The notes below the pieces were generated by a model, which did no database searches, was not told the origin of the DNA, and worked only from the letters and a program-made list of their open reading frames with translations. From the NCBI RefSeq assembly GCF_005862305.2, contig NZ_CP054021.1, forward strand, positions 2,932,501 through 2,996,500: a stretch of DNA of 64,000 nt, written 5' to 3'. Positions 1 through 64,000 of this stretch are shown one piece after another; positions within the stretch are counted from its first letter, which is position 1; the number at the start of each line of letters is the position of its first letter. The stretch is from Rhizobium indicum. Lineage in GTDB: Bacteria; Pseudomonadota; Alphaproteobacteria; Rhizobiales; Rhizobiaceae. Made by a program: the position numbers and the translations under genes.

Positions 1-246
1 TTCTATTGCGCGCTCGATTCGCAGACGCCAACGAAGGTGCGCGGCGTGCTGCTTGCAGCACTCGCCTATTTCGTCATGCCGATCGACATGATCCCGGATA
101 TTTTCGCCGTCATCGGCTTTTCCGACGACATCGCCGTGCTTTCGGCCGCTTTCGCCATGGTGCGCGGCCACATCCGGCCGGGCCACTATGAAGCCGCCGA
201 CCGCGTTCTCGCCGATCGGCCGGAAGAAGCGATGAAGACGATTTAA
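1..246 (+). CDS. DUF1232 (YkvA-like) membrane protein, 5' end outside window
   Basis: This is the C-terminal 81 residues of a small protein whose start lies before position 1; the frame is open from base 1 to the TAA at 244-246. The hydrophobic stretch followed by PIDMIPD is the hallmark of the DUF1232/YkvA family, small membrane-associated proteins of unknown biochemical role. After the hydrophobic hairpin the protein ends in a short polar tail. It converges on the ECF sigma gene, with about 35 bp between the two stops. The family call is fairly secure, the function is not known. Confidence 0.85.
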   Translation, partial: FYCALDSQTPTKVRGVLLAALAYFVMPIDMIPDIFAVIGFSDDIAVLSAAFAMVRGHIRPGHYEAADRVLADRPEEAMKTI

Positions 247-280
247 AGCGCATCGCGGCGAGCCTTTTGGCGAGATCGCA

Positions 281-841
281 TCAGGCGATTTCGCGTTCCA
301 GCACCTTGCGGAGCTTGCCGAAGGCAAGTCGGATACGCGACTTTACCGTGCCGAGCGGCAGTCCGGTCGCTTCGGCGATCTCCGAATGCGATTGACCGAG
401 GAAGAAGGCGGCGCGCAGCATGTCGCGCTGTTCCTCCGGCAATTGGCCGACGGCGGCGCGTATCTTGGCGTCGCGATCGTCATTGGCGATCATTTCTTCC
501 GCGCCGATATCGGCCGGCGGTTGCAAGGCCGGATCAGTCTCATCGAAGATGCGGGTATTGGCGCGGCGCTGCATGTCGATGCGGCGGTTGCGGGCAATGC
601 GGAAAAGCCAGGTCGAAAGGGAAGATCGCGTGGCATCGTAGAGCTCTGCCTTGTGCCAGAGCACGATCATGATCTCCTGGACCAGTTCCTCGGCCTCGCC
701 TGATGTCATCCTCTGGCGCATCAGCCAGGCCTTCAGGCGGGGTGCGAAATAGTCGAACAGGATGGAGAAGGCCTGCTGGTCGCGATCGTCCGCGACGGCC
801 TTCGCGAGGGCAGCGAAACGCTGTCTTTCCTCGGCATCCAT
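281..841 (-). CDS. ECF-type RNA polymerase sigma factor
   Basis: This 186-residue protein has the two-domain layout of extracytoplasmic-function sigma factors. Sigma region 2 lies at about residues 25-95 and includes VQEIMIVLWHKA and the promoter-melting segment around STWLFRIARNRRID. Region 4 lies at about 128-182, with the helix-turn-helix HSEIAEATGLPLGTVKSRI. It directs RNA polymerase to a small stress regulon. The start is supported by GGTGAGGAG just upstream. Such genes are usually followed by their anti-sigma gene; here the next gene downstream is convergent DUF1232, so no partner is visible in the expected place. The sequence style resembles the ChrR-linked group, which is an inference. 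Confidence 0.92.
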   Translation of the reverse strand: MDAEERQRFAALAKAVADDRDQQAFSILFDYFAPRLKAWLMRQRMTSGEAEELVQEIMIVLWHKAELYDATRSSLSTWLFRIARNRRIDMQRRANTRIFDETDPALQPPADIGAEEMIANDDRDAKIRAAVGQLPEEQRDMLRAAFFLGQSHSEIAEATGLPLGTVKSRIRLAFGKLRKVLEREIA

Positions 842-1177
842 ATCTCCTCACCAGCCCCCTGCGACAATAATTTCGTCCCGGATTTCCAAGTCTTACTGAG
901 GTACAACGGATTTGGGAAAGGTCAAACTCTTGCCTGAATCTTTGTGTCTTAAATTCAGCCGAACGGACGGCCAGTGCCATTGGGGCACGGTGTCGCGGTC
1001 GATACCGTCAAAGGGGCGAAAATTGACACTCGAGCTGAAATGACACAGGCACATACAAATCGCAGCCATTGTTGACCATTTGGTAACCTGAATTAAGTCA
1101 AAATAAAGCAGATCGTGATTATGCGGCGCCCGCTATGATCGCTTCGGGCCTTGAATCGCAAGAACCGGCAGGAATCC
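842..1177. other. Divergent promoter region between the sigma gene and the IalB gene
   Basis: No credible gene is seen in this stretch. It must hold promoters for both flanking genes. On the minus strand a TTGACC-like box (complement of about 926-931) lies roughly 16 bases before a TAC-rich box and could serve the sigma gene. On the plus strand TTGACC at 1072-1077, followed by an AT-rich segment near 1091-1100, could serve the IalB gene. Both are weak matches, so exact promoter positions are uncertain. Confidence 0.35.
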
Positions 1178-1687
1178 ATGTTTGTAAAAAGTATCGTATC
1201 CGCTCTCGCACTCACCCTTGTTATGGCCGGAGTTGCGACAGCGCAGCAGGCCGCGCCGAACCGCATCCAGCAGTTCCAGGCGTGGGGCGCTTACTCCTAC
1301 AAGTCGGGCAACAGCACCGTCTGCTACGTGCTTTCCGTTCCGACGGCAAAGCAGCCGGCAAGCGTCGACCACGGCGACAATTTCTTCATCGTCTCTCAGC
1401 GTCCGGGCCAGAACATCTCCTACGAACCGCAGGCGATGATGGGCTACACGGTCAAGGAAAATTCGAAGATCAACGTCGTCATCGACAACAAGACCTTCGT
1501 GATGTTCACCAAGGACAAGGCCGGATGGGTCGAGAACGCGGCGCAGGAGCCGGCCCTCGTCGCCGCGATGAAGACCGGTCATTCGATGACGGTCAACGCC
1601 GTTTCGCGCAAGGGCACCGGCACCTCCTACAGCTACTCGCTCTCGGGTATCTCGGCTGCGCTGAAGCAGATCGAAACCTGCAAGTAA
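1178..1687 (+). CDS. Invasion-associated locus B (IalB) family periplasmic protein
   Basis: This 169-residue protein begins with a clear signal peptide (Lys4, hydrophobic core to about residue 20, cleavage near Ala22). The mature part fits the IalB family, which in rhizobia and Bartonella comprises small periplasmic or surface proteins of poorly defined role. Two cysteines, near residues 49 and 168, could form a disulfide. The ATG at 1178 was preferred over the in-frame ATG at 1151 because the signal peptide starts there and AGGA lies at the right distance. A strong hairpin follows the stop, so it is probably monocistronic. Confidence 0.85.
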   Translation: MFVKSIVSALALTLVMAGVATAQQAAPNRIQQFQAWGAYSYKSGNSTVCYVLSVPTAKQPASVDHGDNFFIVSQRPGQNISYEPQAMMGYTVKENSKINVVIDNKTFVMFTKDKAGWVENAAQEPALVAAMKTGHSMTVNAVSRKGTGTSYSYSLSGISAALKQIETCK

Positions 1688-1712
1688 GCGGTCCTTTAGG
1701 CCGAAGAATTTC

Positions 1713-1737
1713 ATGGGCCGGCCTTGCGCCGGCCCAT
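1713..1737 (+). terminator. Hairpin terminator after the IalB gene
   Basis: A perfect 10-bp inverted repeat (ATGGGCCGGC and its complement) encloses a 5-base loop 25 bases after the IalB stop. Only a short T-run follows (GCCGTTTCC), so it may stop transcription imperfectly or act as a 3' stabilising hairpin. Confidence 0.65.
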
Positions 1738-1936
1738 GCCGTTTCCATCTATGGTGACGCGCGGGCAAAATGATGCTAAAGCCGGCGCCAACAGCGGACA
1801 GATCGCGATTTCAGTCGCCGTTCCGCCATTCAATTTCTGCCAATGTGCCGTCATGCACCCGCCAGTCTTCCGGCTTAGCCCTGAAGTTCGCAGGGTTTGC
1901 GGGGCGGTTACGTGTTCGAATTCGGGATGAAAGACT

Positions 1937-3166
1937 ATGTCCGTCATGGATGCGATTGATGTCATCAAGCCTCAGGCGCCCCGCGCCGCTTCCGGCGTCG
2001 AGAAGCCGTCCCTGATTGGGCTGTCGCGTGAGGAGATGGGCGCGGCACTCCGGGAAAAGGGTGTGGCCGAGAAGCAGATCAAGATGCGCGTCTCGCAGCT
2101 CTGGAACTGGATCTATGTGCGCGGCGTCTCCGACTTCGACCATATGACGAATGTCGCCAAGGACATGCGGGAGATGCTGAAGCAGCATTTCACCATCGCG
2201 CGTCCCGAGATCGTCGAGGAGCAGGTCTCCAACGACGGCACGCGCAAATGGCTGCTGCGCTTTCCGCCGCGGGGCGCCGGGCGTCCCGTCGAGATCGAGG
2301 CCGTCTACATTCCGGAAGAGGGCCGCGGCACGCTCTGTCTTTCCAGCCAGGTCGGCTGCACGCTCACCTGTTCCTTCTGTCATACCGGGACGCAGCGTCT
2401 GGTGCGCAACCTGACGGCGGAGGAAATTCTTTCGCAGCTGCTGCTTGCCCGCGACCGGCTTGGGGACTTTCCGGACCGTGAAGCGCCGCAGGGTACGATC
2501 ATGCCTGCCGAGGGCCGTAAGGTCAGCAACATCGTCATGATGGGCATGGGCGAGCCGCTTTATAACTTCGATGCTGTCAAGCAGGCATTGCTGATCGCAA
2601 CGGATGGTGACGGCCTGTCGCTGTCCAGGCGCCGCGTGACGCTTTCCACTTCTGGCGTTGTGCCGGAGATCTTCCGCACCGGCGAGGAAATCGGCGTCAT
2701 GCTGGCGATTTCGCTGCATGCGGTGCGCGACGATCTGCGCGACCTTCTGGTGCCGATCAACAAGAAGTACCCGCTGAAGGAGCTGATCGAGGCCTGCCGG
2801 TCCTATCCAGGTCTTTCGAACGCGCGGCGCATCACCTTCGAATATGTGATGCTGAAGGATGTCAACGACGGCCTGGAAGACGCCAAGGGGCTGATCAAGC
2901 TCCTGAAAGGCGTGCCGGCGAAGATTAACCTCATTCCGTTCAATCCCTGGCCCGGCACCAATTATCAGTGTTCCGACTGGGAGCAGATCGAGAAGTTCGC
3001 CGATTTCATCAATTCGGCAGGTTATGCCTCGCCGATCCGTACGCCGCGCGGCCGCGATATTCTTGCCGCCTGCGGCCAGTTGAAATCGGAATCGGAACGC
3101 ATGCGCAAGACCGAACGTCTGGCCTTCGAGGCGATGATGATCGCCAATCACGGCGCCGACGACTGA
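1937..3166 (+). CDS. rlmN: 23S rRNA (adenine-2503-C2)-methyltransferase RlmN
   Basis: This radical SAM enzyme methylates C2 of A2503 in 23S rRNA, and of A37 in some tRNAs, using two SAM molecules. The iron-sulfur cluster ligands are the CxxxCxxC cysteines at residues 141, 145 and 148 ([13 protein letters not shown]). The conserved catalytic cysteine near the C-terminus is Cys379 in ILAACGQLK. The glycine-rich SAM site MMGMGEPL is present. At 409 residues it has the usual length for rhizobial RlmN. It stands alone between the IalB gene and an ABC transporter operon. A second in-frame ATG nine bases downstream is an alternative start. Confidence 0.97.
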
Positions 3167-3210
3167 TCAGCAAGTTTGATCCATGCTACAATTCTCCGCG
3201 ATTGATTTCA

Positions 3211-3237
3211 GGGGGCGCTTTTCCTAAAAGTGCCCCC
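3211..3237 (+). promoter_or_regulatory. Leader hairpin upstream of the TrpX-like gene
   Basis: A 27-base hairpin forms from GGGGGCGCTTTT and AAAAGTGCCCCC, with a CCT loop and one G-T pair. It ends about 12 bases before the AGGAGGA ribosome-binding site of the downstream gene and about 45 bases after rlmN. It lacks a T-run, so it could be an rlmN terminator, an mRNA stabiliser or part of an attenuator. Confidence 0.5.
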
Positions 3238-3259
3238 AAAATCATTCAGGAGGATCCCC

Positions 3260-4213
3260 ATGCGCCCGATTTTGCTCGCTCTTGCCGCCACTTTGGCCCT
3301 TTCCCAACCCGCAAAGGCTGATGACGTCACCGTCGCCGTGACGGCGATCGTCGAACATCCGGCGCTGGATGCAGCGCGCAAGGGCGTTCTCGATGCGCTG
3401 ACGGCCGCCGGCTACAAGGAAGGCGAGAACCTGAAATTCGTGTTCGAATCGGCGCAGGGCAATCCGGCGACGGCAGCCCAGATCGCCCGCCAGTTCGCCG
3501 GTGACGAGCCCAATGTCATCGTGCCGATCTCGACGCCATCAGCCCAAGCGGTCGTTTCCTCGACGCGTGACATTCCTGTCGTCTTCACGGCCGTCTCCGA
3601 TCCGCTCGGCGCCCAGCTCGTCAAGAACATGGACAAGCCCGGCGGCAATGTCACCGGCCTCTCCGATATGTCGCCGGTCGCCGAGCACCTTGCGCTGATC
3701 AAGGAAATCCTGCCCGAGGTGAAAACCATCGGCTATCTCTACAATTCCGGCGAGGCGAATTCCGTTTCGCTGCTCGCCGTGCTGAAGGCTGAAGCCGAAA
3801 AGGCTGGCCTGAAGGTGGTCGAATCGGCCGCCACCAAGTCGGCCGAGGTCCAGGGTGCGGCACGCGCGCTCGTCGGCCGCGCCGACGCGATCTACATTCC
3901 GACCGACAACACGATCATCTCCGCGCTCGAAGGCGCTGTCGCGGTGGCCGAAGAGAGCAAGCTGCCGCTCTTTACCGCCGATACGGATTCGGTTTCGCGC
4001 GGCTCGATCGCCGCCCTCGGCTTCAACTATTATGATGTCGGCAAGCAGACCGGCGAGATCGTCGTGCGTGTGCTGAAGGGCGAGAACCCGGGCGATATCG
4101 CGGTCAAGACTGCCGCCGGCAGCGACCTCGTCGTCAACAAGTCTGCGGCCGAGAAGATGGGCGTCACCCTGCCGCAGAGCGTGCTTTCCCGCGCTACCAA
4201 AGTCATCGAATAA
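3260..4213 (+). CDS. ABC transporter substrate-binding protein, TrpX/ABC_sub_bind family
   Basis: This 317-residue periplasmic binding protein has an N-terminal signal peptide with cleavage likely after Ala20. It has the two-lobed fold of the ABC_sub_bind family, with recognisable segments PVVFTAVSDPLGAQLV and NVTGLSD. In characterised relatives (TrpX) the ligand is tryptophan or tyrosine; the ligand here is not known. The ATG at 3260 is chosen because AGGAGGA lies eight bases upstream and the signal peptide starts there. The permease and ATPase genes follow on the same strand, forming a TrpXYZ-like importer operon. Confidence 0.9.
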   Translation: MRPILLALAATLALSQPAKADDVTVAVTAIVEHPALDAARKGVLDALTAAGYKEGENLKFVFESAQGNPATAAQIARQFAGDEPNVIVPISTPSAQAVVSSTRDIPVVFTAVSDPLGAQLVKNMDKPGGNVTGLSDMSPVAEHLALIKEILPEVKTIGYLYNSGEANSVSLLAVLKAEAEKAGLKVVESAATKSAEVQGAARALVGRADAIYIPTDNTIISALEGAVAVAEESKLPLFTADTDSVSRGSIAALGFNYYDVGKQTGEIVVRVLKGENPGDIAVKTAAGSDLVVNKSAAEKMGVTLPQSVLSRATKVIE

Positions 4214-4343
4214 ACAAGGCGACTGCCGTCGCTGATCGAGTTTGCAGCCGCTCCCGTTCCACACGGGGGCGGCTGATGGTATTAAAAGCCTGATGTTTCG
4301 CGCAGGGCGCGGAGCGGAAACGGACAGAAGAGGGGCGGAAGCC

Positions 4344-5222
4344 TTGAGCCAAATCGCATTCTGGGGGGCCGTCGAACTCGGACTGGTCTATTCCTTCGTC
4401 GCCCTTGGGGTCTATCTCGCCTTCCGTGTTCTGGATTTCCCCGACCTGACGGTCGACGGCTCCTTTCCGCTTGGTGCAGCGGTGACGGCCGTGCTGATCA
4501 TTGCCGGTGTCAATGCTTGGCTTGCGGCTCTGATCTCCATGGCCGCCGGTGCCGCCGCGGGCATGGTGACAGCACTGCTCAACGTGCGCTTCAAGATCCT
4601 CAATTTGCTTGCCTCGATCCTGACGATGATCGCACTGTTTTCTGTCAATCTGCGCGTGATGGGCAAACCCAATGTCGCCCTCATCAATGCCGACACGATG
4701 ATCAGCCCGTTCTTCGGCCATGGCCTTCGCGATTTCTACGTGCGGCCGCTCTTCGTCGGTGTTCTCGTCGTCGTCGCGCTCATCCTGGTCTGGCGTTTCC
4801 TGGAAAGCGATGCCGGCCTGGCAATGCGGGCGACCGGCGCCAATCCAAGAATGGCGCGGGCCCAGGGCGTCGATACCAGCCGGCAGATCTATCTCGGCAT
4901 GGCGATCTCGAATGCGCTGGTGGCGCTCGGTGGCGCCCTGTTTGCCCAGACGAACGGCTTTGCCGACGTCACCTCAGGCGTCGGCACGATCGTCGTCGGT
5001 CTCGCTGCCGTTATCATCGGCGAGACGCTGCTTGGGCGGCGCGGTCTGCTGATCGCGTTGATCGGCTGCGTGCTTGGCTCGATTCTCTATCGCATCGCAA
5101 TCCAGCTGGCGCTTTCGAGCGACGTCATCGGCCTGCAGGCGTCCGACCTCAATTTCGTCACCGCCGTGCTGGTGACCGTGGCGCTCATCCTTCCCCGTTT
5201 GCGCGGAGGTGCCGCGTCGTGA
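4344..5222 (+). CDS. ABC transporter permease, TrpY-like
   Basis: This integral membrane protein of about 292 residues has eight to ten hydrophobic segments and belongs to the branched-chain/TrpY permease family. The motif FRVLDFPDLTVDGSFPLG near the N-terminus is diagnostic. I chose TTG at 4344, which gives the family-typical N-terminus (SQIAFWGAVELGL) with AGGGGCGGA upstream. An ATG at 4293 is an alternative but has no ribosome-binding site. Its stop overlaps the GTG start of the ATPase gene by four bases, which implies translational coupling. Confidence 0.88.
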   Translation: MSQIAFWGAVELGLVYSFVALGVYLAFRVLDFPDLTVDGSFPLGAAVTAVLIIAGVNAWLAALISMAAGAAAGMVTALLNVRFKILNLLASILTMIALFSVNLRVMGKPNVALINADTMISPFFGHGLRDFYVRPLFVGVLVVVALILVWRFLESDAGLAMRATGANPRMARAQGVDTSRQIYLGMAISNALVALGGALFAQTNGFADVTSGVGTIVVGLAAVIIGETLLGRRGLLIALIGCVLGSILYRIAIQLALSSDVIGLQASDLNFVTAVLVTVALILPRLRGGAAS

Positions 5223-6013
5223 TCAACCTCAAGAACATCAAGGTCGTCTTCGGGCGCGGCACGCCGCTGCAGAAGCAGGCGCTCTCGGGTGTCAGCCTGA
5301 CGATCGAGGAAGGCTCCTTCGTCACTGTCATCGGTTCGAACGGCGCCGGCAAATCGACGCTGCTCGGCGTGCTCGCCGGCGATGTGCTGGCAAGCGAGGG
5401 GCAGGTGCTGATCGGCAGTGCCGACGTCACGCGCAAGACGACGGCGGCGCGCGCCGGGCTGGTCGCCCGTGTCTTTCAGGACCCGTTGACCGGAAGCTGC
5501 GGTGCCTTGTCGATCGAGGAGAACCTGGCGCTTGCGGCGCGCCGCGGCGAACGGCGCGGGCTCGTTTCGGCGCTTGGCGCAAAACGGCGCGACCATTTTC
5601 GCGAGAGGATCGCCGAGCTCAATCTCGGGCTCGAGAACCGCATGAAGGACCGCATGGACCTGCTTTCCGGCGGCCAGCGGCAGGCGGTCTCGCTTGTCAT
5701 GGCGACGCTGGCGGGCTCGGAGGTGCTGCTGCTCGACGAACATACGGCGGCCCTCGACCCCGGGATGGCAGAATTCATCATGGGCCTGACCCAGAAAATC
5801 GTTTCCGAGCGCAAGCTGACGACGCTGATGGTGACGCATTCGATGCGCCAGGCGCTCGACTATGGCCACCGGACGGTGATGCTGCATGGCGGTGAGATCG
5901 TGCTCGACGTTGCCGGCGACAGCCGCAAGACATTGCAGGTCGAGGATCTGATCGCGATGTTCCGCAAGATGCGCGGCCAGACGCTGGATGACGATGCGTT
6001 GCTGATTGGTTAG
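5219..6013 (+). CDS. ABC transporter ATP-binding protein, TrpZ-like
   Basis: This 264-residue ATPase powers the preceding importer. Walker A is GSNGAGKST at about residues 39-47, the signature is LSGGQRQAVS, Walker B is VLLLDEHTAALDP, and the switch histidine is in VTHSMRQAL. The start is GTG within the permease stop (GTGA), with GGAGGT eight bases upstream; the first ATG is well inside the protein and is not credible. It is the last gene of the three-gene operon and is followed by 23-bp tandem repeats. Confidence 0.92.
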   Translation: MINLKNIKVVFGRGTPLQKQALSGVSLTIEEGSFVTVIGSNGAGKSTLLGVLAGDVLASEGQVLIGSADVTRKTTAARAGLVARVFQDPLTGSCGALSIEENLALAARRGERRGLVSALGAKRRDHFRERIAELNLGLENRMKDRMDLLSGGQRQAVSLVMATLAGSEVLLLDEHTAALDPGMAEFIMGLTQKIVSERKLTTLMVTHSMRQALDYGHRTVMLHGGEIVLDVAGDSRKTLQVEDLIAMFRKMRGQTLDDDALLIG

Positions 6014-6032
6014 CGGGCAGCTGATCATTTCA

Positions 6033-6099
6033 CGACCGCGGGCGGATCGATCAACCGACCGCGGGCGGATCGATCAAACGACCGCGGGCGGATTGCTGC
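6033..6099. repeat. Three tandem copies of a 23-bp repeat, cluster A
   Basis: The unit CGACCGCGGGCGGATCGAT plus four variable bases occurs at 6033, 6056 and 6079, the last copy diverging after GGAT. It begins 20 bases after the ATPase stop. The same unit occurs twice at 7062-7106. There are no spacers, so this is not a CRISPR array. Confidence 0.85.
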
Positions 6100-6188
6100 T
6101 GAAACACGAGCGGCGCTGCGATCCAAATATCAAATCTTCTGCTGAAAGAAGATGATATCGGTGATCATATGCCGCTCGTCCTCAGACG

Positions 6189-6463
6189 CTAGAGCCTTTC
6201 CTGGTCAGATTGAAGCATTCTGTTGGCTCAAACGGAGTCGGATGGTCGACCGGCCGGCGCGCGTCGTAGCCAAGCTCTACGGCCAAGCCGGCCGGTCGAT
6301 CAGGCGGCCCGTTTCAGCCAACCCGAAGGGCCGGGCATCTTTGCGCCAGGATCAGAGGCAATCGGCTCGGACGTACCAAGGGGTATGCCCTTCGCCAATC
6401 GCCTCTGCCCTGACGAAAACCTGCTCCGGCAGAATGATTCAATCTAACCCGGAAAGGCTCTAG
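6189..6463. repeat. RIME-like intergenic mosaic element
   Basis: A 275-bp non-coding element is bounded by inverted repeats of about 34 bp (CTAGAGCCTTTCC at the left end, GGAAAGGCTCTAG at the right) that differ at only three positions. Inside is a second palindrome, GACCGGCCGGC near 6248 against GCCGGCCGGTC near 6290. Size, nested palindromes and intergenic position match the Rhizobium-specific intergenic mosaic elements (RIME) known from Sinorhizobium and Rhizobium. It carries no gene and presumably moves, or moved, with help in trans. The rest of the 6014-6473 gap shows no gene. Confidence 0.8.
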
Positions 6464-6473
6464 GGGACCGTCA

Positions 6474-6839
6474 TCAAGAGCAGACTTCCACCAGCACGCG
6501 ATGGCCGTACTGGTTGAGCCATTCCGGTTGGCACTGTTCCGGGTAATAGTCGTCATCGCCGAAGAACAGACGATTTCTATCATGGAAGGCGAAACGGCCG
6601 TCGCGGTGTCCGCCAAAAGGGCCGGCTCCGCCGAAATTATGCGCTCCGAAGCCGCGATCGGCGAAATTGCCGCCGCCCATATGGGAACCGCCGCCGAAGT
6701 GGCCGCCATCACGCGAGAAGCCGCCACCGCCATGGCCTCCGCCGCCGTGAGCTAAGGCAGGTGTTGTCGCTGTAAGGGACGTGGCGGCAAACGTCAGCGC
6801 AACAACCCCTGCTGTTATGATATTGCGGAACGTAATCAT
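6474..6839 (-). CDS. Small secreted glycine/histidine-rich protein
   Basis: This 121-residue protein has a signal peptide (cleavage probably after ALA at about residue 30) followed by a low-complexity segment of glycine, histidine and phenylalanine (GGGGHGGGG and repeats) to about residue 85. It ends in a short ordered tail with two cysteines (PEQCQPEW and VEVCS). Similar small Gly/His-rich exported proteins are common in rhizobia and have no assigned function; metal binding by the histidines is possible but unproven. The stop lies 11 bases from the RIME-like element, which may act as its terminator. Confidence 0.75.
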   Translation of the reverse strand: MITFRNIITAGVVALTFAATSLTATTPALAHGGGGHGGGGFSRDGGHFGGGSHMGGGNFADRGFGAHNFGGAGPFGGHRDGRFAFHDRNRLFFGDDDYYPEQCQPEWLNQYGHRVLVEVCS

Positions 6840-7061
6840 TGACTTATCCTTTCAAGGTAGCTCTTCGTGAGCCGTAAAGGATATGTGGGCAGCGAAGGTG
6901 GCGTGGCCTAGCCACAATTGCCGACTTACGATCATATGTTGATCACAAGTAATCGCGCGAAAGGCATGGAATAATTTTGGAAGACGACGAAATTCGCGGT
7001 CACTGCCTGCTCCGGCATGGCGTCTCGCGAATATTGGTGTCGTTGGCGGCGGATCGGTTCA
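6840..7061. other. Non-coding gap upstream of the Gly/His-rich gene
   Basis: No gene is seen between the Gly/His-rich gene and the second 23-bp repeat cluster. The part next to 6839 should hold the minus-strand promoter and the ribosome-binding site (AAAGGATAAGTCA before the ATG). Short open frames here have no supporting start site. Confidence 0.4.
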
Positions 7062-7106
7062 CGACCGCGGGCGGATCGATAAGCCGACCGCGGGCGGATT
7101 GCTTCG
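7062..7106. repeat. Two tandem copies of the 23-bp repeat, cluster B
   Basis: Copies start at 7062 and 7085 and match cluster A at 6033-6099, including the change to GGATTGCT in the last copy. The cluster ends 10 bases from the stop of the minus-strand LysE gene, so both clusters sit just after the 3' end of a gene. Confidence 0.85.
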
Positions 7107-7115
7107 CAACCGCGG

Positions 7116-7757
7116 CTATCTCGACTGGGTGAGCAGGATCTTCGCGGCAAAGATCGAGAAGACGCCGGCGAAGGTGTAATCCATGCCGCGCAGCACTTTC
7201 TTGTTGTTCTGCAGCCAGGAGGCCAGCCAGTCGGCGGCAAAGACGACGCTGGCATTGACCGGCATGCCGATCAGGATGAAGCAGAAGCCGAGAAAGAGCA
7301 GCTTTTGGGTGACGGCCGGATCGCCGGCGCTGACGAATTGCGGCAGGAAGGTCATGAAGAAGATGATGACCTTGGGGTTCAGAAGATTGACCCAGAAGCC
7401 CGACGAGATGTTCGAAAGGGCGGTGCCTTTCTGCTCCTCGACCTTGGCGACGGTGAGCTTCGAACCGAAGCGGATCGCCTGTACCGCCAGCCAGAGCAGA
7501 TAGGCGGCACCGCCGGTCTTCAGGATCAGGAAGGCGGTCGGCGAGGCGGTGATCAGCGCCGAAATGCCGAAAGCGACCAGCATGGTGTGGACGACGATGC
7601 CGAGGCTGGTGCCGACGACAACGAAGAGGGCCGCCTTCTTGCCCTGGGCCAGCGCACGGCTGATCGACAGCGTCATGTCGGGGCCTGGGGTTGCCGCGAG
7701 CAGCAGCGTCGCGGCGGCAAAGGCCAGAAGGGTCGGCAGGCTGGGCAGAAAATCCAT
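7116..7757 (-). CDS. LysE/RhtB family amino-acid exporter
   Basis: This 213-residue inner-membrane protein has six hydrophobic segments and the family signature near the N-terminus (TPGPDMTLSISRALAQGKKAAL). LysE/RhtB proteins export amino acids such as homoserine, threonine or lysine; the substrate here cannot be read from the sequence. NLLNPKVIIFFMTFLPQF is the second conserved family block. It appears to be a single gene, transcribed away from the SDR gene's stop. Confidence 0.9.
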   Translation of the reverse strand: MDFLPSLPTLLAFAAATLLLAATPGPDMTLSISRALAQGKKAALFVVVGTSLGIVVHTMLVAFGISALITASPTAFLILKTGGAAYLLWLAVQAIRFGSKLTVAKVEEQKGTALSNISSGFWVNLLNPKVIIFFMTFLPQFVSAGDPAVTQKLLFLGFCFILIGMPVNASVVFAADWLASWLQNNKKVLRGMDYTFAGVFSIFAAKILLTQSR

Positions 7758-7841
7758 GACACACTCTGAAAGCCGAAAAGGATCTGGGATCTCTTACCCG
7801 GCTTTCAGAAAATTACCAATCAAACCTTCTGATGGCGCCGA

Positions 7842-8693
7842 TTACTTCTGGTCGAGGAAGGCCTTGAACTTGTCGGCGTAGTCCTTGTGCCAGCGTGACA
7901 GCGGCGGACGGTTCTCGATGATATCGCCGGCCGCCCAGGCCATCCGGCGCTCGTCGACCGGACGCGCGACGTCGTTGTCTGGGCAGAGAATATAGAAATC
8001 GCTGCGTTCGAGGCTTTCGACCATGAAATCGACGGTCTGTTCCGGCGTCCAGGCGGCAGCCGGTTTTTCGGCGCGGTCGCCCTTGGTAAGGCCGGTGAAG
8101 ACGAAGCCGGGGATCAGAAGGTGGGCGGAGATCTTTCCGCCTTCGGTGTTGCGAAGCTCATGCTGCAATGCTTCGGTGAAGACTTTCACACCAGATTTGG
8201 AGATGTTGTAGGCGGGGTTGCCGGGCGGCGTGGTGATGCCCTGCTTGGAGCCGGTGTTGATGATCAGGCCTGGCTCGCCATGCGAGAGCATCTTCGGGCC
8301 GAAGGTGCGCGTGCCGTTGATCACGCCCATCAGGTTGACGGCGAAGATATTGTCCCAGTTCGCCTGCGGGCTGAAGATCGAGGTTTCCGGGCCGATGCCG
8401 GCGTTGTTCATCAGCACGTGCACACGGCCGAAACGCTGGAGCACGGCGCGTTCGAGCGCTTCCAGCGAGTCTCTGCTGGCGACGTCGGTCTCGACCGCCA
8501 TCACATTTTCCTCGCCGGCAATGGCCTTGAGTTCGTTGGCCGCATCGGCCAGCCGATCGCCGCCGAGATCGGCGATGGCGACGCTCATGCCGCGTCCGGC
8601 GAAATATTTCGCCGCGGCAAGACCGATGCCGGAGGCGCCGCCGGTGATGACGGCAACATTGGACTTCTTGAAAATGTCTTGAATATTCGTCAC
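7842..8693 (-). CDS. Short-chain dehydrogenase/reductase
   Basis: This is a 283-residue NAD(P)-dependent oxidoreductase. The cofactor-binding motif TGGASGIG lies at about residues 17-24, NNAG follows, and the catalytic residues are the Ser in INTGSKQG and the YNISK pair. The substrate is unknown. An open frame extends 38 codons upstream, but GTG at 8693 has GAGGAG upstream and gives the family-typical N-terminus, so I place the start there. It stands alone, divergent from argG. Confidence 0.9.
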   Translation of the reverse strand: MTNIQDIFKKSNVAVITGGASGIGLAAAKYFAGRGMSVAIADLGGDRLADAANELKAIAGEENVMAVETDVASRDSLEALERAVLQRFGRVHVLMNNAGIGPETSIFSPQANWDNIFAVNLMGVINGTRTFGPKMLSHGEPGLIINTGSKQGITTPPGNPAYNISKSGVKVFTEALQHELRNTEGGKISAHLLIPGFVFTGLTKGDRAEKPAAAWTPEQTVDFMVESLERSDFYILCPDNDVARPVDERRMAWAAGDIIENRPPLSRWHKDYADKFKAFLDQK

Positions 8694-8870
8694 GGGGCAG
8701 CCTCTCCTCGAGCATTTGCGGACGCTGGCGAATATGGGCTCTGCTTTCGCGCTGTCAAACGGTATCGGCACCATCAGCGTCGCACTTGGTCTTGCGTCAC
8801 GCGCCAATCTCGCTAAAAGTGCCGCGACACCGGGTTTTCGCCGGCCTTTTATGCAACGGACCTCATCATC

Positions 8871-10094
8871 ATGGCATCATACAAAGACGTGAAGAAAGTC
8901 GTTCTCGCCTATTCCGGCGGCCTCGACACCTCGATTATCCTGAAGTGGCTGCAGACGGAGCTCGGCGCCGAAGTCGTCACCTTCACCGCCGATCTCGGCC
9001 AGGGCGAAGAGCTGGAGCCGGCGCGCAAGAAGGCCGAGATGCTCGGCATCAAGGAGATCTATATCGAGGATGTGCGCGAGGAATTCGTGCGCGATTTCGT
9101 CTTCCCGATGTTCCGTGCCAATGCCGTCTACGAGGGCGTCTATCTGCTCGGCACCTCGATCGCCCGTCCATTGATTTCCAAGCATCTGATCGATATCGCC
9201 CGCAAGACGGGTGCGGATGCGATCGCCCACGGCGCGACCGGCAAGGGCAACGACCAGGTTCGTTTCGAACTGTCCGCCTACGCCCTGAACCCCGATATCA
9301 AGATCATCGCGCCGTGGCGCGACTGGGCGTTCAAGAGCCGCACCGATCTGCTGGCCTTCGCCGAACAGCATCAGATCCCGGTTGCCAAGGACAAGAAGGG
9401 CGAGGCGCCGTTCTCCGTCGACGCCAACCTTCTGCATTCCTCCTCCGAGGGCAAGGTTCTCGAGGACCCCTCCAAGGAAGCGCCTGAATATGTGCATATG
9501 CGCACCATTTCGCCTGAGGCCGCACCCGACAAGGCGACGACCATCAAGGTCGGCTTCGAGCAGGGTGACGCGGTTTCGATCAATGGCGTGCGGATGAGCC
9601 CAGCGACGCTGCTCGCGACACTCAACAATTACGGCCGTGACAACGGCATTGGCCGTCTCGACCTCGTCGAGAACCGCTTCGTCGGCATGAAGTCGCGCGG
9701 CGTCTATGAAACGCCCGGCGGCACCATCCTGCTCTCGGCGCATCGCGCCATTGAATCGATCACGCTCGATCGTGGCGCCGCCCATCTCAAGGACGAGATC
9801 ATGCCGCGCTACGCCGAGCTGATCTATTATGGCTTCTGGTTCTCGCCGGAGCGCGAGATGCTGCAGGCGCTGATCGACAAGAGCCAGGAGCATGTCGAAG
9901 GCGAAGTGACGCTGAAGCTCTACAAGGGCAATGTCATGGTCATCGGCCGCGAAAGCGACAAGTCGCTCTATTCCGACAAGCTCGTCACCTTCGAGGACGA
10001 TCAGGGTGCCTACGACCAGAAGGATGCGGCCGGCTTCATCAAGCTCAATGCGCTGCGCCTGCGCACGCTCGCCAAGCGAAACCTCGCGAAGTAA
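8871..10094 (+). CDS. argG: Argininosuccinate synthase
   Basis: ArgG joins citrulline and aspartate using ATP in the penultimate step of arginine synthesis. The 407-residue length and the P-loop-like motif AYSGGLDTS at residues 13-21 are diagnostic. Further conserved blocks include [12 protein letters not shown] and [12 protein letters not shown]. The gene is monocistronic, followed by a strong intrinsic terminator, and divergent from the SDR gene. Confidence 0.98.
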
Positions 10095-10121
10095 TCACGG
10101 TTCGCTTTAGAACCGGATATC

Positions 10122-10151
10122 AGCCCGCCGGCATTGCCGCGCGGGCTTTTT
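10122..10151 (+). terminator. Intrinsic terminator of argG
   Basis: The stem AGCCCGC/GCGGGCT with an inner CGGC-ATT-GCCG pairing is followed by a run of five T. It begins 27 bases after the argG stop. Confidence 0.9.
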
Positions 10152-10578
10152 CGTGGAGTGAGGTGGCAAACGCCACCAAACTCTAGAGCGTTCTGGATGG
10201 CCGGATTGCAACAACAACGGACATCGGCTCGGCTTGGATAGACGACCGCTACGGGGCCGACGGCGGACCGTCCGCTGCGAGGACACCTAGCACGAAAGCG
10301 GACATGCGAGGCCTCGGTGCGAAGGTCCGGGATCGGCCCGGAGCAGTCGTAGACCGCGAGTATGACGTACGGCTCGATTTGGCGCTCATCGCGGACGTTG
10401 CGCACCGACGCCTTCTCGACGCGAGTTAACCGGAAGTTCGCGTAACGACGGTGCCTCTCGCTTGCACAGGGAGGGGCCATGGGTGATCAATTTCCAAGCC
10501 AAGCCCGTAGGTCGATGGACGAACGGGCTTTTGCAGCGGATTGCCATCACGAAAGGGCGGCGGTTGAACGATTGCAGT
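10152..10578. other. Gap after argG with no convincing gene
   Basis: No gene is supported. It begins with CTCTAGAGCGTTCTGG near 10182, which resembles the ends of rhizobial palindromic repeats, but no matching arm is found. A short frame with a good AGGGAGG site starts at 10479 on the plus strand (73 codons) but has no recognisable content and runs antisense to the small membrane gene. The stretch may contain decayed sequence at the edge of the accessory block. Confidence 0.4.
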
Positions 10579-10761
10579 CTATCCAGACGATTTCGACGGG
10601 CGGCGCCGAAAGAGCTGATCCCAGATGTCGTACCCCGCAGGGACAATCCCGATCAGCAGTGCAGCGGCCAAATCGAACCGTGGAACAAACGCCAGGATGA
10701 CCGCGCAGAACGCGACAAGCGTCACGAATGCAAATATTGCAAAAAACCGGCTTCTGTTCAT
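10579..10761 (-). CDS. Small two-helix membrane protein at the end of the TRAP operon
   Basis: This hypothetical protein of 60 residues has two hydrophobic helices (about residues 5-24 and 28-45) and a basic C-terminal tail (FRRRPSKSSG). The ATG at 10761 follows AAGGA at a good distance. It lies 34 bases after the stop of the TRAP large permease gene on the same strand, so it is probably cotranscribed. I do not recognise the family; a transporter accessory peptide is possible, but so is an unrelated small gene. Confidence 0.5.
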   Translation of the reverse strand: MNRSRFFAIFAFVTLVAFCAVILAFVPRFDLAAALLIGIVPAGYDIWDQLFRRRPSKSSG

Positions 10762-10795
10762 CGGTCTATCCTTTCTGAATGGGCCAGACACTGCG

Positions 10796-12223
10796 TCATC
10801 TCTGTACTCCATAGAGTAGATTCGGCAGCATGTAGACGATGCTCGGGAACAGATAGATGACCACCATGCAGAGAATGACGATCAACATATACGGCATCAT
10901 GCCGCGGAAGATGTCGGTCAGTTTGACATGCGGAGGCGAGACGCCCTTCAAGTAGTATGCCGACATCGCCATGGGTGGTGATAGGAAGGCCGTCTGCAGG
11001 TTGATGGCCACGAGGATACCGAAGAACAGCGGATCGATCCCGAAATGCGGCAGCAGCGGAATGAAGATCGGGATGAAGATGACGATGATTTCAGTCCATT
11101 CCAGAGGCCAGCCGAGAATGAAGATGATGATCTGGGCCAGGATCAGGAACATCAGCGGCGACATGTCCAGGCCGGTCACGAAGTCACTGATGAACTGTTG
11201 GCCGCCGAGATAGGCGAATACCGATGCGAAGGTCGCCGAACCGACGAACAACCAGCAGACCATCGCGGTCGTTCGCGCCGTCAGATACACCGACTCCTTC
11301 AGTCGCTGCCAGGTCAGCGCCCGATAGGCCGCAGCAAGCGCCAGTCCCCCCAATGCGCCGATTGCGGCGGCTTCCGACGGCGTTGCCAGGCCAAAGAGAA
11401 TGGCACCCAGCACCGCAAGAATCAGAAAGGCGAGCGGCGCGAAGGATGTAAGCATCATCCAGGCGAGTTGGACCGGCGTGTGCTCGCCCACATCTTCTTT
11501 CGTTGGCCGCGGCGCCAGTTGCGGCTGCAGGATTGCTCGCACCACGACATAGATGAGATAAAACCCGGCCAGGGCGAGGCCGGGCAGGAGCGCCGCCGCA
11601 TACATTCGGACAACCGAGATCCCGGAGGTGGCCGCATAGACGATCAGCAGGATGGAAGGCGGGATCAGGATCCCGAGCGTGCCGCCCGCGCAGATCACGC
11701 CCGTCGCGTAGCGCACGTCATACTTTGCCTTCAGCATCGCTGGTAGGGCGAGCAGTCCCATCAACGTCACCACGGCCCCGACGATGCCGGTTGCCGTGGC
11801 AAAGAGTGTGCAGGTGGCCAGGGCGGCGACCGCCATCGAGCCGGGCACCCGGCGCGTGACGCTGAATAGCGTCGAGAACAGCCGATCGACGATGTTGGCT
11901 CGCTCGACGATGTAGCCCATGAACAGGAACAGCGGGATAGCTGTCAGCACGTCGTTCTGGATGACCGAGTAGGTCTGGTTGACGAACAGATCGAAGATCC
12001 GGTTGTTGAAGAAACCGCCGATCCAGGTCTCCGCCAGTGTAAAGGCATCGCCGCCGGATTCGAGCGTGCGGTCATAGCCGCGCCACATGCGGCCGGCATC
12101 GAAATAGGCATAGTATCCGAAGCCGACACCCAGAGCCATCAAGGTGAACGCCACCGGGAAGCCGAGGAAGATGGTGAGGATCAGGATGAGGAGCATCCCG
12201 ACGGCGATATGTGCATCCGTCAT
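10796..12223 (-). CDS. TRAP transporter large permease, DctM type
   Basis: This 475-residue inner-membrane protein forms the transport channel of a tripartite ATP-independent periplasmic transporter, driven by a sodium or proton gradient. It has the many hydrophobic segments of DctM and conserved blocks such as AIPLFLFMGYIVERA and GGTLGILIPPSI. It is slightly longer than typical DctM because of an insertion at about residues 45-75, as in the mannitol/chloroaromatic subgroup. Its start overlaps the dctQ stop by four bases. Confidence 0.93.
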   Translation of the reverse strand: MTDAHIAVGMLLILILTIFLGFPVAFTLMALGVGFGYYAYFDAGRMWRGYDRTLESGGDAFTLAETWIGGFFNNRIFDLFVNQTYSVIQNDVLTAIPLFLFMGYIVERANIVDRLFSTLFSVTRRVPGSMAVAALATCTLFATATGIVGAVVTLMGLLALPAMLKAKYDVRYATGVICAGGTLGILIPPSILLIVYAATSGISVVRMYAAALLPGLALAGFYLIYVVVRAILQPQLAPRPTKEDVGEHTPVQLAWMMLTSFAPLAFLILAVLGAILFGLATPSEAAAIGALGGLALAAAYRALTWQRLKESVYLTARTTAMVCWLFVGSATFASVFAYLGGQQFISDFVTGLDMSPLMFLILAQIIIFILGWPLEWTEIIVIFIPIFIPLLPHFGIDPLFFGILVAINLQTAFLSPPMAMSAYYLKGVSPPHVKLTDIFRGMMPYMLIVILCMVVIYLFPSIVYMLPNLLYGVQR

Positions 12224-12867
12224 TGAGCGTCCCGATCCCGTGGTTCACGTCCAGCGTCAAGTTCCCGCGACGGAAGGAAACCCTCGTCCTCGGACTTGAG
12301 CACGTCCAGGCTTTTTGTTTCCAGTAGTACCTTTTCGAGTTCTTCGACATCTTCGGCCTGCTTCGGCCATTCGCCCGTCCTTATGCAGAGAATGCAGCGG
12401 AAGACCTGCGCCACGCCCTGCAGGAACAGGAGAATGCCGGCGGCGACGATCACGGCCTTGAACTGGAAGATCGGCACACCGGCGGGACTGTTGGAACTGA
12501 CCTCCAGGTAGCCCCAACTGCGTGCGGCATATTTCCAGCCCGAGAACACCAGCGCGGTTATACCGGGAAAGAAAAAGATGAAGTACAACACCAGTTCCAG
12601 CCTGGCCTGCGTGCGCGGTTTCCAGAGCCGGTAGATGAAGTCGCCGCGCACATGGCCATCACGCGAGAGGGTATACGCTCCCGCCATCATGAAGATCGTT
12701 CCATAGAGCATGTAGCTCAGATCGAAGGCCCAGGGGGTCGGCGCGCGAAAGAGGTAGCGTGCAACAACCTCATAGCCGACGCCGAAGGCCATGATGAGTA
12801 TCCCCCACGCGAACACCTTGCCGAACCACGCCGACAAATCGTCGGCGAATGCAATGTAACGGAGCAT
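12220..12867 (-). CDS. TRAP transporter small permease, DctQ type
   Basis: This 215-residue protein has four predicted membrane helices, matching the DctQ subunit that pairs with DctM. The C-terminal 55 residues are polar and charged, an extension beyond the usual length. GGGAGG sits ahead of the ATG. The gene is 58 bp downstream of dctP and overlaps dctM, so the order dctP-dctQ-dctM on the minus strand is a complete transporter. Confidence 0.9.
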   Translation of the reverse strand: MLRYIAFADDLSAWFGKVFAWGILIMAFGVGYEVVARYLFRAPTPWAFDLSYMLYGTIFMMAGAYTLSRDGHVRGDFIYRLWKPRTQARLELVLYFIFFFPGITALVFSGWKYAARSWGYLEVSSNSPAGVPIFQFKAVIVAAGILLFLQGVAQVFRCILCIRTGEWPKQAEDVEELEKVLLETKSLDVLKSEDEGFLPSRELDAGREPRDRDAQ

Positions 12868-12925
12868 GCAAGCGCCTCCCTACCTCGATGAGGGACGAGG
12901 CCCGGAAATACCGGGCCTTCACCAT

Positions 12926-14056
12926 CTATTTTCCGAGGTTCAATTTTCCAGGGAAATAGTGCTCATAGGCGAGTGCGAGATCGGCGGAGTTCATCAATTC
13001 GTAGTACACGACCCTCTCCACCCACTGCCGCTGACTGTCGAGCACCTTCTTCATGAACGCATCCGCTTCAAGCGTGGGGATGATCTCATCCCAGGCCTTC
13101 AGTTGCGCATCCAGAATTTCCTTTGGAGTACGGTGCACGGTCACGCCATGTTCGGCCTGGAGTTTTCGAAGGTCGCTTGAATAGTTGTCCATCGCGGACG
13201 CTGTATTCGCCGTGCTTGCTGCCTCCACGCCATATTCCAGGATCGCCTGCAGATCGTCGGGAAGGTCGTCAAACACATCCTTGTTGAAGAGGAACTCGAA
13301 AGATTCGCTCGCTTGATGGTAGGACGACAGCATGTAGTTCTTGGCGACATCCTGCGAACCAAACCGTATGTCAGAGGAGGGATTGTTGAACTCGAAGGCG
13401 TCGATGACACCTCGCTCCATTGCCGGCACGATCTCGCCGCCCGGAAGTTGAGCGACGCTCATGCCCATATTCTGCATGAGATCGGCGGCGAGCCCGACCG
13501 TACGATATTTGAGGCCGTTGACGTCGTTCACGGTCGCGACCTGGTTCTTGAACCAGCCGAACGGCTGCGCGGGCATCGGGAAGCCATAGAAGCCGTAAAG
13601 GTTCAGCCCCATGATGTCCTGGGTGAGTTCTCGGTAGAGATCCTTGCCGCCACCTTGATGGAACCATCCGAGCATGGTGGTTGCGCTGCCGCCAAATACC
13701 GGCCCGGTACCGAAGAGGGAAGCTGCCTTGTGCTTTCCGTACCAATAGACGGGAACGGTGTGGGCTGCGTCGATCACGCCATCGTTGACGCCGTCGAGCA
13801 CCTGAAACGCGCCGACGACCGTACCGGCAGGCATTAGTTCGAACTTCAGGCGTCCGCCGGACATTCGTTCGACCCGTTCGACGTACTGGCGGGCAAAATC
13901 CATCCAGATGTCCGACGCGGGCCAGGATGTTTGCATTTTAATGACGGTGGGTGCCTGGGCCAGCACGGCCGGGGCGGCAAGAGCCCCAACTGCGGTTACT
14001 CCAACGAGCGTAGATGCTCCCAGCAACTCTCGACGCGATACTGCCTTTTTGTTCAT
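12926..14056 (-). CDS. TRAP transporter substrate-binding protein, DctP type
   Basis: This 376-residue periplasmic receptor has an N-terminal twin-arginine-like signal (SRRELLGAS, followed by a hydrophobic core ending in APAVLAQA). The conserved DctP block PGGEIVPAMERGVIDAFEFNNPSSD holds the ligand-carboxylate contact region. The subgroup is that annotated for mannitol or chloroaromatic acids; the real ligand is unknown. GGGAGGAAG precedes the ATG. It is the first gene of the TRAP operon, so its upstream region holds the promoter. Confidence 0.92.
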   Translation of the reverse strand: MNKKAVSRRELLGASTLVGVTAVGALAAPAVLAQAPTVIKMQTSWPASDIWMDFARQYVERVERMSGGRLKFELMPAGTVVGAFQVLDGVNDGVIDAAHTVPVYWYGKHKAASLFGTGPVFGGSATTMLGWFHQGGGKDLYRELTQDIMGLNLYGFYGFPMPAQPFGWFKNQVATVNDVNGLKYRTVGLAADLMQNMGMSVAQLPGGEIVPAMERGVIDAFEFNNPSSDIRFGSQDVAKNYMLSSYHQASESFEFLFNKDVFDDLPDDLQAILEYGVEAASTANTASAMDNYSSDLRKLQAEHGVTVHRTPKEILDAQLKAWDEIIPTLEADAFMKKVLDSQRQWVERVVYYELMNSADLALAYEHYFPGKLNLGK

Positions 14057-14664
14057 TGTTCTTCCTCCCTGGATTGTTGTCGAATTCTCCCTGCATTTCC
14101 TGGTAGTCTGCTAAGTTGAAGAAGAGGGCTCCCAACCTCTTCGCGATCAGTATCAACAACTGATTGTTCTCATTTGTCAATTATGCACACTTTTTGCAAT
14201 TCTGACAGACGTTCAAGTGTTGTTGATGGCAGCTTGGGGCTGTGGTCCAACGGCCAAGGCACAGTACCGCTGCTCCGCGTTGTCCGGACTACCTCAGCTT
14301 AGAAAGAAAAAGCTGCTTTCGCCCGTCGACGATGAACTGGAGCCATGTGCTGAACTGGAACCATGTGTTCGTTTTTGATCGCCTTCGTCCCAAGTCGATT
14401 AAGCCGACGAGAGCCGACGTCCACACATGGCGCACAGATGTCGTCTCGTCAAACCAATGCTATGGCCGCTTTCGGGGAGCGGCAACAATTGCCTCTATGA
14501 CCGAGAAGAGGCGCATTGCTGCCGTGGTCGAGGTCGCATATCGGCCCAAAGCGCACAAGAGGTTGCTCTGTCGTCCCTGCTGGCGGGGCTCATCCATTCG
14601 AAATCTGGACGTCAAACTACCCACCTAGCCTATGATTCCGCGGAGTTCGTCGTTGCGCCAGGCG
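14057..14664. other. 608-bp gap between the TRAP operon and the flavoprotein gene
   Basis: I see no credible gene. The left end must carry the dctP promoter; an inverted repeat GAAGAGG/CCTCTTC with an 8-base spacer at 14121-14142 is a candidate operator or hairpin in the dctP leader. A 17-bp unit (TGAACTGGAGCCATGTG) is repeated with one change at 14333-14349 and 14351-14367. The remaining open frames lack ribosome-binding sites and family features, and parts may be decayed DNA. Confidence 0.4.
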
Positions 14665-15822
14665 CTAGAAAATCTTCTCGGTGGGAAGTCCGAGCGCGAA
14701 TGAACCCGCGTATTGCGCCTGGGCTCCGGGCTGCATCGGATGATAGCGAGCGCCCTGTATGTCGCGGAAGCAGCGCTCCAGCCCGTTCTCTCGATAGAAT
14801 GCCGCGCCGCCTGCGACCTCCATTGCAAGCTCCGTCACCTCGATAGCGTGCCGTGCGACCAAGGAACGGCCGATCATAACCTCGTTGACGGTTTCCGCGG
14901 ACGGTTCGTTTCGAGCAACTACCTCTAACATCCAGCGATGCGCGATCTGTGCGGCCCTCAGAGACGTTTCCATACGCCCGACCAACCCGATCACATGATC
15001 GCTGTTGGCCTTGCTACGGACCATCTTGACTGCGATGTCGCGGGCGCTCTCGGCGACGCCAAGATAGACCGCGTAGATCAGAGGAAACGCGATCATGCCG
15101 ATGACTTGAAATACCGGATGCCATTGCCCCGCGCTTCTGGAAAATGCGACACTCGCATCCGGCACGAAGAGGTTTTCGATGATGATATCGTTTGACCCGG
15201 TTCCCCTCATTCCAAGTGTTCGCCACGTATCCTCTATCGAAACCTCTGGCGATGCCATGGGAACGCCGAAATGAATGACGGAGCGCGCGCCGTCCTGTTC
15301 TTCATAAACGGCACCGGTCATCAGGATGTTTCCTGCCGCCGCGCCGGAAGTGAAGCGTTTGCGCGCGGTGATCCGGTATCCGCCATCAACTTTCATGGCC
15401 TTGCCCGATCCGCCGATCCAGTCCGATCCGCCGCTCGAGAGCAATATGATTTGCTCCGATGCAACACGTCTCAGGAGCGGCTCCACCGCGGCCACCTTTT
15501 GATGCCGCCAGCGCCAGGCGGGGATGGCGACTTGATGGGTATGCATGGAAAAGGCAAGCGCAGTGGACCCACATGCACGAGCAATGGATTTGAGCATCTC
15601 AGAAAGTTCGGGCACTTCCGCGCCCAGCCCGCCCAATTCGATTGGAACGCCTGCTCGCACGAGTCCAGATTCCTTTAGAAGCGCGTAATTCTCGCTGACG
15701 AAGGTGTTGCTCTCGTCGATCGATGCGGCGCGTTGCGCGATGGTGGGCAGGACCGAATTGGTTAGTTCGACAATGGTCCGACCGCCGGCAATGTTCTGTT
15801 TTGGTTCTGTAAGCCCGAGCAT
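14665..15822 (-). CDS. Acyl-CoA dehydrogenase-family flavoprotein
   Basis: This 385-residue protein has the acyl-CoA dehydrogenase fold: an N-terminal helical domain, a middle beta domain (TSGAAAGNILMTGAVY and GMRGTGSND) and a C-terminal helical domain ending in GLPTEKIF. The SNDIIIENLFVPD block and lack of a clear catalytic Glu in the usual place suggest the DszC/SfnC/HsaA-like flavin monooxygenase branch rather than a fatty-acid enzyme. This is an inference. The frame is open 64 codons further upstream, but AGGAGG precedes the ATG at 15822. It is divergent from an HxlR regulator and beside a TRAP transporter. Confidence 0.82.
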   Translation of the reverse strand: MLGLTEPKQNIAGGRTIVELTNSVLPTIAQRAASIDESNTFVSENYALLKESGLVRAGVPIELGGLGAEVPELSEMLKSIARACGSTALAFSMHTHQVAIPAWRWRHQKVAAVEPLLRRVASEQIILLSSGGSDWIGGSGKAMKVDGGYRITARKRFTSGAAAGNILMTGAVYEEQDGARSVIHFGVPMASPEVSIEDTWRTLGMRGTGSNDIIIENLFVPDASVAFSRSAGQWHPVFQVIGMIAFPLIYAVYLGVAESARDIAVKMVRSKANSDHVIGLVGRMETSLRAAQIAHRWMLEVVARNEPSAETVNEVMIGRSLVARHAIEVTELAMEVAGGAAFYRENGLERCFRDIQGARYHPMQPGAQAQYAGSFALGLPTEKIF

Positions 15823-15987
15823 ATCAATGCCTCCTATCTCGTGAGGATTGAAACTCTGCGCTCGTTTCACAATTGCGGCTAGTACACGAACTGTACTGAA
15901 CGCCGCCGCCGTATGGCCAGGCAAGGAGCATTTGGCGGACCGGTTGTTTTGCAATATTGTGCCTGATCCAGACCGGTGGAGGTCCTT

Positions 15988-16680
15988 ATGGTAGAGCGTG
16001 ACGGCTACGGGCAATTCTGTCCAGTATCAATGGCGTCGGAAATCCTCTGCTCGCGGTGGACGACCTTGGTCGTCCGCGAATTCCTTTGCGGATCGACGCG
16101 CTTTAATGAGTTGCGTCGCGGTCTACCAAAAATGTCTCCGGCACTCCTATCAAAACGACTGAAAGAACTGGAACAATCGGGCGTCATCACGGTGACAAGG
16201 AGTGCGAACGGCATTACCGATTACCAACTCACGGCAGCGGGCGAAGAATTGAGACCTCTGATCATAGGTCTCGGAAATTGGGCTCAACGGTGGATGGAAT
16301 CGCGACTTTCCTTGAAGAATCTCGACCCTTCTCTGCTCATGTGGGACATGCGGCGGAGCCTCGATACAAGAAGACTTCCGACCCACCGTTGTACGATACA
16401 GTTTCTGTACCCGGAACTTTCGGCCGCGCAAAAGAGATGGTGGCTTGTGGTCGAAAACGGAAAAGTCGATCTCTGCAACTTCGATCCGGGCTATGATGTA
16501 GACCTTCTCGTTGAAGGGTCGCTCCGTTCGATGACCGCAATTTGGATGGGCCTCACGACCATACGTCAGGAAACCGATGCAGAAACGCTGAAACTTGAAG
16601 GGGACAGGGTCCTCGCGCGCGACATGCAGGAATGGCTCGGTCTTAGTGTGTTTGCCAAAACCCCCCGGATGAGGGCTTGA
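15988..16680 (+). CDS. HxlR-family winged-helix transcriptional regulator
   Basis: This is a 230-residue regulator. The N-terminal HxlR domain (about residues 8-100) shows the family cysteine (QFCPVSMASEIL), SRWTTLVVREFL and SPALLSKRLKELE. The C-terminal half (about 110-230) resembles a sterol-carrier-like ligand domain found in long HxlR proteins. The ATG at 15988 follows GGAGG; an in-frame GTG 12 bases earlier is less likely. It is divergently transcribed from the flavoprotein gene and probably controls it, sensing a ligand or redox signal. Confidence 0.88.
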   Translation: MVERDGYGQFCPVSMASEILCSRWTTLVVREFLCGSTRFNELRRGLPKMSPALLSKRLKELEQSGVITVTRSANGITDYQLTAAGEELRPLIIGLGNWAQRWMESRLSLKNLDPSLLMWDMRRSLDTRRLPTHRCTIQFLYPELSAAQKRWWLVVENGKVDLCNFDPGYDVDLLVEGSLRSMTAIWMGLTTIRQETDAETLKLEGDRVLARDMQEWLGLSVFAKTPRMRA

Positions 16681-16854
16681 ACCATCGAAGGCGAGTGGTT
16701 CTGACGGATACAGCCCAGCAACGAAGACCCGTCACCCAGCCGGAAAATTGGCACGCACGCCTGCAGAAGCCGATGCCCGCTTTGGCGCATAGCCGCTCAA
16801 TCGAACTGCTAAAACCGGAAACGTTTTCCCTAAGAGGCACGGCCCCGCACTCTG

Positions 16855-17048
16855 TCAAATCTCTGTATGCTCCGCTAGTTCCAACGCATCCTCGATGTCC
16901 ACACCAAGATACCTGAACCGTGTTCTCGATCTTGGTATGTCCGAGCAGGATCTGGATTGCTCGAAGATTGCCCGTCGCTTTGTAGATCATCGCGGCAGCC
17001 GCATCCTTCAACAACGAACAGATGTCCGCCTCGGGTCGAAAGCCGCCT
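16855..17048 (-). pseudogene. Remnant of a tyrosine recombinase/integrase C-terminus
   Basis: Reading the minus strand, codons from about 17048 give a segment that includes AAAAMIYKATGNLRAIQ and LLGHTKIENTV. A one-base shift near 16915 then leads to RYLGVDIEDALELAEHTEI and a TGA at 16855. This is the C-terminal catalytic region of phage/IS-type tyrosine recombinases, with the conserved LLGH and the nucleophile tyrosine before LGV. No N-terminal part or intact start remains, so it is a decayed fragment with a frameshift. The rest of the 16681-17152 gap shows nothing else. Confidence 0.8.
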
Positions 17049-17152
17049 CCGGTAGCGTTTGCTACCTAATCCCACTCTTCGTGGCAGTGCACCACCCTTG
17101 ACGGACGGCCGTGATCGCTTAGTCTGCTGTCATCATCCTCCGGAGCATTTCC

Positions 17153-17794
17153 ATGACGCAGTCTTTGCTCTTCGGCGCCTTTCTGGCGGCCCTCTTCTAC
17201 GTGCTCATTCCAGGCCCCGCCTTCCTGCAACTGCTCGGCATTGGCGCCGGGCAGGGCCGCAAGGCCGGCGCCTTCTTCATGATGGGGCATCTGGTCGGGG
17301 ACCTCATCTGGTCGTCGCTGGCGCTGATCGCGATCGTCGGCGCAAAGACGATCGGAACCTTGGTCTTCGACCTGCTCGGCCTTGCCTGCGGCTTCTACCT
17401 CGCCTGGATCGGCTGGAGCGCCGTCAATGCCAAGCCGAAAGCGGAGGGACAGGCGCTGGTGGTGGTCGAGCGACCGTTTCGCCGCGGTCTGATCTTCGGC
17501 GTCACCAATCCGAAGGGTTATCCGGTGGCGCTCGCCACCTTCACCGCACTGGTTGCAGGCTCGGCCGGCGCGCTCGATTTCGAGGCGTTGCCGGTGCTGC
17601 TTGTCGTGTCATTCGTCGGTTTCGTTACTGCCGACATCATCCTGATCGGCATCATCGGCGCCGGTACGGTGCGGCGCTTCTATCGTGCCCATGAGCGATT
17701 GATCGTGCGCTGCTCCGGCGTGCTTTTCATGGGATTTGCCGCCCAGGCGCTCTGGCACGCAACGCCCGGCCTGCTCGGCTGGCGCAAAGCCTGA
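17153..17794 (+). CDS. LysE family translocator
   Basis: This is a 213-residue membrane exporter of the LysE/RhtB superfamily, with six hydrophobic segments. The N-terminal signature is IPGPAFLQLLGIGAGQGRKAG and the second block is GVTNPKGYPVALATF. It is distant from the other LysE protein at 7116. The substrate is unknown. CGGAG is placed eight bases before the ATG. It stands next to the recombinase remnant and is followed by a convergent gene, so it is probably monocistronic. Confidence 0.88.
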   Translation: MTQSLLFGAFLAALFYVLIPGPAFLQLLGIGAGQGRKAGAFFMMGHLVGDLIWSSLALIAIVGAKTIGTLVFDLLGLACGFYLAWIGWSAVNAKPKAEGQALVVVERPFRRGLIFGVTNPKGYPVALATFTALVAGSAGALDFEALPVLLVVSFVGFVTADIILIGIIGAGTVRRFYRAHERLIVRCSGVLFMGFAAQALWHATPGLLGWRKA

Positions 17795-17820
17795 CCTAGA
17801 TTTTCGGCATCATGCTCCGA

Positions 17821-18252
17821 TCAGCCATCCAGGAAATTGACGATCGATTTCAGCGTCTGGACCTCATTGGGATCGCCGATCGACATGGCGATCTGCAGCT
17901 GATTCTTGTAATAGTCGAGGAAATTGAAGCTGGTGCCGTCGGTGACGCTGGAGAGATCGATGATATTGCCGAGCGGATCGATCGCATGCATCGGCAGCGG
18001 TTCGGAGATCGCGGCGTAGGTGCTTTGATCGATCAGGCCACTGTCGAAACCTTGGCGTGCGTAATTGCGCAGTTCTCCAGGGCTGACCGCGGTGAAATCC
18101 GGGCCTTCGCCAACATCGTCTTCGATCTGGAACGAGGCCGGGGCGGGAGCTCTGGTCTCGATTTGAATATCAGAGGTCTTCGAACTTTTTGCGTTATTAG
18201 GATTGTTTTTAAAAAGCAAACTCTGAGAAGACCGCACAGAAAAAATTTCCAT
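17821..18252 (-). CDS. Hypothetical protein, unknown family
   Basis: This 143-residue soluble protein has no signal peptide or membrane segment and I do not recognise a family. The N-terminal 40 residues are serine/asparagine/lysine-rich and look disordered. The acidic middle includes IEDDVGEGPDF. The C-terminal 45 residues, from about SSVTDGTSFNFLDYYKNQLQ, look like a conserved amphipathic helical unit. AAGGGG lies about 10 bases before the ATG. It converges on the LysE gene with only 26 bp between stops; a half-copy of a palindromic repeat (TTTTCGGCATCATGCTC) lies in that gap. Confidence 0.65.
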   Translation of the reverse strand: MEIFSVRSSQSLLFKNNPNNAKSSKTSDIQIETRAPAPASFQIEDDVGEGPDFTAVSPGELRNYARQGFDSGLIDQSTYAAISEPLPMHAIDPLGNIIDLSSVTDGTSFNFLDYYKNQLQIAMSIGDPNEVQTLKSIVNFLDG

Positions 18253-18356
18253 GGCGCATGTCCCCTTACAAGAAGATCACCTGGAAACTAGCGCTTGCGC
18301 GTGATTCGCGTCAATCGTTAACGATTGGTTAATTTTCACGTATCAATTGTTGTCCA

Positions 18357-18392
18357 CCAGATTTGGCAGGCGCCCGCCAGATTTGGCAGGCG
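18357..18392. repeat. Short direct repeat upstream of the M3 peptidase gene
   Basis: The 16-mer CCAGATTTGGCAGGCG occurs at 18357-18372 and 18377-18392 with a four-base spacer. It lies about 90 bases before the peptidase start. Its role is unknown; a duplicated protein-binding site is possible. Confidence 0.6.
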
Positions 18393-18480
18393 AGGCAAAA
18401 GGTCCTTCCCGGCAACATACCAATTCTATGACGGCTCTCCTATATTGACGATCCATCTGCATGCCAAAAGGAATTCTCCG

Positions 18481-20568
18481 ATGCCTTCTCCACATGATTT
18501 CAATCCGGCGCTGGTGACCTGGGACGGTCTTCACGGCTTGCCGCGTTTCGATGCCCTGGATGACGGTGATTTTGCCGCCGCCTTCGAAGCCGCTCTTGCC
18601 GCGCATGAAAGGGAGATCGACGAGATCGCCGGAAACGGCGATGCGCCGACATTCGACAATACGGTCGTGGCGCTGGAGATTGCCGGCGATGCGCTGTCGC
18701 GTGTCTCGGCGCTGTTCTGGAACAAGGCAGGCGCGCATACCAATGATGTGATCCAGGCGCTGGAGCGGGAAATCTCGCCGAAGATGTCGCGCCACTATTC
18801 GAAGATCGGGATGAATGCAGCGCTTTTTGCCCGCATCGACACGCTCTGGGAGAACCGCGAGACGCTTAACCTGACGCTCGAACAGACACGCGTGCTGGAG
18901 CGCCACTGGAAAGGCTTCGTCAAATCGGGCGCCAAGCTTGAAAAGGCCGAGCAGGAAAAACTCGCCGCGATCAATGAAAAGCTTGCCGGCCTCGGGACGC
19001 AATTCGGCCAGAACGTGCTGGCCGACGAAAAGGCCTGGGCACTGGTCCTTTCCGACAGCGCCGAGCTCGAGGGCCTGCCGGAATTCCTTCGCGACGCGAT
19101 GGCGGCGGCAGCGCGCGAACGCGGCGAGGAGGGCAAATATGCCGTGACGCTGTCACGCTCGATCATCGAGCCGTTCCTCACCTTTTCGGAGCGCCGCGAT
19201 CTGCGCGAGCAGGCTTTCAAGGCGTGGGTGGCGCGCGGCGAAAATGACGGGGAGACGGACAACCGCGCCGTCATCCGCGAAACTTTGGCACTGCGCCATC
19301 AGGTGGCGACGCTGCTCGGCTACGGCAATTTCGCCGAGCTGAAGCTCGACAATACGATGGCGAAGACGTCGGATGCGGTGAACGGCCTGCTGAGGGCTGT
19401 CTGGGCGCGAGCGGTGAAACGCGCCGGCGAGGAGGAGACCGATATCGCGGCGTTGATTGCTGAGGAGGGCCGGAACCACGAGGTCATGCCCTGGGACTGG
19501 CGCCACTATGCCGAAAAGATCCGGGCGCGGAAGTTCGATTTCTCCGAAACCGAACTAAAGCCCTACCTGCAGCTCGAGAAGATTATCGAAGCGTGCTTCG
19601 ACGTCGCCGGCCGGCTGTTCGGCGTCCGGGCCGTCGAGAAGAAGGGCGTGGCCGCCTATCACCCGGATGTCCGGGTGTTCGAAATCAGGGACCGCGAAGA
19701 CAAGCTCGTCGCCCTGTTCCTCGGCGATTATTTCGCCCGCAGTTCGAAACGATCAGGCGCCTGGATGAGCTCGCTGCAATCGCAGCACAGGCTGGAGCTG
19801 AAGAACGGCCGCCACGGCGAATTGCCGATCATCTATAATGTCTGCAACTTCGCCAAGCCGGCTGAAGGCAAGCCGGCGCTGCTGTCGCTCGACGATGCCC
19901 GCACGCTGTTCCACGAATTCGGCCATGCGCTGCACGGCATGCTTTCGAACGTCACCTATCCCTCGGTTGCGGGCACCGGCGTTTCGCGCGATTTCGTCGA
20001 GCTGCCGTCGCAGCTCTATGAGCACTGGCTGACGGTGCCCGATATTCTGAAGCGTTATGCCGTGCATGTCGAAACCGGCGAGCCGATGCCGCAGGCCTTG
20101 CTCGACAAGGTGCTTGCCGCCCGCACCTTCAATGCCGGCTTCAATACCGTCGAGTTCACCTCGTCGGCGCTGGTCGACATGGCGTTTCACACGAGAACGA
20201 CCGTCGAGGACCCGATGGCGGTGCAGGGCGAGGTGCTGGCCGAGATCGGCATGCCGAAATCGATCGTCATGCGCCATGCGACGCCGCACTTCCAGCACAT
20301 CTTTTCCGGCGGCTATTCGGCCGGCTATTACTCCTACATGTGGTCGGAGGTGCTCGACGCCGACGCCTTTGCCGCCTTCGAGGAGACGGGAGACGCCTTC
20401 AACAGCGAGATGGCGCGCAAGCTCAAGGACAATATCTATTCCGTCGGCGGTTCGGTCGATCCGGAAGACGCGTACAGGGCCTTCCGCGGCAAGCTGCCGA
20501 GCCCGGATGCGATGCTCGTCAAAAAGGGACTTTCGACCTTCGAGGAATTGACAGGCAGCGACGCCTAA
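18481..20568 (+). CDS. M3 family metallopeptidase (oligopeptidase A / Dcp type)
   Basis: This 695-residue cytoplasmic zinc peptidase degrades short peptides, including cleaved signal peptides. The zinc motif HEFGH is at residues 478-482 (FHEFGHALHGML), followed by the downstream glutamate region VELPSQLYEHW. Length and layout match oligopeptidase A or dipeptidyl carboxypeptidase. The frame is open to 18325, but AAGGA precedes the ATG at 18481 and the family N-terminus begins there. It is followed by typA on the same strand after about 150 bp. Confidence 0.95.
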   Translation: MPSPHDFNPALVTWDGLHGLPRFDALDDGDFAAAFEAALAAHEREIDEIAGNGDAPTFDNTVVALEIAGDALSRVSALFWNKAGAHTNDVIQALEREISPKMSRHYSKIGMNAALFARIDTLWENRETLNLTLEQTRVLERHWKGFVKSGAKLEKAEQEKLAAINEKLAGLGTQFGQNVLADEKAWALVLSDSAELEGLPEFLRDAMAAAARERGEEGKYAVTLSRSIIEPFLTFSERRDLREQAFKAWVARGENDGETDNRAVIRETLALRHQVATLLGYGNFAELKLDNTMAKTSDAVNGLLRAVWARAVKRAGEEETDIAALIAEEGRNHEVMPWDWRHYAEKIRARKFDFSETELKPYLQLEKIIEACFDVAGRLFGVRAVEKKGVAAYHPDVRVFEIRDREDKLVALFLGDYFARSSKRSGAWMSSLQSQHRLELKNGRHGELPIIYNVCNFAKPAEGKPALLSLDDARTLFHEFGHALHGMLSNVTYPSVAGTGVSRDFVELPSQLYEHWLTVPDILKRYAVHVETGEPMPQALLDKVLAARTFNAGFNTVEFTSSALVDMAFHTRTTVEDPMAVQGEVLAEIGMPKSIVMRHATPHFQHIFSGGYSAGYYSYMWSEVLDADAFAAFEETGDAFNSEMARKLKDNIYSVGGSVDPEDAYRAFRGKLPSPDAMLVKKGLSTFEELTGSDA

Positions 20569-20725
20569 GACAATTTGATGACACGCTATGATGCGGCGGG
20601 GCGACAGCCTTGCCGCAGCTTTTGCGCGTTCCCCCCTTTCGCAAACGCAAAAAAAACTGTATGGACGCCCCAAACTAATAGGCGCGTCCTCTAGAGCGTG
20701 CGCCCCAGCCTCAGAGATTTCACAT

Positions 20726-22546
20726 ATGTCACTTCGCAATATCGCGATCATCGCGCACGTTGACCATGGCAAAACGACCCTGGTGGATGAGCTTCTCAAG
20801 CAGTCCGGCTCGTTCCGCGAAAATCAGCGTGTCGCTGAACGCGTGATGGACTCAAACGATCTCGAAAAAGAACGCGGCATCACCATTCTCGCCAAGGCGA
20901 CCTCGGTGGAATGGAAGGGTGTCCGCATCAACATCGTCGACACCCCCGGCCACGCCGACTTTGGCGGTGAAGTCGAGCGCATTCTCTCGATGGTGGATGG
21001 CGCGATCGTTCTCGTCGACTCCTCTGAAGGCCCGATGCCGCAGACCAAGTTCGTTGTCTCCAAGGCGTTGAAGGTCGGTCTTCGTCCGATTGTCGCGATC
21101 AACAAGATCGACCGTCCTGATGGACGCCACGAAGAAGTCATCAACGAAGTCTTCGATCTTTTCGCCAATCTCGACGCGACCGACGAGCAGCTCGACTTCC
21201 CAATCCTCTACGGTTCCGGCCGCGACGGCTGGATGAACGTCAATCCGGAAGGTCCGAAGGATCAGGGTCTTACGCCGCTTCTCGACCTGGTGCTCAAGCA
21301 TGTTCCGGAGCCGACCGTCCACGAAGGTCCGTTCACGATGATCGGCACGATCCTCGAAGCCAACCCCTTCCTCGGCCGCATCATCACCGGCCGTATCAAT
21401 TCCGGTTCCATCAAGCCGAACCAGGCCGTGAAGGTTCTCCACGCCGATGGCAAGACGATCGAAACCGGCCGTATTTCCAAGATCCTCGCCTTCCGCGGCA
21501 TCGAGCGCACGGCAATCGACGAAGCGCATCAGGGCGATATTATCGCGATCGCCGGCCTTTCCAAGGGCACGGTCGCCGACACCTTCTGCGATCCTTCGAT
21601 CACAATACCGCTGCCGGCGCAGCCGATCGATCCGCCGACCGTCACCATGTCCTTCATCGTCAATGATAGCCCGCTGGCCGGCACCGAAGGCGACAAGGTG
21701 ACGAGCCGCGTCATCCGCGACCGTCTCTTCAAGGAAGCGGAAGGCAACGTCGCCCTGAAGATCGAAGAAGCCGAAGGCAAGGATTCGTTCTACGTGTCCG
21801 GCCGCGGCGAACTTCAGCTCGCCGTTCTCATCGAAACCATGCGTCGCGAAGGCTTCGAGCTTGCTGTGTCGCGTCCGCGCGTCGTGATGCACAAGGATGA
21901 AAGCGGCCAGCTTCTGGAGCCGGTCGAAGAAGTCGTCGTCGACGTCGACGAAGAACATTCCGGTGTCGTCGTGCAGAAGATGTCCGAGCGCAAGGCCGAA
22001 ATGGTCGAGCTGCGTCCGTCGGGCGGTAACCGTCTCCGCCTGCGTTTCTACGCGCCGACCCGTGGCTTGATCGGCTACCAGTCGGAGCTGCTGACGGATA
22101 CGCGCGGTACGGCGATCATGAACCGCCTGTTCCACGACTACCAGCCCTACAAGGGTGTGATCGGTGGCCGCGTCAACGGCGTGCTGCTCGCCAACGCCCC
22201 CGGCGAAGCCGTCGCCTATGCGATGTTCAATTTGGAAGATCGTGGCCCGATGATCATCGAGCCGGGCGAAAAGGTCTATGCCGGCATGATCATCGGCATC
22301 CATTCGCGCGACAACGACCTTGAAGTCAACGTCCTGAAGGGCAAGCAGCTCACCAACATCCGCGCCGCCGGCAAGGACGAAGCGGTGAAGCTGACGCCGC
22401 CGATCCGCATGACGCTTGATCGCGCGCTCTCCTGGATCCAGGATGACGAGCTGATGGAAGTGACACCGAAGAATATTCGTCTGCGCAAGATGTATCTCGA
22501 CGCAAACGATCGCAAGCGTTTCGAAAAGACGAAGGCGGCTCTCTGA
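20726..22546 (+). CDS. typA: Ribosome-associated GTPase TypA/BipA
   Basis: This translational GTPase binds the ribosome and supports 50S assembly and stress adaptation. Seen in the 606-residue sequence are G1 AHVDHGKT, G2 ERGITI, G3 DTPGH and G4 NKID, followed by EF-G-like domains II, III and V and the BipA-specific C-terminal domain ([12 protein letters not shown]). The ATG at 20726 begins the canonical N-terminus [14 protein letters not shown]; the open frame upstream is not coding. A strong terminator follows. Confidence 0.97.
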
Positions 22547-22614
22547 GCGCCATTCAAAGTGCTGCAGCGTCTTGGGTCTCTCGAAAAGAGGCGCGGCGCT
22601 GGAGAGAAATCCTT

Positions 22615-22646
22615 AAAAACCCCGGCCTTCGCGCCGGGGTTTTTTA
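22615..22646 (+). terminator. Intrinsic terminator of typA
   Basis: The stem CCCCGGC/GCCGGGG with a six-base loop is followed by a run of T and preceded by a run of A, about 70 bases after the typA stop. The flanking A and T runs could make it work in both directions. Confidence 0.92.
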
Positions 22647-22793
22647 TTGTGCGCCGCGTCGATTCCGTCTTGTGACAATCGTTAAAAAAGCGTTAACTTT
22701 TGATCGTCGTCCACATATCAAGTCTGTGGGCAATCGATCACAATGCCTCTGTGCATATGGTTAGTTGCCTTCGGCGGGACCAGAGTAAACGTT

Positions 22794-23300
22794 ATGAAGA
22801 CGTTGTCGATCGATGTCCGGCGGGCCGAGCCGCAAGATGCCCGAGCCATATCGGAAACACATAGGCTTGCCTGGCAACACACCTATGCAGGCATCATTCC
22901 GCATCGCGCACTGACGCAGATGATCGAGCGGCGCGGCGAAAGCTGGTGGCGCAAGGCAACGCGCGGACCGGCGACGCTGCTGGTTCTCGATGTTGCCGGG
23001 ACAGTCGCCGGCTACGCGACGCTCGGCCTCAATCGCGCCCGCGCTCTGCCGCAGGAAGGCGAGATTTACGAGCTTTATCTTCGGCCTGAGTATCAGGGCA
23101 TCGGCCTTGGCAGGATGCTGTTCGGCGAGGCGCGCCGGCTCTTGAAGTCGCTCGGCTGCAACGGGCTGGTCGTCTGGTGCCTCGAGGATAACGAGACCGC
23201 CAGCCACTTCTACCGCAATCATGGCGGCGTCGATTTCTGCGAAGGCATGGAAAGTTTCGACCACAGGCAATTGAAGAAGATCGGCTTCATCTGGAGCTGA
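22794..23300 (+). CDS. GNAT family N-acetyltransferase
   Basis: This 168-residue acetyltransferase has the acetyl-CoA-binding motif A visible as LRPEYQGIGLGRMLFGEARR at about residues 90-110, followed by LVVWCLEDNETASHFYRNHGG, motif B. The substrate is unknown. The ATG at 22794 is chosen because the GNAT fold starts there (IDVRRAEPQDARA); the open frame begins at 22743 without a ribosome-binding site. It stands alone between typA and ppa. Confidence 0.88.
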   Translation: MKTLSIDVRRAEPQDARAISETHRLAWQHTYAGIIPHRALTQMIERRGESWWRKATRGPATLLVLDVAGTVAGYATLGLNRARALPQEGEIYELYLRPEYQGIGLGRMLFGEARRLLKSLGCNGLVVWCLEDNETASHFYRNHGGVDFCEGMESFDHRQLKKIGFIWS

Positions 23301-23500
23301 ACGGCCATTCAAGGTGCCACAGTGCCCTCGGCGTCTGAATAGACGTGCGGTACTGGAGTCGGCGTTCGCCTATCTCCTATTGGAAACTTTTGATGTGAAT
23401 GCGGGCCAGTGCAGTCAAGCATTGGCGCTGTGCGATGTTGCGTTGCCACATGAAACTGATTATCTGGCTGCCAGCACATTCAACCTCGCGGGAGTTTCTT

Positions 23501-24034
23501 ATGCGCATCGACGCCATTTCAATCGGTAATAATCCACCTGAGGACGTCAACGTTATCGTCGAGGTTCCGGTCGGCGGTCATCCCATCAAGTATGAGATGG
23601 ACAAGGAAGCCGGCACGCTGGTGGTCGACCGTTTCCTCTATACGCCGATGACCTATCCGGGCAATTATGGTTTCGTGCCGCATACGCTGTCGGAAGATGG
23701 CGACCCGATCGACGTGCTGATCGCCAGCACCCGCCCGCTGGTTCCCGGCTGCGTCATCAATGTGCGCCCGATCGGCGTCCTGAAGATGGAAGACAATTCC
23801 GGCAAGGACGAGAAGATCATCGCCGTGCCGTCGCCGAAGCTGACGCTGCGCTATGAGAAGGTGAAGGACTACACCGATCTTCCCGAGATCACGCTGAAGC
23901 AGATCGAGCATTTCTTCGAGCACTACAAGGATCTGGAACCCGGCAAGTGGGTGAAGATTTTCGGCTGGGGCGACTCCAAGGAAGCAGGCGAACTCATCCT
24001 CGAAGCCGTCGAGCGGGCCAAGAAGAAAGGCTGA
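23501..24034 (+). CDS. ppa: Inorganic pyrophosphatase
   Basis: This 177-residue family I soluble pyrophosphatase hydrolyses PPi to drive biosynthesis. The catalytic metal-binding signature is DGDPIDVLI, and [11 protein letters not shown] and [15 protein letters not shown] are also typical. GGGAG precedes the ATG at 23501; the open frame upstream to 23399 is not family-like. Its transcription terminator lies within the convergent yggU gene. Confidence 0.97.
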
Positions 24035-24038
24035 TCGC

Positions 24039-24377
24039 TCAGCCTAAAAATATCTCGAGCTTTTTTACCAAATCCTCCGGATCGCCGTCGATCCGGAGGA
24101 TTTTTTTGCGCGTGGTCTTGCCCGAGATGAGGTTGACGCTGGATTTGGGAATGCGCAGGGATCTTGCGATCAAAAGGATGAGCGCCTTGTTGGCCTTGCC
24201 TTTCTCGGGCACGGCAGTGACGCGTGCCTTCAGGAAAGCTTCGCCCTCGCCGTCAGCCTCAACGCCGTCGAGAGCATCACGCCCGCCATTCGGCGTCAAC
24301 CGGACGGCGAGGCGCAGATGGTCATCGAAAAGGCTCCAGGGACGGCTCAAGCGACCAGCGGGTACAGCGTGGTCCAA
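24039..24377 (-). CDS. DUF167/YggU family protein
   Basis: This 112-residue small conserved protein has the DUF167 core [30 protein letters not shown] and [14 protein letters not shown]. The biochemical role is unknown. It overlaps the 3' end of yggT by 31 bp on the same strand, the usual pairing in alphaproteobacteria. Its own 3' end contains a terminator-like palindrome that reads for ppa on the other strand. It ends only four bases from the ppa stop. Confidence 0.9.
24071..24107 (+). terminator. ppa terminator embedded in the yggU coding region
   Basis: A perfect 13-bp stem (AATCCTCCGGATC and its complement) with a six-base loop is followed by seven T on the plus strand. It starts 36 bases after the ppa stop and lies entirely inside yggU codons for [12 protein letters not shown]. 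It has every mark of an intrinsic terminator for ppa while being coding on the other strand. Confidence 0.9.
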
Positions 24378-24637
24378 AGCAGGGTGCGCAGGAAGAAGAT
24401 GATCAGCAGCAGGATGATCGGCGAAATATCGATGCCGCCAAGGTTCGGCAGCAGGCGGCGGATCGGCTTCAGCACCGGTTCGGTGACATTATAGAGGAAT
24501 GTGCCGACCGAATTGACGAACTGATTGCTGGAATTGATAACATTAAAAGCATAGAGCCAGGAAAAAATGGCACTGGCAATCAGGATCCAGGTGTAAATAT
24601 TCAAAGCCAAATCAATGGTTTGAAACAGCGCAAACAT
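24347..24637 (-). CDS. YggT family membrane protein
   Basis: This 96-residue inner-membrane protein has two YggT repeats with hydrophobic helices at about residues 5-30 and 65-90 and the signature [15 protein letters not shown]. Relatives take part in membrane organisation or osmotic tolerance, with unclear mechanism. The ATG at 24637 is chosen over 24640 and the far upstream start because GGAG is six bases away. It is first in a two-gene operon with yggU. Confidence 0.9.
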
Positions 24638-24776
24638 CATCGTCTCCAATTCGTTGTTGACAGACATGTAGACATTGGCGACTAAACGGGCAAGTGCCGT
24701 GTGGAAACGCACGGTGAATCATGTTTAACGGGCGGCTTTGCAGCTCTTCCGGCGCCCGTCTCCTCGGAAAACATCC

Positions 24777-26024
24777 ATGTCGTTTTCGCCCACCGGAGAC
24801 CGTTTTGCCGCGTTCCGGCATTCGTCCTACACGCGGTTCTTCTTCGCGCGCTTCCTGCTTTCCTTCTCGCAGCAGATCGTCAGCGTCGCGGTCGGCTGGC
24901 AGATGTACGACCAGACGGGCAGTGCGATCTATCTCGGCTTGATCGGTCTCGTGCAGTTCCTGCCGTCGCTGCTGCTCATCCTCGTCACCGGTTCGGTGGC
25001 CGACCGGTACAATCGCCGGGCGATCGCCTCCCTCTGCTCGCTGGTGAGCGCGCTCTGCACGCTGGCGCTGCTCGTCATGACTTTGATGGGAAGCTTCACG
25101 CCGCTGCCTGTCTTCGCGGTGCTTTTGATCTTCGGCATCGAGCGCGCCTTCATGTCGCCGGCAGTGCAGTCGCTGGCGCCCAATCTGGTGCCGGAGGAGG
25201 CACTCTCCAATGCGATCGCCTGGAATTCGTCGTCCTGGCAGCTCGCGGCAATCACCGGGCCGGTGTTCGGCGGCCTGCTCTACGGTGTCAGTGCGCCGAC
25301 TGCCTATACGGTGGCGGTGATCTTTTCCGTGCTCGGTGCCGCCCTTCTCTACATGATCCCGAAACCGGTGCAGAAGACGACGGGCGAGACCAAGAGCTGG
25401 GCGATGATCCTCGGCGGCTTCAGTTTCATCCGCACCGAAAAGGTGGTGCTCGGGGCGATCTCGCTCGATCTCTTCGCCGTGCTGCTCGGCGGGGCCACGG
25501 CGCTGATGCCGATCTTCGCACGCGATATCCTCACCCTCGGTCCCTGGGGCCTCGGACTGCTGCGCGCCGCACCGGGACTTGGCGCCATCGTCATGGCGAT
25601 CTTTCTTGCCGCCTATCCGCTCAGACATCGCGCCGGCATCTACATGTTCATCGGCGTTGCCCTGTTCGGCATCGGAACGATCATCTTCGGCATATCGACC
25701 AACACCGAGGTCTCGATCGCTGCGCTGGCGCTGATGGGAGCGGCCGACATGGTGTCGGTCTATGTGCGCGAGAGCCTGATTGCGCTCTGGACGCCGGATC
25801 AGCTGCGCGGCCGCGTCAATGCGGTCAATATGGTCTTCGTCGGCGCTTCGAACGAACTCGGGGAATTCAGGGCGGGCACGATGGCGGCGATCTTCGGCGC
25901 GGTGCCGGCGGTCGTCATCGGCGGGGTCGGGACGCTTGTCGTGGCGGCGATCTGGGCGTCGAGTTTCCCCAAACTGCGCCGGATCGACACGCTCGACGCG
26001 CCTACCCCAGCGCAATCGATTTAA
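24777..26024 (+). CDS. Major facilitator superfamily exporter, EntS-like
   Basis: This 415-residue inner-membrane transporter has about 12 hydrophobic helices. The motif GSVADRYNRRAI between helices 2 and 3 is the MFS motif A equivalent, and the layout (WQMYDQTGSAIYLGLIGLVQFLP) is that of the EntS/DHA3 subgroup, which exports siderophores or drugs. The substrate is not known. An upstream in-frame ATG at 24738 is possible; 24777 fits the family better. It is convergent with the glutamine amidotransferase gene, stop to stop within four bases. Confidence 0.88.
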   Translation: MSFSPTGDRFAAFRHSSYTRFFFARFLLSFSQQIVSVAVGWQMYDQTGSAIYLGLIGLVQFLPSLLLILVTGSVADRYNRRAIASLCSLVSALCTLALLVMTLMGSFTPLPVFAVLLIFGIERAFMSPAVQSLAPNLVPEEALSNAIAWNSSSWQLAAITGPVFGGLLYGVSAPTAYTVAVIFSVLGAALLYMIPKPVQKTTGETKSWAMILGGFSFIRTEKVVLGAISLDLFAVLLGGATALMPIFARDILTLGPWGLGLLRAAPGLGAIVMAIFLAAYPLRHRAGIYMFIGVALFGIGTIIFGISTNTEVSIAALALMGAADMVSVYVRESLIALWTPDQLRGRVNAVNMVFVGASNELGEFRAGTMAAIFGAVPAVVIGGVGTLVVAAIWASSFPKLRRIDTLDAPTPAQSI

Positions 26025-26027
26025 GGA

Positions 26028-26780
26028 TTAAGCGCGAAGGGCGATAGAAGACGTCGCCTTTGCTGTCTTTCCTTCGAAGACGATGTCGAGAAATTCGGTC
26101 AGCCAGGCTTTCAGCGGCGCGTCGAAGAGCATGCGGCCTTCGAGATGTTCGCGGCCCTGCTGGGCGTTCGGCAGGATGAAACGATGGGCACCATGCACGA
26201 CCCAGCGATGCATCATCACCCGGGTCAGTTCGGCATGGAACTGTAGGCCCCAGGCGTTGCCGTCGTAACGGAAGGCCTGGTTCGGATAGGCATCGCCTTC
26301 GGCCAGCAGGTCGGCGCCGCGCGGCAGCTCGAAGCCCTCGCGGTGGAAATGATAGACCATCTTCGGCCAGTGCATCAGCAGGCGGCCCTTCTCGGTCGGG
26401 TGCAGCGGATACCAGCCGATCTCCGTCGAGCCGTCGGCATTCGACTGCACCTTGCCGCCGAGATGACGGACCAGCATCTGCGCGCCGAGGCAGATGCCGA
26501 GATAGGGGCGTTTTTCCCGCAGCGGAACGTCAATCCAGTCGATCTCCTTCTTGACGAAGTCATCGGGATCATTGGCGCTCATCGGCCCGCCGAAGACGAC
26601 GGCGCCGGCATGGTCTTCAAGTGTTGTCGGAAGCGGCTGGCCCAGAACCGGGCGACGGATATCGAGACGGTAGCCCTTTTCGACAAGCAATTGGCCGACA
26701 CGGCCGGGGCTCGACCGCTCCTGGTGCAGGACGATGAGGATCGGGCGGCCGTCGCGGTTTAAGTTTTGCTCAGTCGGCAT
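26028..26780 (-). CDS. Glutamine amidotransferase, class I-like
   Basis: This is a roughly 250-residue stand-alone GATase1 domain protein. The nucleophile elbow is YLGICLGAQML with the catalytic Cys, and the histidine partner is in WGLQFHAEL. Similar proteins are annotated as GMP-synthase-like or gamma-glutamyl hydrolases. The true reaction is unknown. ATGs at 26801, 26783 and 26780 are all possible; it overlaps the 3' end of the TerB gene and so is coupled to the hemC-hemY transcription unit. Confidence 0.85.
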   Translation of the reverse strand: MPTEQNLNRDGRPILIVLHQERSSPGRVGQLLVEKGYRLDIRRPVLGQPLPTTLEDHAGAVVFGGPMSANDPDDFVKKEIDWIDVPLREKRPYLGICLGAQMLVRHLGGKVQSNADGSTEIGWYPLHPTEKGRLLMHWPKMVYHFHREGFELPRGADLLAEGDAYPNQAFRYDGNAWGLQFHAELTRVMMHRWVVHGAHRFILPNAQQGREHLEGRMLFDAPLKAWLTEFLDIVFEGKTAKATSSIALRA

Positions 26781-27255
26781 CATCTTGCGCAACCTGGACA
26801 TCTGTCACCCTGGCGGCGGCCTCCTGCCGCTTCTGGATGCGCTCGCGTGAGGAGACGCCGAGCAGATCGGCGATACGCCAGATCACATGGTCTTCCATTT
26901 CGCTGCGCTCGCCATCGGCATAGACGATGTCCCAGAGGATGCCGATCAGCTCCAGCCGTTGCTCGGTATTGAGATGGCGCTTCAGGTCGGCGGTAAAGCG
27001 ATAATAGTCGACGGCGGAGCTTTCTGCCTCGAGGCCGGCGGCCATCAGAGCATCGAGCTGCTTGCCGTCGAGCGCATACTGCTCCTTCAGGAGCTTGCGC
27101 AGTCGCTTCTTCTCGCTGGCTTTGATCTGGCCGTCGGCCTCCATGACCTGCATGCAGAGCGCTGCCACCGTGATGCGCGGATCATCAGGGGCGAAGCCTT
27201 TCTTCGGGTTGTCGGCGGTGAGCTTCTGGAAAAATGCCTGAAAGCGTTCGAACAT
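26770..27255 (-). CDS. TerB-family protein
   Basis: This 161-residue all-helical protein has the TerB-like acidic metal-binding motifs: MEADGQIKASEKKRLRKLL at about residues 38-56 and YADGERSEMEDHVIWRIADL near residue 120. TerB-family domains are tied to tellurite resistance and metal or membrane stress, but in this heme-biosynthesis context the role is not known. The ATG at 27255 begins the typical N-terminus (FERFQAFFQKL). It follows hemY by 17 bp and overlaps the amidotransferase gene. Confidence 0.85.
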   Translation of the reverse strand: MFERFQAFFQKLTADNPKKGFAPDDPRITVAALCMQVMEADGQIKASEKKRLRKLLKEQYALDGKQLDALMAAGLEAESSAVDYYRFTADLKRHLNTEQRLELIGILWDIVYADGERSEMEDHVIWRIADLLGVSSRERIQKRQEAAARVTDVQVAQDDAD

Positions 27256-27272
27256 GCGGTTTTCGTTCCATT

Positions 27273-28889
27273 TCAAAAAAGGCGGAGCCGTGTCTTGGGT
27301 TCCGGTTCCACCCTGGGATCGCGAACGCCGGGATCATCCGGCAGTCCGCCAAAGAAAGGTTTCGCCTCGCTTGGCGCCGGCGCTTTATCGCTCACGACCG
27401 GTTCGACGGGTTTCGGTTTTGCCGATCTCGGTGCCGGCGTGGGGCGCACGGCCTCGGCAATCGTCGCGGCGCGTTCCAGCTCAATGATGCGATGGTCGTT
27501 GACCGGGCTTTCCGGCCTGACGTCACGCAGCGGCGGCAATGTCTTCAAAGCCGTTTCGATCGAGGCCGGGGCCGGACCGTCTTCGAGCGCACCCTCGATC
27601 TGGCCGAAGGGCGCCTTCCATTCGAAGGCGTCGAGACGGCCGGTCACTGGCGATACCGGCAGCCACTTGTCCGACACGGAGCCGTCTGCCACCCAGGCCG
27701 GATCGCGCGGCGCCTTGAGCGCCTGGGCCAGCCAATGGCGCACGCGGCCCTGGTCTCCGGTCTCGGCTTCTTCGATGTCGGCCAAGAGCAGGTAGGCGGC
27801 TTCACGCGGCTGCATGCGCGCCGCTGCTTCCGCTTTGGCGCGAGCCTTGGCGAATTCCTGCGCGTCGAGGGCTGCCTGGGCGACGACGAGAAGGGATTCG
27901 ACGTTGTTCGGTCGCTGTCCTTCCAGCCGTTCGGCACGCTTCAGCCGGTCGAGCGTGGAATCGCCGCTGCGGGCCCTGACATAGGCTTGGCCGATCTCGG
28001 GATGAGGGGCCGATTTCCATGTCTGTTCGAGGATCGAGGCGGCCTTGCGGACGCCACCTTCGCGAAACAGCGCCTTTGCGGCGATGAGGGCCGCCGGAAT
28101 GAAATCGGCGGCAAGTTTCAGCGCCTGCAGAGCGTCGTCGCGGGCACCCGTCGGGTTGCTTTCCAGCTTCTCGCCGGCGCGCGCCGTCAGGAGCACGGCG
28201 TGCAAACGGTTGGCTTCGGCCTTTTCGACGACGCGGGCGGCCTTCTGCTGTTCGAGCAGGCGGATCGCATCGTCCCAGTGGCCGGCCTGGCTGCGATATT
28301 CGAGCGTCGCCTGTGCGGCCCAGGGAAGATATGGCGCGTTGTCGGCAGCCTTTTCGGCATATTGGCGGGCCGCCTCGTTGGCCCCGAGACGGCGGGCTTC
28401 CAGATAGAGGCCGCGCAGGCCGAGTTCGCGCGTCTCGGGATCGTTGGCCATGGCCTCGAACTTGGCGCGCGCCTCATCATGGCGACCTTCGATCAGGGCG
28501 GCCTGGGCCTCGAGCAGGTTGATCAGCGGTTCCTGATCGGCGCGGATGAGGCCACGTGAGCGGGCGGCCATCTTGCGGGCAAGCAGCGCATTGCCGGCGC
28601 CGGCGGCGATCAGGCCGGTCGACAGCGCCTGATACCCGCGGTCCCGCTTGCGGGCGCGAAAATAACGCGTCACCGAATGCGGCGAGGTCCAGACCAGGCG
28701 GACGAACCACCAGGCGATCATCACGGCGGCGACGAGGGCGATGATTGCGCTGGCGGCGACGATCAGCTTCGTCTGGTAGATCTGGCCCTCCCAGATCAGC
28801 GAGAGGTCACCGGGACGATCGGCGAGCCAGGAAAAGCCATAGGCAAGAAGCAGCACGAAGAGGGCGAAGACGACAAGGCGGATCAGCAT
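27273..28889 (-). CDS. hemY: HemY-type TPR membrane protein
   Basis: This 538-residue protein has two N-terminal transmembrane helices (about residues 2-20 and 42-62, the HemY_N domain). Tetratricopeptide-like helical repeats follow to about residue 420, then a proline-rich low-complexity tail. It is the HemY found downstream of hemCD in proteobacteria, thought to scaffold late heme enzymes at the inner membrane; it is not the oxygen-dependent protoporphyrinogen oxidase of the same name. It follows the Mic60 homologue by four bases, so the genes are tightly coupled. Confidence 0.9.
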   Translation of the reverse strand: MLIRLVVFALFVLLLAYGFSWLADRPGDLSLIWEGQIYQTKLIVAASAIIALVAAVMIAWWFVRLVWTSPHSVTRYFRARKRDRGYQALSTGLIAAGAGNALLARKMAARSRGLIRADQEPLINLLEAQAALIEGRHDEARAKFEAMANDPETRELGLRGLYLEARRLGANEAARQYAEKAADNAPYLPWAAQATLEYRSQAGHWDDAIRLLEQQKAARVVEKAEANRLHAVLLTARAGEKLESNPTGARDDALQALKLAADFIPAALIAAKALFREGGVRKAASILEQTWKSAPHPEIGQAYVRARSGDSTLDRLKRAERLEGQRPNNVESLLVVAQAALDAQEFAKARAKAEAAARMQPREAAYLLLADIEEAETGDQGRVRHWLAQALKAPRDPAWVADGSVSDKWLPVSPVTGRLDAFEWKAPFGQIEGALEDGPAPASIETALKTLPPLRDVRPESPVNDHRIIELERAATIAEAVRPTPAPRSAKPKPVEPVVSDKAPAPSEAKPFFGGLPDDPGVRDPRVEPEPKTRLRLF

Positions 28890-28893
28890 GTTC

Positions 28894-30141
28894 TTACTCC
28901 TCCTTGCCGGTGCCGGAGACCGCTTTCGACAGCGCCCCGCCGACCAGTTCCTCGACGCGGATGCGCGCTTCGAGCGATTGCTTGAAGGCGGCGGAGGCCT
29001 GTTTGCCGAGGGCGGGCAGGCTGTTCCATTCGGCGGAGGCGCCTGGCAGGTCGCCGTTCTTCACCTTTTCCTCCATGCGGGCGGCGATGGCTTCGACGCT
29101 TTCACCCTCGATATTGCCGACGGGACGAACGGTCACCAGCGACTTGGCGCTCGACATCAGCCGGTCCGACCAGCTCTGGTTCGGATCCGGCTGGTTGACG
29201 GCTTCGACGATCGCGGTGGCGACATCGGGAACCTCGCCCACCAGCTCGGTGCGTGAGGGAATGCCGGTCTCGGCAAAGGCTCTAAGGTCGGCGACGGCTG
29301 GATCGTCAGGCGCGACGCCGGCGAAGGTGTCGAGTTCGGCCAGGAACGGGCCACCGCGATCGATCGCCGCCTTCAGGGCGGCAGCGGCGATCGCCCGGGC
29401 AACGGCGACGTCCTCGCGCGGCTCGTTCAGCTTCTTTTCGGCCTCTTCGAGGCGCTTGGCGATATCGGCGCCGTTCGTCGTCTGCTGCTCGGAAGACTGG
29501 GCAAGCGTCGAGCGCAGCTGGTCGACCTGACCGGTCAGTTCTGCAATCTTCTGGTTGAGTGCATCGACATTGACAGAATCGGCCGGCGCGACGGCCGCGG
29601 GAGCCTTTGCAGCCGTTTCCAGCACAGCGACGCGTTTCGCAAGCTCGCCGTCATCTGTGCTCACCGGATTGGCGGCAAGGTTGGCGACGGCCTGTTTCAG
29701 GCCGTCGATCTCACCGGCAAGATCGGCTGTCTCCGGCGAGGTCGTCTGCGGCGCGGAGGAGCCCGGGAGGTAACCCGCATACTGGATGGCGCCGGCGCCA
29801 AGCAGCGCCACGAGGCCGCCGAAGATGCCGGCGGCAATGAGGCCGGAGGTGCCGGCGCTCTTCGGCGCGGGCTGTTCAGGAGGAGGGGTGAAGGAAGGTT
29901 CTGGAGCTGCCGGTTCCTCCTCCGGCGCATCCATCACAGGCTTCTCTTCATGTTCGGCATGCGACGCAGTCTCGGTTTCGGGCGCCAGGCCGACATCGGC
30001 GGTGGTGCTGTCGGCATCGCCGGTTTCATTGTCTACCGGTTTTTCGGTATCGGCTGCAGCGGCGAATTCCTGTGCATCGAGGTCGATCGTGACCGGTTCG
30101 TCGGCGCTCTTCGAATGGCGTGGCGGGTTTCCCGATACCAT
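28894..30141 (-). CDS. Alphaproteobacterial Mic60/mitofilin homologue (COG4223)
   Basis: This 415-residue inner-membrane protein has an acidic disordered N-terminus (residues 1-97), one transmembrane helix (about 99-121) and a long coiled coil in the periplasm (about 140-265). The C-terminal mitofilin-type domain is at about 290-405. In alphaproteobacteria this protein is the relative of mitochondrial Mic60, which shapes cristae; the bacterial versions deform intracytoplasmic membranes. Position between hemD and hemY is the known conserved arrangement. The ATG at 30141 follows AGAGGA. Confidence 0.9.
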   Translation of the reverse strand: MVSGNPPRHSKSADEPVTIDLDAQEFAAAADTEKPVDNETGDADSTTADVGLAPETETASHAEHEEKPVMDAPEEEPAAPEPSFTPPPEQPAPKSAGTSGLIAAGIFGGLVALLGAGAIQYAGYLPGSSAPQTTSPETADLAGEIDGLKQAVANLAANPVSTDDGELAKRVAVLETAAKAPAAVAPADSVNVDALNQKIAELTGQVDQLRSTLAQSSEQQTTNGADIAKRLEEAEKKLNEPREDVAVARAIAAAALKAAIDRGGPFLAELDTFAGVAPDDPAVADLRAFAETGIPSRTELVGEVPDVATAIVEAVNQPDPNQSWSDRLMSSAKSLVTVRPVGNIEGESVEAIAARMEEKVKNGDLPGASAEWNSLPALGKQASAAFKQSLEARIRVEELVGGALSKAVSGTGKEE

Positions 30142-30230
30142 GAGGTCCTCTTTATCCTGCATTGCAACGAAACTAGACAGTGATGCCAGTTAAGGGAAGA
30201 GGTTAGATCAAATTTGGGCGGTTAGAGCCT

Positions 30231-30938
30231 TCAAAGCAGCGACAGAAGACTTTTCTCATCCGCCATCGGTGAAATCTCGCTGCTTTTTTTCAGAGCCGTC
30301 GGGATGGCTTGCGCCACCGCTTCGCTGAGGCAGAGAAGGCGGACTGCACTGTGTTCCGGCAGGGCCGATCGCAGGTCCGGCACGCGAAAGAAATCCTCCG
30401 CCGTCTGCCGGGAATAGAAGAGAATGGCGTCAGGAGGAGACCTTGAGAAAATCGCTTCGATCTCGGCCGGGCCGGGAACGATCGGCTGCATGCGGTAGCA
30501 TTCGGCGATGGAAAAACGGATGCCTAGTTCTCGCAATCTTCCTTCAAAAGTCTCGGCGCGCGGTGTGCCGGCAAGATAGAGCAACCCGTCGGCGCCCCGC
30601 GCCGCGACGAGATCGGCGAGATCACGGCCGTTGCCCTGGGATGAGGCGACCGATCGGAAGCCGAGGCTGCGCGCCTCTTGCGCCGTCGTTTCGCCGACCG
30701 CAAAAAGCGGACGGGCAAGATGCGGGTGAAGTTGCTCGCCGAGCGCGGAGAGGACCCTGATGGCTTCGGCGCTGGTCACCGCGATTGCGCCGCTGGTGGT
30801 TGCAAGCGCATCTGCGGCGGCATTGCCGTCGTGCAGCGGCTGACGCAGCGGCAGCAGTAGCGGCTCGTGGCCCATATCGCGCAGACGTTGTGCGGTTCTA
30901 GTTGCCGAATGCGCGGAGCGGGTGACGAGCACGCGCAT
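30231..30938 (-). CDS. hemD: Uroporphyrinogen-III synthase
   Basis: HemD closes and isomerises hydroxymethylbilane to uroporphyrinogen III. The 235-residue protein shows the expected N-terminus (RVLVTRSAHSATRTAQRL), ITSAEAIRVL and AVGETTAQEARSLGF, plus a C-terminal second lobe with FYSRQTAEDFF. HemD is poorly conserved, so position counts: it begins seven bases after hemC. The start at 30938 is chosen by the family N-terminus; the open frame upstream lies inside hemC. Confidence 0.9.
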   Translation of the reverse strand: MRVLVTRSAHSATRTAQRLRDMGHEPLLLPLRQPLHDGNAAADALATTSGAIAVTSAEAIRVLSALGEQLHPHLARPLFAVGETTAQEARSLGFRSVASSQGNGRDLADLVAARGADGLLYLAGTPRAETFEGRLRELGIRFSIAECYRMQPIVPGPAEIEAIFSRSPPDAILFYSRQTAEDFFRVPDLRSALPEHSAVRLLCLSEAVAQAIPTALKKSSEISPMADEKSLLSLL

Positions 30939-30945
30939 GGCCGCT

Positions 30946-31875
30946 TCAGTGCCAGTCGTCGAAAAAGGCGCTGCCGGCCCTGGCACGCACGTCCTGGCCG
31001 GCGCGGGTGCCGAGTGCTGCCGCATCGCGGCGGTGGCCGTCGGTCGTCACCGCATGCTGGCTGCGGCCGTCGGGTGTGATGATGAGGCCGGAGAACCGGA
31101 TCAGGTCGCCTTCGCAGACGGCATAACCGCCGATCGGCGTGCGGCAGGAGCCGTCGAGTGCGGCGAGGAAGGCGCGTTCGCAGGAGACGGTGTCGAAAGT
31201 CGGCGCGTCGTTGACCGGCGCCAGCAGATCGTCGACCCTGGCATCGCCGATGCGGCTTTCAATGCAGATCGCTCCCTGCGCCGGCGCCGGCGGGAAGGTG
31301 TCGGGATCGAGGATATCGGTCAGCACGTCGACCTTGCCGAGGCGTTTCAGGCCGGCAAGCGCCAGCAGGGTCGCATCCACCTCGCCTTCTTCGAGCTTGC
31401 GCAGGCGCGTTTCCACCAGGCCGCGGAAGGTGATGACATTGATATCCGGCCGCATCCGGCGGATCAGCGCCTGGCGGCGGAGCGATGAGGAACCGACAGT
31501 GGCGCCATGCGGCAGGTCGATCAGTTTGCGTGCGGTGCGGCCGATGACGGCGTCGCGGATATCTTCGCGCGGCAGATAGGCGGAGAGATAAAGCCCCTCG
31601 GGCAGCTTCGTCGCCATATCCTTGGCGGAATGCACGGCGAAATCGAGCTCGCCGGCGGTAAGCTTCTGTTCGAGCTCCTCGGTGAACAGGCCCTTGCCGC
31701 CGATCTCGGCCAGCGACCGGTCGGTGATGCGGTCGCCCTTGGTCGTCAGCACGACGATCTCGAACATGTCCTCGGGCAGATGATGCGCCGCCATCAGCCT
31801 GTCGCGGGCTTCATGCGCCTGGGCAAGCGCCAGCGGGCTGCCTCGCGTGCCGATCCGGAAAGGTTTTGTTTGCAT
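30946..31875 (-). CDS. hemC: Porphobilinogen deaminase (hydroxymethylbilane synthase)
   Basis: HemC polymerises four porphobilinogens into hydroxymethylbilane for heme and cobalamin. The 309-residue sequence has [14 protein letters not shown] at the N-terminus, [22 protein letters not shown], and the dipyrromethane-cofactor cysteine in [11 protein letters not shown]. The start at 31875 gives the canonical N-terminus; the frame stays open far upstream, antisense to tsaD, which is not coding. It is the first gene of a hemC-hemD-Mic60-hemY-TerB-amidotransferase unit, with 72 bp to divergent tsaD. Confidence 0.97.
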
Positions 31876-31947
31876 CCGTTCTATTCCGTTGTTACCGGAG
31901 TTCTCGTAAACGGGTTTCCATCCCATCGCAATCAACGAACAGGTTTC

Positions 31948-33057
31948 ATGGTTCCCTTTCTGCGCATCCTTGGCATCGAAACGAGCTGCGACGAGACCGC
32001 CGCCGCGGTCGTCGAGCGCGATGCGGAGGGGCATTCCAACGTGCTGTCGGACGTGGTGCTTTCCCAGCTCGACGAACATAGCGCCTATGGCGGCGTGGTG
32101 CCAGAGATTGCCGCACGCGCCCATGTCGAAGCGCTGGCCGAGCTGATCGAGGAAGCGCTGAAGCGCGCCAATGTGTCGCTCGATGATGTCGACGCCATCG
32201 CCGCCACGTCGGGGCCGGGGCTGATCGGCGGGCTGCTGGTGGGGTTGATGACCGGGAAGGCGATCGCCAGAGCCGCCGGCAAGCCGCTCTATGCGATCAA
32301 CCATCTCGAGGGCCATGCGTTGACGGCGCGGCTGACGGACGGGCTGTCCTTTCCCTATCTGATGCTGCTCGTCTCCGGCGGCCATACCCAGCTCATCCTG
32401 GTGCGTGGTGTCGGGCAATACGAACGCTGGGGCACGACGATCGACGATGCGCTCGGCGAAGCCTTCGACAAGACGGCAAAGCTGCTCGGCCTGCCCTATC
32501 CCGGCGGCCCGGCGGTGGAGCGGATGGCGCAGGCCGGCAATCCCGATCGCTTCGACTTTCCGCGGCCGCTGGTCGGCGAGGCAAGGCTCGACTTTTCCTT
32601 CTCCGGCCTGAAGACGGCGGTGCGGCAGGCGGCGCAGGATATCGCGCCGCTTAGCGATCAGGACGTCGCGGATATCTGCGCCTCGTTCCAGAAGGCGGTT
32701 TCGCGGACGCTGAAGGACCGTATCGGCCGTGGCCTGCAGCGATTCAAGACGGAATTTCCAGCGACATTCCCAGCGACTGGCGAAAAGCCGGCGCTCGTCG
32801 TTGCCGGCGGTGTCGCCGCCAATCTCGAACTGCGCGGCACGCTGCAGGCGCTGTGCGACAAGAATGGCTTCCGCTTCGTCGCGCCGCCGCTCAGGCTCTG
32901 CACCGACAATGCCGTGATGATCGCCTGGGCGGGACTGGAGCGGATGGCGACCGGCGCCGCACCGGATGCGCTCGACGTGCAGCCACGCTCGCGCTGGCCG
33001 CTCGATTCCAATGCGGAAACGCTGATCGGTTTCGGAAAACGAGGGGCCAAGGCATGA
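31948..33057 (+). CDS. tsaD: tRNA N6-threonylcarbamoyladenosine biosynthesis protein TsaD
   Basis: TsaD transfers the threonylcarbamoyl group to A37 of ANN-decoding tRNAs, with TsaB and TsaE. The 369-residue sequence carries [14 protein letters not shown] at the N-terminus and the metal-binding HxxxH of NHLEGHAL. The nucleotide-site block LVSGGHTQL and the C-terminal [12 protein letters not shown] are also present. The ATG at 31948 is the family start; the frame is open much further upstream opposite hemC. Its stop overlaps the gpsA start by four bases. Confidence 0.97.
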
Positions 33058-34037
33058 GCGAAAACATCGCCGTCGTTGGATCGGGGGCTTTCGGCACGGC
33101 GCTTGCCGCGGTCATCGCGCTTGCCGGCCGCAGCGCCGTAAAACTCGTCGGGCGCGATCCGTCCCTGATTGCCGATCTGAAGGCCGAACGGCTGCATGAT
33201 GCGGTGCTGCCCGGCATTCTCCTGCCCGATACGCTGGAATTTTCCGCCGAGGCGGATGCGATCACTGGTGCCTCCATCGTGCTGTTTGCAATGCCGTCGC
33301 AGGCCCAGGCCGATGCGGCGCGGCAATACGGACCTTATCTTTCCAAGGATGCTGTCGTCGTCACCTGTGCTAAGGGTATCGAACGGGCGACCGGCAATCT
33401 TCTGACCGACATGCTGGAACGGGAACTGACGGACCATTCCGTCGCCGTGCTCTCCGGTCCGGGTTTTGCCGCTGATATCGCCAAGGGCCTGCCGACGGCG
33501 ATGGCGATTGCTGCAGCCGACATGGAAATTGCGGAGCGGCTCGCTCAGGCGATTTCCGGGCGGACCTTCCGGCTCTACGCTTCCAACGACCGGATCGGCG
33601 TGCAGCTCGGCGGCGCGCTGAAGAATGTGCTGGCGATCGCCTGCGGCATCGTCGAAGGCCGTGGCATCGGCGATTCCGCGCGCGCGGCGCTGATTGCGCG
33701 CGGGCTTGCGGAAATGTCGCGTTTCGTCGTCGCCAAGGGCGGCCAGGCGGACACGGTGCGCGGGCTTTCCGGCCTCGGCGATCTGGTGCTGACGGCAACG
33801 AGCCATCAATCGCGAAACCTGCGCTTCGGCATCGCGCTCGGGCGCGGCGAAAAGACCGACCCCCTGCAGGGTGCGCTGGTGGAAGGCGCGTTTGCCGCCT
33901 CCGTCGCCTCGCGGCTTGCGGCGGAATTGAAGGTCAGCATGCCGATCACCGATGCCATTTCCGCCATCATCGACGGCAAGCTCGATATATCAGAGGCGAT
34001 AGAGCAGCTGATGACGCGTCCGATCACCACCGAATAG
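33054..34037 (+). CDS. gpsA: Glycerol-3-phosphate dehydrogenase [NAD(P)+]
   Basis: GpsA reduces dihydroxyacetone phosphate to glycerol 3-phosphate for phospholipid synthesis. The 327-residue protein has the Rossmann motif [12 protein letters not shown] at residues 7-18, [16 protein letters not shown] and the catalytic-lysine block [17 protein letters not shown]. The start overlaps the tsaD stop (ATGA), the standard alphaproteobacterial arrangement, and YciI and EVE genes follow on the same strand. Confidence 0.96.
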
Positions 34038-34046
34038 GAGACAGAC

Positions 34047-34340
34047 ATGCTTTTCGCCCTTCTCTGCAAGGACAAACCGGGACATCTGAACGTGCGCATG
34101 GATACGCGTCCGACGCATATCGAATATCTGAACAAGCTGAATGCCGAGGGCACGCTGAAGATCGCCGGCCCGTTTCTCGATGACGACGGCAAGCCCTGCG
34201 GCAGCCTGATCATCGTCGAAGCGGAATCGAAAGAGGCGGCGCGTTCGCTTGCCGATGCCGATCCCTATGCCAAGGCCGGACTATTCGAAAGCGTCGACGT
34301 CAAGGCCTACAACTGGGTCTTCAACAAACCGGAGGCGTGA
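34047..34340 (+). CDS. YciI-like protein
   Basis: This 97-residue YciI-family small protein has a ferredoxin-like alpha-beta fold with the conserved His-Asp type pair (RPTHIEYLNKL, LADADPYAKAGLF). Members are thought to be small enzymes or binding proteins of unknown reaction. It lies 9 bases after gpsA and its stop is just before the EVE gene start, so the three are cotranscribed. Confidence 0.9.
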   Translation: MLFALLCKDKPGHLNVRMDTRPTHIEYLNKLNAEGTLKIAGPFLDDDGKPCGSLIIVEAESKEAARSLADADPYAKAGLFESVDVKAYNWVFNKPEA

Positions 34341-34342
34341 GC

Positions 34343-34774
34343 ATGGCGCATTGGCTCTATAAATCCGAACCCGCATCCTGGTCCTGGGAGCAGCAGAAGG
34401 CTGCCGGCGAAAAGGGCACAGAATGGACTGGCGTCCGCAACTATCTGGCGCGCAACAACATGCGGGCGATGCAGATCGGCGACAAAGGCTTCTTCTATCA
34501 TTCCAATGACGGGCTGGAGATCGTCGGCATCGTCGAAGTCTGCGCCCTGTCGCATCCCGATTCTTCCGCCAAGGGCGATCCGAAGTGGGATTGCGTCGAT
34601 ATCCGCGCCGTCATGGACGTGCCGAAGCCGGTGACGCTGAAGGATGTCAAGGCGAGCGAGAAGCTCGCCAAGATGGCGCTCGTCACCTCGATGCGGCTTT
34701 CGGTGCAGCCGGTGACCGAGGAGGAATATCTCGAAGTCTGCCGCATGGGCGGACTGGACAATCCGCCGCGTTGA
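34343..34774 (+). CDS. EVE domain-containing protein
   Basis: This 143-residue protein consists of a single EVE domain, a PUA-like fold that binds modified bases or RNA. Characteristic are the N-terminal WLYKSEPASWSWEQQ, WTGVRNYLARNNMRAMQIGD and FYHSNDGLEIVGI segments. GGAGGC precedes the ATG at 34343; an in-frame GTG six bases earlier overlaps the YciI stop. The human relative is THYN1. Its stop overlaps the TTG start of the methyltransferase. Confidence 0.92.
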   Translation: MAHWLYKSEPASWSWEQQKAAGEKGTEWTGVRNYLARNNMRAMQIGDKGFFYHSNDGLEIVGIVEVCALSHPDSSAKGDPKWDCVDIRAVMDVPKPVTLKDVKASEKLAKMALVTSMRLSVQPVTEEEYLEVCRMGGLDNPPR

Positions 34775-35463
34775 AGACCGATCCGCAAGCTTTCATCCGC
34801 GCCAATACCAGCCTGATGCCACCGCCGCATGTGCCGGAGATTTCGCTCCATCTGGCAAGCGAGGCGCATGAGCTCTGGTTGAAGACGGAGGAGGAGCTGG
34901 AAGCGATCGGCCTGCCGCCGCCCTTCTGGGCTTTTGCCTGGGCGGGCGGCCAGGGACTGGCGCGCTATGTTCTCGATCATCCCGAGACGGTGCGCGGCAA
35001 GCGCGTGCTGGATTTCGCCAGCGGTTCCGGCCTTGTCGGCATTGCGGCTGTGATGGCCGGCGCCCGGGAGGTCATGGCTAGCGATATCGATCCCTGGGCG
35101 GAGGCAGCAGTCCGGCTGAATGCCGAGGCCAATCGCGTTTCGCTCGGATTTACCGGCGCCGATCTGATCGGGCAGGCGGTCGATGCGGATGTCGTGCTTG
35201 CCGGCGACGTCTTCTACGATCGCGCGTTCGCCGATGCGCTCGTTCCCTGGTTCGCAAAGCTCGCAGCCGACGGCAAGAGGGTGCTGGTCGGTGATCCCGG
35301 ACGCAGTTACCTGCCTCGGGATCGGCTGGAATTCTGCGCGGTTTATGAGGTGCCGGTGACGCGGGCGCTGGAGGACAGCGAAATCAAGAAGACGACAGTG
35401 TGGCGTTTCGCTATTTCGACGCGGCACGAGATATCCAAAATGTTCCCGACGAACTTAACCTGA
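34771..35463 (+). CDS. Class I SAM methyltransferase, METTL20/ETFB-lysine methyltransferase-like
   Basis: This is a protein lysine methyltransferase of the seven-beta-strand type, about 230 residues. Seen are PPFWAFAWAGGQGLARYVL, the SAM motif VLDFASGSGLVGIA, and ASDIDPWAEAAVRLNAEAN, which are characteristic of the METTL20 relatives in alphaproteobacteria that methylate ETF-beta and ribosomal protein L7/L12. No ATG lies at a suitable place; TTG at 34771 overlaps the EVE stop (TTGA) and gives the family-typical length. The last 15 residues form a variable tail. Confidence 0.82.
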   Translation: MKTDPQAFIRANTSLMPPPHVPEISLHLASEAHELWLKTEEELEAIGLPPPFWAFAWAGGQGLARYVLDHPETVRGKRVLDFASGSGLVGIAAVMAGAREVMASDIDPWAEAAVRLNAEANRVSLGFTGADLIGQAVDADVVLAGDVFYDRAFADALVPWFAKLAADGKRVLVGDPGRSYLPRDRLEFCAVYEVPVTRALEDSEIKKTTVWRFAISTRHEISKMFPTNLT

Positions 35464-35543
35464 CATCACCGCGCTGGCTTATGACGGGATAGCGTGCATA
35501 TTCACACGGGCTATCCGCAGAGCGTTGATCAACGGGGGAACTT

Positions 35544-37223
35544 ATGACGATCTACGACGAGCTTCGCAAAGCGCCGTTCAACCTCGACGACGCGGCGATA
35601 TCCTGGATCCGGGACGTCTATGCCTCGCTCGATCTCGATGACAAGATCGGCCAACTCTTCACCTTGATCATGATCGGGACGGATGAGGAGGATTTCAAAC
35701 GCATTGCTTCACTAAGGCCGGGCGGCGTAACGCGCTTCTTCACGGCTGACCTCGAGTTCGAGCGGCGGGTCATCTCTGACCTCGTGGCCAAGAGCAAAGT
35801 CCCGCCCATTATCAGCGCAGACCTCGAAGGCAGCCGTCATTCCTTCGCTTTCGGCACTCCGGTGCTGGGCCAACTCGGCCTTGCCGCCGTCGACGACGTT
35901 CAGGCGACCGAGAAAAGTTCGGAAATCTTGGCGCGCGAGGGCCGCGCGATGGGCGTGCGCTGGTCCTTCACGCCAGTCATCGACATAAATGCCGCGTTCC
36001 GATCGCCGATTGTCGGTACACGGTCATATGGCTCCGATGTCAACAAGATTGAGCGGCACGCGGTTGCCCATGTTCACGGTCTCCAACGAAATGGTGTTGC
36101 CGCCACCGCAAAGCACTGGCCGGGCGAGGGATACGACGACCGCGATCAGCACCTCGTTACGACGACCAATCCGCTTTCCATGGACGAGTGGAAGGAAACC
36201 TTCGGTCGGCTCTATGGAACGTTGATCACCGAAGGCGTGTTGGCAATAATGAGCGGGCACATTTCCCTTCCGGCCTACATTCGATCGAAGATGCCAGATG
36301 CCGGGCTTGAAGCTTTCCGACCGGCCTCGGTTTCCCGGTTGCTGAACATTGATCTTCTCCGAGACGAACTCGCCTTCAATGGCATCATCGTCTCTGACGC
36401 GACACCCATGGGAGGGCTGTCCGCCTGGGGCCACCACCTCGATACGCTGCCTGATATCATCGCGAATGGCTGCGACATGATCCTGTTCAGCGATGAACCT
36501 GAAGAGGATATGGCAGCGGTCAAGGCTGCCGTCGAAGATGGGAAAATTACTCCGGAACGACTTGAGGAAGCGGTTCTTCGCGTGCTGGCGCTCAAGGCGC
36601 ATCTCAAACTTTTTCAACCGTCAGATGTCCTCCCCGATGCGGCTGAAGCGCGCCATCTGCTTGCGCATCCAGACAATGTCGCTGCATCCAGGGAATACAT
36701 CGGCCGCTCGCCCACGCTTGTGAAGGACGTCAATGGTATCTTTCCGCTCGATCCGGCGAAGACAAAGCGTGTGCTGCTCGTCGACGGCGGCATCATTCAT
36801 CCGCTCATGCCGCAGCCACTGGAATTCTTGCTACCCGCGCTGTTGCGGAAGGAAGGTTTCGAAGTCACGATCGACCGACCGGACATCGTGCCGACCCCCG
36901 ACGACTTCGACCTCGTCCTCTACGCGCTAGGCGACGAGTCGCTGCTCGTGCGAGGTCGGATATTCGTCGACTGGCATAGGATGGGTGGTGGGGGCCTTTT
37001 CAAGGCCATGTACCGACCCTGGACGAATATTCCCTCAGTAATGATCTCCTTTGGGCACCCCTATCACCTTTACGATGCGCCGCGTGTACCGGCCTATATC
37101 AATGCGTACTCCACCATGGACAGCGTCCAGGAAGCCGTCGTTGATTGTATGCTCGGTCGCAAGCCCTTCCTCGGCACCAATCCGGTAGACCCTTTCTGTG
37201 GCCTTGAAGATGCGCGATATTGA
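35544..37223 (+). CDS. Glycoside hydrolase family 3 protein
   Basis: This 559-residue protein has a GH3 N-terminal TIM-barrel at about residues 10-345, with KHWPGEGYDDRDQH and the catalytic nucleophile Asp285 in IVSDATPMGG. A second alpha/beta sandwich follows to residue 540 (VLLVDGGIIHPLMPQ). It lacks a signal peptide, so it probably works on imported beta-glycosides or N-acetyl-glucosaminides in the cytoplasm; the substrate is not visible. GGGGGAA precedes the ATG. It is followed by a palindrome-rich spacer and no cotranscribed gene. Confidence 0.9.
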   Translation: MTIYDELRKAPFNLDDAAISWIRDVYASLDLDDKIGQLFTLIMIGTDEEDFKRIASLRPGGVTRFFTADLEFERRVISDLVAKSKVPPIISADLEGSRHSFAFGTPVLGQLGLAAVDDVQATEKSSEILAREGRAMGVRWSFTPVIDINAAFRSPIVGTRSYGSDVNKIERHAVAHVHGLQRNGVAATAKHWPGEGYDDRDQHLVTTTNPLSMDEWKETFGRLYGTLITEGVLAIMSGHISLPAYIRSKMPDAGLEAFRPASVSRLLNIDLLRDELAFNGIIVSDATPMGGLSAWGHHLDTLPDIIANGCDMILFSDEPEEDMAAVKAAVEDGKITPERLEEAVLRVLALKAHLKLFQPSDVLPDAAEARHLLAHPDNVAASREYIGRSPTLVKDVNGIFPLDPAKTKRVLLVDGGIIHPLMPQPLEFLLPALLRKEGFEVTIDRPDIVPTPDDFDLVLYALGDESLLVRGRIFVDWHRMGGGGLFKAMYRPWTNIPSVMISFGHPYHLYDAPRVPAYINAYSTMDSVQEAVVDCMLGRKPFLGTNPVDPFCGLEDARY

Positions 37224-37701
37224 AGTCGTTGGGAGCAGGCTGCCGGCCTATTGGAACGGGGCAACAGGCGCGTTCCAATGGACTATCCCGGCGACACAGT
37301 TCGTCAAGTGTCGCACGCACCGCATCCGTAGAAATGACGCCGCCTCGACGGGAATAGAACCGTCGGCATAGCACCGCCTTACCTGCTCGACAGGGCTATC
37401 ACAGCGTCATTGCGCATCACCACCTCTATATGTGCGCAGAATGCTGAGAGACGGACGAGGAGGAATTGGCGACGAAGCCATGAGCCTCTGTAGAAGAGAC
37501 ATCTTACGCGTTTTGGGCTGCTTCTGCGACGGAGGTAGTTCTTGCGCCGCTCTTTTCGCAAGTTCGAAGTCAAAATCAAAAGACATTTCGGGCCTCGTCC
37601 ACCATTTGGAAATCTCGAAGACTAGAATGCAGGAAACGTGCCAACCGCTGCGTTAGGCCTGGCACGCCGGCGTCAACCCTGTCGCCTCGCGCTATTGCGC
37701 C
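37224..37701. other. Gap after the GH3 gene without a credible gene
   Basis: Open frames here are short and lack family features. A perfect 9-bp inverted repeat, ATTGGAACG at 37250-37258 against CGTTCCAAT at 37271-37279 with a 12-base loop, lies about 30 bases after the GH3 stop. It may serve as a terminator or mRNA end. From 37702 the stretch continues into two palindromic repeats. Confidence 0.4.
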
Positions 37702-37753
37702 TAGAACAGGATGATTTTAGGCCGGGTCGGCCTAAAATCTGAATCCTGTTCTA
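37702..37753. repeat. Rhizobial palindromic repeat element 1
   Basis: The left arm TAGAACAGGATGATTTTAGG and the right arm CCTAAAATCTGAATCCTGTT plus CTA pair almost completely around GGCC-GGGTC-GGCC. It is a perfect-looking long hairpin of about 52 bp with a bulge of two or three bases. Confidence 0.85.
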
Positions 37754-37764
37754 AATTATATAGT

Positions 37765-37816
37765 TAGAGCATGATCTCAGCCGAAAACCGCCCACACTTT
37801 TCGGCATCATGCTCTA
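37765..37816. repeat. Rhizobial palindromic repeat element 2
   Basis: The arms TAGAGCATGAT...CCGAAAA and TTTTCGG...ATCATGCTCTA form a second hairpin of about 52 bp, 11 bp from the first. This consensus is scattered in intergenic regions of Rhizobium genomes; a half-copy also occurs at about 17802-17817. Its right end provides the TAG stop codon of the DUF3830 gene. Confidence 0.85.
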
Positions 37817-38227
37817 GGATACTGCCTCAAATCGAATGGATTGCGCGCCTTCCCACAGCGTGAGGCGCCCAATTTCGGCGAGTTGCTCGAGATTGGAGGT
37901 GATTGTGATGAAATGATTGCCAGCCAGTTGGCCCATTTTCGATGAAAAATCCACGCCTCCGTAGGCAAGCAGGATTTCCGTTTCGCTAATGCCTCCCGGG
38001 TAAAGGATGATATGACCGGGGGCAGGATGGCTCGTATGGTTCTCATAACCGACGCCGAAATCATGGTCGCCAAGCGGGATCCAAACGCCCTCGCCAGACC
38101 AGCGAACGTGCACAATTTTACCGTCGAACGGCATCTGCTTGATGAATGCTTCACAGGTTTTGGGCGCTCTGGCAGTTTCCAGGACAGCGTCGAAGATGAA
38201 TGGCCCTGCTGTAATTTTCAGTTTCAT
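37814..38227 (-). CDS. DUF3830 family protein
   Basis: This 137-residue protein belongs to DUF3830, a small cyclophilin-like beta-barrel family often found next to hydantoinase or amino-acid transport genes. Visible blocks are ETARAPKTCEAF and HPAPGHIILYPGGISETEILLAYG. The function is unknown. Its ATG overlaps the stop of the hydantoinase remnant (ATGA), so it was coupled to it. The final codons and the TAG stop lie in the end of the palindromic repeat at 37765-37816. Confidence 0.85.
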   Translation of the reverse strand: MKLKITAGPFIFDAVLETARAPKTCEAFIKQMPFDGKIVHVRWSGEGVWIPLGDHDFGVGYENHTSHPAPGHIILYPGGISETEILLAYGGVDFSSKMGQLAGNHFITITSNLEQLAEIGRLTLWEGAQSIRFEAVS

Positions 38228-38620
38228 GATGTCGCTCTTGTTAGATTTGACTGCTTGTTGATTTGTCTCGCCGCGGCTTTCCGATATTGCCCGTGGCCCT
38301 TGGTACCCACCTGGACGCCGTTTTCGACGACAGGCTTTCCGGCGACAATTGTCGTTATCGGCCAGCCGGTGATCTCGATCCCCTCGTAGAGCGAATAGTC
38401 TGCGCCATCATGCAGTTCCGCATGACGGATGGTCCGTTCGATGGCTGGATCCCAGATCGCGATGTCCGGATCCGCCCGAGGCGTCGATCGGGCGCGCAGC
38501 ACCCGACAGGCTCTGCCCGATCTGGACAATCTTGCCGTCTTTAATGCCGATATCCGCCTGGAAAACTTCCGCGGCAGTCGCAACCGTGCCGTTCCGGATG
38601 ATGAGATCGTAGTTGCTCAC
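38224..38620 (-). pseudogene. Dihydropyrimidinase/hydantoinase remnant with a large internal deletion
   Basis: The N-terminal 43 codons from a GTG at 38620 (with AGG upstream) encode the start of a hydantoinase-family amidohydrolase (YDLIIRNGTVATAAEV, ending at ARPIDASGG). After about 38472 the C-terminal end of the same family continues in another frame (ADPDIAIWDP, then ITGWPITTIVAGKPVVENG) to 38224. The 300 or so residues between, which contain all metal ligands and the catalytic core, are missing. The junction falls in TCGGGCGGATCCGGA and shifts the frame, so the product cannot be active. Confidence 0.85.
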
Positions 38621-38631
38621 AAGCCTGACCT

Positions 38632-39360
38632 TCAGTGTTGCAGGATTTTGCCAAGGAAAGCTTCGGTCCGCGGATTGTGTTTTCCCGCGAAAAACTCCTC
38701 GCTCGGACGATCCTCGACGATCTCGCCCTGATCGATGAAAATCACGCGTGTCGCCACCCGGCGGGCAAATCCCATCTCATGGGTGACGACCATCATCGTC
38801 ATGCCGTCCTTTGCCAGTCCGCTCATGACTTCGAGCACTTCGGAAATCATCTCTGGATCAAGCGCGGAGGTCGGCTCGTCGAAGAGCATGGCGAGCGGAT
38901 CCATCGCGAGCGCGCGAGCGATCGCCACGCGCTGCTGCTGCCCGCCGGAGAGTTGGCTTGGATATTTTTTCGCGTGGTCCGTCAGCCCGACGCGATCAAG
39001 AAGCGCCATGGCCTTGGCGTGGGCGGCAGTTTCGCTGCGGCCAATGACAATCTTCTGCGCCAGCATGATATTGTCGATGATCGTCAGATGCGGAAACAAT
39101 TCGAAGTTCTGGAAGACCATGCCTACCCGTGTGCGAAGATTCGGCAGATCGGTCTTCGGGTCGCCGACCTCGATACCATGCACCCGGATCGAACCTTCCT
39201 GAAACTGCTCGAGCCCGTTGACGCATTTGATCAATGTCGATTTGCCCGACCCCGAGGGACCGCAGACAACCACGACCTCACCGCGCTCAACGTTCACCGA
39301 GCAGTTCTTAAGGACAGCGAACTGACCGTAATATTTGGTAACGCCAGTGATCTCAATCAT
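38632..39360 (-). CDS. Polar amino-acid ABC transporter ATP-binding protein
   Basis: This 242-residue ATPase is of the GlnQ/HisP type. It has Walker [10 protein letters not shown], the Q-loop [10 protein letters not shown], the signature [15 protein letters not shown], Walker [13 protein letters not shown] and the switch histidine VTHEMGFA. It energises the permease and binding protein encoded upstream in the same operon (43206 and 43975). Its ATG overlaps the stop of the fused oxidoreductase gene by four bases. Confidence 0.95.
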
Positions 39361-42291
39361 GCCCGGCCTTTCTGGAAACGCGCGATGGAAAAGGGTTGCA
39401 AGGCTCGATCGGTCTCGCGACCGAGAACGAGCCGGGATGTTAACTGGCCGACGATCGGGCCGAGCGTATAGCCGTTTGAAGTGACGGCGTTGAAGAACCC
39501 GGGCATTGACGGATGTTCACCGAGGATCGGCGCACCGTCGATGTTGATGTTCATCGCCGCCCAGCTTCGGATGACGTGAAGTTTGCGCAGAGCGGGAACG
39601 ACGTGCTGGGCAACCCAAAGGTTCCCCTCAAGGCTCGACAGTAGCGGGCGTGGATGTTGGTGGACGGGATCGAGGCCTGCGGTCCAGCCGCCGCCGATAA
39701 TGAAGTTCCCGTTTGCCGCCTGCTTGAGTGTCAAATGGCGGTCGGCATGGGCGACGAGACACGAGATCAAAGGTGCTGCGGCCTCGGTAACCACCATCTG
39801 CAGCGGAGCACCGAATACCGGCACGTCGACACCGAGCATCGCGCCGATCCTTGAAGCGAAGGCTCCGGCTGCATTGACGATCCGTTTTGCCCGCACTATG
39901 CCCCTTGATGTCTTGACCTCGAACCCGTCGTCCGAGGTCCTTATCCCGGTGACCTCGCAATTTTCGAAGAGTTGAGCGCCGTCTCGCCGTGCCGCCTCCA
40001 ATATATATTGCGTCGCAACGAGAGGATTGATCTTGCCCTCCTGGGAGCAGTAGGCAGCGCCGACGAAGTGAGAAGACAGAGCAGGCTCCAGGGAGCGCAG
40101 TTCCTCTTGCCCGATCAAGCGGCAATCGATCCCGGCCGCGCACTCCACCCCGACCTTTTCCGCCAGAAAACGCATGTGGTCATCGGTTTCGGCCACCATG
40201 AGGCCGCCTGTGACCTTCATCTCGAAATCCTGTCCGAGCTCGCTTTGCAGCGCGGCCCAAAGAGCGATTGAATCCCGCTGGAGGGGAAGTGTTTGAGCGG
40301 CCGCTCCGCCGCCACCTTCGGCACGGGCACCGTGGTCGAAGGAAAGCAACTGGGCATGAAGGCTCCCTGCATTCCCTCCAGACGCCAGCGAGTTCGCAAA
40401 AGCGCGCTCCACCACCACAACGTCCTCGCCTTCCCGGGCAAGGAAAAGCGCCGTCGAAAGGCCTGCAATGCCGGCGCCGATTATCAGCGTGGACGTTTCT
40501 GCCACCGGCAAAGGTTGAGGATTCGCCGATGGGGGCTTTTCCGGCAAAAGTGCGCGCTTGTGGCCGCCCCATTCCGGCTTTTCGACTGCAAGCGCCGCCA
40601 GCGGAATAGGGCGAAGTGGCATTTGCGGAGCCAGAAAACCGCTTGTTTCGCCCGTGAGGTGCCGCTCTTTCGCGACGTCGGCGATCGCTTTGCCGCAGTA
40701 GCGGCTCTGACACCGCCCCATGCCTGCACGCGACAGGCGCTTTAATGTCGAGACGTCCTGCGCACTATTTGCGCTGAGCGTCCTCAAGACACCGTAAGTC
40801 ACCCCTTCGCAACGGCAGATCAATGCATCATCTGGCGGAATTGCAGCCTTTGTCTTTGCGTCGTCCTTCGGCGCAAAGACCTGCCAAAGCGCCCGCTGAA
40901 ACCGTCTGTGTCGGGCGAGCCTTTTCACTGCGCTTTCGTCGGCTTGGACAAGGAAGCTCAGTTTTCGCGCAATCGCGGGCGGCGATCTGCCCTTCTGCCA
41001 TCGCAACATGCGCACCGCCGAAACGCGCCGCTTCACCGACAATATGCACGTTTGCAAGCGTTGTCTGACCGTCGAGATCTCGCATTGCCCGCAGATCGCC
41101 GTCGGTGACCTCATGGCCGCATCCGAGTAGCCGGGACAGCTCATTGGAGGATGTGAAATTGCCGCCGATAAGGACCGTGTCAGCATCGAGATTGGTCTCG
41201 CCGTCTGGTCCGGCGAACGTGACGCTCTCGACACGTTGCGAACCGTTGATCGAGGTGAGCACGCTATTCCAGTCTATCTTGACGCCCATGGACCTCAGCG
41301 TCGATATCTGGCGCAATCCGTGACGGGCGAGCGCGGGATCCGTTGTCAGGAGGCCGAGGGCTGCCAGCGGCCGAGACCAGGGTGGCGGTGCTGCTTCCAG
41401 CAAGGCGACTATGGAGGCTCCTGCCTTTCGAAGTTCGTTTGCGACCTGCATATTCAAAGGACCGTTTCCGGCGACAATGATCCTTCGGCCGGGCACGGTT
41501 CCGTAGCTCCTCAGCAACGTCTGGGCGGCCCCTGTTGTCATCGCACCAGGAAGTGTCCAACCCCGCACCGGTGTAGGGCGTTCGTAGGCCCCCGTCGCGA
41601 TGATCAGTATTTTCGGCTTGCAGTAGAACGCCTGGCCGGATCCATAGCAGGCAATAATAAGCGAACCGTCGTCGTCACGTGCGGCACCCCACACCACTGT
41701 AGCGGTTAGAAATGTCACGCCGTGATCGCGCACTTGCCCTATGAGCGCTGCGCCGGACAAAGCCTGCTCGTCGCCACTCAAATGCTCGGCGGCGCTCCGT
41801 GTCGAGGGCTGTTTGAAATACTGCCCGCCGGCAGACGGCCGTTCATCAATAACAGTCACCTTGGCGCCGGCCGCAGCAAGGACCTCCGCTGCGGCAAGCC
41901 CTGCAGGCCCCGCTCCGACGATGAGAACGTCCATCGTCCTTGTCGTCAAGGACTGCGGCACACCGCAGAGATCGGCAATCTGACCAGTGGCAAGATCTGG
42001 CCGCGCAGCAGGGCGCAGGACCTGCATGTCATCGTCGACAGTGGTCATGCAGGCCCGGTGGCTGACTTTTCCGTCGATCGTCACGAGACAGTCGTGACAG
42101 ACACCCATTCCGCAGAAGAGGCCACGGCCGTCACCTTTGATGCCTCGGGAAAATTCATGCTGCCCCGTCGCCTCGATGGCGGCGGCAACAGACATGCCCT
42201 TTTCGGCAAATATCTGCAGACCGTCGACCGAGAGCCTGACCCGCGCATCGTCGGGCCTCAAACTCTGGTTTATGGAAGCGACGGGCATCAT
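39357..42291 (-). pseudogene. Fused [2Fe-2S]/FAD/BFD/DAO amino-acid dehydrogenase, split by one frameshift
   Basis: The first frame (42291 to about 40966) encodes a [2Fe-2S] ferredoxin domain with Cys60, Cys65, Cys68 and Cys81. A pyridine-nucleotide-disulfide FAD domain follows (GAGPAG at 127-132, second block GNGPLNMQVANELRK). The second frame (about 40961 to 39357) continues with a BFD-like [2Fe-2S] domain (CRCEGVT and GMGRCQSRYCG) and a D-amino-acid-oxidase domain (LIIGAGIAGLSTALFLARE). Removing one A from a run of four (40962-40965) restores a 977-residue protein. The domains equal the separate subunits of hydrogen-cyanide synthase (HcnABC), opine oxidase and D-hydroxyproline dehydrogenase. 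It is either a recent pseudogene, a sequencing error or a recoded gene. GAGGAA precedes the ATG. Confidence 0.8.
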
Positions 42292-42299
42292 GGAATTCC

Positions 42300-43190
42300 T
42301 CAGACGCTGAACGTCAGACCGAAATCGGCCACCAGCCTCTTCATGGCGGCGTCCTGCTCGGGTGGCAACGGCAGGCGCGGCGGACGCGGCAGGCCTGCGC
42401 CAAATCCCATGTGGGTCAGCAGTGACTTCGTTCCTGCGACATAGGCCTGGCCCCCGACCGCCTGAATGACAGGCAGCCATTTGAGGTAAAGCTCTCTTGC
42501 CTCATCGAACTTTTTCTCATTTGCGACAAGTTCGAAGATCCGCGCCATCGGTCCTGGCGCAACATTTGAAGCCACGGCCACCCAGCCCTGCGCACCCATA
42601 ACGAAAGACTCGAACCCGAGAATACCCCCGAACACAGTCATATCGTCGCCGGCCAGCCGGATGATATCGCGCACGCGCGTCACTTCGAGAGTGGACTCCT
42701 TGATATAATCGCAGCCGTCGATTTCGGCGATGCGCTTGACCAACTCCGGCGTCAGATCGACGTTTGCGGTCGCGGGATTGTTGTAGACCATAATCGGGAT
42801 AGCCACGGCAGACGCAATGCTCTTGTAGTGATGAACGAGTTCGTCATCCGTTGGGGTGGAATAGAACGGCGGAATAATCATGACACCGTCAGCTCCCATT
42901 GCCTCGGCCTTGACGCTAAGGCGAATGGACTCCCGCGTATCTTCCGCTCCTGTGCCGATCAGAACAGGCACCCGTCCCGCGACAGTTTCGATGACGGTCC
43001 TCGCCACACTATCGCGCTCTTCCTCGCTGAGCGACAGAAACTCACCCGTCGATCCAAGAGGGATCAGGCCATGGATACCTTCCTTGACCTGCCAGTCGGT
43101 AAAGGCAGCCAGCCCCTTCAGATCGACCGCGCCACTGGGATCCAAGGGAGTAATCATCACGGTGTAGACACCGCGGAACATCTTCTGCAT
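42300..43190 (-). CDS. DapA-family lyase
   Basis: This 296-residue class I aldolase belongs to the dihydrodipicolinate synthase/N-acetylneuraminate lyase family. The Schiff-base lysine is Lys164 (DYIKEST), Tyr136 lies in MVYNNPA, and GSTGEFLSLS is the substrate-carboxylate loop. Since a lysine-pathway DapA would not sit with a dehydrogenase and an amino-acid importer, a catabolic role is more likely, such as 1-pyrroline-4-hydroxy-2-carboxylate deamination. That is an inference. It is nine bases upstream of the fused dehydrogenase gene. Confidence 0.88.
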   Translation of the reverse strand: MQKMFRGVYTVMITPLDPSGAVDLKGLAAFTDWQVKEGIHGLIPLGSTGEFLSLSEEERDSVARTVIETVAGRVPVLIGTGAEDTRESIRLSVKAEAMGADGVMIIPPFYSTPTDDELVHHYKSIASAVAIPIMVYNNPATANVDLTPELVKRIAEIDGCDYIKESTLEVTRVRDIIRLAGDDMTVFGGILGFESFVMGAQGWVAVASNVAPGPMARIFELVANEKKFDEARELYLKWLPVIQAVGGQAYVAGTKSLLTHMGFGAGLPRPPRLPLPPEQDAAMKRLVADFGLTFSV

Positions 43191-43205
43191 TTGAGAATCC
43201 TGGTT

Positions 43206-43898
43206 CTAGCGCTTCTCGTTAATGGAAAGCCGAGATCCGGCTTGACCGAGACGCTTTTCGATATGGCTCTGGAAGAAGTCCCAGAGTGTTGTGAGGAGGA
43301 GGTAATAAATCGCCGCGACCGCAAACAGTTCGAGCACCATGAACCGCTCCTGGATGAGAACCTGGGTCCGGCGAAGGAGTTCTTCGACCGAGATGACGGA
43401 GGTGACAGAGGTCGTTTTCAAGAGACCGTTCACCGAATTGCCGAGAGGCGGAACGATAACTTTAAAGGCTTGCGGCATGACGATGTAGCGCATGATCTGA
43501 CGCTCCGTCATGCCGAGCGCGCGCGCTGCCCTGGTCTGGCCTTCCGGCACGGCTTCGATGCCGGCGCGAATGATCTCCGCGAGATAAGCCGCCTCGTTGA
43601 GAGCCAATCCGAGCAACGCCGCCTCTATGACGGTGAACTTGATGCCGAACAGCGGAAGCGCCGTGTAGATCGCAATCAACTGTACAAGAAGCGGCGTGCC
43701 GCGAAAAAGCCAGATATACGCCTTGGCAAGGTAGTATGGCACCCGCCGCGACGATCGCCGCATCAATGCAAGAGCAAAGCCCAGAATAAGCCCCGCAATC
43801 AACGAGACGACGGTGAGCCAAACGGTCGTGAACACCCCGCCAAGTATAAAGGGGTTGAACAGATAACCGAAGAAGCCAGACCAGTTCCAAAGCGACAT
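43206..43898 (-). CDS. Polar amino-acid ABC transporter permease
   Basis: This 230-residue inner-membrane protein has five or so helices and the HisM/GlnP family core: FRGTPLLVQL, EIIRAGIEAVPEGQTRAARAL and LGNSVNGLLKTTS. The single permease gene suggests a homodimer. The ATG at 43898 fits the family N-terminus; a TTG 18 bases earlier is an alternative. It lies between the binding-protein gene and the DapA-like gene. Confidence 0.92.
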   Translation of the reverse strand: MSLWNWSGFFGYLFNPFILGGVFTTVWLTVVSLIAGLILGFALALMRRSSRRVPYYLAKAYIWLFRGTPLLVQLIAIYTALPLFGIKFTVIEAALLGLALNEAAYLAEIIRAGIEAVPEGQTRAARALGMTERQIMRYIVMPQAFKVIVPPLGNSVNGLLKTTSVTSVISVEELLRRTQVLIQERFMVLELFAVAAIYYLLLTTLWDFFQSHIEKRLGQAGSRLSINEKR

Positions 43899-43974
43899 GA
43901 AGACGACTTTCTGCAAGAGGTTTGGCGCGACGTGGTCGCGCCCGCCTCATCTCTAAACGATCTTTGAAATCAGT

Positions 43975-44811
43975 TCAGCGGCCGGGGCCTTTGACCGAAT
44001 AGTCACCCGCGACCATCGGCAGACCGTATTTGTCAAAGAGCGCCTTCAGAGATCCATCCGCCTTCATGTCTTTCAACGTCGCAGACACGGCATCAGCCAA
44101 AGCCGGGCTTTTGAATGCGACAGAAACCGGAGCGGGGTAGAGGCCGCTGATTGCCCGTTTGAAGTCCCCGCGAGAATCGTACTCCTTGGCAACCGCGTCG
44201 ATCGACACGACACCCTGGACCTGGCTTGCCCGCAGAGCCTGGAAGGCCAGGGCGAAATTATCGAACGTCTGGATGGTCAAGCCTTCTTTGCCCGCGTCAC
44301 GCAGTTCCTTGTCGAGAAGGCGTGTCTTTGTTTCCTCGAAACCACCAATTTCGACACCGATCGTCATGCCGGCTAGATCATCTTTTGCGGCGACGCTTTT
44401 CTTCGAATCCGGCGCCACGGAGATGCTGATGGCCTGATCTTCATAGGGGATCATCTGCATGATCTTGGCGCGTTCCTCGGTGAAGAAAATGCCCGTATTG
44501 ATCATGTCCCAGCGGCCAGCCTGCAGACCCGGAACCATCGCGGAGAATTCGATCCGGACATATTCGGGTTCAAGGCAAAGGCGCTTGGCGATCTCTTTGC
44601 CGAGGTCGATGCGCATGCCCTTCAGATCACCCGTGGAGTCGATGAACTGGAGCGGAGGAAGCGTTGGATTGGTCGACATGACGAGCGTGCCGGGCTTGAT
44701 CAACTCGCCTGCCGCCACTTTGGGTTCGCAGGATTGAGCGAAGGCAAAAGACGCTGTGATCGACAGGAAGGACGCGGCAAGAACGCTGCGAGAGAAGTGT
44801 GAACGGAGCAT
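43975..44811 (-). CDS. Amino-acid ABC transporter substrate-binding protein
   Basis: This 278-residue periplasmic protein of SBP family 3 has a signal peptide with cleavage near FAFAQ-SC at residues 22-26. LPPLQFIDSTGDLKGMRIDLGKEIAKRL is the family's ligand-binding start and TIGVEIGGFEET the second lobe. The ligand is a polar amino acid or an opine-like derivative, not defined. AGAGG precedes the ATG. It is first in the minus-strand operon 44811-37814 and lies next to candidate GntR sites. Confidence 0.92.
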   Translation of the reverse strand: MLRSHFSRSVLAASFLSITASFAFAQSCEPKVAAGELIKPGTLVMSTNPTLPPLQFIDSTGDLKGMRIDLGKEIAKRLCLEPEYVRIEFSAMVPGLQAGRWDMINTGIFFTEERAKIMQMIPYEDQAISISVAPDSKKSVAAKDDLAGMTIGVEIGGFEETKTRLLDKELRDAGKEGLTIQTFDNFALAFQALRASQVQGVVSIDAVAKEYDSRGDFKRAISGLYPAPVSVAFKSPALADAVSATLKDMKADGSLKALFDKYGLPMVAGDYSVKGPGR

Positions 44812-44841
44812 GGAGAGCCTCTGGAGTTCGGTTCTTTATCG

Positions 44842-44875
44842 TTGGATCCCGACCGTGCATTCAAATGGGATCCCA
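44842..44875. promoter_or_regulatory. Candidate GntR operator pair upstream of the ABC operon
   Basis: Two related boxes, TTGGATCCCG at 44842-44851 and the perfect palindrome TGGGATCCCA at 44866-44875, are 24 bp apart. They lie between the gntR gene and the first gene of the ABC operon, in the position of a promoter or leader. Their pairing with a GntR factor is inferred from context. Confidence 0.45.
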
Positions 44876-44926
44876 CTTTTATACAAAAGTTCGCCGTAGA
44901 TGCAAGTGCATTCTCAGCTCGTCGAT

Positions 44927-45574
44927 TCAGTAGTTCGCAAGCACGCCCTGACGGACGACTTCGAGATGATCGGTCATGGCTCGGCGAGCCGCCTCGGCAT
45001 CGTTGGTGGCCAAGGCAAGCAGAATCGCTCGATGTTCCCGCACGCCCGGCTTTGCGCGCACGACAGGCAGCTGCCGCTCGAAGATCGTTGTGTAGCGCCG
45101 CATCTCCCCAATAGTGGTTGCCATAAAGGGGTTGCGGCTCTCGCTTGCGATATAGTTGTGAAGCGCATCGTCAAACGCCCAGACCACCTCTGGGTCAGGT
45201 TCGGGGTCGGCCTCGATCTCGTCAAGCATCCTTGTCAAAGGATCCAGTTCAAGTCGCGAAACGTGGGAACTGGCGAGCGCGGCTGCAGTTGGTTCGAGCA
45301 GCATCCTCATGGTGAGACTGTCAAGGTAGTCCTTGAGACTGATGACCCTGACCGAGAGAACGCCTTTTTCGTTTCTGACAAGTAGTCCCTCTCCTTCGAG
45401 ACGTCCCAGCGCGTGGCGCATGGGAGAACGCGAAACGGCATGTTTCGTCGCCAGGCGGCGTTGCTGGACGACCGATCCCCCCGCGAGCCTGGCTGATAGA
45501 ATATCGGCCAGCAGGGAACGGTAGGTTTCGTCAGCAAGGCTGGAGTCGCCAACTTCATTCAGACCATCGTCCAT
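44927..45574 (-). CDS. GntR/FadR-family transcriptional regulator (first copy)
   Basis: This is a 215-residue regulator. It has an N-terminal winged helix (YRSLLADILSARL to RNEKG, with SRSPMRHALGRLEGEGL) and a C-terminal FCD-type ligand domain (TMRMLLEPTAAALASS, EHRAILLALATNDAEAARRAM). It likely represses the ABC/dehydrogenase operon until the substrate binds. The ATG at 45574 is preferred to a GTG six bases upstream. It is transcribed toward the operon it probably controls and is divergent from a second GntR gene. Confidence 0.92.
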   Translation of the reverse strand: MDDGLNEVGDSSLADETYRSLLADILSARLAGGSVVQQRRLATKHAVSRSPMRHALGRLEGEGLLVRNEKGVLSVRVISLKDYLDSLTMRMLLEPTAAALASSHVSRLELDPLTRMLDEIEADPEPDPEVVWAFDDALHNYIASESRNPFMATTIGEMRRYTTIFERQLPVVRAKPGVREHRAILLALATNDAEAARRAMTDHLEVVRQGVLANY

Positions 45575-45692
45575 CTGCACTCGTTCCAGTCCTTTTCCAA
45601 ATCGGCTATCATATGTAACAAGTGATCGCGTAAGGAAAGCACGATGCCGCGTCGAGCGGCCAACGCCCTAAAGAACAAGGAAATGGCAAACA

Positions 45693-46376
45693 GTGACAGA
45701 CGCTTTGGCGGCCCCGGGTCGGAAAATCGCGGAGAAAGGGCAGCACAATCTTGCATCGCTGACCTACAAGGCCGTGTCCGACATGATCCGGCATCGCCGG
45801 CTGAAAGGCGGGCATGTCATCGTTGAGGCAAGGCTTGCCGAGACACTCGGGATTTCGAGGACGCCGCTGCGCGAAGCGCTGCAGAGGCTAGAGGGCGAAG
45901 GCCTGGTTCGCAAGGGCGATGGCCGAAACTACGTCGTGCGACAGGTGGATGTCGGCGAGTATCTTCAAAGCTTGAAACTGAGATTGTTGATCGAACCTGA
46001 AGCAGCGGTATTGTCGATCAACGCCATTCCGCGACGTCTTTTGATGAGCGTCCGGCAGGAAATTCACGACCTTTTGGGCGCGACGGCGTATCACACAGAC
46101 GCGCATTGGTTCTCGGATGACAATCTCCATAACATGATCATCGATCATTGCGGTAACGCGGTAATGGCAAAGGTACTGCGGGAGCTTCGGGCGACCACGC
46201 GTCTCTTCGAAATCGACCGCCTGAAAGATCGCCTGAAGCCGGACTCCACGGAACATCTCGTTATCATCGAGGCGATCGACCGGGGCGAGGTCGAAGAAAC
46301 GCGCCGAGCTGTCGGCCAACACATCGAAAGCCTAATCGCATTTACGCGAATGCATCTACAAGTCGCTGACCTTTAG
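45693..46376 (+). CDS. GntR/FadR-family transcriptional regulator (second copy)
   Basis: This 227-residue regulator has the winged helix TYKAVSDMIRHRRLKGG, ISRTPLREALQRLEGEGLVRK and an FCD-type C-domain (FSDDNLHNMIIDHCGNAVM, HLVIIEAIDRGEVEETRRAV). No ATG is at the start; a GTG at 45693 follows AAGGAAA. The two divergent GntR genes share 118 bp of promoter region, so they may cross-regulate. Its target could be the ABC operon or genes outside the window. Confidence 0.88.
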   Translation: MTDALAAPGRKIAEKGQHNLASLTYKAVSDMIRHRRLKGGHVIVEARLAETLGISRTPLREALQRLEGEGLVRKGDGRNYVVRQVDVGEYLQSLKLRLLIEPEAAVLSINAIPRRLLMSVRQEIHDLLGATAYHTDAHWFSDDNLHNMIIDHCGNAVMAKVLRELRATTRLFEIDRLKDRLKPDSTEHLVIIEAIDRGEVEETRRAVGQHIESLIAFTRMHLQVADL

Positions 46377-46691
46377 TATTGCAGTTGCATTTTTGTGTGT
46401 CACGGCAAGACGGGTTGGATGCGGGCGGAGGCGGGGGGCGACACCGGCCCGTGGTGGCAGCAGGCTATTCTGGTGCGTGGTCATTGGGACGCGGCTGGTT
46501 GTGCGACATCGTGTGTGTCCATGCCCTTGAGACATTGGCTGGCCAAATCGGCGTGTTCGCATCATGGCCAGCGCTTTACTCACCTGAGGAAAGGGAGAAT
46601 GATATCTGCAGTCCGCCGGTCTTTTGGTGAACCTCGCTTGGTCGGAACGATCAGATCGCCGCACGTCCCATAGCGAGTTCCAAGGTTCAAA
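46377..46691. other. Gap between the second GntR and LysR genes
   Basis: No gene or clear element is seen. The right end probably holds the promoter of the LysR gene. The open frames here lack ribosome-binding sites. Confidence 0.4.
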
Positions 46692-47549
46692 ATGCAGCAC
46701 TTCGACACAGATGCGCTCGCGACATTCGTGGCAGTGGCCGACGCCGGTGGCTTTACTGCAGCAGGGATGAGGATCGGCAAGTCGCAAGCGGCCGTCAGTC
46801 TCATCATCGCCCGTTTTGAAGAACAGATCGGGCGGAAGCTGTTTGACCGGACAAGACGCGGCGTGCACCTGACTGAAACAGGCGAGATCCTGATTGGCTA
46901 TGCCCGCCGTATCATTGCGATCGAGGACGAGGCGCTGGCAGCGCTCGATCCAGGTGCCATGCGCGGCTATGTCCGTCTTGGAATGCCGGACGACTACATC
47001 GAGCTGTTTGGCAAGCCTTTGATCGAAGAGTTTTCGCGCGCCAATCCCCGTATCCAAGTCGAGATCCAGTGCGACTTCTCCCGCTCCCTCGAGGCGATGG
47101 TCGAACACGGCACTATCAATCTCGCTATCATCACTCGTGCACCGGATTCAATCGTCGGCGAATTGCTGCGTCGCGAGCCGCTGGTCTGGTATGGACCTCC
47201 GGATGGGCAGATTGAACGACAGCGGCCCCTCCCTCTTGCCTTGTTTCCAGAGAAGGATTGTCGAGCACGGCCCCATATCGTCCACGCTCTCACCCAGGCC
47301 GGCATCGGATGGCGAGCGGCATGGACATCCTCACATCTGCCGTCGATTCAGGCGGCGCTGGATGCGGGTGCCGCGGTTACAGCTTTGCCGGCCTCGGTCG
47401 TCGCTTCGCGACACCGCCGTCTGACCGCGGAAGACGACGGCCTGCCGTCGCTGAAACCGCTTGAGATCGCCCTTCTCGTTCCACATGGCGCGCGCGCCGC
47501 TGTTCGCACGGTCGCTAGCTTCGTCCGCTCGCATTTTCAGCAGCTTTGA
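46692..47549 (+). CDS. LysR-family transcriptional regulator
   Basis: This 285-residue regulator has an N-terminal winged helix (FVAVADAGGFTAAGMRIGKSQAAVSLIIARFE) and a C-terminal periplasmic-binding-like sensor domain from about residue 90. The end of the DNA-binding domain, FDRTRRGVHLTETGEIL, is typical. It converges on the class III aminotransferase gene with 92 bp between stops. It may control the TRAP operon or other genes; LysR factors usually act on a divergent gene, but none adjoins it here. Confidence 0.93.
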   Translation: MQHFDTDALATFVAVADAGGFTAAGMRIGKSQAAVSLIIARFEEQIGRKLFDRTRRGVHLTETGEILIGYARRIIAIEDEALAALDPGAMRGYVRLGMPDDYIELFGKPLIEEFSRANPRIQVEIQCDFSRSLEAMVEHGTINLAIITRAPDSIVGELLRREPLVWYGPPDGQIERQRPLPLALFPEKDCRARPHIVHALTQAGIGWRAAWTSSHLPSIQAALDAGAAVTALPASVVASRHRRLTAEDDGLPSLKPLEIALLVPHGARAAVRTVASFVRSHFQQL

Positions 47550-47641
47550 CACTATCTACTGTCCCCGTGATCAGGGTCGCGATCCGGTGAACGGCCAGTT
47601 GCAGGGCATATGGGTTTCAGGATCCCAAAACAGGAAATTGG

Positions 47642-48877
47642 CTAGGCCGCCATGTCTCTTGCGGCGTCTTCAAAAATACCGATCATCTCGTCGATAACGT
47701 CATCGGTATGGGCATTGGAAAGATAGAGACGACCGAAGGCAAACGGCATGATCAACAGCCCGCGGCGGCGCAGCGCCTCGTGAAGTTTGAGGGTCATGAC
47801 GGCATTTGCCCTGTCCAGCGTCTCTGCGTAGTTCGAGGGCGGGCTATCGGCAAACCAGATTGTAAACACGGAGCCCTCCCCAGAGGTTGAAACCGCCCTG
47901 CCATAACTGGCAAAAGCTGAATTTATGCCATGCCTTAACCGCTCGCCGCGCGCCAGCAAGGCGGCGTAATCGAGGTCTCTCAGAACCTGAAACGTTGCGG
48001 TGACGGCGGCTGTGGCCACAGGATTGCCGCTGTAAGTCCCGGCGCGGTTGACTGTACCCTCTTCTGCAAGCGCCATGAGGTCGGGTCGACCGACGACAGC
48101 GGCCACTGCGACGCCACTGCCGATGGCTTTGCCCACGGTGGCCAGATCTGCTTCCACCTCCATGCTATGCCCCGTCAGCCCGAATCGCGTGCGAAATCCC
48201 ATCAGCACTTCGTCGAGAATGACAAGCGCGCCATGGCGCCGCGCCGTCGCTTCCACATGAGCAAGATAGCCGGGCGCTGCCGGGATGCATCCCGCATTGG
48301 CCAGCATCGGTTCCAGGATGACGGCAGCGATGCCACTGTTTTCCGCGAACAGTTGATCGACGTCATCGAAGTCGTTGAAGCGCAGCAGCGTGGTTCGCTC
48401 GTGCACCGGCCTTGCGTTTGTGAGCATTGCCGCATCGGCGGATCCCGCCTGGCCTAGCGTGACGTCGTCATACCAGCCATCATAGCCCGCAGCCATTTTT
48501 GCGATATAGGAGCGGCCCGTGGCAGCGCGAGCAAGTCGGCAAGCGAGATGAACAGCCTCACTGCCGGTATTGGTAAAGATCGCCCGCGACAAGTGCTGCG
48601 TCGCCGCGGTCAGCACGCTGGCAGCTTCCTCCTCTCCATCATGGGCAAAGGCCGGCATCGGCCCATTGCGCAGGGCGGCAGTGACTGCCTTGACAACCAG
48701 CGGATTCGCATGGCCGATCACCGTCGCCCCAAATCCGAGCGCCGTATCGATATACTGGCGCTGTCTGTCGTCCCAGATATAGGCACCTTGGGACCGTCGG
48801 GCGACAAAGGGTTTGCCGTCCATGGGTGGCAAGGCCCGCCCGGCGCTGGAGATTCCCCCAACCAGATGTGTCGTCAT
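47642..48877 (-). CDS. Class III aminotransferase (glutamate-1-semialdehyde aminomutase-like)
   Basis: This 411-residue PLP enzyme has NTGSEAVHLACRLARAATGR for phosphate and cofactor contacts, ILDEVLMGFR and the PLP lysine in TVGKAIGSG. It resembles glutamate-1-semialdehyde 2,1-aminomutase but stands outside heme genes and beside a TRAP transporter. A catabolic omega-aminotransferase or racemase is more likely, with substrate unknown. The start at 48877 fits the family N-terminus; upstream codons are shared with the intergenic region. It is probably the last gene of the TRAP operon. Confidence 0.88.
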   Translation of the reverse strand: MTTHLVGGISSAGRALPPMDGKPFVARRSQGAYIWDDRQRQYIDTALGFGATVIGHANPLVVKAVTAALRNGPMPAFAHDGEEEAASVLTAATQHLSRAIFTNTGSEAVHLACRLARAATGRSYIAKMAAGYDGWYDDVTLGQAGSADAAMLTNARPVHERTTLLRFNDFDDVDQLFAENSGIAAVILEPMLANAGCIPAAPGYLAHVEATARRHGALVILDEVLMGFRTRFGLTGHSMEVEADLATVGKAIGSGVAVAAVVGRPDLMALAEEGTVNRAGTYSGNPVATAAVTATFQVLRDLDYAALLARGERLRHGINSAFASYGRAVSTSGEGSVFTIWFADSPPSNYAETLDRANAVMTLKLHEALRRRGLLIMPFAFGRLYLSNAHTDDVIDEMIGIFEDAARDMAA

Positions 48878-48912
48878 CGTATTTGTCCATTCGTTGCGGC
48901 CACGGACGGTTG

Positions 48913-50199
48913 CTAGAACCCGAAGTAACGCGGAAGCCATTCCGTCGTCTCCGGAATGAAGGCGACGAGCAGGAGGCAGATGTTGCTGGTAATGAAGAAC
49001 GGGATAAGCCTGCGCGTAACCGCGTTCACCCCGACCTTGGCGACGTTGCAGACGACGAAGATGTTGGTGCCCACTGGTGGCGTGAACAATCCAATACCCA
49101 GCGCCATCGTGAAGATCAGACCAAGTTGATAGGGCTGAAGCCCTGCTTCGACGCCGATCGGATGAACGATCGGTGCGAGGATAATCAGAGAAGGCCCAAG
49201 GTCCGCCCAGGTGCCGACGAAGGTCAAAAGCGCCAGGATGAGCAGGATCGTGATGGTCGGACCGGCCCCCCAGGCATGAAGGAGCCCGGCGGTCCATTGC
49301 GGAATCTGCTCGACGGTCAGTATCCAGGAAAATGGAACGGAAACAGCCATGATGATCATAATTGCGCCGGTCATGCGCACCGTCTCCACCCCGATCTTCC
49401 AAAGGCCGGCCAAGGTAATTTCGCGGTAGAGGACACCTCCGACCAGAAGAGCCCAGACCACTGCCACGAAGGCAGCCTCCGTCGTTGTCGCAAGCCCACT
49501 CAGCATGGAACTGAGAACCGCAATAGGCATCATTAACGCAGGGAGCGCCCGCAAAACGTGCTTGCTGAAGCTTGTTACGGTCGGACGGGTCTCCGACTTT
49601 GGAAAGTTCTCCTTCACCCCGACCCACCAGGCCGTGAGCATGAATGTGACCGCCAACATAAGACCCGGAATGATGCCTGCTGCAAATAGCCCACCGATTG
49701 ATGTATCCGTTATGACCCCGTACATGATCATCACAACGCTCGGCGGCAGGATGATGCCGAGCGTCCCGGCTGCGGCCGTAACTGCTGCAGCGAAGTCTCT
49801 TGGATAGCCCCGTTCGGCCATCGCCGGGATCATGATGGCGCCGACAGCACCCGTGTCGGCCGTGGCCGATCCGGTAATTCCGCCATAGATCATGCAGGTC
49901 GCGACATTGACGACACCCAATCCTCCTCGCACCCATCCGACCATGTCATTGGCAAGGTCGATGATCCGGCGTGTCAGGCCACCCTCGTTCATGATGCCGC
50001 CGGCGACGAGAAACAGCGGGATGGACGCCAATGAAATGGAATCGGCTCCCATATAGACCTGTTGCGCAAACCAGGAAGGTGGGAGCGGAACCAGACCGAA
50101 ATAAATGACGACAAGAGTGGAAAACGCGATCGACCATGCGACCGGCACACCAGTGTAGAGCGTGATGGCGAAGACGCCGAAGAGAACCAGAAGCGTCAT
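48913..50199 (-). CDS. TRAP transporter large permease (second TRAP system)
   Basis: This 428-residue DctM protein has many membrane segments and blocks SIPLFLVAGGIMNEGGL, TADTGAVGAIMIPAM and GTLGIILPPSVVMI. It is unrelated in detail to the first TRAP permease at 10796. The start at 50199 overlaps the DctQ stop (ATGA). The gene follows dctQ and precedes the aminotransferase gene. Confidence 0.94.
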   Translation of the reverse strand: MTLLVLFGVFAITLYTGVPVAWSIAFSTLVVIYFGLVPLPPSWFAQQVYMGADSISLASIPLFLVAGGIMNEGGLTRRIIDLANDMVGWVRGGLGVVNVATCMIYGGITGSATADTGAVGAIMIPAMAERGYPRDFAAAVTAAAGTLGIILPPSVVMIMYGVITDTSIGGLFAAGIIPGLMLAVTFMLTAWWVGVKENFPKSETRPTVTSFSKHVLRALPALMMPIAVLSSMLSGLATTTEAAFVAVVWALLVGGVLYREITLAGLWKIGVETVRMTGAIMIIMAVSVPFSWILTVEQIPQWTAGLLHAWGAGPTITILLILALLTFVGTWADLGPSLIILAPIVHPIGVEAGLQPYQLGLIFTMALGIGLFTPPVGTNIFVVCNVAKVGVNAVTRRLIPFFITSNICLLLVAFIPETTEWLPRYFGF

Positions 50200-50750
50200 T
50201 GGCCACGCTCCCGGAATGCTGAAACGATGCGCGCAATCGCAATGACAGCCAGAGTGGCGCCCATGAAGACGATGATGCTCTGAACGGTCCAACTCGGCGC
50301 GCGCATGACGGGAGTGGGAACAAATCCCGTGCGCGCAAGCATGGCCTTGCCGCTCCACAGAAAGGCGGCGGCAACGGTGAGCAGGATGAGATTGTGATAG
50401 ATGCGAAACCAGCGGTTCCGACCACTGGTGGACGTGTTGCCGTCGATGGAAACATTTTCGCCGGCGACCTCCGACAGAACAGCACCGATCGCGGTCGTCC
50501 ACAAAAACAGGATGCCGACCATTTCAAATGACCAAGTGATTCCGGAGAGACCGAGATAGCGGCCCACGGCGCCAAGCCCGGTCGAGAGGATTAGGGCGAC
50601 GACAACGAGGACACCAACGATCGTCATCACGAAGACCGCTGAAGAAGCCAGGCGTTTCATGGGGCTTTCCATCAAAGGAGGAAGTGGTGCACGAGCAACG
50701 AATGCGGCAAGGACACGTCGGAGGACCGATCGCATCCTCGCCGTAGGCAT
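50196..50750 (-). CDS. TRAP transporter small permease (second TRAP system)
   Basis: This 184-residue DctQ protein has four membrane helices and a DctQ-like core (SFEMVGILFLWTTAIGAVLSEVAGENVSIDG). The first ATG at 50750 is three bases after the binding protein's stop; an ATG at 50660, preceded by GGAAAG, gives a shorter and more typical protein. The first 30 residues are unusually basic, which makes the later start plausible. Confidence 0.88.
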   Translation of the reverse strand: MPTARMRSVLRRVLAAFVARAPLPPLMESPMKRLASSAVFVMTIVGVLVVVALILSTGLGAVGRYLGLSGITWSFEMVGILFLWTTAIGAVLSEVAGENVSIDGNTSTSGRNRWFRIYHNLILLTVAAAFLWSGKAMLARTGFVPTPVMRAPSWTVQSIIVFMGATLAVIAIARIVSAFRERGQ

Positions 50751-50753
50751 TGC

Positions 50754-51752
50754 CTATTTTCCGGCTGCTGCCGAGCGCACGGACGACACCAGATCGTCCC
50801 CCCATTCCGCCCCGAATTTCGCGTAAACAGGATCAACCATCGCACGGAAGGGTGTCGTGTCCACCGTCGTTACGGTGACGCCCTTCGACTTGAGGTCCTC
50901 GATGACCTGGGCATAGACCTCGTCAAGTTTTCCGCGGTACCAGATCGTCGTCTCTTCGACTGCCTTGGTCACCGCAGCCTGGTTTTCCGGGCTCAGAGCG
51001 TCGAAGCGCTCCTTGTTCATGAACCAGTAATTCGGCGTCCAGATATAGTTCGAGACCGATAGGAACTTCGCGCTCTCATACCATTTCTGATCCGCGAAAT
51101 CGCGTATTTCCGGCTCCACGCCGTCGACCACATGCGATTGCAGCGAGGTATAGACCTCCCCGAATGGAATCGATTGCGGCAGGGCGCCCAGCTGTTCGAT
51201 GGTTGCAAGAATGACGGGGTTGGGCGGTGTCCGCAGCTTCAGACCCTTGATATCCTCCGGTGTGGCGATTGATTTGCTGACGGTTGCAAATTGACGGAAA
51301 CCGGAATCAAGCGCTCCCAGCATCTTGAAGCCGTTGTCGGCACCCGTGTCGAAGACTTTCTTCCCGACTGGTCCGTCGAGAAAGGTGTGCGCCGCGTTTG
51401 CATCGGAAAACAAGAACGGCAAGGTGACGACGTTGAGCTTCGGATCGATCGCATCGGCAACGCCGCCTAGGCCGATATCGATGGAGCCGGAGCCGACACC
51501 ATCGGCGATCGGTCCCTCATCGCCCAACTGACCATCTGGAAAAATCTGGACGGTGAGGCCGCCCTTGGTTTCGCCGGCGAGCTTGTCGGCGAACATGATG
51601 ACAGCCTCCTGAATGAGGCTCTTCGAGCTTGACGCGTGGGCGAGCCGAAGAGTTTCGGCATTCGCTTGGCCGGTGCAAAGCAACAGGATGCCGGCGATGG
51701 TGGACATGGAAAGCCGACCGGCGTGAGCCCGCATGATATTGAACTCTAACAT
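50754..51752 (-). CDS. TRAP transporter substrate-binding protein (second TRAP system)
   Basis: This 332-residue DctP periplasmic receptor has a signal peptide with cleavage near QANA at about residue 32. Conserved blocks are GKKVFDTGADNGFKML, LKLRTPPNPV and GEVYTSLQSHVVDGVEPEIRD, the ligand-carboxylate region. The ligand is unknown, but with the aminotransferase downstream an amino or keto acid is plausible. It is the first gene of a dctP-Q-M-aminotransferase operon. Confidence 0.93.
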   Translation of the reverse strand: MLEFNIMRAHAGRLSMSTIAGILLLCTGQANAETLRLAHASSSKSLIQEAVIMFADKLAGETKGGLTVQIFPDGQLGDEGPIADGVGSGSIDIGLGGVADAIDPKLNVVTLPFLFSDANAAHTFLDGPVGKKVFDTGADNGFKMLGALDSGFRQFATVSKSIATPEDIKGLKLRTPPNPVILATIEQLGALPQSIPFGEVYTSLQSHVVDGVEPEIRDFADQKWYESAKFLSVSNYIWTPNYWFMNKERFDALSPENQAAVTKAVEETTIWYRGKLDEVYAQVIEDLKSKGVTVTTVDTTPFRAMVDPVYAKFGAEWGDDLVSSVRSAAAGK

Positions 51753-51973
51753 GTTACCCTCTTTGTCATTGTTATGACCAAGAGTATGTGCGGCCTCTCT
51801 CAGGGGTTCAATCGGTAAAGCAACGTCTTCGATCAGGAAACGTTATGTTGCTATATCAGATCGTTATGCTGCGCCGCTTGTCACGCAACTGTCCCAAATT
51901 AACCCATTAATTAGCATTCACTTGCATGCGCAGACCACGATGCTACCGTCGCCGACATCGTGGGGGATCGCGT

Positions 51974-52231
51974 ATGACAATTGAAGAGCTGATCGATCTG
52001 CAGGAAGCAGGCTCAAGGGCGCGGGTGCTCGGCCTGAAGGCCCACGAAAACCCATACCTCGCCGCCCATAGGATGCCTACTGGTGATACCGGCGCCCTCG
52101 GAGATTGGCTTGCGCGCCACGACGCGTGGAAGTTCGGTTGGGAAGCGGAGGACGCTAGCCGCGAAGGTAGAATTGTTACGCACTTCAAGGAGCTGATCTC
52201 GATTGCCAAACGAGGTGCGCTCGATGCCTAA
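51974..52231 (+). CDS. CrpP/RMF-like small protein
   Basis: This is an 85-residue small basic-acidic protein. The segment GSRARVLGLKAHENPYLAAHRMP and the end of the domain, WLARHDAWKFGWEAEDA, match the CrpP family. Those proteins resemble ribosome modulation factor; CrpP was first named from a fluoroquinolone-resistance gene on a plasmid, a claim that does not extend to all relatives. Chromosomal copies in rhizobia have no proven role. GGGGGAT precedes the ATG at 51974. Confidence 0.75.
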   Translation: MTIEELIDLQEAGSRARVLGLKAHENPYLAAHRMPTGDTGALGDWLARHDAWKFGWEAEDASREGRIVTHFKELISIAKRGALDA

Positions 52232-52315
52232 CGTTATTGATGGTGGTTCGCTCGCGACGCGTTCGGTTTTCTTGCCCGTCACGGCGAACCTCTTTCACCA
52301 TCGGATTGCCAGCGT

Positions 52316-54118
52316 TCAGGCCTTTTCGAAGAGCGGTGAGATCACCATTTCCGGCACCAGCACCAGGCCCTTGTCGGTTATCCGGATTTCCGGGATGACC
52401 GACAGCGGGATAAGGTTGAAGCCCATATAGGCGATGGTGCAGCCTGCCTTTTCCCATTCGAGCTTCAAGGCCTTTACCTCGTCGGCGACCTGGTGCACGC
52501 GCTTGTCGGACAAAAGCCCGGCGATCGGCAGCGGCACCATGGCCGTCACCTTGCCGTCCATGACGACACAGACGCCACCCTGCTTTTCTTCGATCGCGTC
52601 GAGCGCCACCTGCATGTCCGCGGCATTCGTGCCGGCGACGATGATGTTGTGGCTGTCGTGGCCGACCGAGGATGCGACGGCGCCTTGTCTGAGCCCGAAA
52701 CCGTTGAGCAGTCCGTGGGCGACATTGCCGGCAGACTTGCCGTGACGCTCCACCACCGTCACGAAGCAGAGGTCGTGCTTGTCGAAATGGGCTTGCCAGT
52801 CATTGGCCGGTTCCAGCGTGACGGTGACATGGCCGAGGGTAATGCCAGGCAGCTCCGTCTTGATCGTATGAGCGACGACCGTCTCCGTCGGTAGGTCCGG
52901 TGTCAGCTTGAGATTTTTTGGCAGCTTGACCGTGTGGTAGGCGGCATCCGGATAGCGGTACGGTTTCGACAGGGCTTCGTCGAGGATCGGCGTGATCTTC
53001 TTGCCGTCGACGACGAGTTCGCCGCCATACCAGGTGCTAACAGGCGTAAGGTCGTCGCTGAGAAGCATCAGGTCTGCGCGGCGGCCGCCGCCCAGACCGC
53101 CGATTTCGCCTTCCATGCCGAACCGCGTCGCGGCGTGCAGCGAACCCATCGCCCAGGCCTGTTCCGGCCTCATGCCGTATTTCACGGCTTCGCGCGTTAC
53201 CCAGTCCAGGCCGAAGGCAAGCAGATCTTCGGCATCACGGTCGTCGGTGCAGACGGCGACGCGCTTGTGGGAGGCGCCGAGCTCGGTGATCGTCTTGATC
53301 GCCTGCGGCAGCGAATGCCAGGGAGTCTTGGGCGGGCCGCCGCGCAGGAAGATCCATACGCCGGCTTCCAGCAGGTCGTCGGCAATGTCGCGGTCGATGG
53401 CTTCATGCGTGTCGGTGACGCCGGATGCGGCATAGGCGGCAACGAACTCTCGTCCGTAGACATGGCCCGACACCGGCCTGCCGCGCCCGAGTGCTGCAGC
53501 CAGGATCGCATGGCTGCGCTCGTCACCCATCGCAACGGGGACGAAATCCATCTTCTCGCCGAGAGCCACGGCTTCCGGCCACTTGTCGAACAGGGCGGCG
53601 ATCTTATCCGGCGTCAGGTCGCCGCCGGCTGTTTCCAGATCCGGCGTCGTCGCCGGCACGGTGCTCGGCACGGTCAGGAAGATCGACAGCGGCGCCTGCC
53701 GTGCATCCTCGAGCATGGCCTCGACGCCGGCGACGTCCATGACGTTGCCGATCTCGTGGCTGTCGCAGAAGATCGTCGTCGTGCCGTTGAGGAGCGCCGC
53801 TTCGGCATAGGCGCAGGCCGTCACCATCGAGGATTCGATATGGATATGCGGATCGACCAGGCCCGGGGCGATGATGCCACCCCCGGCGTCGTAGAGCTTG
53901 GCGCTCCCGCCTCTGTAGCTGCCGGCAGGCTTCACGGCTGCGATGCGGCCACCCGAAATCCAGACTTCGCGTCCGTCGAGAAAGCGCTCCGAATAGGTAG
54001 ACAAGACGCGTGCACCCTGGATGACCAGGTCGGGTTCGCGACGAGCGGAGGCGACATCGGCAAGACGGCGGGTCATGGTCGAGAGCGGCTGAACGGAGAA
54101 GCGGGTAAGCGTGCTCAT
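52316..54118 (-). CDS. ade: Adenine deaminase
   Basis: This 600-residue metal-dependent amidohydrolase converts adenine to hypoxanthine and ammonia. The metal motif [10 protein letters not shown] lies in an N-terminal TIM barrel beginning at about residue 30, [11 protein letters not shown] follows, and the C-terminal domain carries [21 protein letters not shown]. Length and motifs match the Ade family. It is the last gene of the minus-strand operon that starts beyond the right edge, 108 bp after the aminotransferase. Confidence 0.95.
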
Positions 54119-54226
54119 GAAAACCTCATTTCCAGGGCTCGGGGGAGGACAGGCAAGATTGTAGGGAACGCCGTAAGGGGAGGGAAGCGCGAATAGTTCT
54201 TGTCTCTGGCCTCAAACGGATGCCAG

Positions 54227-55417
54227 TCAGCGTTTTCCGCGAACTGCCAGAACCGCTTCTGCAAAGGTGTCGATCTGGCTGGCCCGCAGCCCGGCGACAT
54301 TGATGCGTCCGTCCTCGACGATGTAGATGGCGTGGCGCTCGCGCAGCATCACGGCTTCACCGGGTGTCAGACCGATCAGCGAAAACATGCCTTTGTTCTT
54401 GGCGAGGAAATCGTAGTCGCTGCCATTGGTGAAACGCCGGAACGAGGCAGCAAGCCCCTGGCGCAGCGACAGAATGTTGGAGCGCATACCGTCCAGTTCG
54501 GCGCGCCAGTCGGCCGCGAGTGCCGGGTCTTCCAACACGGTGCGAACGATAGCCGAGCCATGATCCGGCGGCATCGAATAGACGAGACGAGCTCGCACCG
54601 TGAGTTGCGCCTTGGTTGCATCCGCCCGATCCGCGTTGGCGGCGAGAATGAATGCCGCACCTGTACGCTCGCGATAGATTCCGAAATTCTTCGAGCATGA
54701 CGCGGAGACGAGCATTTCCGGAACCATGCCGGCGAGCAGCCGTACCACGAAGGCATCGTCCTCGAGACCCTCACCAAACCCCTGATAAGCGATATCGACC
54801 AGCGGAACGAGCCCGCGCTCGGCGATGATCTCCGCCAGCGTCTGCCATTGCGAAGGGCTCGGGTCGGCGCCCGTCGGATTGTGGCAGCAGCCGTGCAGCA
54901 ACACGACATCGCCCCGCTCCGACCGTGAGAAATGATCGAGCAGGGCGTCGAAATCCACCTCACCTGTTCGGCTGTCGAGGTACGGGTAAGTGACGACCCG
55001 AAGCCCGTTGTCTTCGAGGATCGACACATGGTTCACCCAAGTCGGATCGGGCACATGGACCGCAGTACCCGGGCGCGCGAGGGAGATCAGGCCGGCGAGC
55101 ACCGTCAAGGCGCCTGCTCCGCCCGGCGTCTGGATGCCGCGAATTCGCTCCCACGGCGCGGCCTCGCCGAAGACAAGCCTGCCGATGAGATCGCAAAAAA
55201 CAGGATCTCCGGCCGGGCCGACATAGGCTTTGGTCGTTTGCGCGGTATGGATTCGTTTTTCTGCCTCCCTCACCGCCCGCGGGATCGGCGTCGTACCGGA
55301 GGCGTCCCGGTAGACTCCGACGCCGAGATCGATCTTGTTCGAACGACTGTCCTGCCGGAAAATCGGCATCAACGACAGGATCTTGTCGGCTGGCGGCATT
55401 ATCAGATCATCGAACAT
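54227..55417 (-). CDS. Aspartate/aromatic aminotransferase (class I, TyrB/AspC type)
   Basis: This 396-residue PLP enzyme transfers the amino group of aromatic amino acids or aspartate to 2-oxoglutarate. The PLP lysine is in SCSKNFGIYRERTGA, NPTGADPSPSQW holds the Asn-Pro-Thr-Gly element, and KIDLGVGVYRDASGTTPIPRAV is the family N-terminus. In this operon it would work with the ammonia-lyase on the same amino-acid pool. It lies 83 bp downstream of the ammonia-lyase gene. Confidence 0.95.
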   Translation of the reverse strand: MFDDLIMPPADKILSLMPIFRQDSRSNKIDLGVGVYRDASGTTPIPRAVREAEKRIHTAQTTKAYVGPAGDPVFCDLIGRLVFGEAAPWERIRGIQTPGGAGALTVLAGLISLARPGTAVHVPDPTWVNHVSILEDNGLRVVTYPYLDSRTGEVDFDALLDHFSRSERGDVVLLHGCCHNPTGADPSPSQWQTLAEIIAERGLVPLVDIAYQGFGEGLEDDAFVVRLLAGMVPEMLVSASCSKNFGIYRERTGAAFILAANADRADATKAQLTVRARLVYSMPPDHGSAIVRTVLEDPALAADWRAELDGMRSNILSLRQGLAASFRRFTNGSDYDFLAKNKGMFSLIGLTPGEAVMLRERHAIYIVEDGRINVAGLRASQIDTFAEAVLAVRGKR

Positions 55418-55500
55418 GGTTCTCTCCGGTCAGGGAATTGCAGGCGGCGATGAAATGCCGGCGCCTCATGATGCGGCCGCAGCCCAAATCAGCCGACCGC

Positions 55501-57114
55501 CTATTTCAGCGCGCCGATCTTGTTCTCGATGGCCTCGAGAAATGCGCCGGACCGCACGATCTCGAGAGCCGGTGTGGTCTGCTTGGGCATGTAGCTGTCC
55601 TCCTGCTGGAACGGGATCGCGTCGCGAAGCGCGTCATAGAGCACCTGGCTGCCGGTTCCGAGCTTGTAGCCGCCGAGCGCCTCTTCGGTCAGGAAGATGG
55701 CGCGGGCCGCAAGCAGGCATTCGACACCAAGGATCTTCGGCATGTTGTCGACCACCTGGCGCGTCTTGCGGCATGCCCATGTCGCCATCGAAACATGGTC
55801 TTCCTGGCTGCTCTTGGTCGGGATGGTATCGGCAACGGCGGGGAAAGCCAGCGTCTTGTTTTCCGATGCGACGGACGCCGCAGCCGTCGAGATGATGCCA
55901 TAGCCGTAATTCAGGCCAATCGGCTTGCCGGCAAGGTTCGGCGGCAGGCCGTAGTTCAACGTCGTGTCGCAGAGCGAGAACAGGCGTCGCTCGGAAATAT
56001 TGCCGATTTCCACCAAAGCGATCGTCAGGATGTCCATGGCAAAAGCGATGGGTTCGCAATGAAAATTGCCGCCGGACAGGAATTCCAGCGCGCCGAGTTC
56101 GTTCCAGAAGACGAGCGGATTATCGGTCGCGGCGTTGAGCTCGCGCGTGATCAACTCCTTGGCGTGCTCCAACTGGTCGCGGCAGCTTCCATGCACCTGC
56201 GGTAGGCAACGGAAGGAATACTGATCCTGGATCCGGGCGGTGTGTTTCGGATGCAGGATATCGTCCTCGAGGCGTACCGCACGTGCTGCCTCGGTCGTGC
56301 GACGGCTGCCCTCGATAATGCGACGAATATTTTCCGCAGTCGCGATCTGCCCGGGCTGCTTGCGCACGAGATGAATGCGGGGATCGAATGCCGCCTGCTC
56401 GCCGCGGATCGCCTCCAGACTGAGCGCGCCGGCCGCATCGGCGGTCTTCATCAGCATCTCGGCGTCGTGGAGGTTGAGAACCGCCATGGCCGCGCAGAGG
56501 CTGTTGCCATTGATGAGGGCAAGGCAGTCCTTCGCCTTGAGATCGAAAGCAATCGGGGAGATGCCGGCCTTTTCCAGAGCCTGCGGCGCTGGCATGCGTT
56601 CGCCCTGGTAATAGGCTTCCGCCTCCTCATAGCCGATCAGCACCGAAACCATGTGGGCGAGCGGCGCCAGATCGCCAGACGCGCCGACCGATCCCTGGAT
56701 CGGCACCACAGGGTGAACGCCGCGGTTCAGCATCTCAACGAGACGATCGACCACCTCGATCCGCAGGCCGGAAACCCCGAGGCAGAAGGCGTTGATGCGG
56801 ACGGCCATCATGGCGCGGACGATTTCTTCCGACGCCGGCTCTCCGATGCCGGAGCAATGAGAGAGCACGATATTGCGCTGGAAGCGGTCATTATCGGCCT
56901 GGTTGATGGCATAATCCTTGAGCTTGCCGACGCCGGTGTTGAAACCGTAGGTTGGCGGCGCGTTTTCGGTCAGCCAGTTTTCCTCGATATAGTTTCTCAC
57001 CTTGATGATTTCGGCGCGCGCCGCATCGGCGAGCGCTACCTTGGCACCCTGGCGCGCGATGCGAACGGTATCTTTGATCGTCAGGCTGTCACCGTCTAGA
57101 ATTATGGCGTTCAT
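55501..57114 (-). CDS. Histidine/aromatic amino-acid ammonia-lyase
   Basis: This 537-residue enzyme eliminates ammonia from histidine or another aromatic amino acid by an MIO cofactor, formed from Ala145-Ser146-Gly147 (GSVGASGDLAPLAHM). The catalytic Tyr56 is in PPTYGFNTGVG. The selectivity region NIVLSHCSGIGEP has the Ser-His pair typical of histidases rather than the His of tyrosine lyases, so histidine ammonia-lyase (hutH-like) is favoured. No urocanase or imidazolonepropionase gene is near. The start overlaps the stop of the amidohydrolase stub. Confidence 0.93.
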   Translation of the reverse strand: MNAIILDGDSLTIKDTVRIARQGAKVALADAARAEIIKVRNYIEENWLTENAPPTYGFNTGVGKLKDYAINQADNDRFQRNIVLSHCSGIGEPASEEIVRAMMAVRINAFCLGVSGLRIEVVDRLVEMLNRGVHPVVPIQGSVGASGDLAPLAHMVSVLIGYEEAEAYYQGERMPAPQALEKAGISPIAFDLKAKDCLALINGNSLCAAMAVLNLHDAEMLMKTADAAGALSLEAIRGEQAAFDPRIHLVRKQPGQIATAENIRRIIEGSRRTTEAARAVRLEDDILHPKHTARIQDQYSFRCLPQVHGSCRDQLEHAKELITRELNAATDNPLVFWNELGALEFLSGGNFHCEPIAFAMDILTIALVEIGNISERRLFSLCDTTLNYGLPPNLAGKPIGLNYGYGIISTAAASVASENKTLAFPAVADTIPTKSSQEDHVSMATWACRKTRQVVDNMPKILGVECLLAARAIFLTEEALGGYKLGTGSQVLYDALRDAIPFQQEDSYMPKQTTPALEIVRSGAFLEAIENKIGALK

Positions 57115-57293
57115 CTCGATGTCCTTGAAGCTCGATAAGTGTGAGAAAGTAACTGCCGAAATCGAACACGCGCGCCGGGAGCGCAGCCTGTCTCGATCGC
57201 AGCGGCAATGCCATCAGTGACGGCGACGTAGTTTTCCGCGACACCTTCTTCGGTGACGATGGTTCCTGTCATGACGGCGTCGAAATCGCTCAT
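57111..57293 (-). pseudogene. Amidohydrolase N-terminal stub
   Basis: The first 42 codons read like the N-terminal strand of a dihydroorotase/hydantoinase-type amidohydrolase (DFDAVMTGTIVTEEG, VTDGIAAAIETG). The following 18 are unrelated and end in a TGA that overlaps the ATG of the ammonia-lyase gene. The barrel with all metal ligands is missing, so this is probably a remnant of a deleted gene rather than a real small protein. The short reading frame still couples translation of its neighbours. Confidence 0.65.
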
Positions 57294-57308
57294 GATGTCT
57301 TCAGACCC

Positions 57309-57887
57309 TCAGTGCGCATGATGGGGAAAGCCGTGGCACACGGCTTTGGCAGCGTCTCGTAGCTGTCCGACCAACGTCCCTGCTTCGGGTTCCGGCATGG
57401 AAATCGTTTCGAGATAACGGGCTGCCAGCCCGCTTGGCCCTTCGAGCGAGAGAAAGTCGTCGGCCAGGCGCCGGACCTGCAACCGTTCCGCCTCCAGCTC
57501 CGCTGCCTTGATCTTTTCGTAAAATTCAATCTCTGCCACCTTCCTGCGGCCTTGACGCAGGGTTAGCCGAAGATGCCGCAACGGCAGGACGAAAAGCGAG
57601 CGCCATTCGCCGGCACGTTCCAGAAGCTGCTGCATCTCGCCGTCATCCGCGCCGTGTCCGTCACTATCCGCAAGAGCGAAGAACAGCAGGGACGGCACGT
57701 CCACCGCATGACTGTTCTGGGCTTCGAGGCACCAGGACGCGATGCCGGGCTCGCCGTAGAGCCGGACCATGACATCGAACACATTGGCACAGAAAGCAGC
57801 GCGCCTCGCAGCTCCGGTATCCTGTTCCGAGCACGCGTTGCCGCTTGCCAGCCTTTTTTCTTCGAATGCATCAGGGGCTTTTTCCAT
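57309..57887 (-). CDS. TIGR02444/DUF2390 family protein
   Basis: This 192-residue protein of unknown function has the block VRLYGEPGIASWCLEAQNSH, near residue 40, of the TIGR02444 family, which has no assigned biochemical role. The rest is charged and helical. The ATG at 57887 overlaps the ABC ATPase stop as TGATG, so translation is coupled. A regulatory or membrane-associated role in the operon is possible, but nothing in the sequence proves it. Confidence 0.8.
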   Translation of the reverse strand: MEKAPDAFEEKRLASGNACSEQDTGAARRAAFCANVFDVMVRLYGEPGIASWCLEAQNSHAVDVPSLLFFALADSDGHGADDGEMQQLLERAGEWRSLFVLPLRHLRLTLRQGRRKVAEIEFYEKIKAAELEAERLQVRRLADDFLSLEGPSGLAARYLETISMPEPEAGTLVGQLRDAAKAVCHGFPHHAH

Positions 57888-58954
57888 CACGCTTGTTCCG
57901 CCGTCTTCATTCCGGGCGCCGGCTCGTCGTGAGGGAAATGACAGGCCGCGAATTGGCCGTAGGGCATCGCCGCAAGCTTCGGTTCCTGCGCTGCACAGAC
58001 CGCCTGAGCGCGTGGGCAACGCAGGCGGAACCGGCATCCGGACGGCGGCGCGCTCCGCGACAAGGCCTGCGTCGGCGTTGCGCTAGGCACGATTTTCCGG
58101 CTGGCATCGGGAACCGGGACTGCTTCCAGCAGCATGCGGGTATAGGGATGCGCCGGACGCTGATAGATGGCATCGCCGGTTCCGATCTCGACGATCCTGC
58201 CCATGTAGAGGACGGCGACCCTGTCGCTGACATTGCGCACGACGGCGAGATCGTGGGAAATGAAGATCAGCGCCAGGTTACGCTTCTGGCGGATATCCTG
58301 CAGAAGATTGATCACATGCGCCTGCACCGACACATCAAGAGATGCAACCGGCTCGTCGCAGACGATCAGCTCCGGCCCAACGGCGAGCGCCCGCGCGATC
58401 GCAATGCGTTGGCACTGGCCGCCGGAAAACTGATGCGGCCTGCGGCCCTCCACCATCGTCCGGCTCATGCCGACATCGTTGAGCGCACGATCGACCCTTT
58501 CCAGTCTTTCCGCTTTGCGGATGCCCTGGATCTCGAGGCCTTCTCCGACGATATCCTGCACCTTGCGGCGCGGATTGAAGGAAGAAATCGGGTCCTGGAA
58601 GATCATCTGCAGCTTGCTGCGGATGGCGCGAAGATCGGAAGCAGACAGGTCGGCAAGATTCAGGCCGTCATATTCGACGTGGCCGTCGATACGCGTGTCC
58701 GCCTTCGGCAGAAGCTTCAGGAGGGCACGGCCGATGGTCGTCTTGCCGCTGCCCGACTCTCCGACGAGACCGAGCGTTTCCCCAGGAGCCACGTCGAAGG
58801 AGACGCCGTCGACCGCAACAAAGATCTTGCCGCCGCGCCGGTATCTGACCGAGAGATCGCGTACCTTCAAAAGCGCGTCGTCGCGCAGGAAAGCAGCGAA
58901 GGCATGCGGCGCGGCACCTGTATCGACGGCCTGGCCGGAAGCCTCGTCATTCAT
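57887..58954 (-). CDS. Dipeptide/oligopeptide ABC transporter ATP-binding protein, DppF type
   Basis: This 355-residue ATPase has Walker A GESGSGKTT, Q-loop MIFQDPISSFNPRRK, the signature FSGGQCQRIAIARAL, Walker B LIVCDEPVASLD and the C-terminal oligopeptide domain with the CRFRLRCPRA cysteines. The start at 58954 overlaps the DppD stop by four bases. It is the second ATPase of the transporter. Confidence 0.95.
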   Translation of the reverse strand: MNDEASGQAVDTGAAPHAFAAFLRDDALLKVRDLSVRYRRGGKIFVAVDGVSFDVAPGETLGLVGESGSGKTTIGRALLKLLPKADTRIDGHVEYDGLNLADLSASDLRAIRSKLQMIFQDPISSFNPRRKVQDIVGEGLEIQGIRKAERLERVDRALNDVGMSRTMVEGRRPHQFSGGQCQRIAIARALAVGPELIVCDEPVASLDVSVQAHVINLLQDIRQKRNLALIFISHDLAVVRNVSDRVAVLYMGRIVEIGTGDAIYQRPAHPYTRMLLEAVPVPDASRKIVPSATPTQALSRSAPPSGCRFRLRCPRAQAVCAAQEPKLAAMPYGQFAACHFPHDEPAPGMKTAEQA

Positions 58955-59982
58955 GACAATGCCCTCCTTTCGACCGCAGTGTCGGCTGCATCGCCGGTTT
59001 GAACAGGCACATAGCAGGCGAAGCGGTGCTTGCCGTCCGCACTGGTGGTCATCGGCGGCATCGAGACATGGCAGCGGGCCTCGGCGGCGGGACAGCGCGG
59101 TGCGAACGGGCATCCCGGCGCGGGGTTGGCAAGATCGGGCGGACGGCCCGGGATCGTGCGCAGTTTCGTATGAGCCGGCTGGTCCATGCGCGGCATCGCC
59201 GAAAGCAGAGCCTCGGTATAGCGATGGCGCGGATGGGAAAAGACGGTGTCCGTCGGTCCGTATTCCACGACATGCCCGCCATAGAGCACGAGGATGTCGT
59301 CGGTGCGTCCCGCGACGATGCCCAGATTGTGCGTGACCAGGATCATCGACATCTGCCGCTGCTGCTGGATAACCTGCAGCAGATCGAGAATTTCCTTCTG
59401 AACCGTCACATCCAGCGCGGTCGTCGCCTCGTCGGCGATCAGCAGATCCGGCTGGCAGGCAAGTGCCGTGGCGATCATGATCCTCTGCTTCATGCCGCCC
59501 GAAAACTGATGCGGATAATGCCCGTAACATTCCGCCGCATCGGGAATGCCGACGCTTGCCAGCAGTTCGATCGCGAGCGCCTTCGCCTGCGCCTTTCCAA
59601 GCCGCAGATGGAAGCGGCTTGCCTCTTCGATCTGCCGCCCCACCCGCACGAACGGATTGAGGGATGTCATCGGGTTCTGGAAAACCATCCCGAACTTGCG
59701 GCCGAGAAAGGCGCGGCGTTTCGTCTCGTTAAGCGTCGAAAGATCGGTCCCGTCGGCGAGGATGCGACCGCTGGTTTTCATGCCCTCCGGCGCAATGCCC
59801 ATGATCGTCTTGACCAGCATGGATTTGCCCGCGCCGGATTCTCCGACGATGCCGAGCGTCGTGCGCGGCGGGATGCTGAAGCTGACGTCGTGCAGTACGC
59901 GGATCGGCCCGAACGGCGACCAGAAATGACAGGAGAGCTCGTGACAATCGAGGACCCGGGTGGTGTTCGCTGCCTCATTCAT
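58951..59982 (-). CDS. Dipeptide/oligopeptide ABC transporter ATP-binding protein, DppD type
   Basis: This 343-residue ATPase has Walker [26 protein letters not shown], the signature [15 protein letters not shown], Walker [13 protein letters not shown] and a C-terminal oligopeptide domain with Cys-rich GCPFAPRCP. It pairs with DppF. It follows the DppC gene directly, one base after its stop. Confidence 0.95.
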
Positions 59983-59983
59983 A

Positions 59984-60907
59984 TCAGAGTTCCCTGCCGC
60001 GATGGTTCATGCGACGGGCCAGACAATCCCCGACCGTATTGAGCGAATAGACCGTCAGCACGATGGCGACGATCGGTCCGAAGATCAGCAGTGGAAAGCG
60101 GCTGAGCAGGTCGGTCGAGCTGGCGATCATCCCGCCCCAGCTCGGCGCCGGCGCCGGAATGCCGTAACCAAGAAAGCTCAGCGACCCCTCCGTGATGATC
60201 AGCCCTGCCATCAGCGGCGGAACGATGGCCGTCAGCGCCGGAACGAGATTGGGCAGGATCTCGCGCAGCAGAAGCCGCATGTCCGATGCGCCCATGGCAC
60301 GTGCTGCCAACACGTAATCACGGTCGTTCTGGGCAATCACGCCGCCTTTGGCGATGCGTGCATAGGTTCCGATGTCGAGCAGGCCAAGCGCCAGCATCAT
60401 CGTGAAAACCGAATTTCCGGTCACCGATATCAACGCCAATATGACGAGGATCGGCGGAAGGGACGCCATGGAATTGGCATAGAGATCAACGATCCGCTCG
60501 ACCGGGCCGCGATAGAAGCCGGCCAGCATTCCGAGGATCATGCCGATCACCAGCGAGATCAACGTCGCAACCGAAACGATGGCGAGCGTCGTTCGCGCAC
60601 CGTAAAGCACGCGGGACACGATGCTGCGCCCGAGCGCATCGGTTCCGAACAGGCCGTTCAGGCTCCATTCCGGGCCTTGCGAGAAATCGCCATAGGGGAA
60701 GCTTGCCCGAACGAGACCCGGAATGAACTCCACGAAAACCGAGGAGACGATCAGGACCGCCAGGAACACGAAGGCGAACCATTCCATCGGATGGCCGCTC
60801 GGCATGCGGAAACGCGCGGTCTTCGGCATCGCGGCATTCAACGTCTCCGCCAATGCGACCGCTTCGCCGGGCACGAGGTCCGTTTGTGTTGGCTGGAGGC
60901 GGCTCAT
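59984..60907 (-). CDS. Dipeptide/oligopeptide ABC transporter permease, DppC type
   Basis: This 307-residue inner-membrane permease has an N-terminal helix followed by five core helices, and FGTDALGRSIVSRVLYGART and EILPNLVPALTAIVPPLMAGLIITEGSLSFLG are the signature regions. The ATG at 60907 overlaps the DppB stop by four bases. The frame is open well upstream but the earlier part lies inside DppB. Confidence 0.94.
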   Translation of the reverse strand: MSRLQPTQTDLVPGEAVALAETLNAAMPKTARFRMPSGHPMEWFAFVFLAVLIVSSVFVEFIPGLVRASFPYGDFSQGPEWSLNGLFGTDALGRSIVSRVLYGARTTLAIVSVATLISLVIGMILGMLAGFYRGPVERIVDLYANSMASLPPILVILALISVTGNSVFTMMLALGLLDIGTYARIAKGGVIAQNDRDYVLAARAMGASDMRLLLREILPNLVPALTAIVPPLMAGLIITEGSLSFLGYGIPAPAPSWGGMIASSTDLLSRFPLLIFGPIVAIVLTVYSLNTVGDCLARRMNHRGREL

Positions 60908-61899
60908 GACACGTCCACCCGCGGATCGATAAGCGCGTAACCGAGATCGACCAGGATGAAGATCACGACGAAGATCACCACCGTCAGCGACAGAATGGCC
61001 TGCATGACGGGCAGGTCGTGGCTGCTGACCGCATTGAGAACGGTCCAGCCGATGCCGGGCACCGCGAAATAGCTCTCGACGATGAAGGAACCGCCGAGCA
61101 GATAGGTCATCGACAGGCCCATCACCGTCAGCACCTGGGGAGAGGCCGGGCGCAGCACGTGGCGCATCAGGATATAGCGCGTCGGCAGGCCCTTGGCCCT
61201 GGCAACGAGGACATAGTCCTCCTGGAGGATCGCGACGAATTCGCTGCGGCTCACCCTGTAGAAATAGGCTGCCTGGTGCACGCTGAGGCACATCACCGGC
61301 AAGGCGACGTAATAGAGATTGCCGATCGGATCGTCGCTGAAGGTGACCCAGCCGGTCGCCGGCAGCCAGCGCAGCACGATTGCGAAGACGAAGCCGAGCA
61401 GAACCACGATGACGAAAGTCGGGATCGACAGCATGACCGAGGAGACCGCCCGCAGCACCGTATCGACGATGCCGCCCGACCGGCTGGCCGTATACATGGC
61501 GAGCGGCACGCCGATCAGGAGCGAGACGAACATCGCAAGCAGCGCAATCTCGAACGTCACCGCCGCCCGGTCGACCAGGAGTTTTGCCACGGACTGCTGG
61601 CTGAACATGGTCTGCCCGAGATCTCCCTGAAGAAGCCGCCCGAGCCAGCCGAGATAACGTTCCCAGACCGGCAGATCGTAACCGTAACGGCTGTTCAGCG
61701 CATCGATCTGCGCCTGCGTCGCGTTCTCTCCGAGGATCAGCTGCGCCGCCGACCCCGGCATCAGGCTCGACAGAGCCGTCGCCGAGAACGTCACCAGCAG
61801 GAAGACCGGAATGCCGGCCAGAAGCCGGACGCCAACCGCTTTCAGATAGGAGAGCTTGGCAATTCGCAACGATCGGACTCCGATTGTAAGGTGGAACAT
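60904..61899 (-). CDS. Dipeptide/oligopeptide ABC transporter permease, DppB type
   Basis: This inner-membrane permease of about 330 residues has the typical core: SRYGYDLPVWERYLGWL, VSRSEFVAILQEDYVLVARAKGLP and SFIVESYFAVPGIGWT. The ATG at 61899 is used, but a TTG at 61869 with GGAG eight bases upstream is just as likely. With DppC, DppD, DppF and the binding protein it forms a complete importer. Confidence 0.93.
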   Translation of the reverse strand: MFHLTIGVRSLRIAKLSYLKAVGVRLLAGIPVFLLVTFSATALSSLMPGSAAQLILGENATQAQIDALNSRYGYDLPVWERYLGWLGRLLQGDLGQTMFSQQSVAKLLVDRAAVTFEIALLAMFVSLLIGVPLAMYTASRSGGIVDTVLRAVSSVMLSIPTFVIVVLLGFVFAIVLRWLPATGWVTFSDDPIGNLYYVALPVMCLSVHQAAYFYRVSRSEFVAILQEDYVLVARAKGLPTRYILMRHVLRPASPQVLTVMGLSMTYLLGGSFIVESYFAVPGIGWTVLNAVSSHDLPVMQAILSLTVVIFVVIFILVDLGYALIDPRVDVS

Positions 61900-61966
61900 C
61901 CGATGCCGGACTGGACCGGCATCCGGATTTCGCAAAACGAGACGGCAGAGCGGCCGGTCTCCGGGA

Positions 61967-62905
61967 TCAGAGCGCCTTCCATCTGTCCTCGGCATCGAGC
62001 CAGCCGCTGTCCCGCTCCAGCGAGGCTTTCTGCTCGGCAGGCGTCATGCCGCCCATGCTATGCTCGTCCGCATAGCGTGTGCTGCGGTCCTTGAAGACAT
62101 GCCGACCGTAATCCATCATGCCATACATCGATCCCTTCTCGAGATAGTGCATGGTCACCAGGTTGAAGCCGAGCGCCTCGATTTCCTCAAGCCGCACGAA
62201 GGGCACGCCGTTGACGGTCGCGACATCGCCGAACATCTTCCAGCCGGGCAATTCCTTGGCCACCTTCCGGCATTCCTCCAGCGTGCGCAGGCCGTGCACA
62301 TAGGTCATTTCAGCACCGAGTGCTGCGGCGCGCACGCAGCGTTCGATAGCATCGTCCAACCCCTTTTCGAGCTTGGATTCGGTGCGGGCTATCACCACGC
62401 AATCGCTGCCTTGACAGGCTTCGATCGAGGCCTTGATCTTGGCGAGCCACAGTTCCTGCGAGACGACCTCATGCGGCACGTTGCCATCGACCTTGCCGGC
62501 CAGCGTCGCCGCCTCCATGGCGCGGCCGAACCGCGCATAGCCGCGTTCATTGGGCGTATCCTCGATCAGGATCGCTCCGGCGCCGGCTTTGGCGAGACGA
62601 TAACAGGTGCGGAAGGTCTGGACGACATCGCCGAAGCCGTCATCGGCATCGATGACCAGCGGCAAAGGCGAGTAGTCGGCGATGCGGTCGGTCGCGTAGA
62701 CCAGTTCCTCCTGATTGTGCAGGCCAAGATCCGGCACGCCGGACATGCTGAATCCGAGTGAGGCGCCGCTGAGCAGGATCGCCTCGAAGCCGGCCATTTC
62801 CGCCGCCTTTGCGGAGTAGCAATCCCAGACGCAGGGCGTGAACACCTGCTTGCGGGAAACCAGGTCCCGAAACTTCACCTTCTCGCGATTGCCGATCATC
62901 GTCAT
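61967..62905 (-). CDS. Isocitrate lyase/PEP mutase superfamily protein
   Basis: This 312-residue TIM-barrel protein of the isocitrate lyase/PEP mutase superfamily has LPLVIDADDGFGD for the metal-binding aspartates and CVVIARTESK in the barrel core. The usual KRCGH gating loop with the catalytic Cys is replaced by ERGYARFG, so it is not a standard isocitrate or methylisocitrate lyase; oxaloacetate decarboxylase-like or novel chemistry is possible. GGTGG precedes the ATG at 62905. It lies between the binding protein and permease genes of the operon. Confidence 0.85.
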   Translation of the reverse strand: MTMIGNREKVKFRDLVSRKQVFTPCVWDCYSAKAAEMAGFEAILLSGASLGFSMSGVPDLGLHNQEELVYATDRIADYSPLPLVIDADDGFGDVVQTFRTCYRLAKAGAGAILIEDTPNERGYARFGRAMEAATLAGKVDGNVPHEVVSQELWLAKIKASIEACQGSDCVVIARTESKLEKGLDDAIERCVRAAALGAEMTYVHGLRTLEECRKVAKELPGWKMFGDVATVNGVPFVRLEEIEALGFNLVTMHYLEKGSMYGMMDYGRHVFKDRSTRYADEHSMGGMTPAEQKASLERDSGWLDAEDRWKAL

Positions 62906-63050
62906 CCACCTTTTCCGATCGCCCCGCGTCGCAGGGCCCATTCTGTCGTCTTAACGTCTCTGGCGTGTACGGTCGTCCAGCCCATCGACCGGCCCTTCGC
63001 CGCCCGCCCGGATCTTCCGGGCGAGCCTGCGCGTCTTGATCCGGGACCTG

Positions 63051-64000
63051 CTATTTCTGGCAGGCATCCGCGCAGACGTAGAGGAACTGCTTTTGCAGGA
63101 TGCCGCCATTCGAGGGAACGACGCCGCCGGTATTGTTGCGCAGCAGCAGCGAGCGCGTCTGTTCCCCGAAGATGTAGACCGGCATTTCGGTTGCAACGAG
63201 CTTCTGAACCTTGACATAGGCGGCTTTGACAGCAGCAGGGTCGAGGGTGGAGCTAGCCTCCTTCAATGCAGCGTCCATCTCGGCGCTCTTGTACTGTCCC
63301 CAGTTGAAAGCTCCGCCGGAACTCAGCAGATTGGAAATGTTCGGCTCTGCACCGTTCGACACCAGCACCCCGCCTTCGACGCAGATGTCGAAGTCGAGCT
63401 GCGTCTTGCACCGCTGGATCAGCGAGGCCTGGTCGACCTCGACGATCTCAGCCGAGGCGCCTTCATAGCCGGTCAGCACCTGCTGAATGTAGGCGGCAAG
63501 ACGCTTCAGGTCCGAGTTGGTATAGGTGACGATCTTGATCGAGAATGGCTTGCCGTCCGCCTTCAGAGCATCGAACAGTTCCTGCGCCTTCTTCGGATCA
63601 TAGGCGGGAAGAGATGAAGCGCTGTCGAAATACGGCGAATTCTCTCCAAAATAATTGCTGGGTGCCTTATATCCGGGCATCTGCGTGAAGGCCTGCATCA
63701 GCCGCGCGCGGTCGATGGCGGAATAGAAGGCCTCGCGGGCGCGAACATCCGTGAAGATACCCTTAGCCTGGTTGAGATAGGCGCGGTTGATGCCGCGGAT
63801 CGGGATCTCGCGGGTCGCAACCCCCGGCGCCGTTGCGTTCGAGCCGAACTGATAGGGATAACCGGCCATCATCGTTGCGCCGCCCTGCACGACGGTGGCG
63901 ATGCGGCTGTTGGTTTCGGGAATGATCGCAAACTTGATCGTATCCAGATAGGGGCGCGGCTGATCCCAATAACCGGGATTGCGGGCCATGGTCATCGATA
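63051..64000 (-). CDS. Oligopeptide ABC transporter substrate-binding protein (5' end outside window)
   Basis: This is the C-terminal 316 residues of a family 5 periplasmic binding protein (SBP_bac_5). It shows MARNPGYWDQPRPYLDTIKF, the mid-section VRAREAFYSAIDRARLMQ and QTRSLLLRNNTGGVV near the end. The frame is open to the right edge of the window and the start lies beyond 64000. It precedes the DppBCDF genes on the same strand and is probably the first or second gene of the operon. The ligand is unknown; peptides or opine-type compounds are typical for the family. Confidence 0.92.
   Translation of the reverse strand, partial: SMTMARNPGYWDQPRPYLDTIKFAIIPETNSRIATVVQGGATMMAGYPYQFGSNATAPGVATREIPIRGINRAYLNQAKGIFTDVRAREAFYSAIDRARLMQAFTQMPGYKAPSNYFGENSPYFDSASSLPAYDPKKAQELFDALKADGKPFSIKIVTYTNSDLKRLAAYIQQVLTGYEGASAEIVEVDQASLIQRCKTQLDFDICVEGGVLVSNGAEPNISNLLSSGGAFNWGQYKSAEMDAALKEASSTLDPAAVKAAYVKVQKLVATEMPVYIFGEQTRSLLLRNNTGGVVPSNGGILQKQFLYVCADACQK

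Follow-up and report, generated by a model that had tools for sequence, protein, structure and literature searches.

A fused gamma-alpha-beta dehydrogenase gene, out of frame in Rhizobium indicum, and its conserved operon

Heteromeric dehydrogenases and the fused gene

The closest described systems are the heteromeric enzymes which the accessible text of PMC4575208 treats as one group, namely D-hydroxyproline dehydrogenase (D-HypDH), opine dehydrogenase (OpnDH), L-proline dehydrogenase (L-ProDH) and HCN synthase, and the motif list given there provided our criteria for the group. According to the same text, D-HypDH and OpnDH are alpha4 beta4 gamma4 enzymes built of three separate subunits, and in the archaeal L-ProDH the gamma-like part already forms the N-terminus of alpha. 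A statement in the sequence-only reading that the characterised relatives use separate subunits thus holds for the first two enzymes and not for the third. HcnABC, placed in the group by PMC4575208 in the portion available, also has separate subunits and is likened here by description, not by sequence.

The window, that is, the whole stretch of 64,000 nucleotides of Rhizobium indicum DNA that was analysed, contains on its minus strand a gene in which these parts appear to be joined in the order gamma ([2Fe-2S]), alpha (FAD and a BFD-type [2Fe-2S] domain) and beta (DAO, FAD). Its features, in the direction of reading, are:

39357..42291, minus strand: fused gamma-alpha-beta FAD-dependent dehydrogenase gene, frame-broken in its own genome (reading frames, Pfam, genus comparison)
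42019..42246, minus strand: Fer2_4 [2Fe-2S] domain, gamma-like (Pfam, 63.5 bits, first piece)
42049-42114, minus strand: Cys-X4-Cys-X2-Cys-X12-Cys of the Fer2_4 domain (motif)
40990..41934, minus strand: Pyr_redox_2 FAD/NAD domain, alpha-like (Pfam, 89 bits, first piece)
41899-41916, minus strand: GAGPAG of the Pyr_redox_2 domain (motif)
about 40975-40983, minus strand: frame change, a GC-rich stretch that is shorter by two bases than its counterpart in every close relative compared (alignment)
40674..40823, minus strand: Fer2_BFD [2Fe-2S] domain (Pfam, 32.8 bits, cut-off 26, second piece)
40695-40817, minus strand: four-Cys motif of the Fer2_BFD domain (motif)
39432..40487, minus strand: DAO domain, beta-like, putative catalytic (Pfam, 215.9 bits, second piece)
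40461-40478, minus strand: GAGIAG of the DAO domain (motif)
39561-39569, minus strand: Arg-Ser-Trp of the DAO domain (motif)

The 5' frame runs for 487 residues to a stop at 40828, the piece finishing in out-of-frame residues, and the 3' frame is open as far as the stop at 39357. The 2935 bases between 39357 and 42291 are indeed one over a multiple of three, as had been noted from the letters, and Pfam finds all four of the domains (Fer2_4, FAD/NAD, BFD and DAO) that had been assigned to one gene in two frames. The gene has a single DNA match in its own genome (7.53 Mb, six contigs), on the 5.03-Mb contig. No RNA element scored above its gathering score within 37000-47600, and the flanking repeats amount to one 27-nt direct pair at 70% and three inverted pairs at 73-76%.

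The motifs listed for the heteromeric group are largely found in the fused gene. The gamma motif Cys-X4-Cys-X2-Cys-X11~12-Cys is present in the window and invariant in 46 fused proteins; Gly-X-Gly-X2-Gly occurs in the alpha and beta parts as GAGPAG and GAGIAG; and Arg-X-Trp of beta, a putative FMN site, reads RSW in the window, its R and W being invariant in the same 46 proteins. The second alpha motif is printed for the family as Cys-X-Cys-X15~20-Cys-X4-Cys (PMC4575208, accessible text); here, Cys-X-Cys and Cys-X4-Cys are both present, 32 residues apart, and the Pfam BFD domain is above its cut-off. Thus, save for this second cysteine spacing, the parts and motifs of D-HypDH and OpnDH, as that text gives them, recur in the fused gene, but in one chain. 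Since the subunits are not separate (one open frame in all 26 genus relatives, see below), we call the gene a fused variant that most likely works like the heteromeric group rather than a member of it.

The L-ProDH of Pyrococcus horikoshii (PDB 1y56) has chains A (gamma-like, FAD, BFD) and B (DAO) that align in the same order with a profile of the 46 fused proteins. The R-x-W position is kept in both, and 1y56_A has 31 residues between its BFD Cys pairs in the profile alignment; in contrast, there are two chains there and one here, and the gamma-like part of 1y56_A is without the cysteines that are invariant in the fused proteins. A fold comparison of the DAO half also gave 1y56 as first match, tied with glycine oxidase 4ysh, its matches falling mainly on residues 599-982 so that only the C-terminal part is well tested. 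There are also two-gene relatives in which a gamma-alpha gene and a beta gene lie in the same order, adjacent or slightly overlapping (5 loci, detected by means of P0147, a protein named 'D-hydroxyproline dehydrogenase subunit alpha' in one source): their gamma-alpha part is about 41-43% identical to the fused one, and their beta, in another frame, shares 34-40% identity with the beta part of the fused gene. Heterotetrameric sarcosine oxidase (2gag, 1vrq) matches by profile in the N-terminal half of alpha and in beta, but the family models stay below their cut-offs (SoxA TIGR01372, 100.1 bits with the window's first piece against 1164; SoxB TIGR01373, 135.7 bits with the second piece against 529).

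Contig 5 of the same genome had offered a candidate for a separate-subunit D-HypDH paralogue, which was rejected: the family models identify its genes as true soxB and soxD together with a split soxA. Two more alpha-like/beta-like pairs elsewhere in the genome (G000:C3:188814-191346 and G000:C1:3389802-3392859) are probably sarcosine oxidases.

The fused form among relatives

When 148 genus genomes were searched with the protein of an intact relative (E 1e-150), the fused gene was found in 27, R. indicum included. Each of the 26 others has it as a single open frame, 974-1096 codons long and with no stops; only the R. indicum gene is split into two matches. The genome G003, which gave only partial beta-type matches (37-42% identical, on short contigs), was excluded from these counts. 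All 22 loci read with wider flanks, nineteen of the same genus genomes and three named plasmid records, are likewise open. A scan with short peptide patterns of one protein over one genome per species (84,980 species) yielded 176 stretches that encode a relative, and the best of them gave 79 named loci, most of which belong, to judge by their titles, to Alpha- and Betaproteobacteria; the gene is open in 78 of them, and the stop in L105 falls at the very end of the protein (residue 981 of 984). The genus, wider-flank and 79-locus sets overlap. At the protein level, 1867 of 8000 scored candidates from a database of 5.8 billion proteins reach E 1e-100, and the 120 relatives listed of these 1867 are 943-1032 residues long. 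Among the 120 listed of 1583, no identical split protein was present in other strains, a 90% cluster being able to hide one, and the best protein in the size range of the N-terminal piece was 60% identical.

The suspicion of an odd or inactive fusion is not borne out by the data; judged by sequence comparison, the fused form is a real, conserved version of a known enzyme group, and the view of 39357-42291 as one fused gene interrupted by a change of frame is supported by the genus comparison. Close relatives with two separate genes at the junction, which the sequence-only reading had named as evidence against a fusion, were looked for, and the outcome speaks against two genes. The reading of the two frames as two genes that were never fused takes the window's own two-frame layout as its one argument; the single open frame in 26/26 genus relatives and 22/22 wider loci refutes it, and we attach practically no probability to it. 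The joining of all three subunits provides a single-gene form, which could ease study of an enzyme group whose opine oxidases, according to the accessible text of PMC4575208, had proved hard to purify. No description of a single-chain form was found in titles and abstracts of the open-access literature, subscription papers being mostly outside that scope.

The sole broken gene of the 79 named loci is in L096 (labelled Marinicella sp. W31), where 8001-10908 comprises three matched pieces.

The frame change: shortening, recoding or error

An alignment with seven close relatives (the Rhizobium sullae WSM1592 plasmid record and six genus genomes) shows that the window is shorter by two bases than every one of them at about 40975-40983, between the FAD domain of alpha and its BFD domain, and that the AAAA run at 40962-40965 is kept in all seven. 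Five further loci (L170, L172 and L173 of the genus, L050 and L088 of the named loci, some perhaps the same strains) have the same two bases and the same AAAA; with both sets, all nine other genus genomes at least 94% identical have been compared at the junction. Between the GC-rich stretch and AAAA, the 3' frame by eye already reads the relatives' residues. Because the relatives are longer by two bases upstream and the downstream frame already matches, the shift is a two-base shortening and not an added A; L028 encodes 978 residues plus a stop, and the window is therefore two bases short of that length. The extra A in AAAA that had been proposed as the sole difference between the frames is rejected, the run being common to all relatives and loci compared, and the shift lies upstream of it on the minus strand.

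Two explanations would preserve a working product from the broken gene. One is recoding, in which ribosomes shift frame here and yield the full protein, an option raised from the sequence; in its favour, both frames are open and all cofactor motifs are kept in both halves. However, no genus relative carries the shift, 78 of the 79 named loci are open as well, and the frame does not change at the AAAA run. The conserved shift site that would mark a programmed frameshift gene was not found among the 26 genus relatives, each with one open frame, and we consider recoding barely conceivable. The other is that the pieces are made separately, the second from a restart at GTG 40928, and act as a two-chain enzyme. 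While this GTG is a possible in-frame start about 47-55 nt downstream of the frame change, and while two-gene relatives exist, the cut parts the alpha FAD domain from its BFD domain where the two-gene relatives part alpha from beta, no clear ribosome-binding sequence was seen by eye, and the end of the 487-residue piece reads out-of-frame residues. A two-chain enzyme is accordingly very improbable.

We propose instead that the gene is probably a copy of a widespread single-chain dehydrogenase, recently put out of frame by the two-base shortening, whose intact enzyme acts like the heteromeric proline, hydroxyproline and opine dehydrogenases. As the frame is lost in this strain, no full-length enzyme would be expected from it. 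The private changes of the window's dehydrogenase are 25 synonymous and 10 non-synonymous, where 74% non-synonymous would be expected without selection (rough P 1.6e-8); the pattern of change is purifying in both halves and no other damage has built up. The break is thus young, or an error, because both halves keep their motifs and the purifying pattern.

A base-call or assembly error as the source of the frame change, the strain's fused gene being intact, is unlikely, if far from negligible. Such an error would agree with a break seen in R. indicum only of the genus genomes with the gene, with two pieces that show purifying change and no other damage, with a position in a short GC-rich repeat, and with the soxA on contig 5 of the same assembly (G000:C5, L207 4060-7250), which is split in like manner over two frames into pieces of 518 aa (soxA profile 3-433) and 587 aa (soxA profile 427-995). 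This split soxA, another broken flavoenzyme of the kind, could mean that a further gene was lost recently or that the assembly is weak, and it leaves room for a sequence error in the fused gene. On the other hand, hydA of the same operon carries real damage (see below), and frame breaks are not in excess over 400 kb compared with genome G115: 5 of 233 G115 genes are broken in R. indicum, the fused gene included, and 5 of 240 R. indicum genes are broken in G115, under a filter (at least 200 nt inside the gene, 100 nt from its end) that was chosen once the raw rows, 19 and 29, had been seen; an event that turned up again in the reverse comparison was left out. In itself, the broken copy is ordinary recent gene loss or sequence error.

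Some irregularities were also seen among the relatives. Unlike in the other relatives, non-synonymous private changes outnumber synonymous ones in the N-terminal half in L024 (12 to 4) and L026 (9 to 5), which may reflect local error or relaxed constraint. One to five bases are unaligned against the window in dapA of L026, the permease of L029, DUF3830 of L027 and L043 and the fused gene of L043, probably from alignment-end trimming.

The operon and its putative substrate

The operon is of more interest than the broken gene, which is mostly ordinary, and its conservation points to a catabolic route in common root bacteria. Around the fused gene, the window contains:

37814..38227, minus strand: DUF3830 protein
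38263..38620, minus strand: remnant of hydA (dihydropyrimidinase/hydantoinase gene), about 1 kb deleted at 38474-38475
38632..39360, minus strand: amino-acid ABC transporter ATPase, with a four-base overlap with the end of the fused gene
42300..43190, minus strand: DapA-family (DHDPS) enzyme
43206..43916, minus strand: amino-acid ABC transporter permease
43975..44811, minus strand: family 3 solute-binding protein
44927..45580, minus strand: GntR/FCD regulator
45693..46376, plus strand: divergent GntR/FCD regulator

Following the annotation in Agrobacterium vitis pAt and Aureimonas AU20, the order is two divergent GntR regulators, solute-binding protein, permease, DapA-family enzyme, fused gene, ATPase, hydA and DUF3830. 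A DapA-like gene is near the fused gene in 79/79 named loci, not always adjacent. In the same loci, hydA is present at 96% coverage or more in 50 and partial in 3, and was not found at E 1e-12 in 26, some contigs being short; the A. vitis hydA passes the D-hydantoinase model (522 bits, cut-off 393). An M20 (ArgE/DapE-type) deacylase adjoins the fused gene in several lineages, with or without hydA: in four loci (L086, L087, L092 and L093) and, as a more distant one, in 16 of the betaproteobacterial loci L103-L124.

The hydA interval (38228-38631) measures 404 bases in the window versus 1441 in relatives with hydA. Besides R. indicum, G011, G026 and G115 have hydA remnants, with a different junction in each. 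As the dehydrogenase is open in all three, hydA loss alone is no sign of the death of the operon. In all, an internal loss of about 1 kb is seen in four genomes of the group (the window, L024, L025 and L028); no two of the four junctions are alike, and their right ends fall in a span of about 31 bases. In a tree of the operon, which is star-like and poorly supported, the hydA-deleted genomes do not come together; the losses may be repeated events, or one old deletion trimmed later.

A canonical hydroxyproline catabolic operon was considered and rejected: no proline-racemase-family epimerase (PF05544) was found at E 1e-10 in any of the 79 loci (flanks of up to 8 kb, less where a contig ended sooner), nor in the window, with three racemase queries of which two are certainly in the right frame and the third was picked by rule of thumb. 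The R. indicum genome has three proline-racemase-family genes elsewhere. The hydroxyproline pathway, according to the accessible part of PMC4113996, also uses an enzyme of the DHDPS superfamily, and one is nearby in all 79 loci. Given the missing epimerase, we rate a new substrate no less likely than hydroxyproline. Our somewhat favoured guess is an amino or imino acid of another kind, a substrate of the hydroxyproline or proline type is possible but doubtful, and something else altogether would be surprising. Many lineages have hydA and M20 genes, which suggests that cyclic ureides or N-acyl forms are the guise in which some substrates come in.

By analogy with the described enzymes we infer an activity, a substrate and an electron route for the intact protein, as well as the loss of function in this strain. 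The ABC transporter would import the substrate, and HydA, where present, would supply a ring-shaped precursor. The intact enzyme would most likely oxidise the carbon-nitrogen bond of an amino or imino acid at the FAD of the DAO domain, and the electrons would reach a respiratory-chain acceptor by way of an FMN located between beta and alpha, the iron-sulphur clusters and another FAD, a route modelled on the heteromeric enzymes as the accessible text of PMC4575208 presents them. The product, an oxo or imino acid, would then be processed by the DapA-like enzyme. We see an even chance that the single-chain dehydrogenase and its DapA-like partner, with the loosely attached hydantoinase, M20 deacylase and DUF3830, make up a hitherto undescribed module, found chiefly in Alpha- and Betaproteobacteria, for the catabolism of an amino or imino acid which also arrives as a ring-shaped ureide or N-acyl form; in this module, the ring-opening step would have been lost repeatedly, the core enzyme having just followed in R. 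indicum.

No paper naming DUF3830 was found in the open-access literature. The locus L042 has two DUF3830 genes (356-757 and 8856-9263), the first far upstream of the fused gene.
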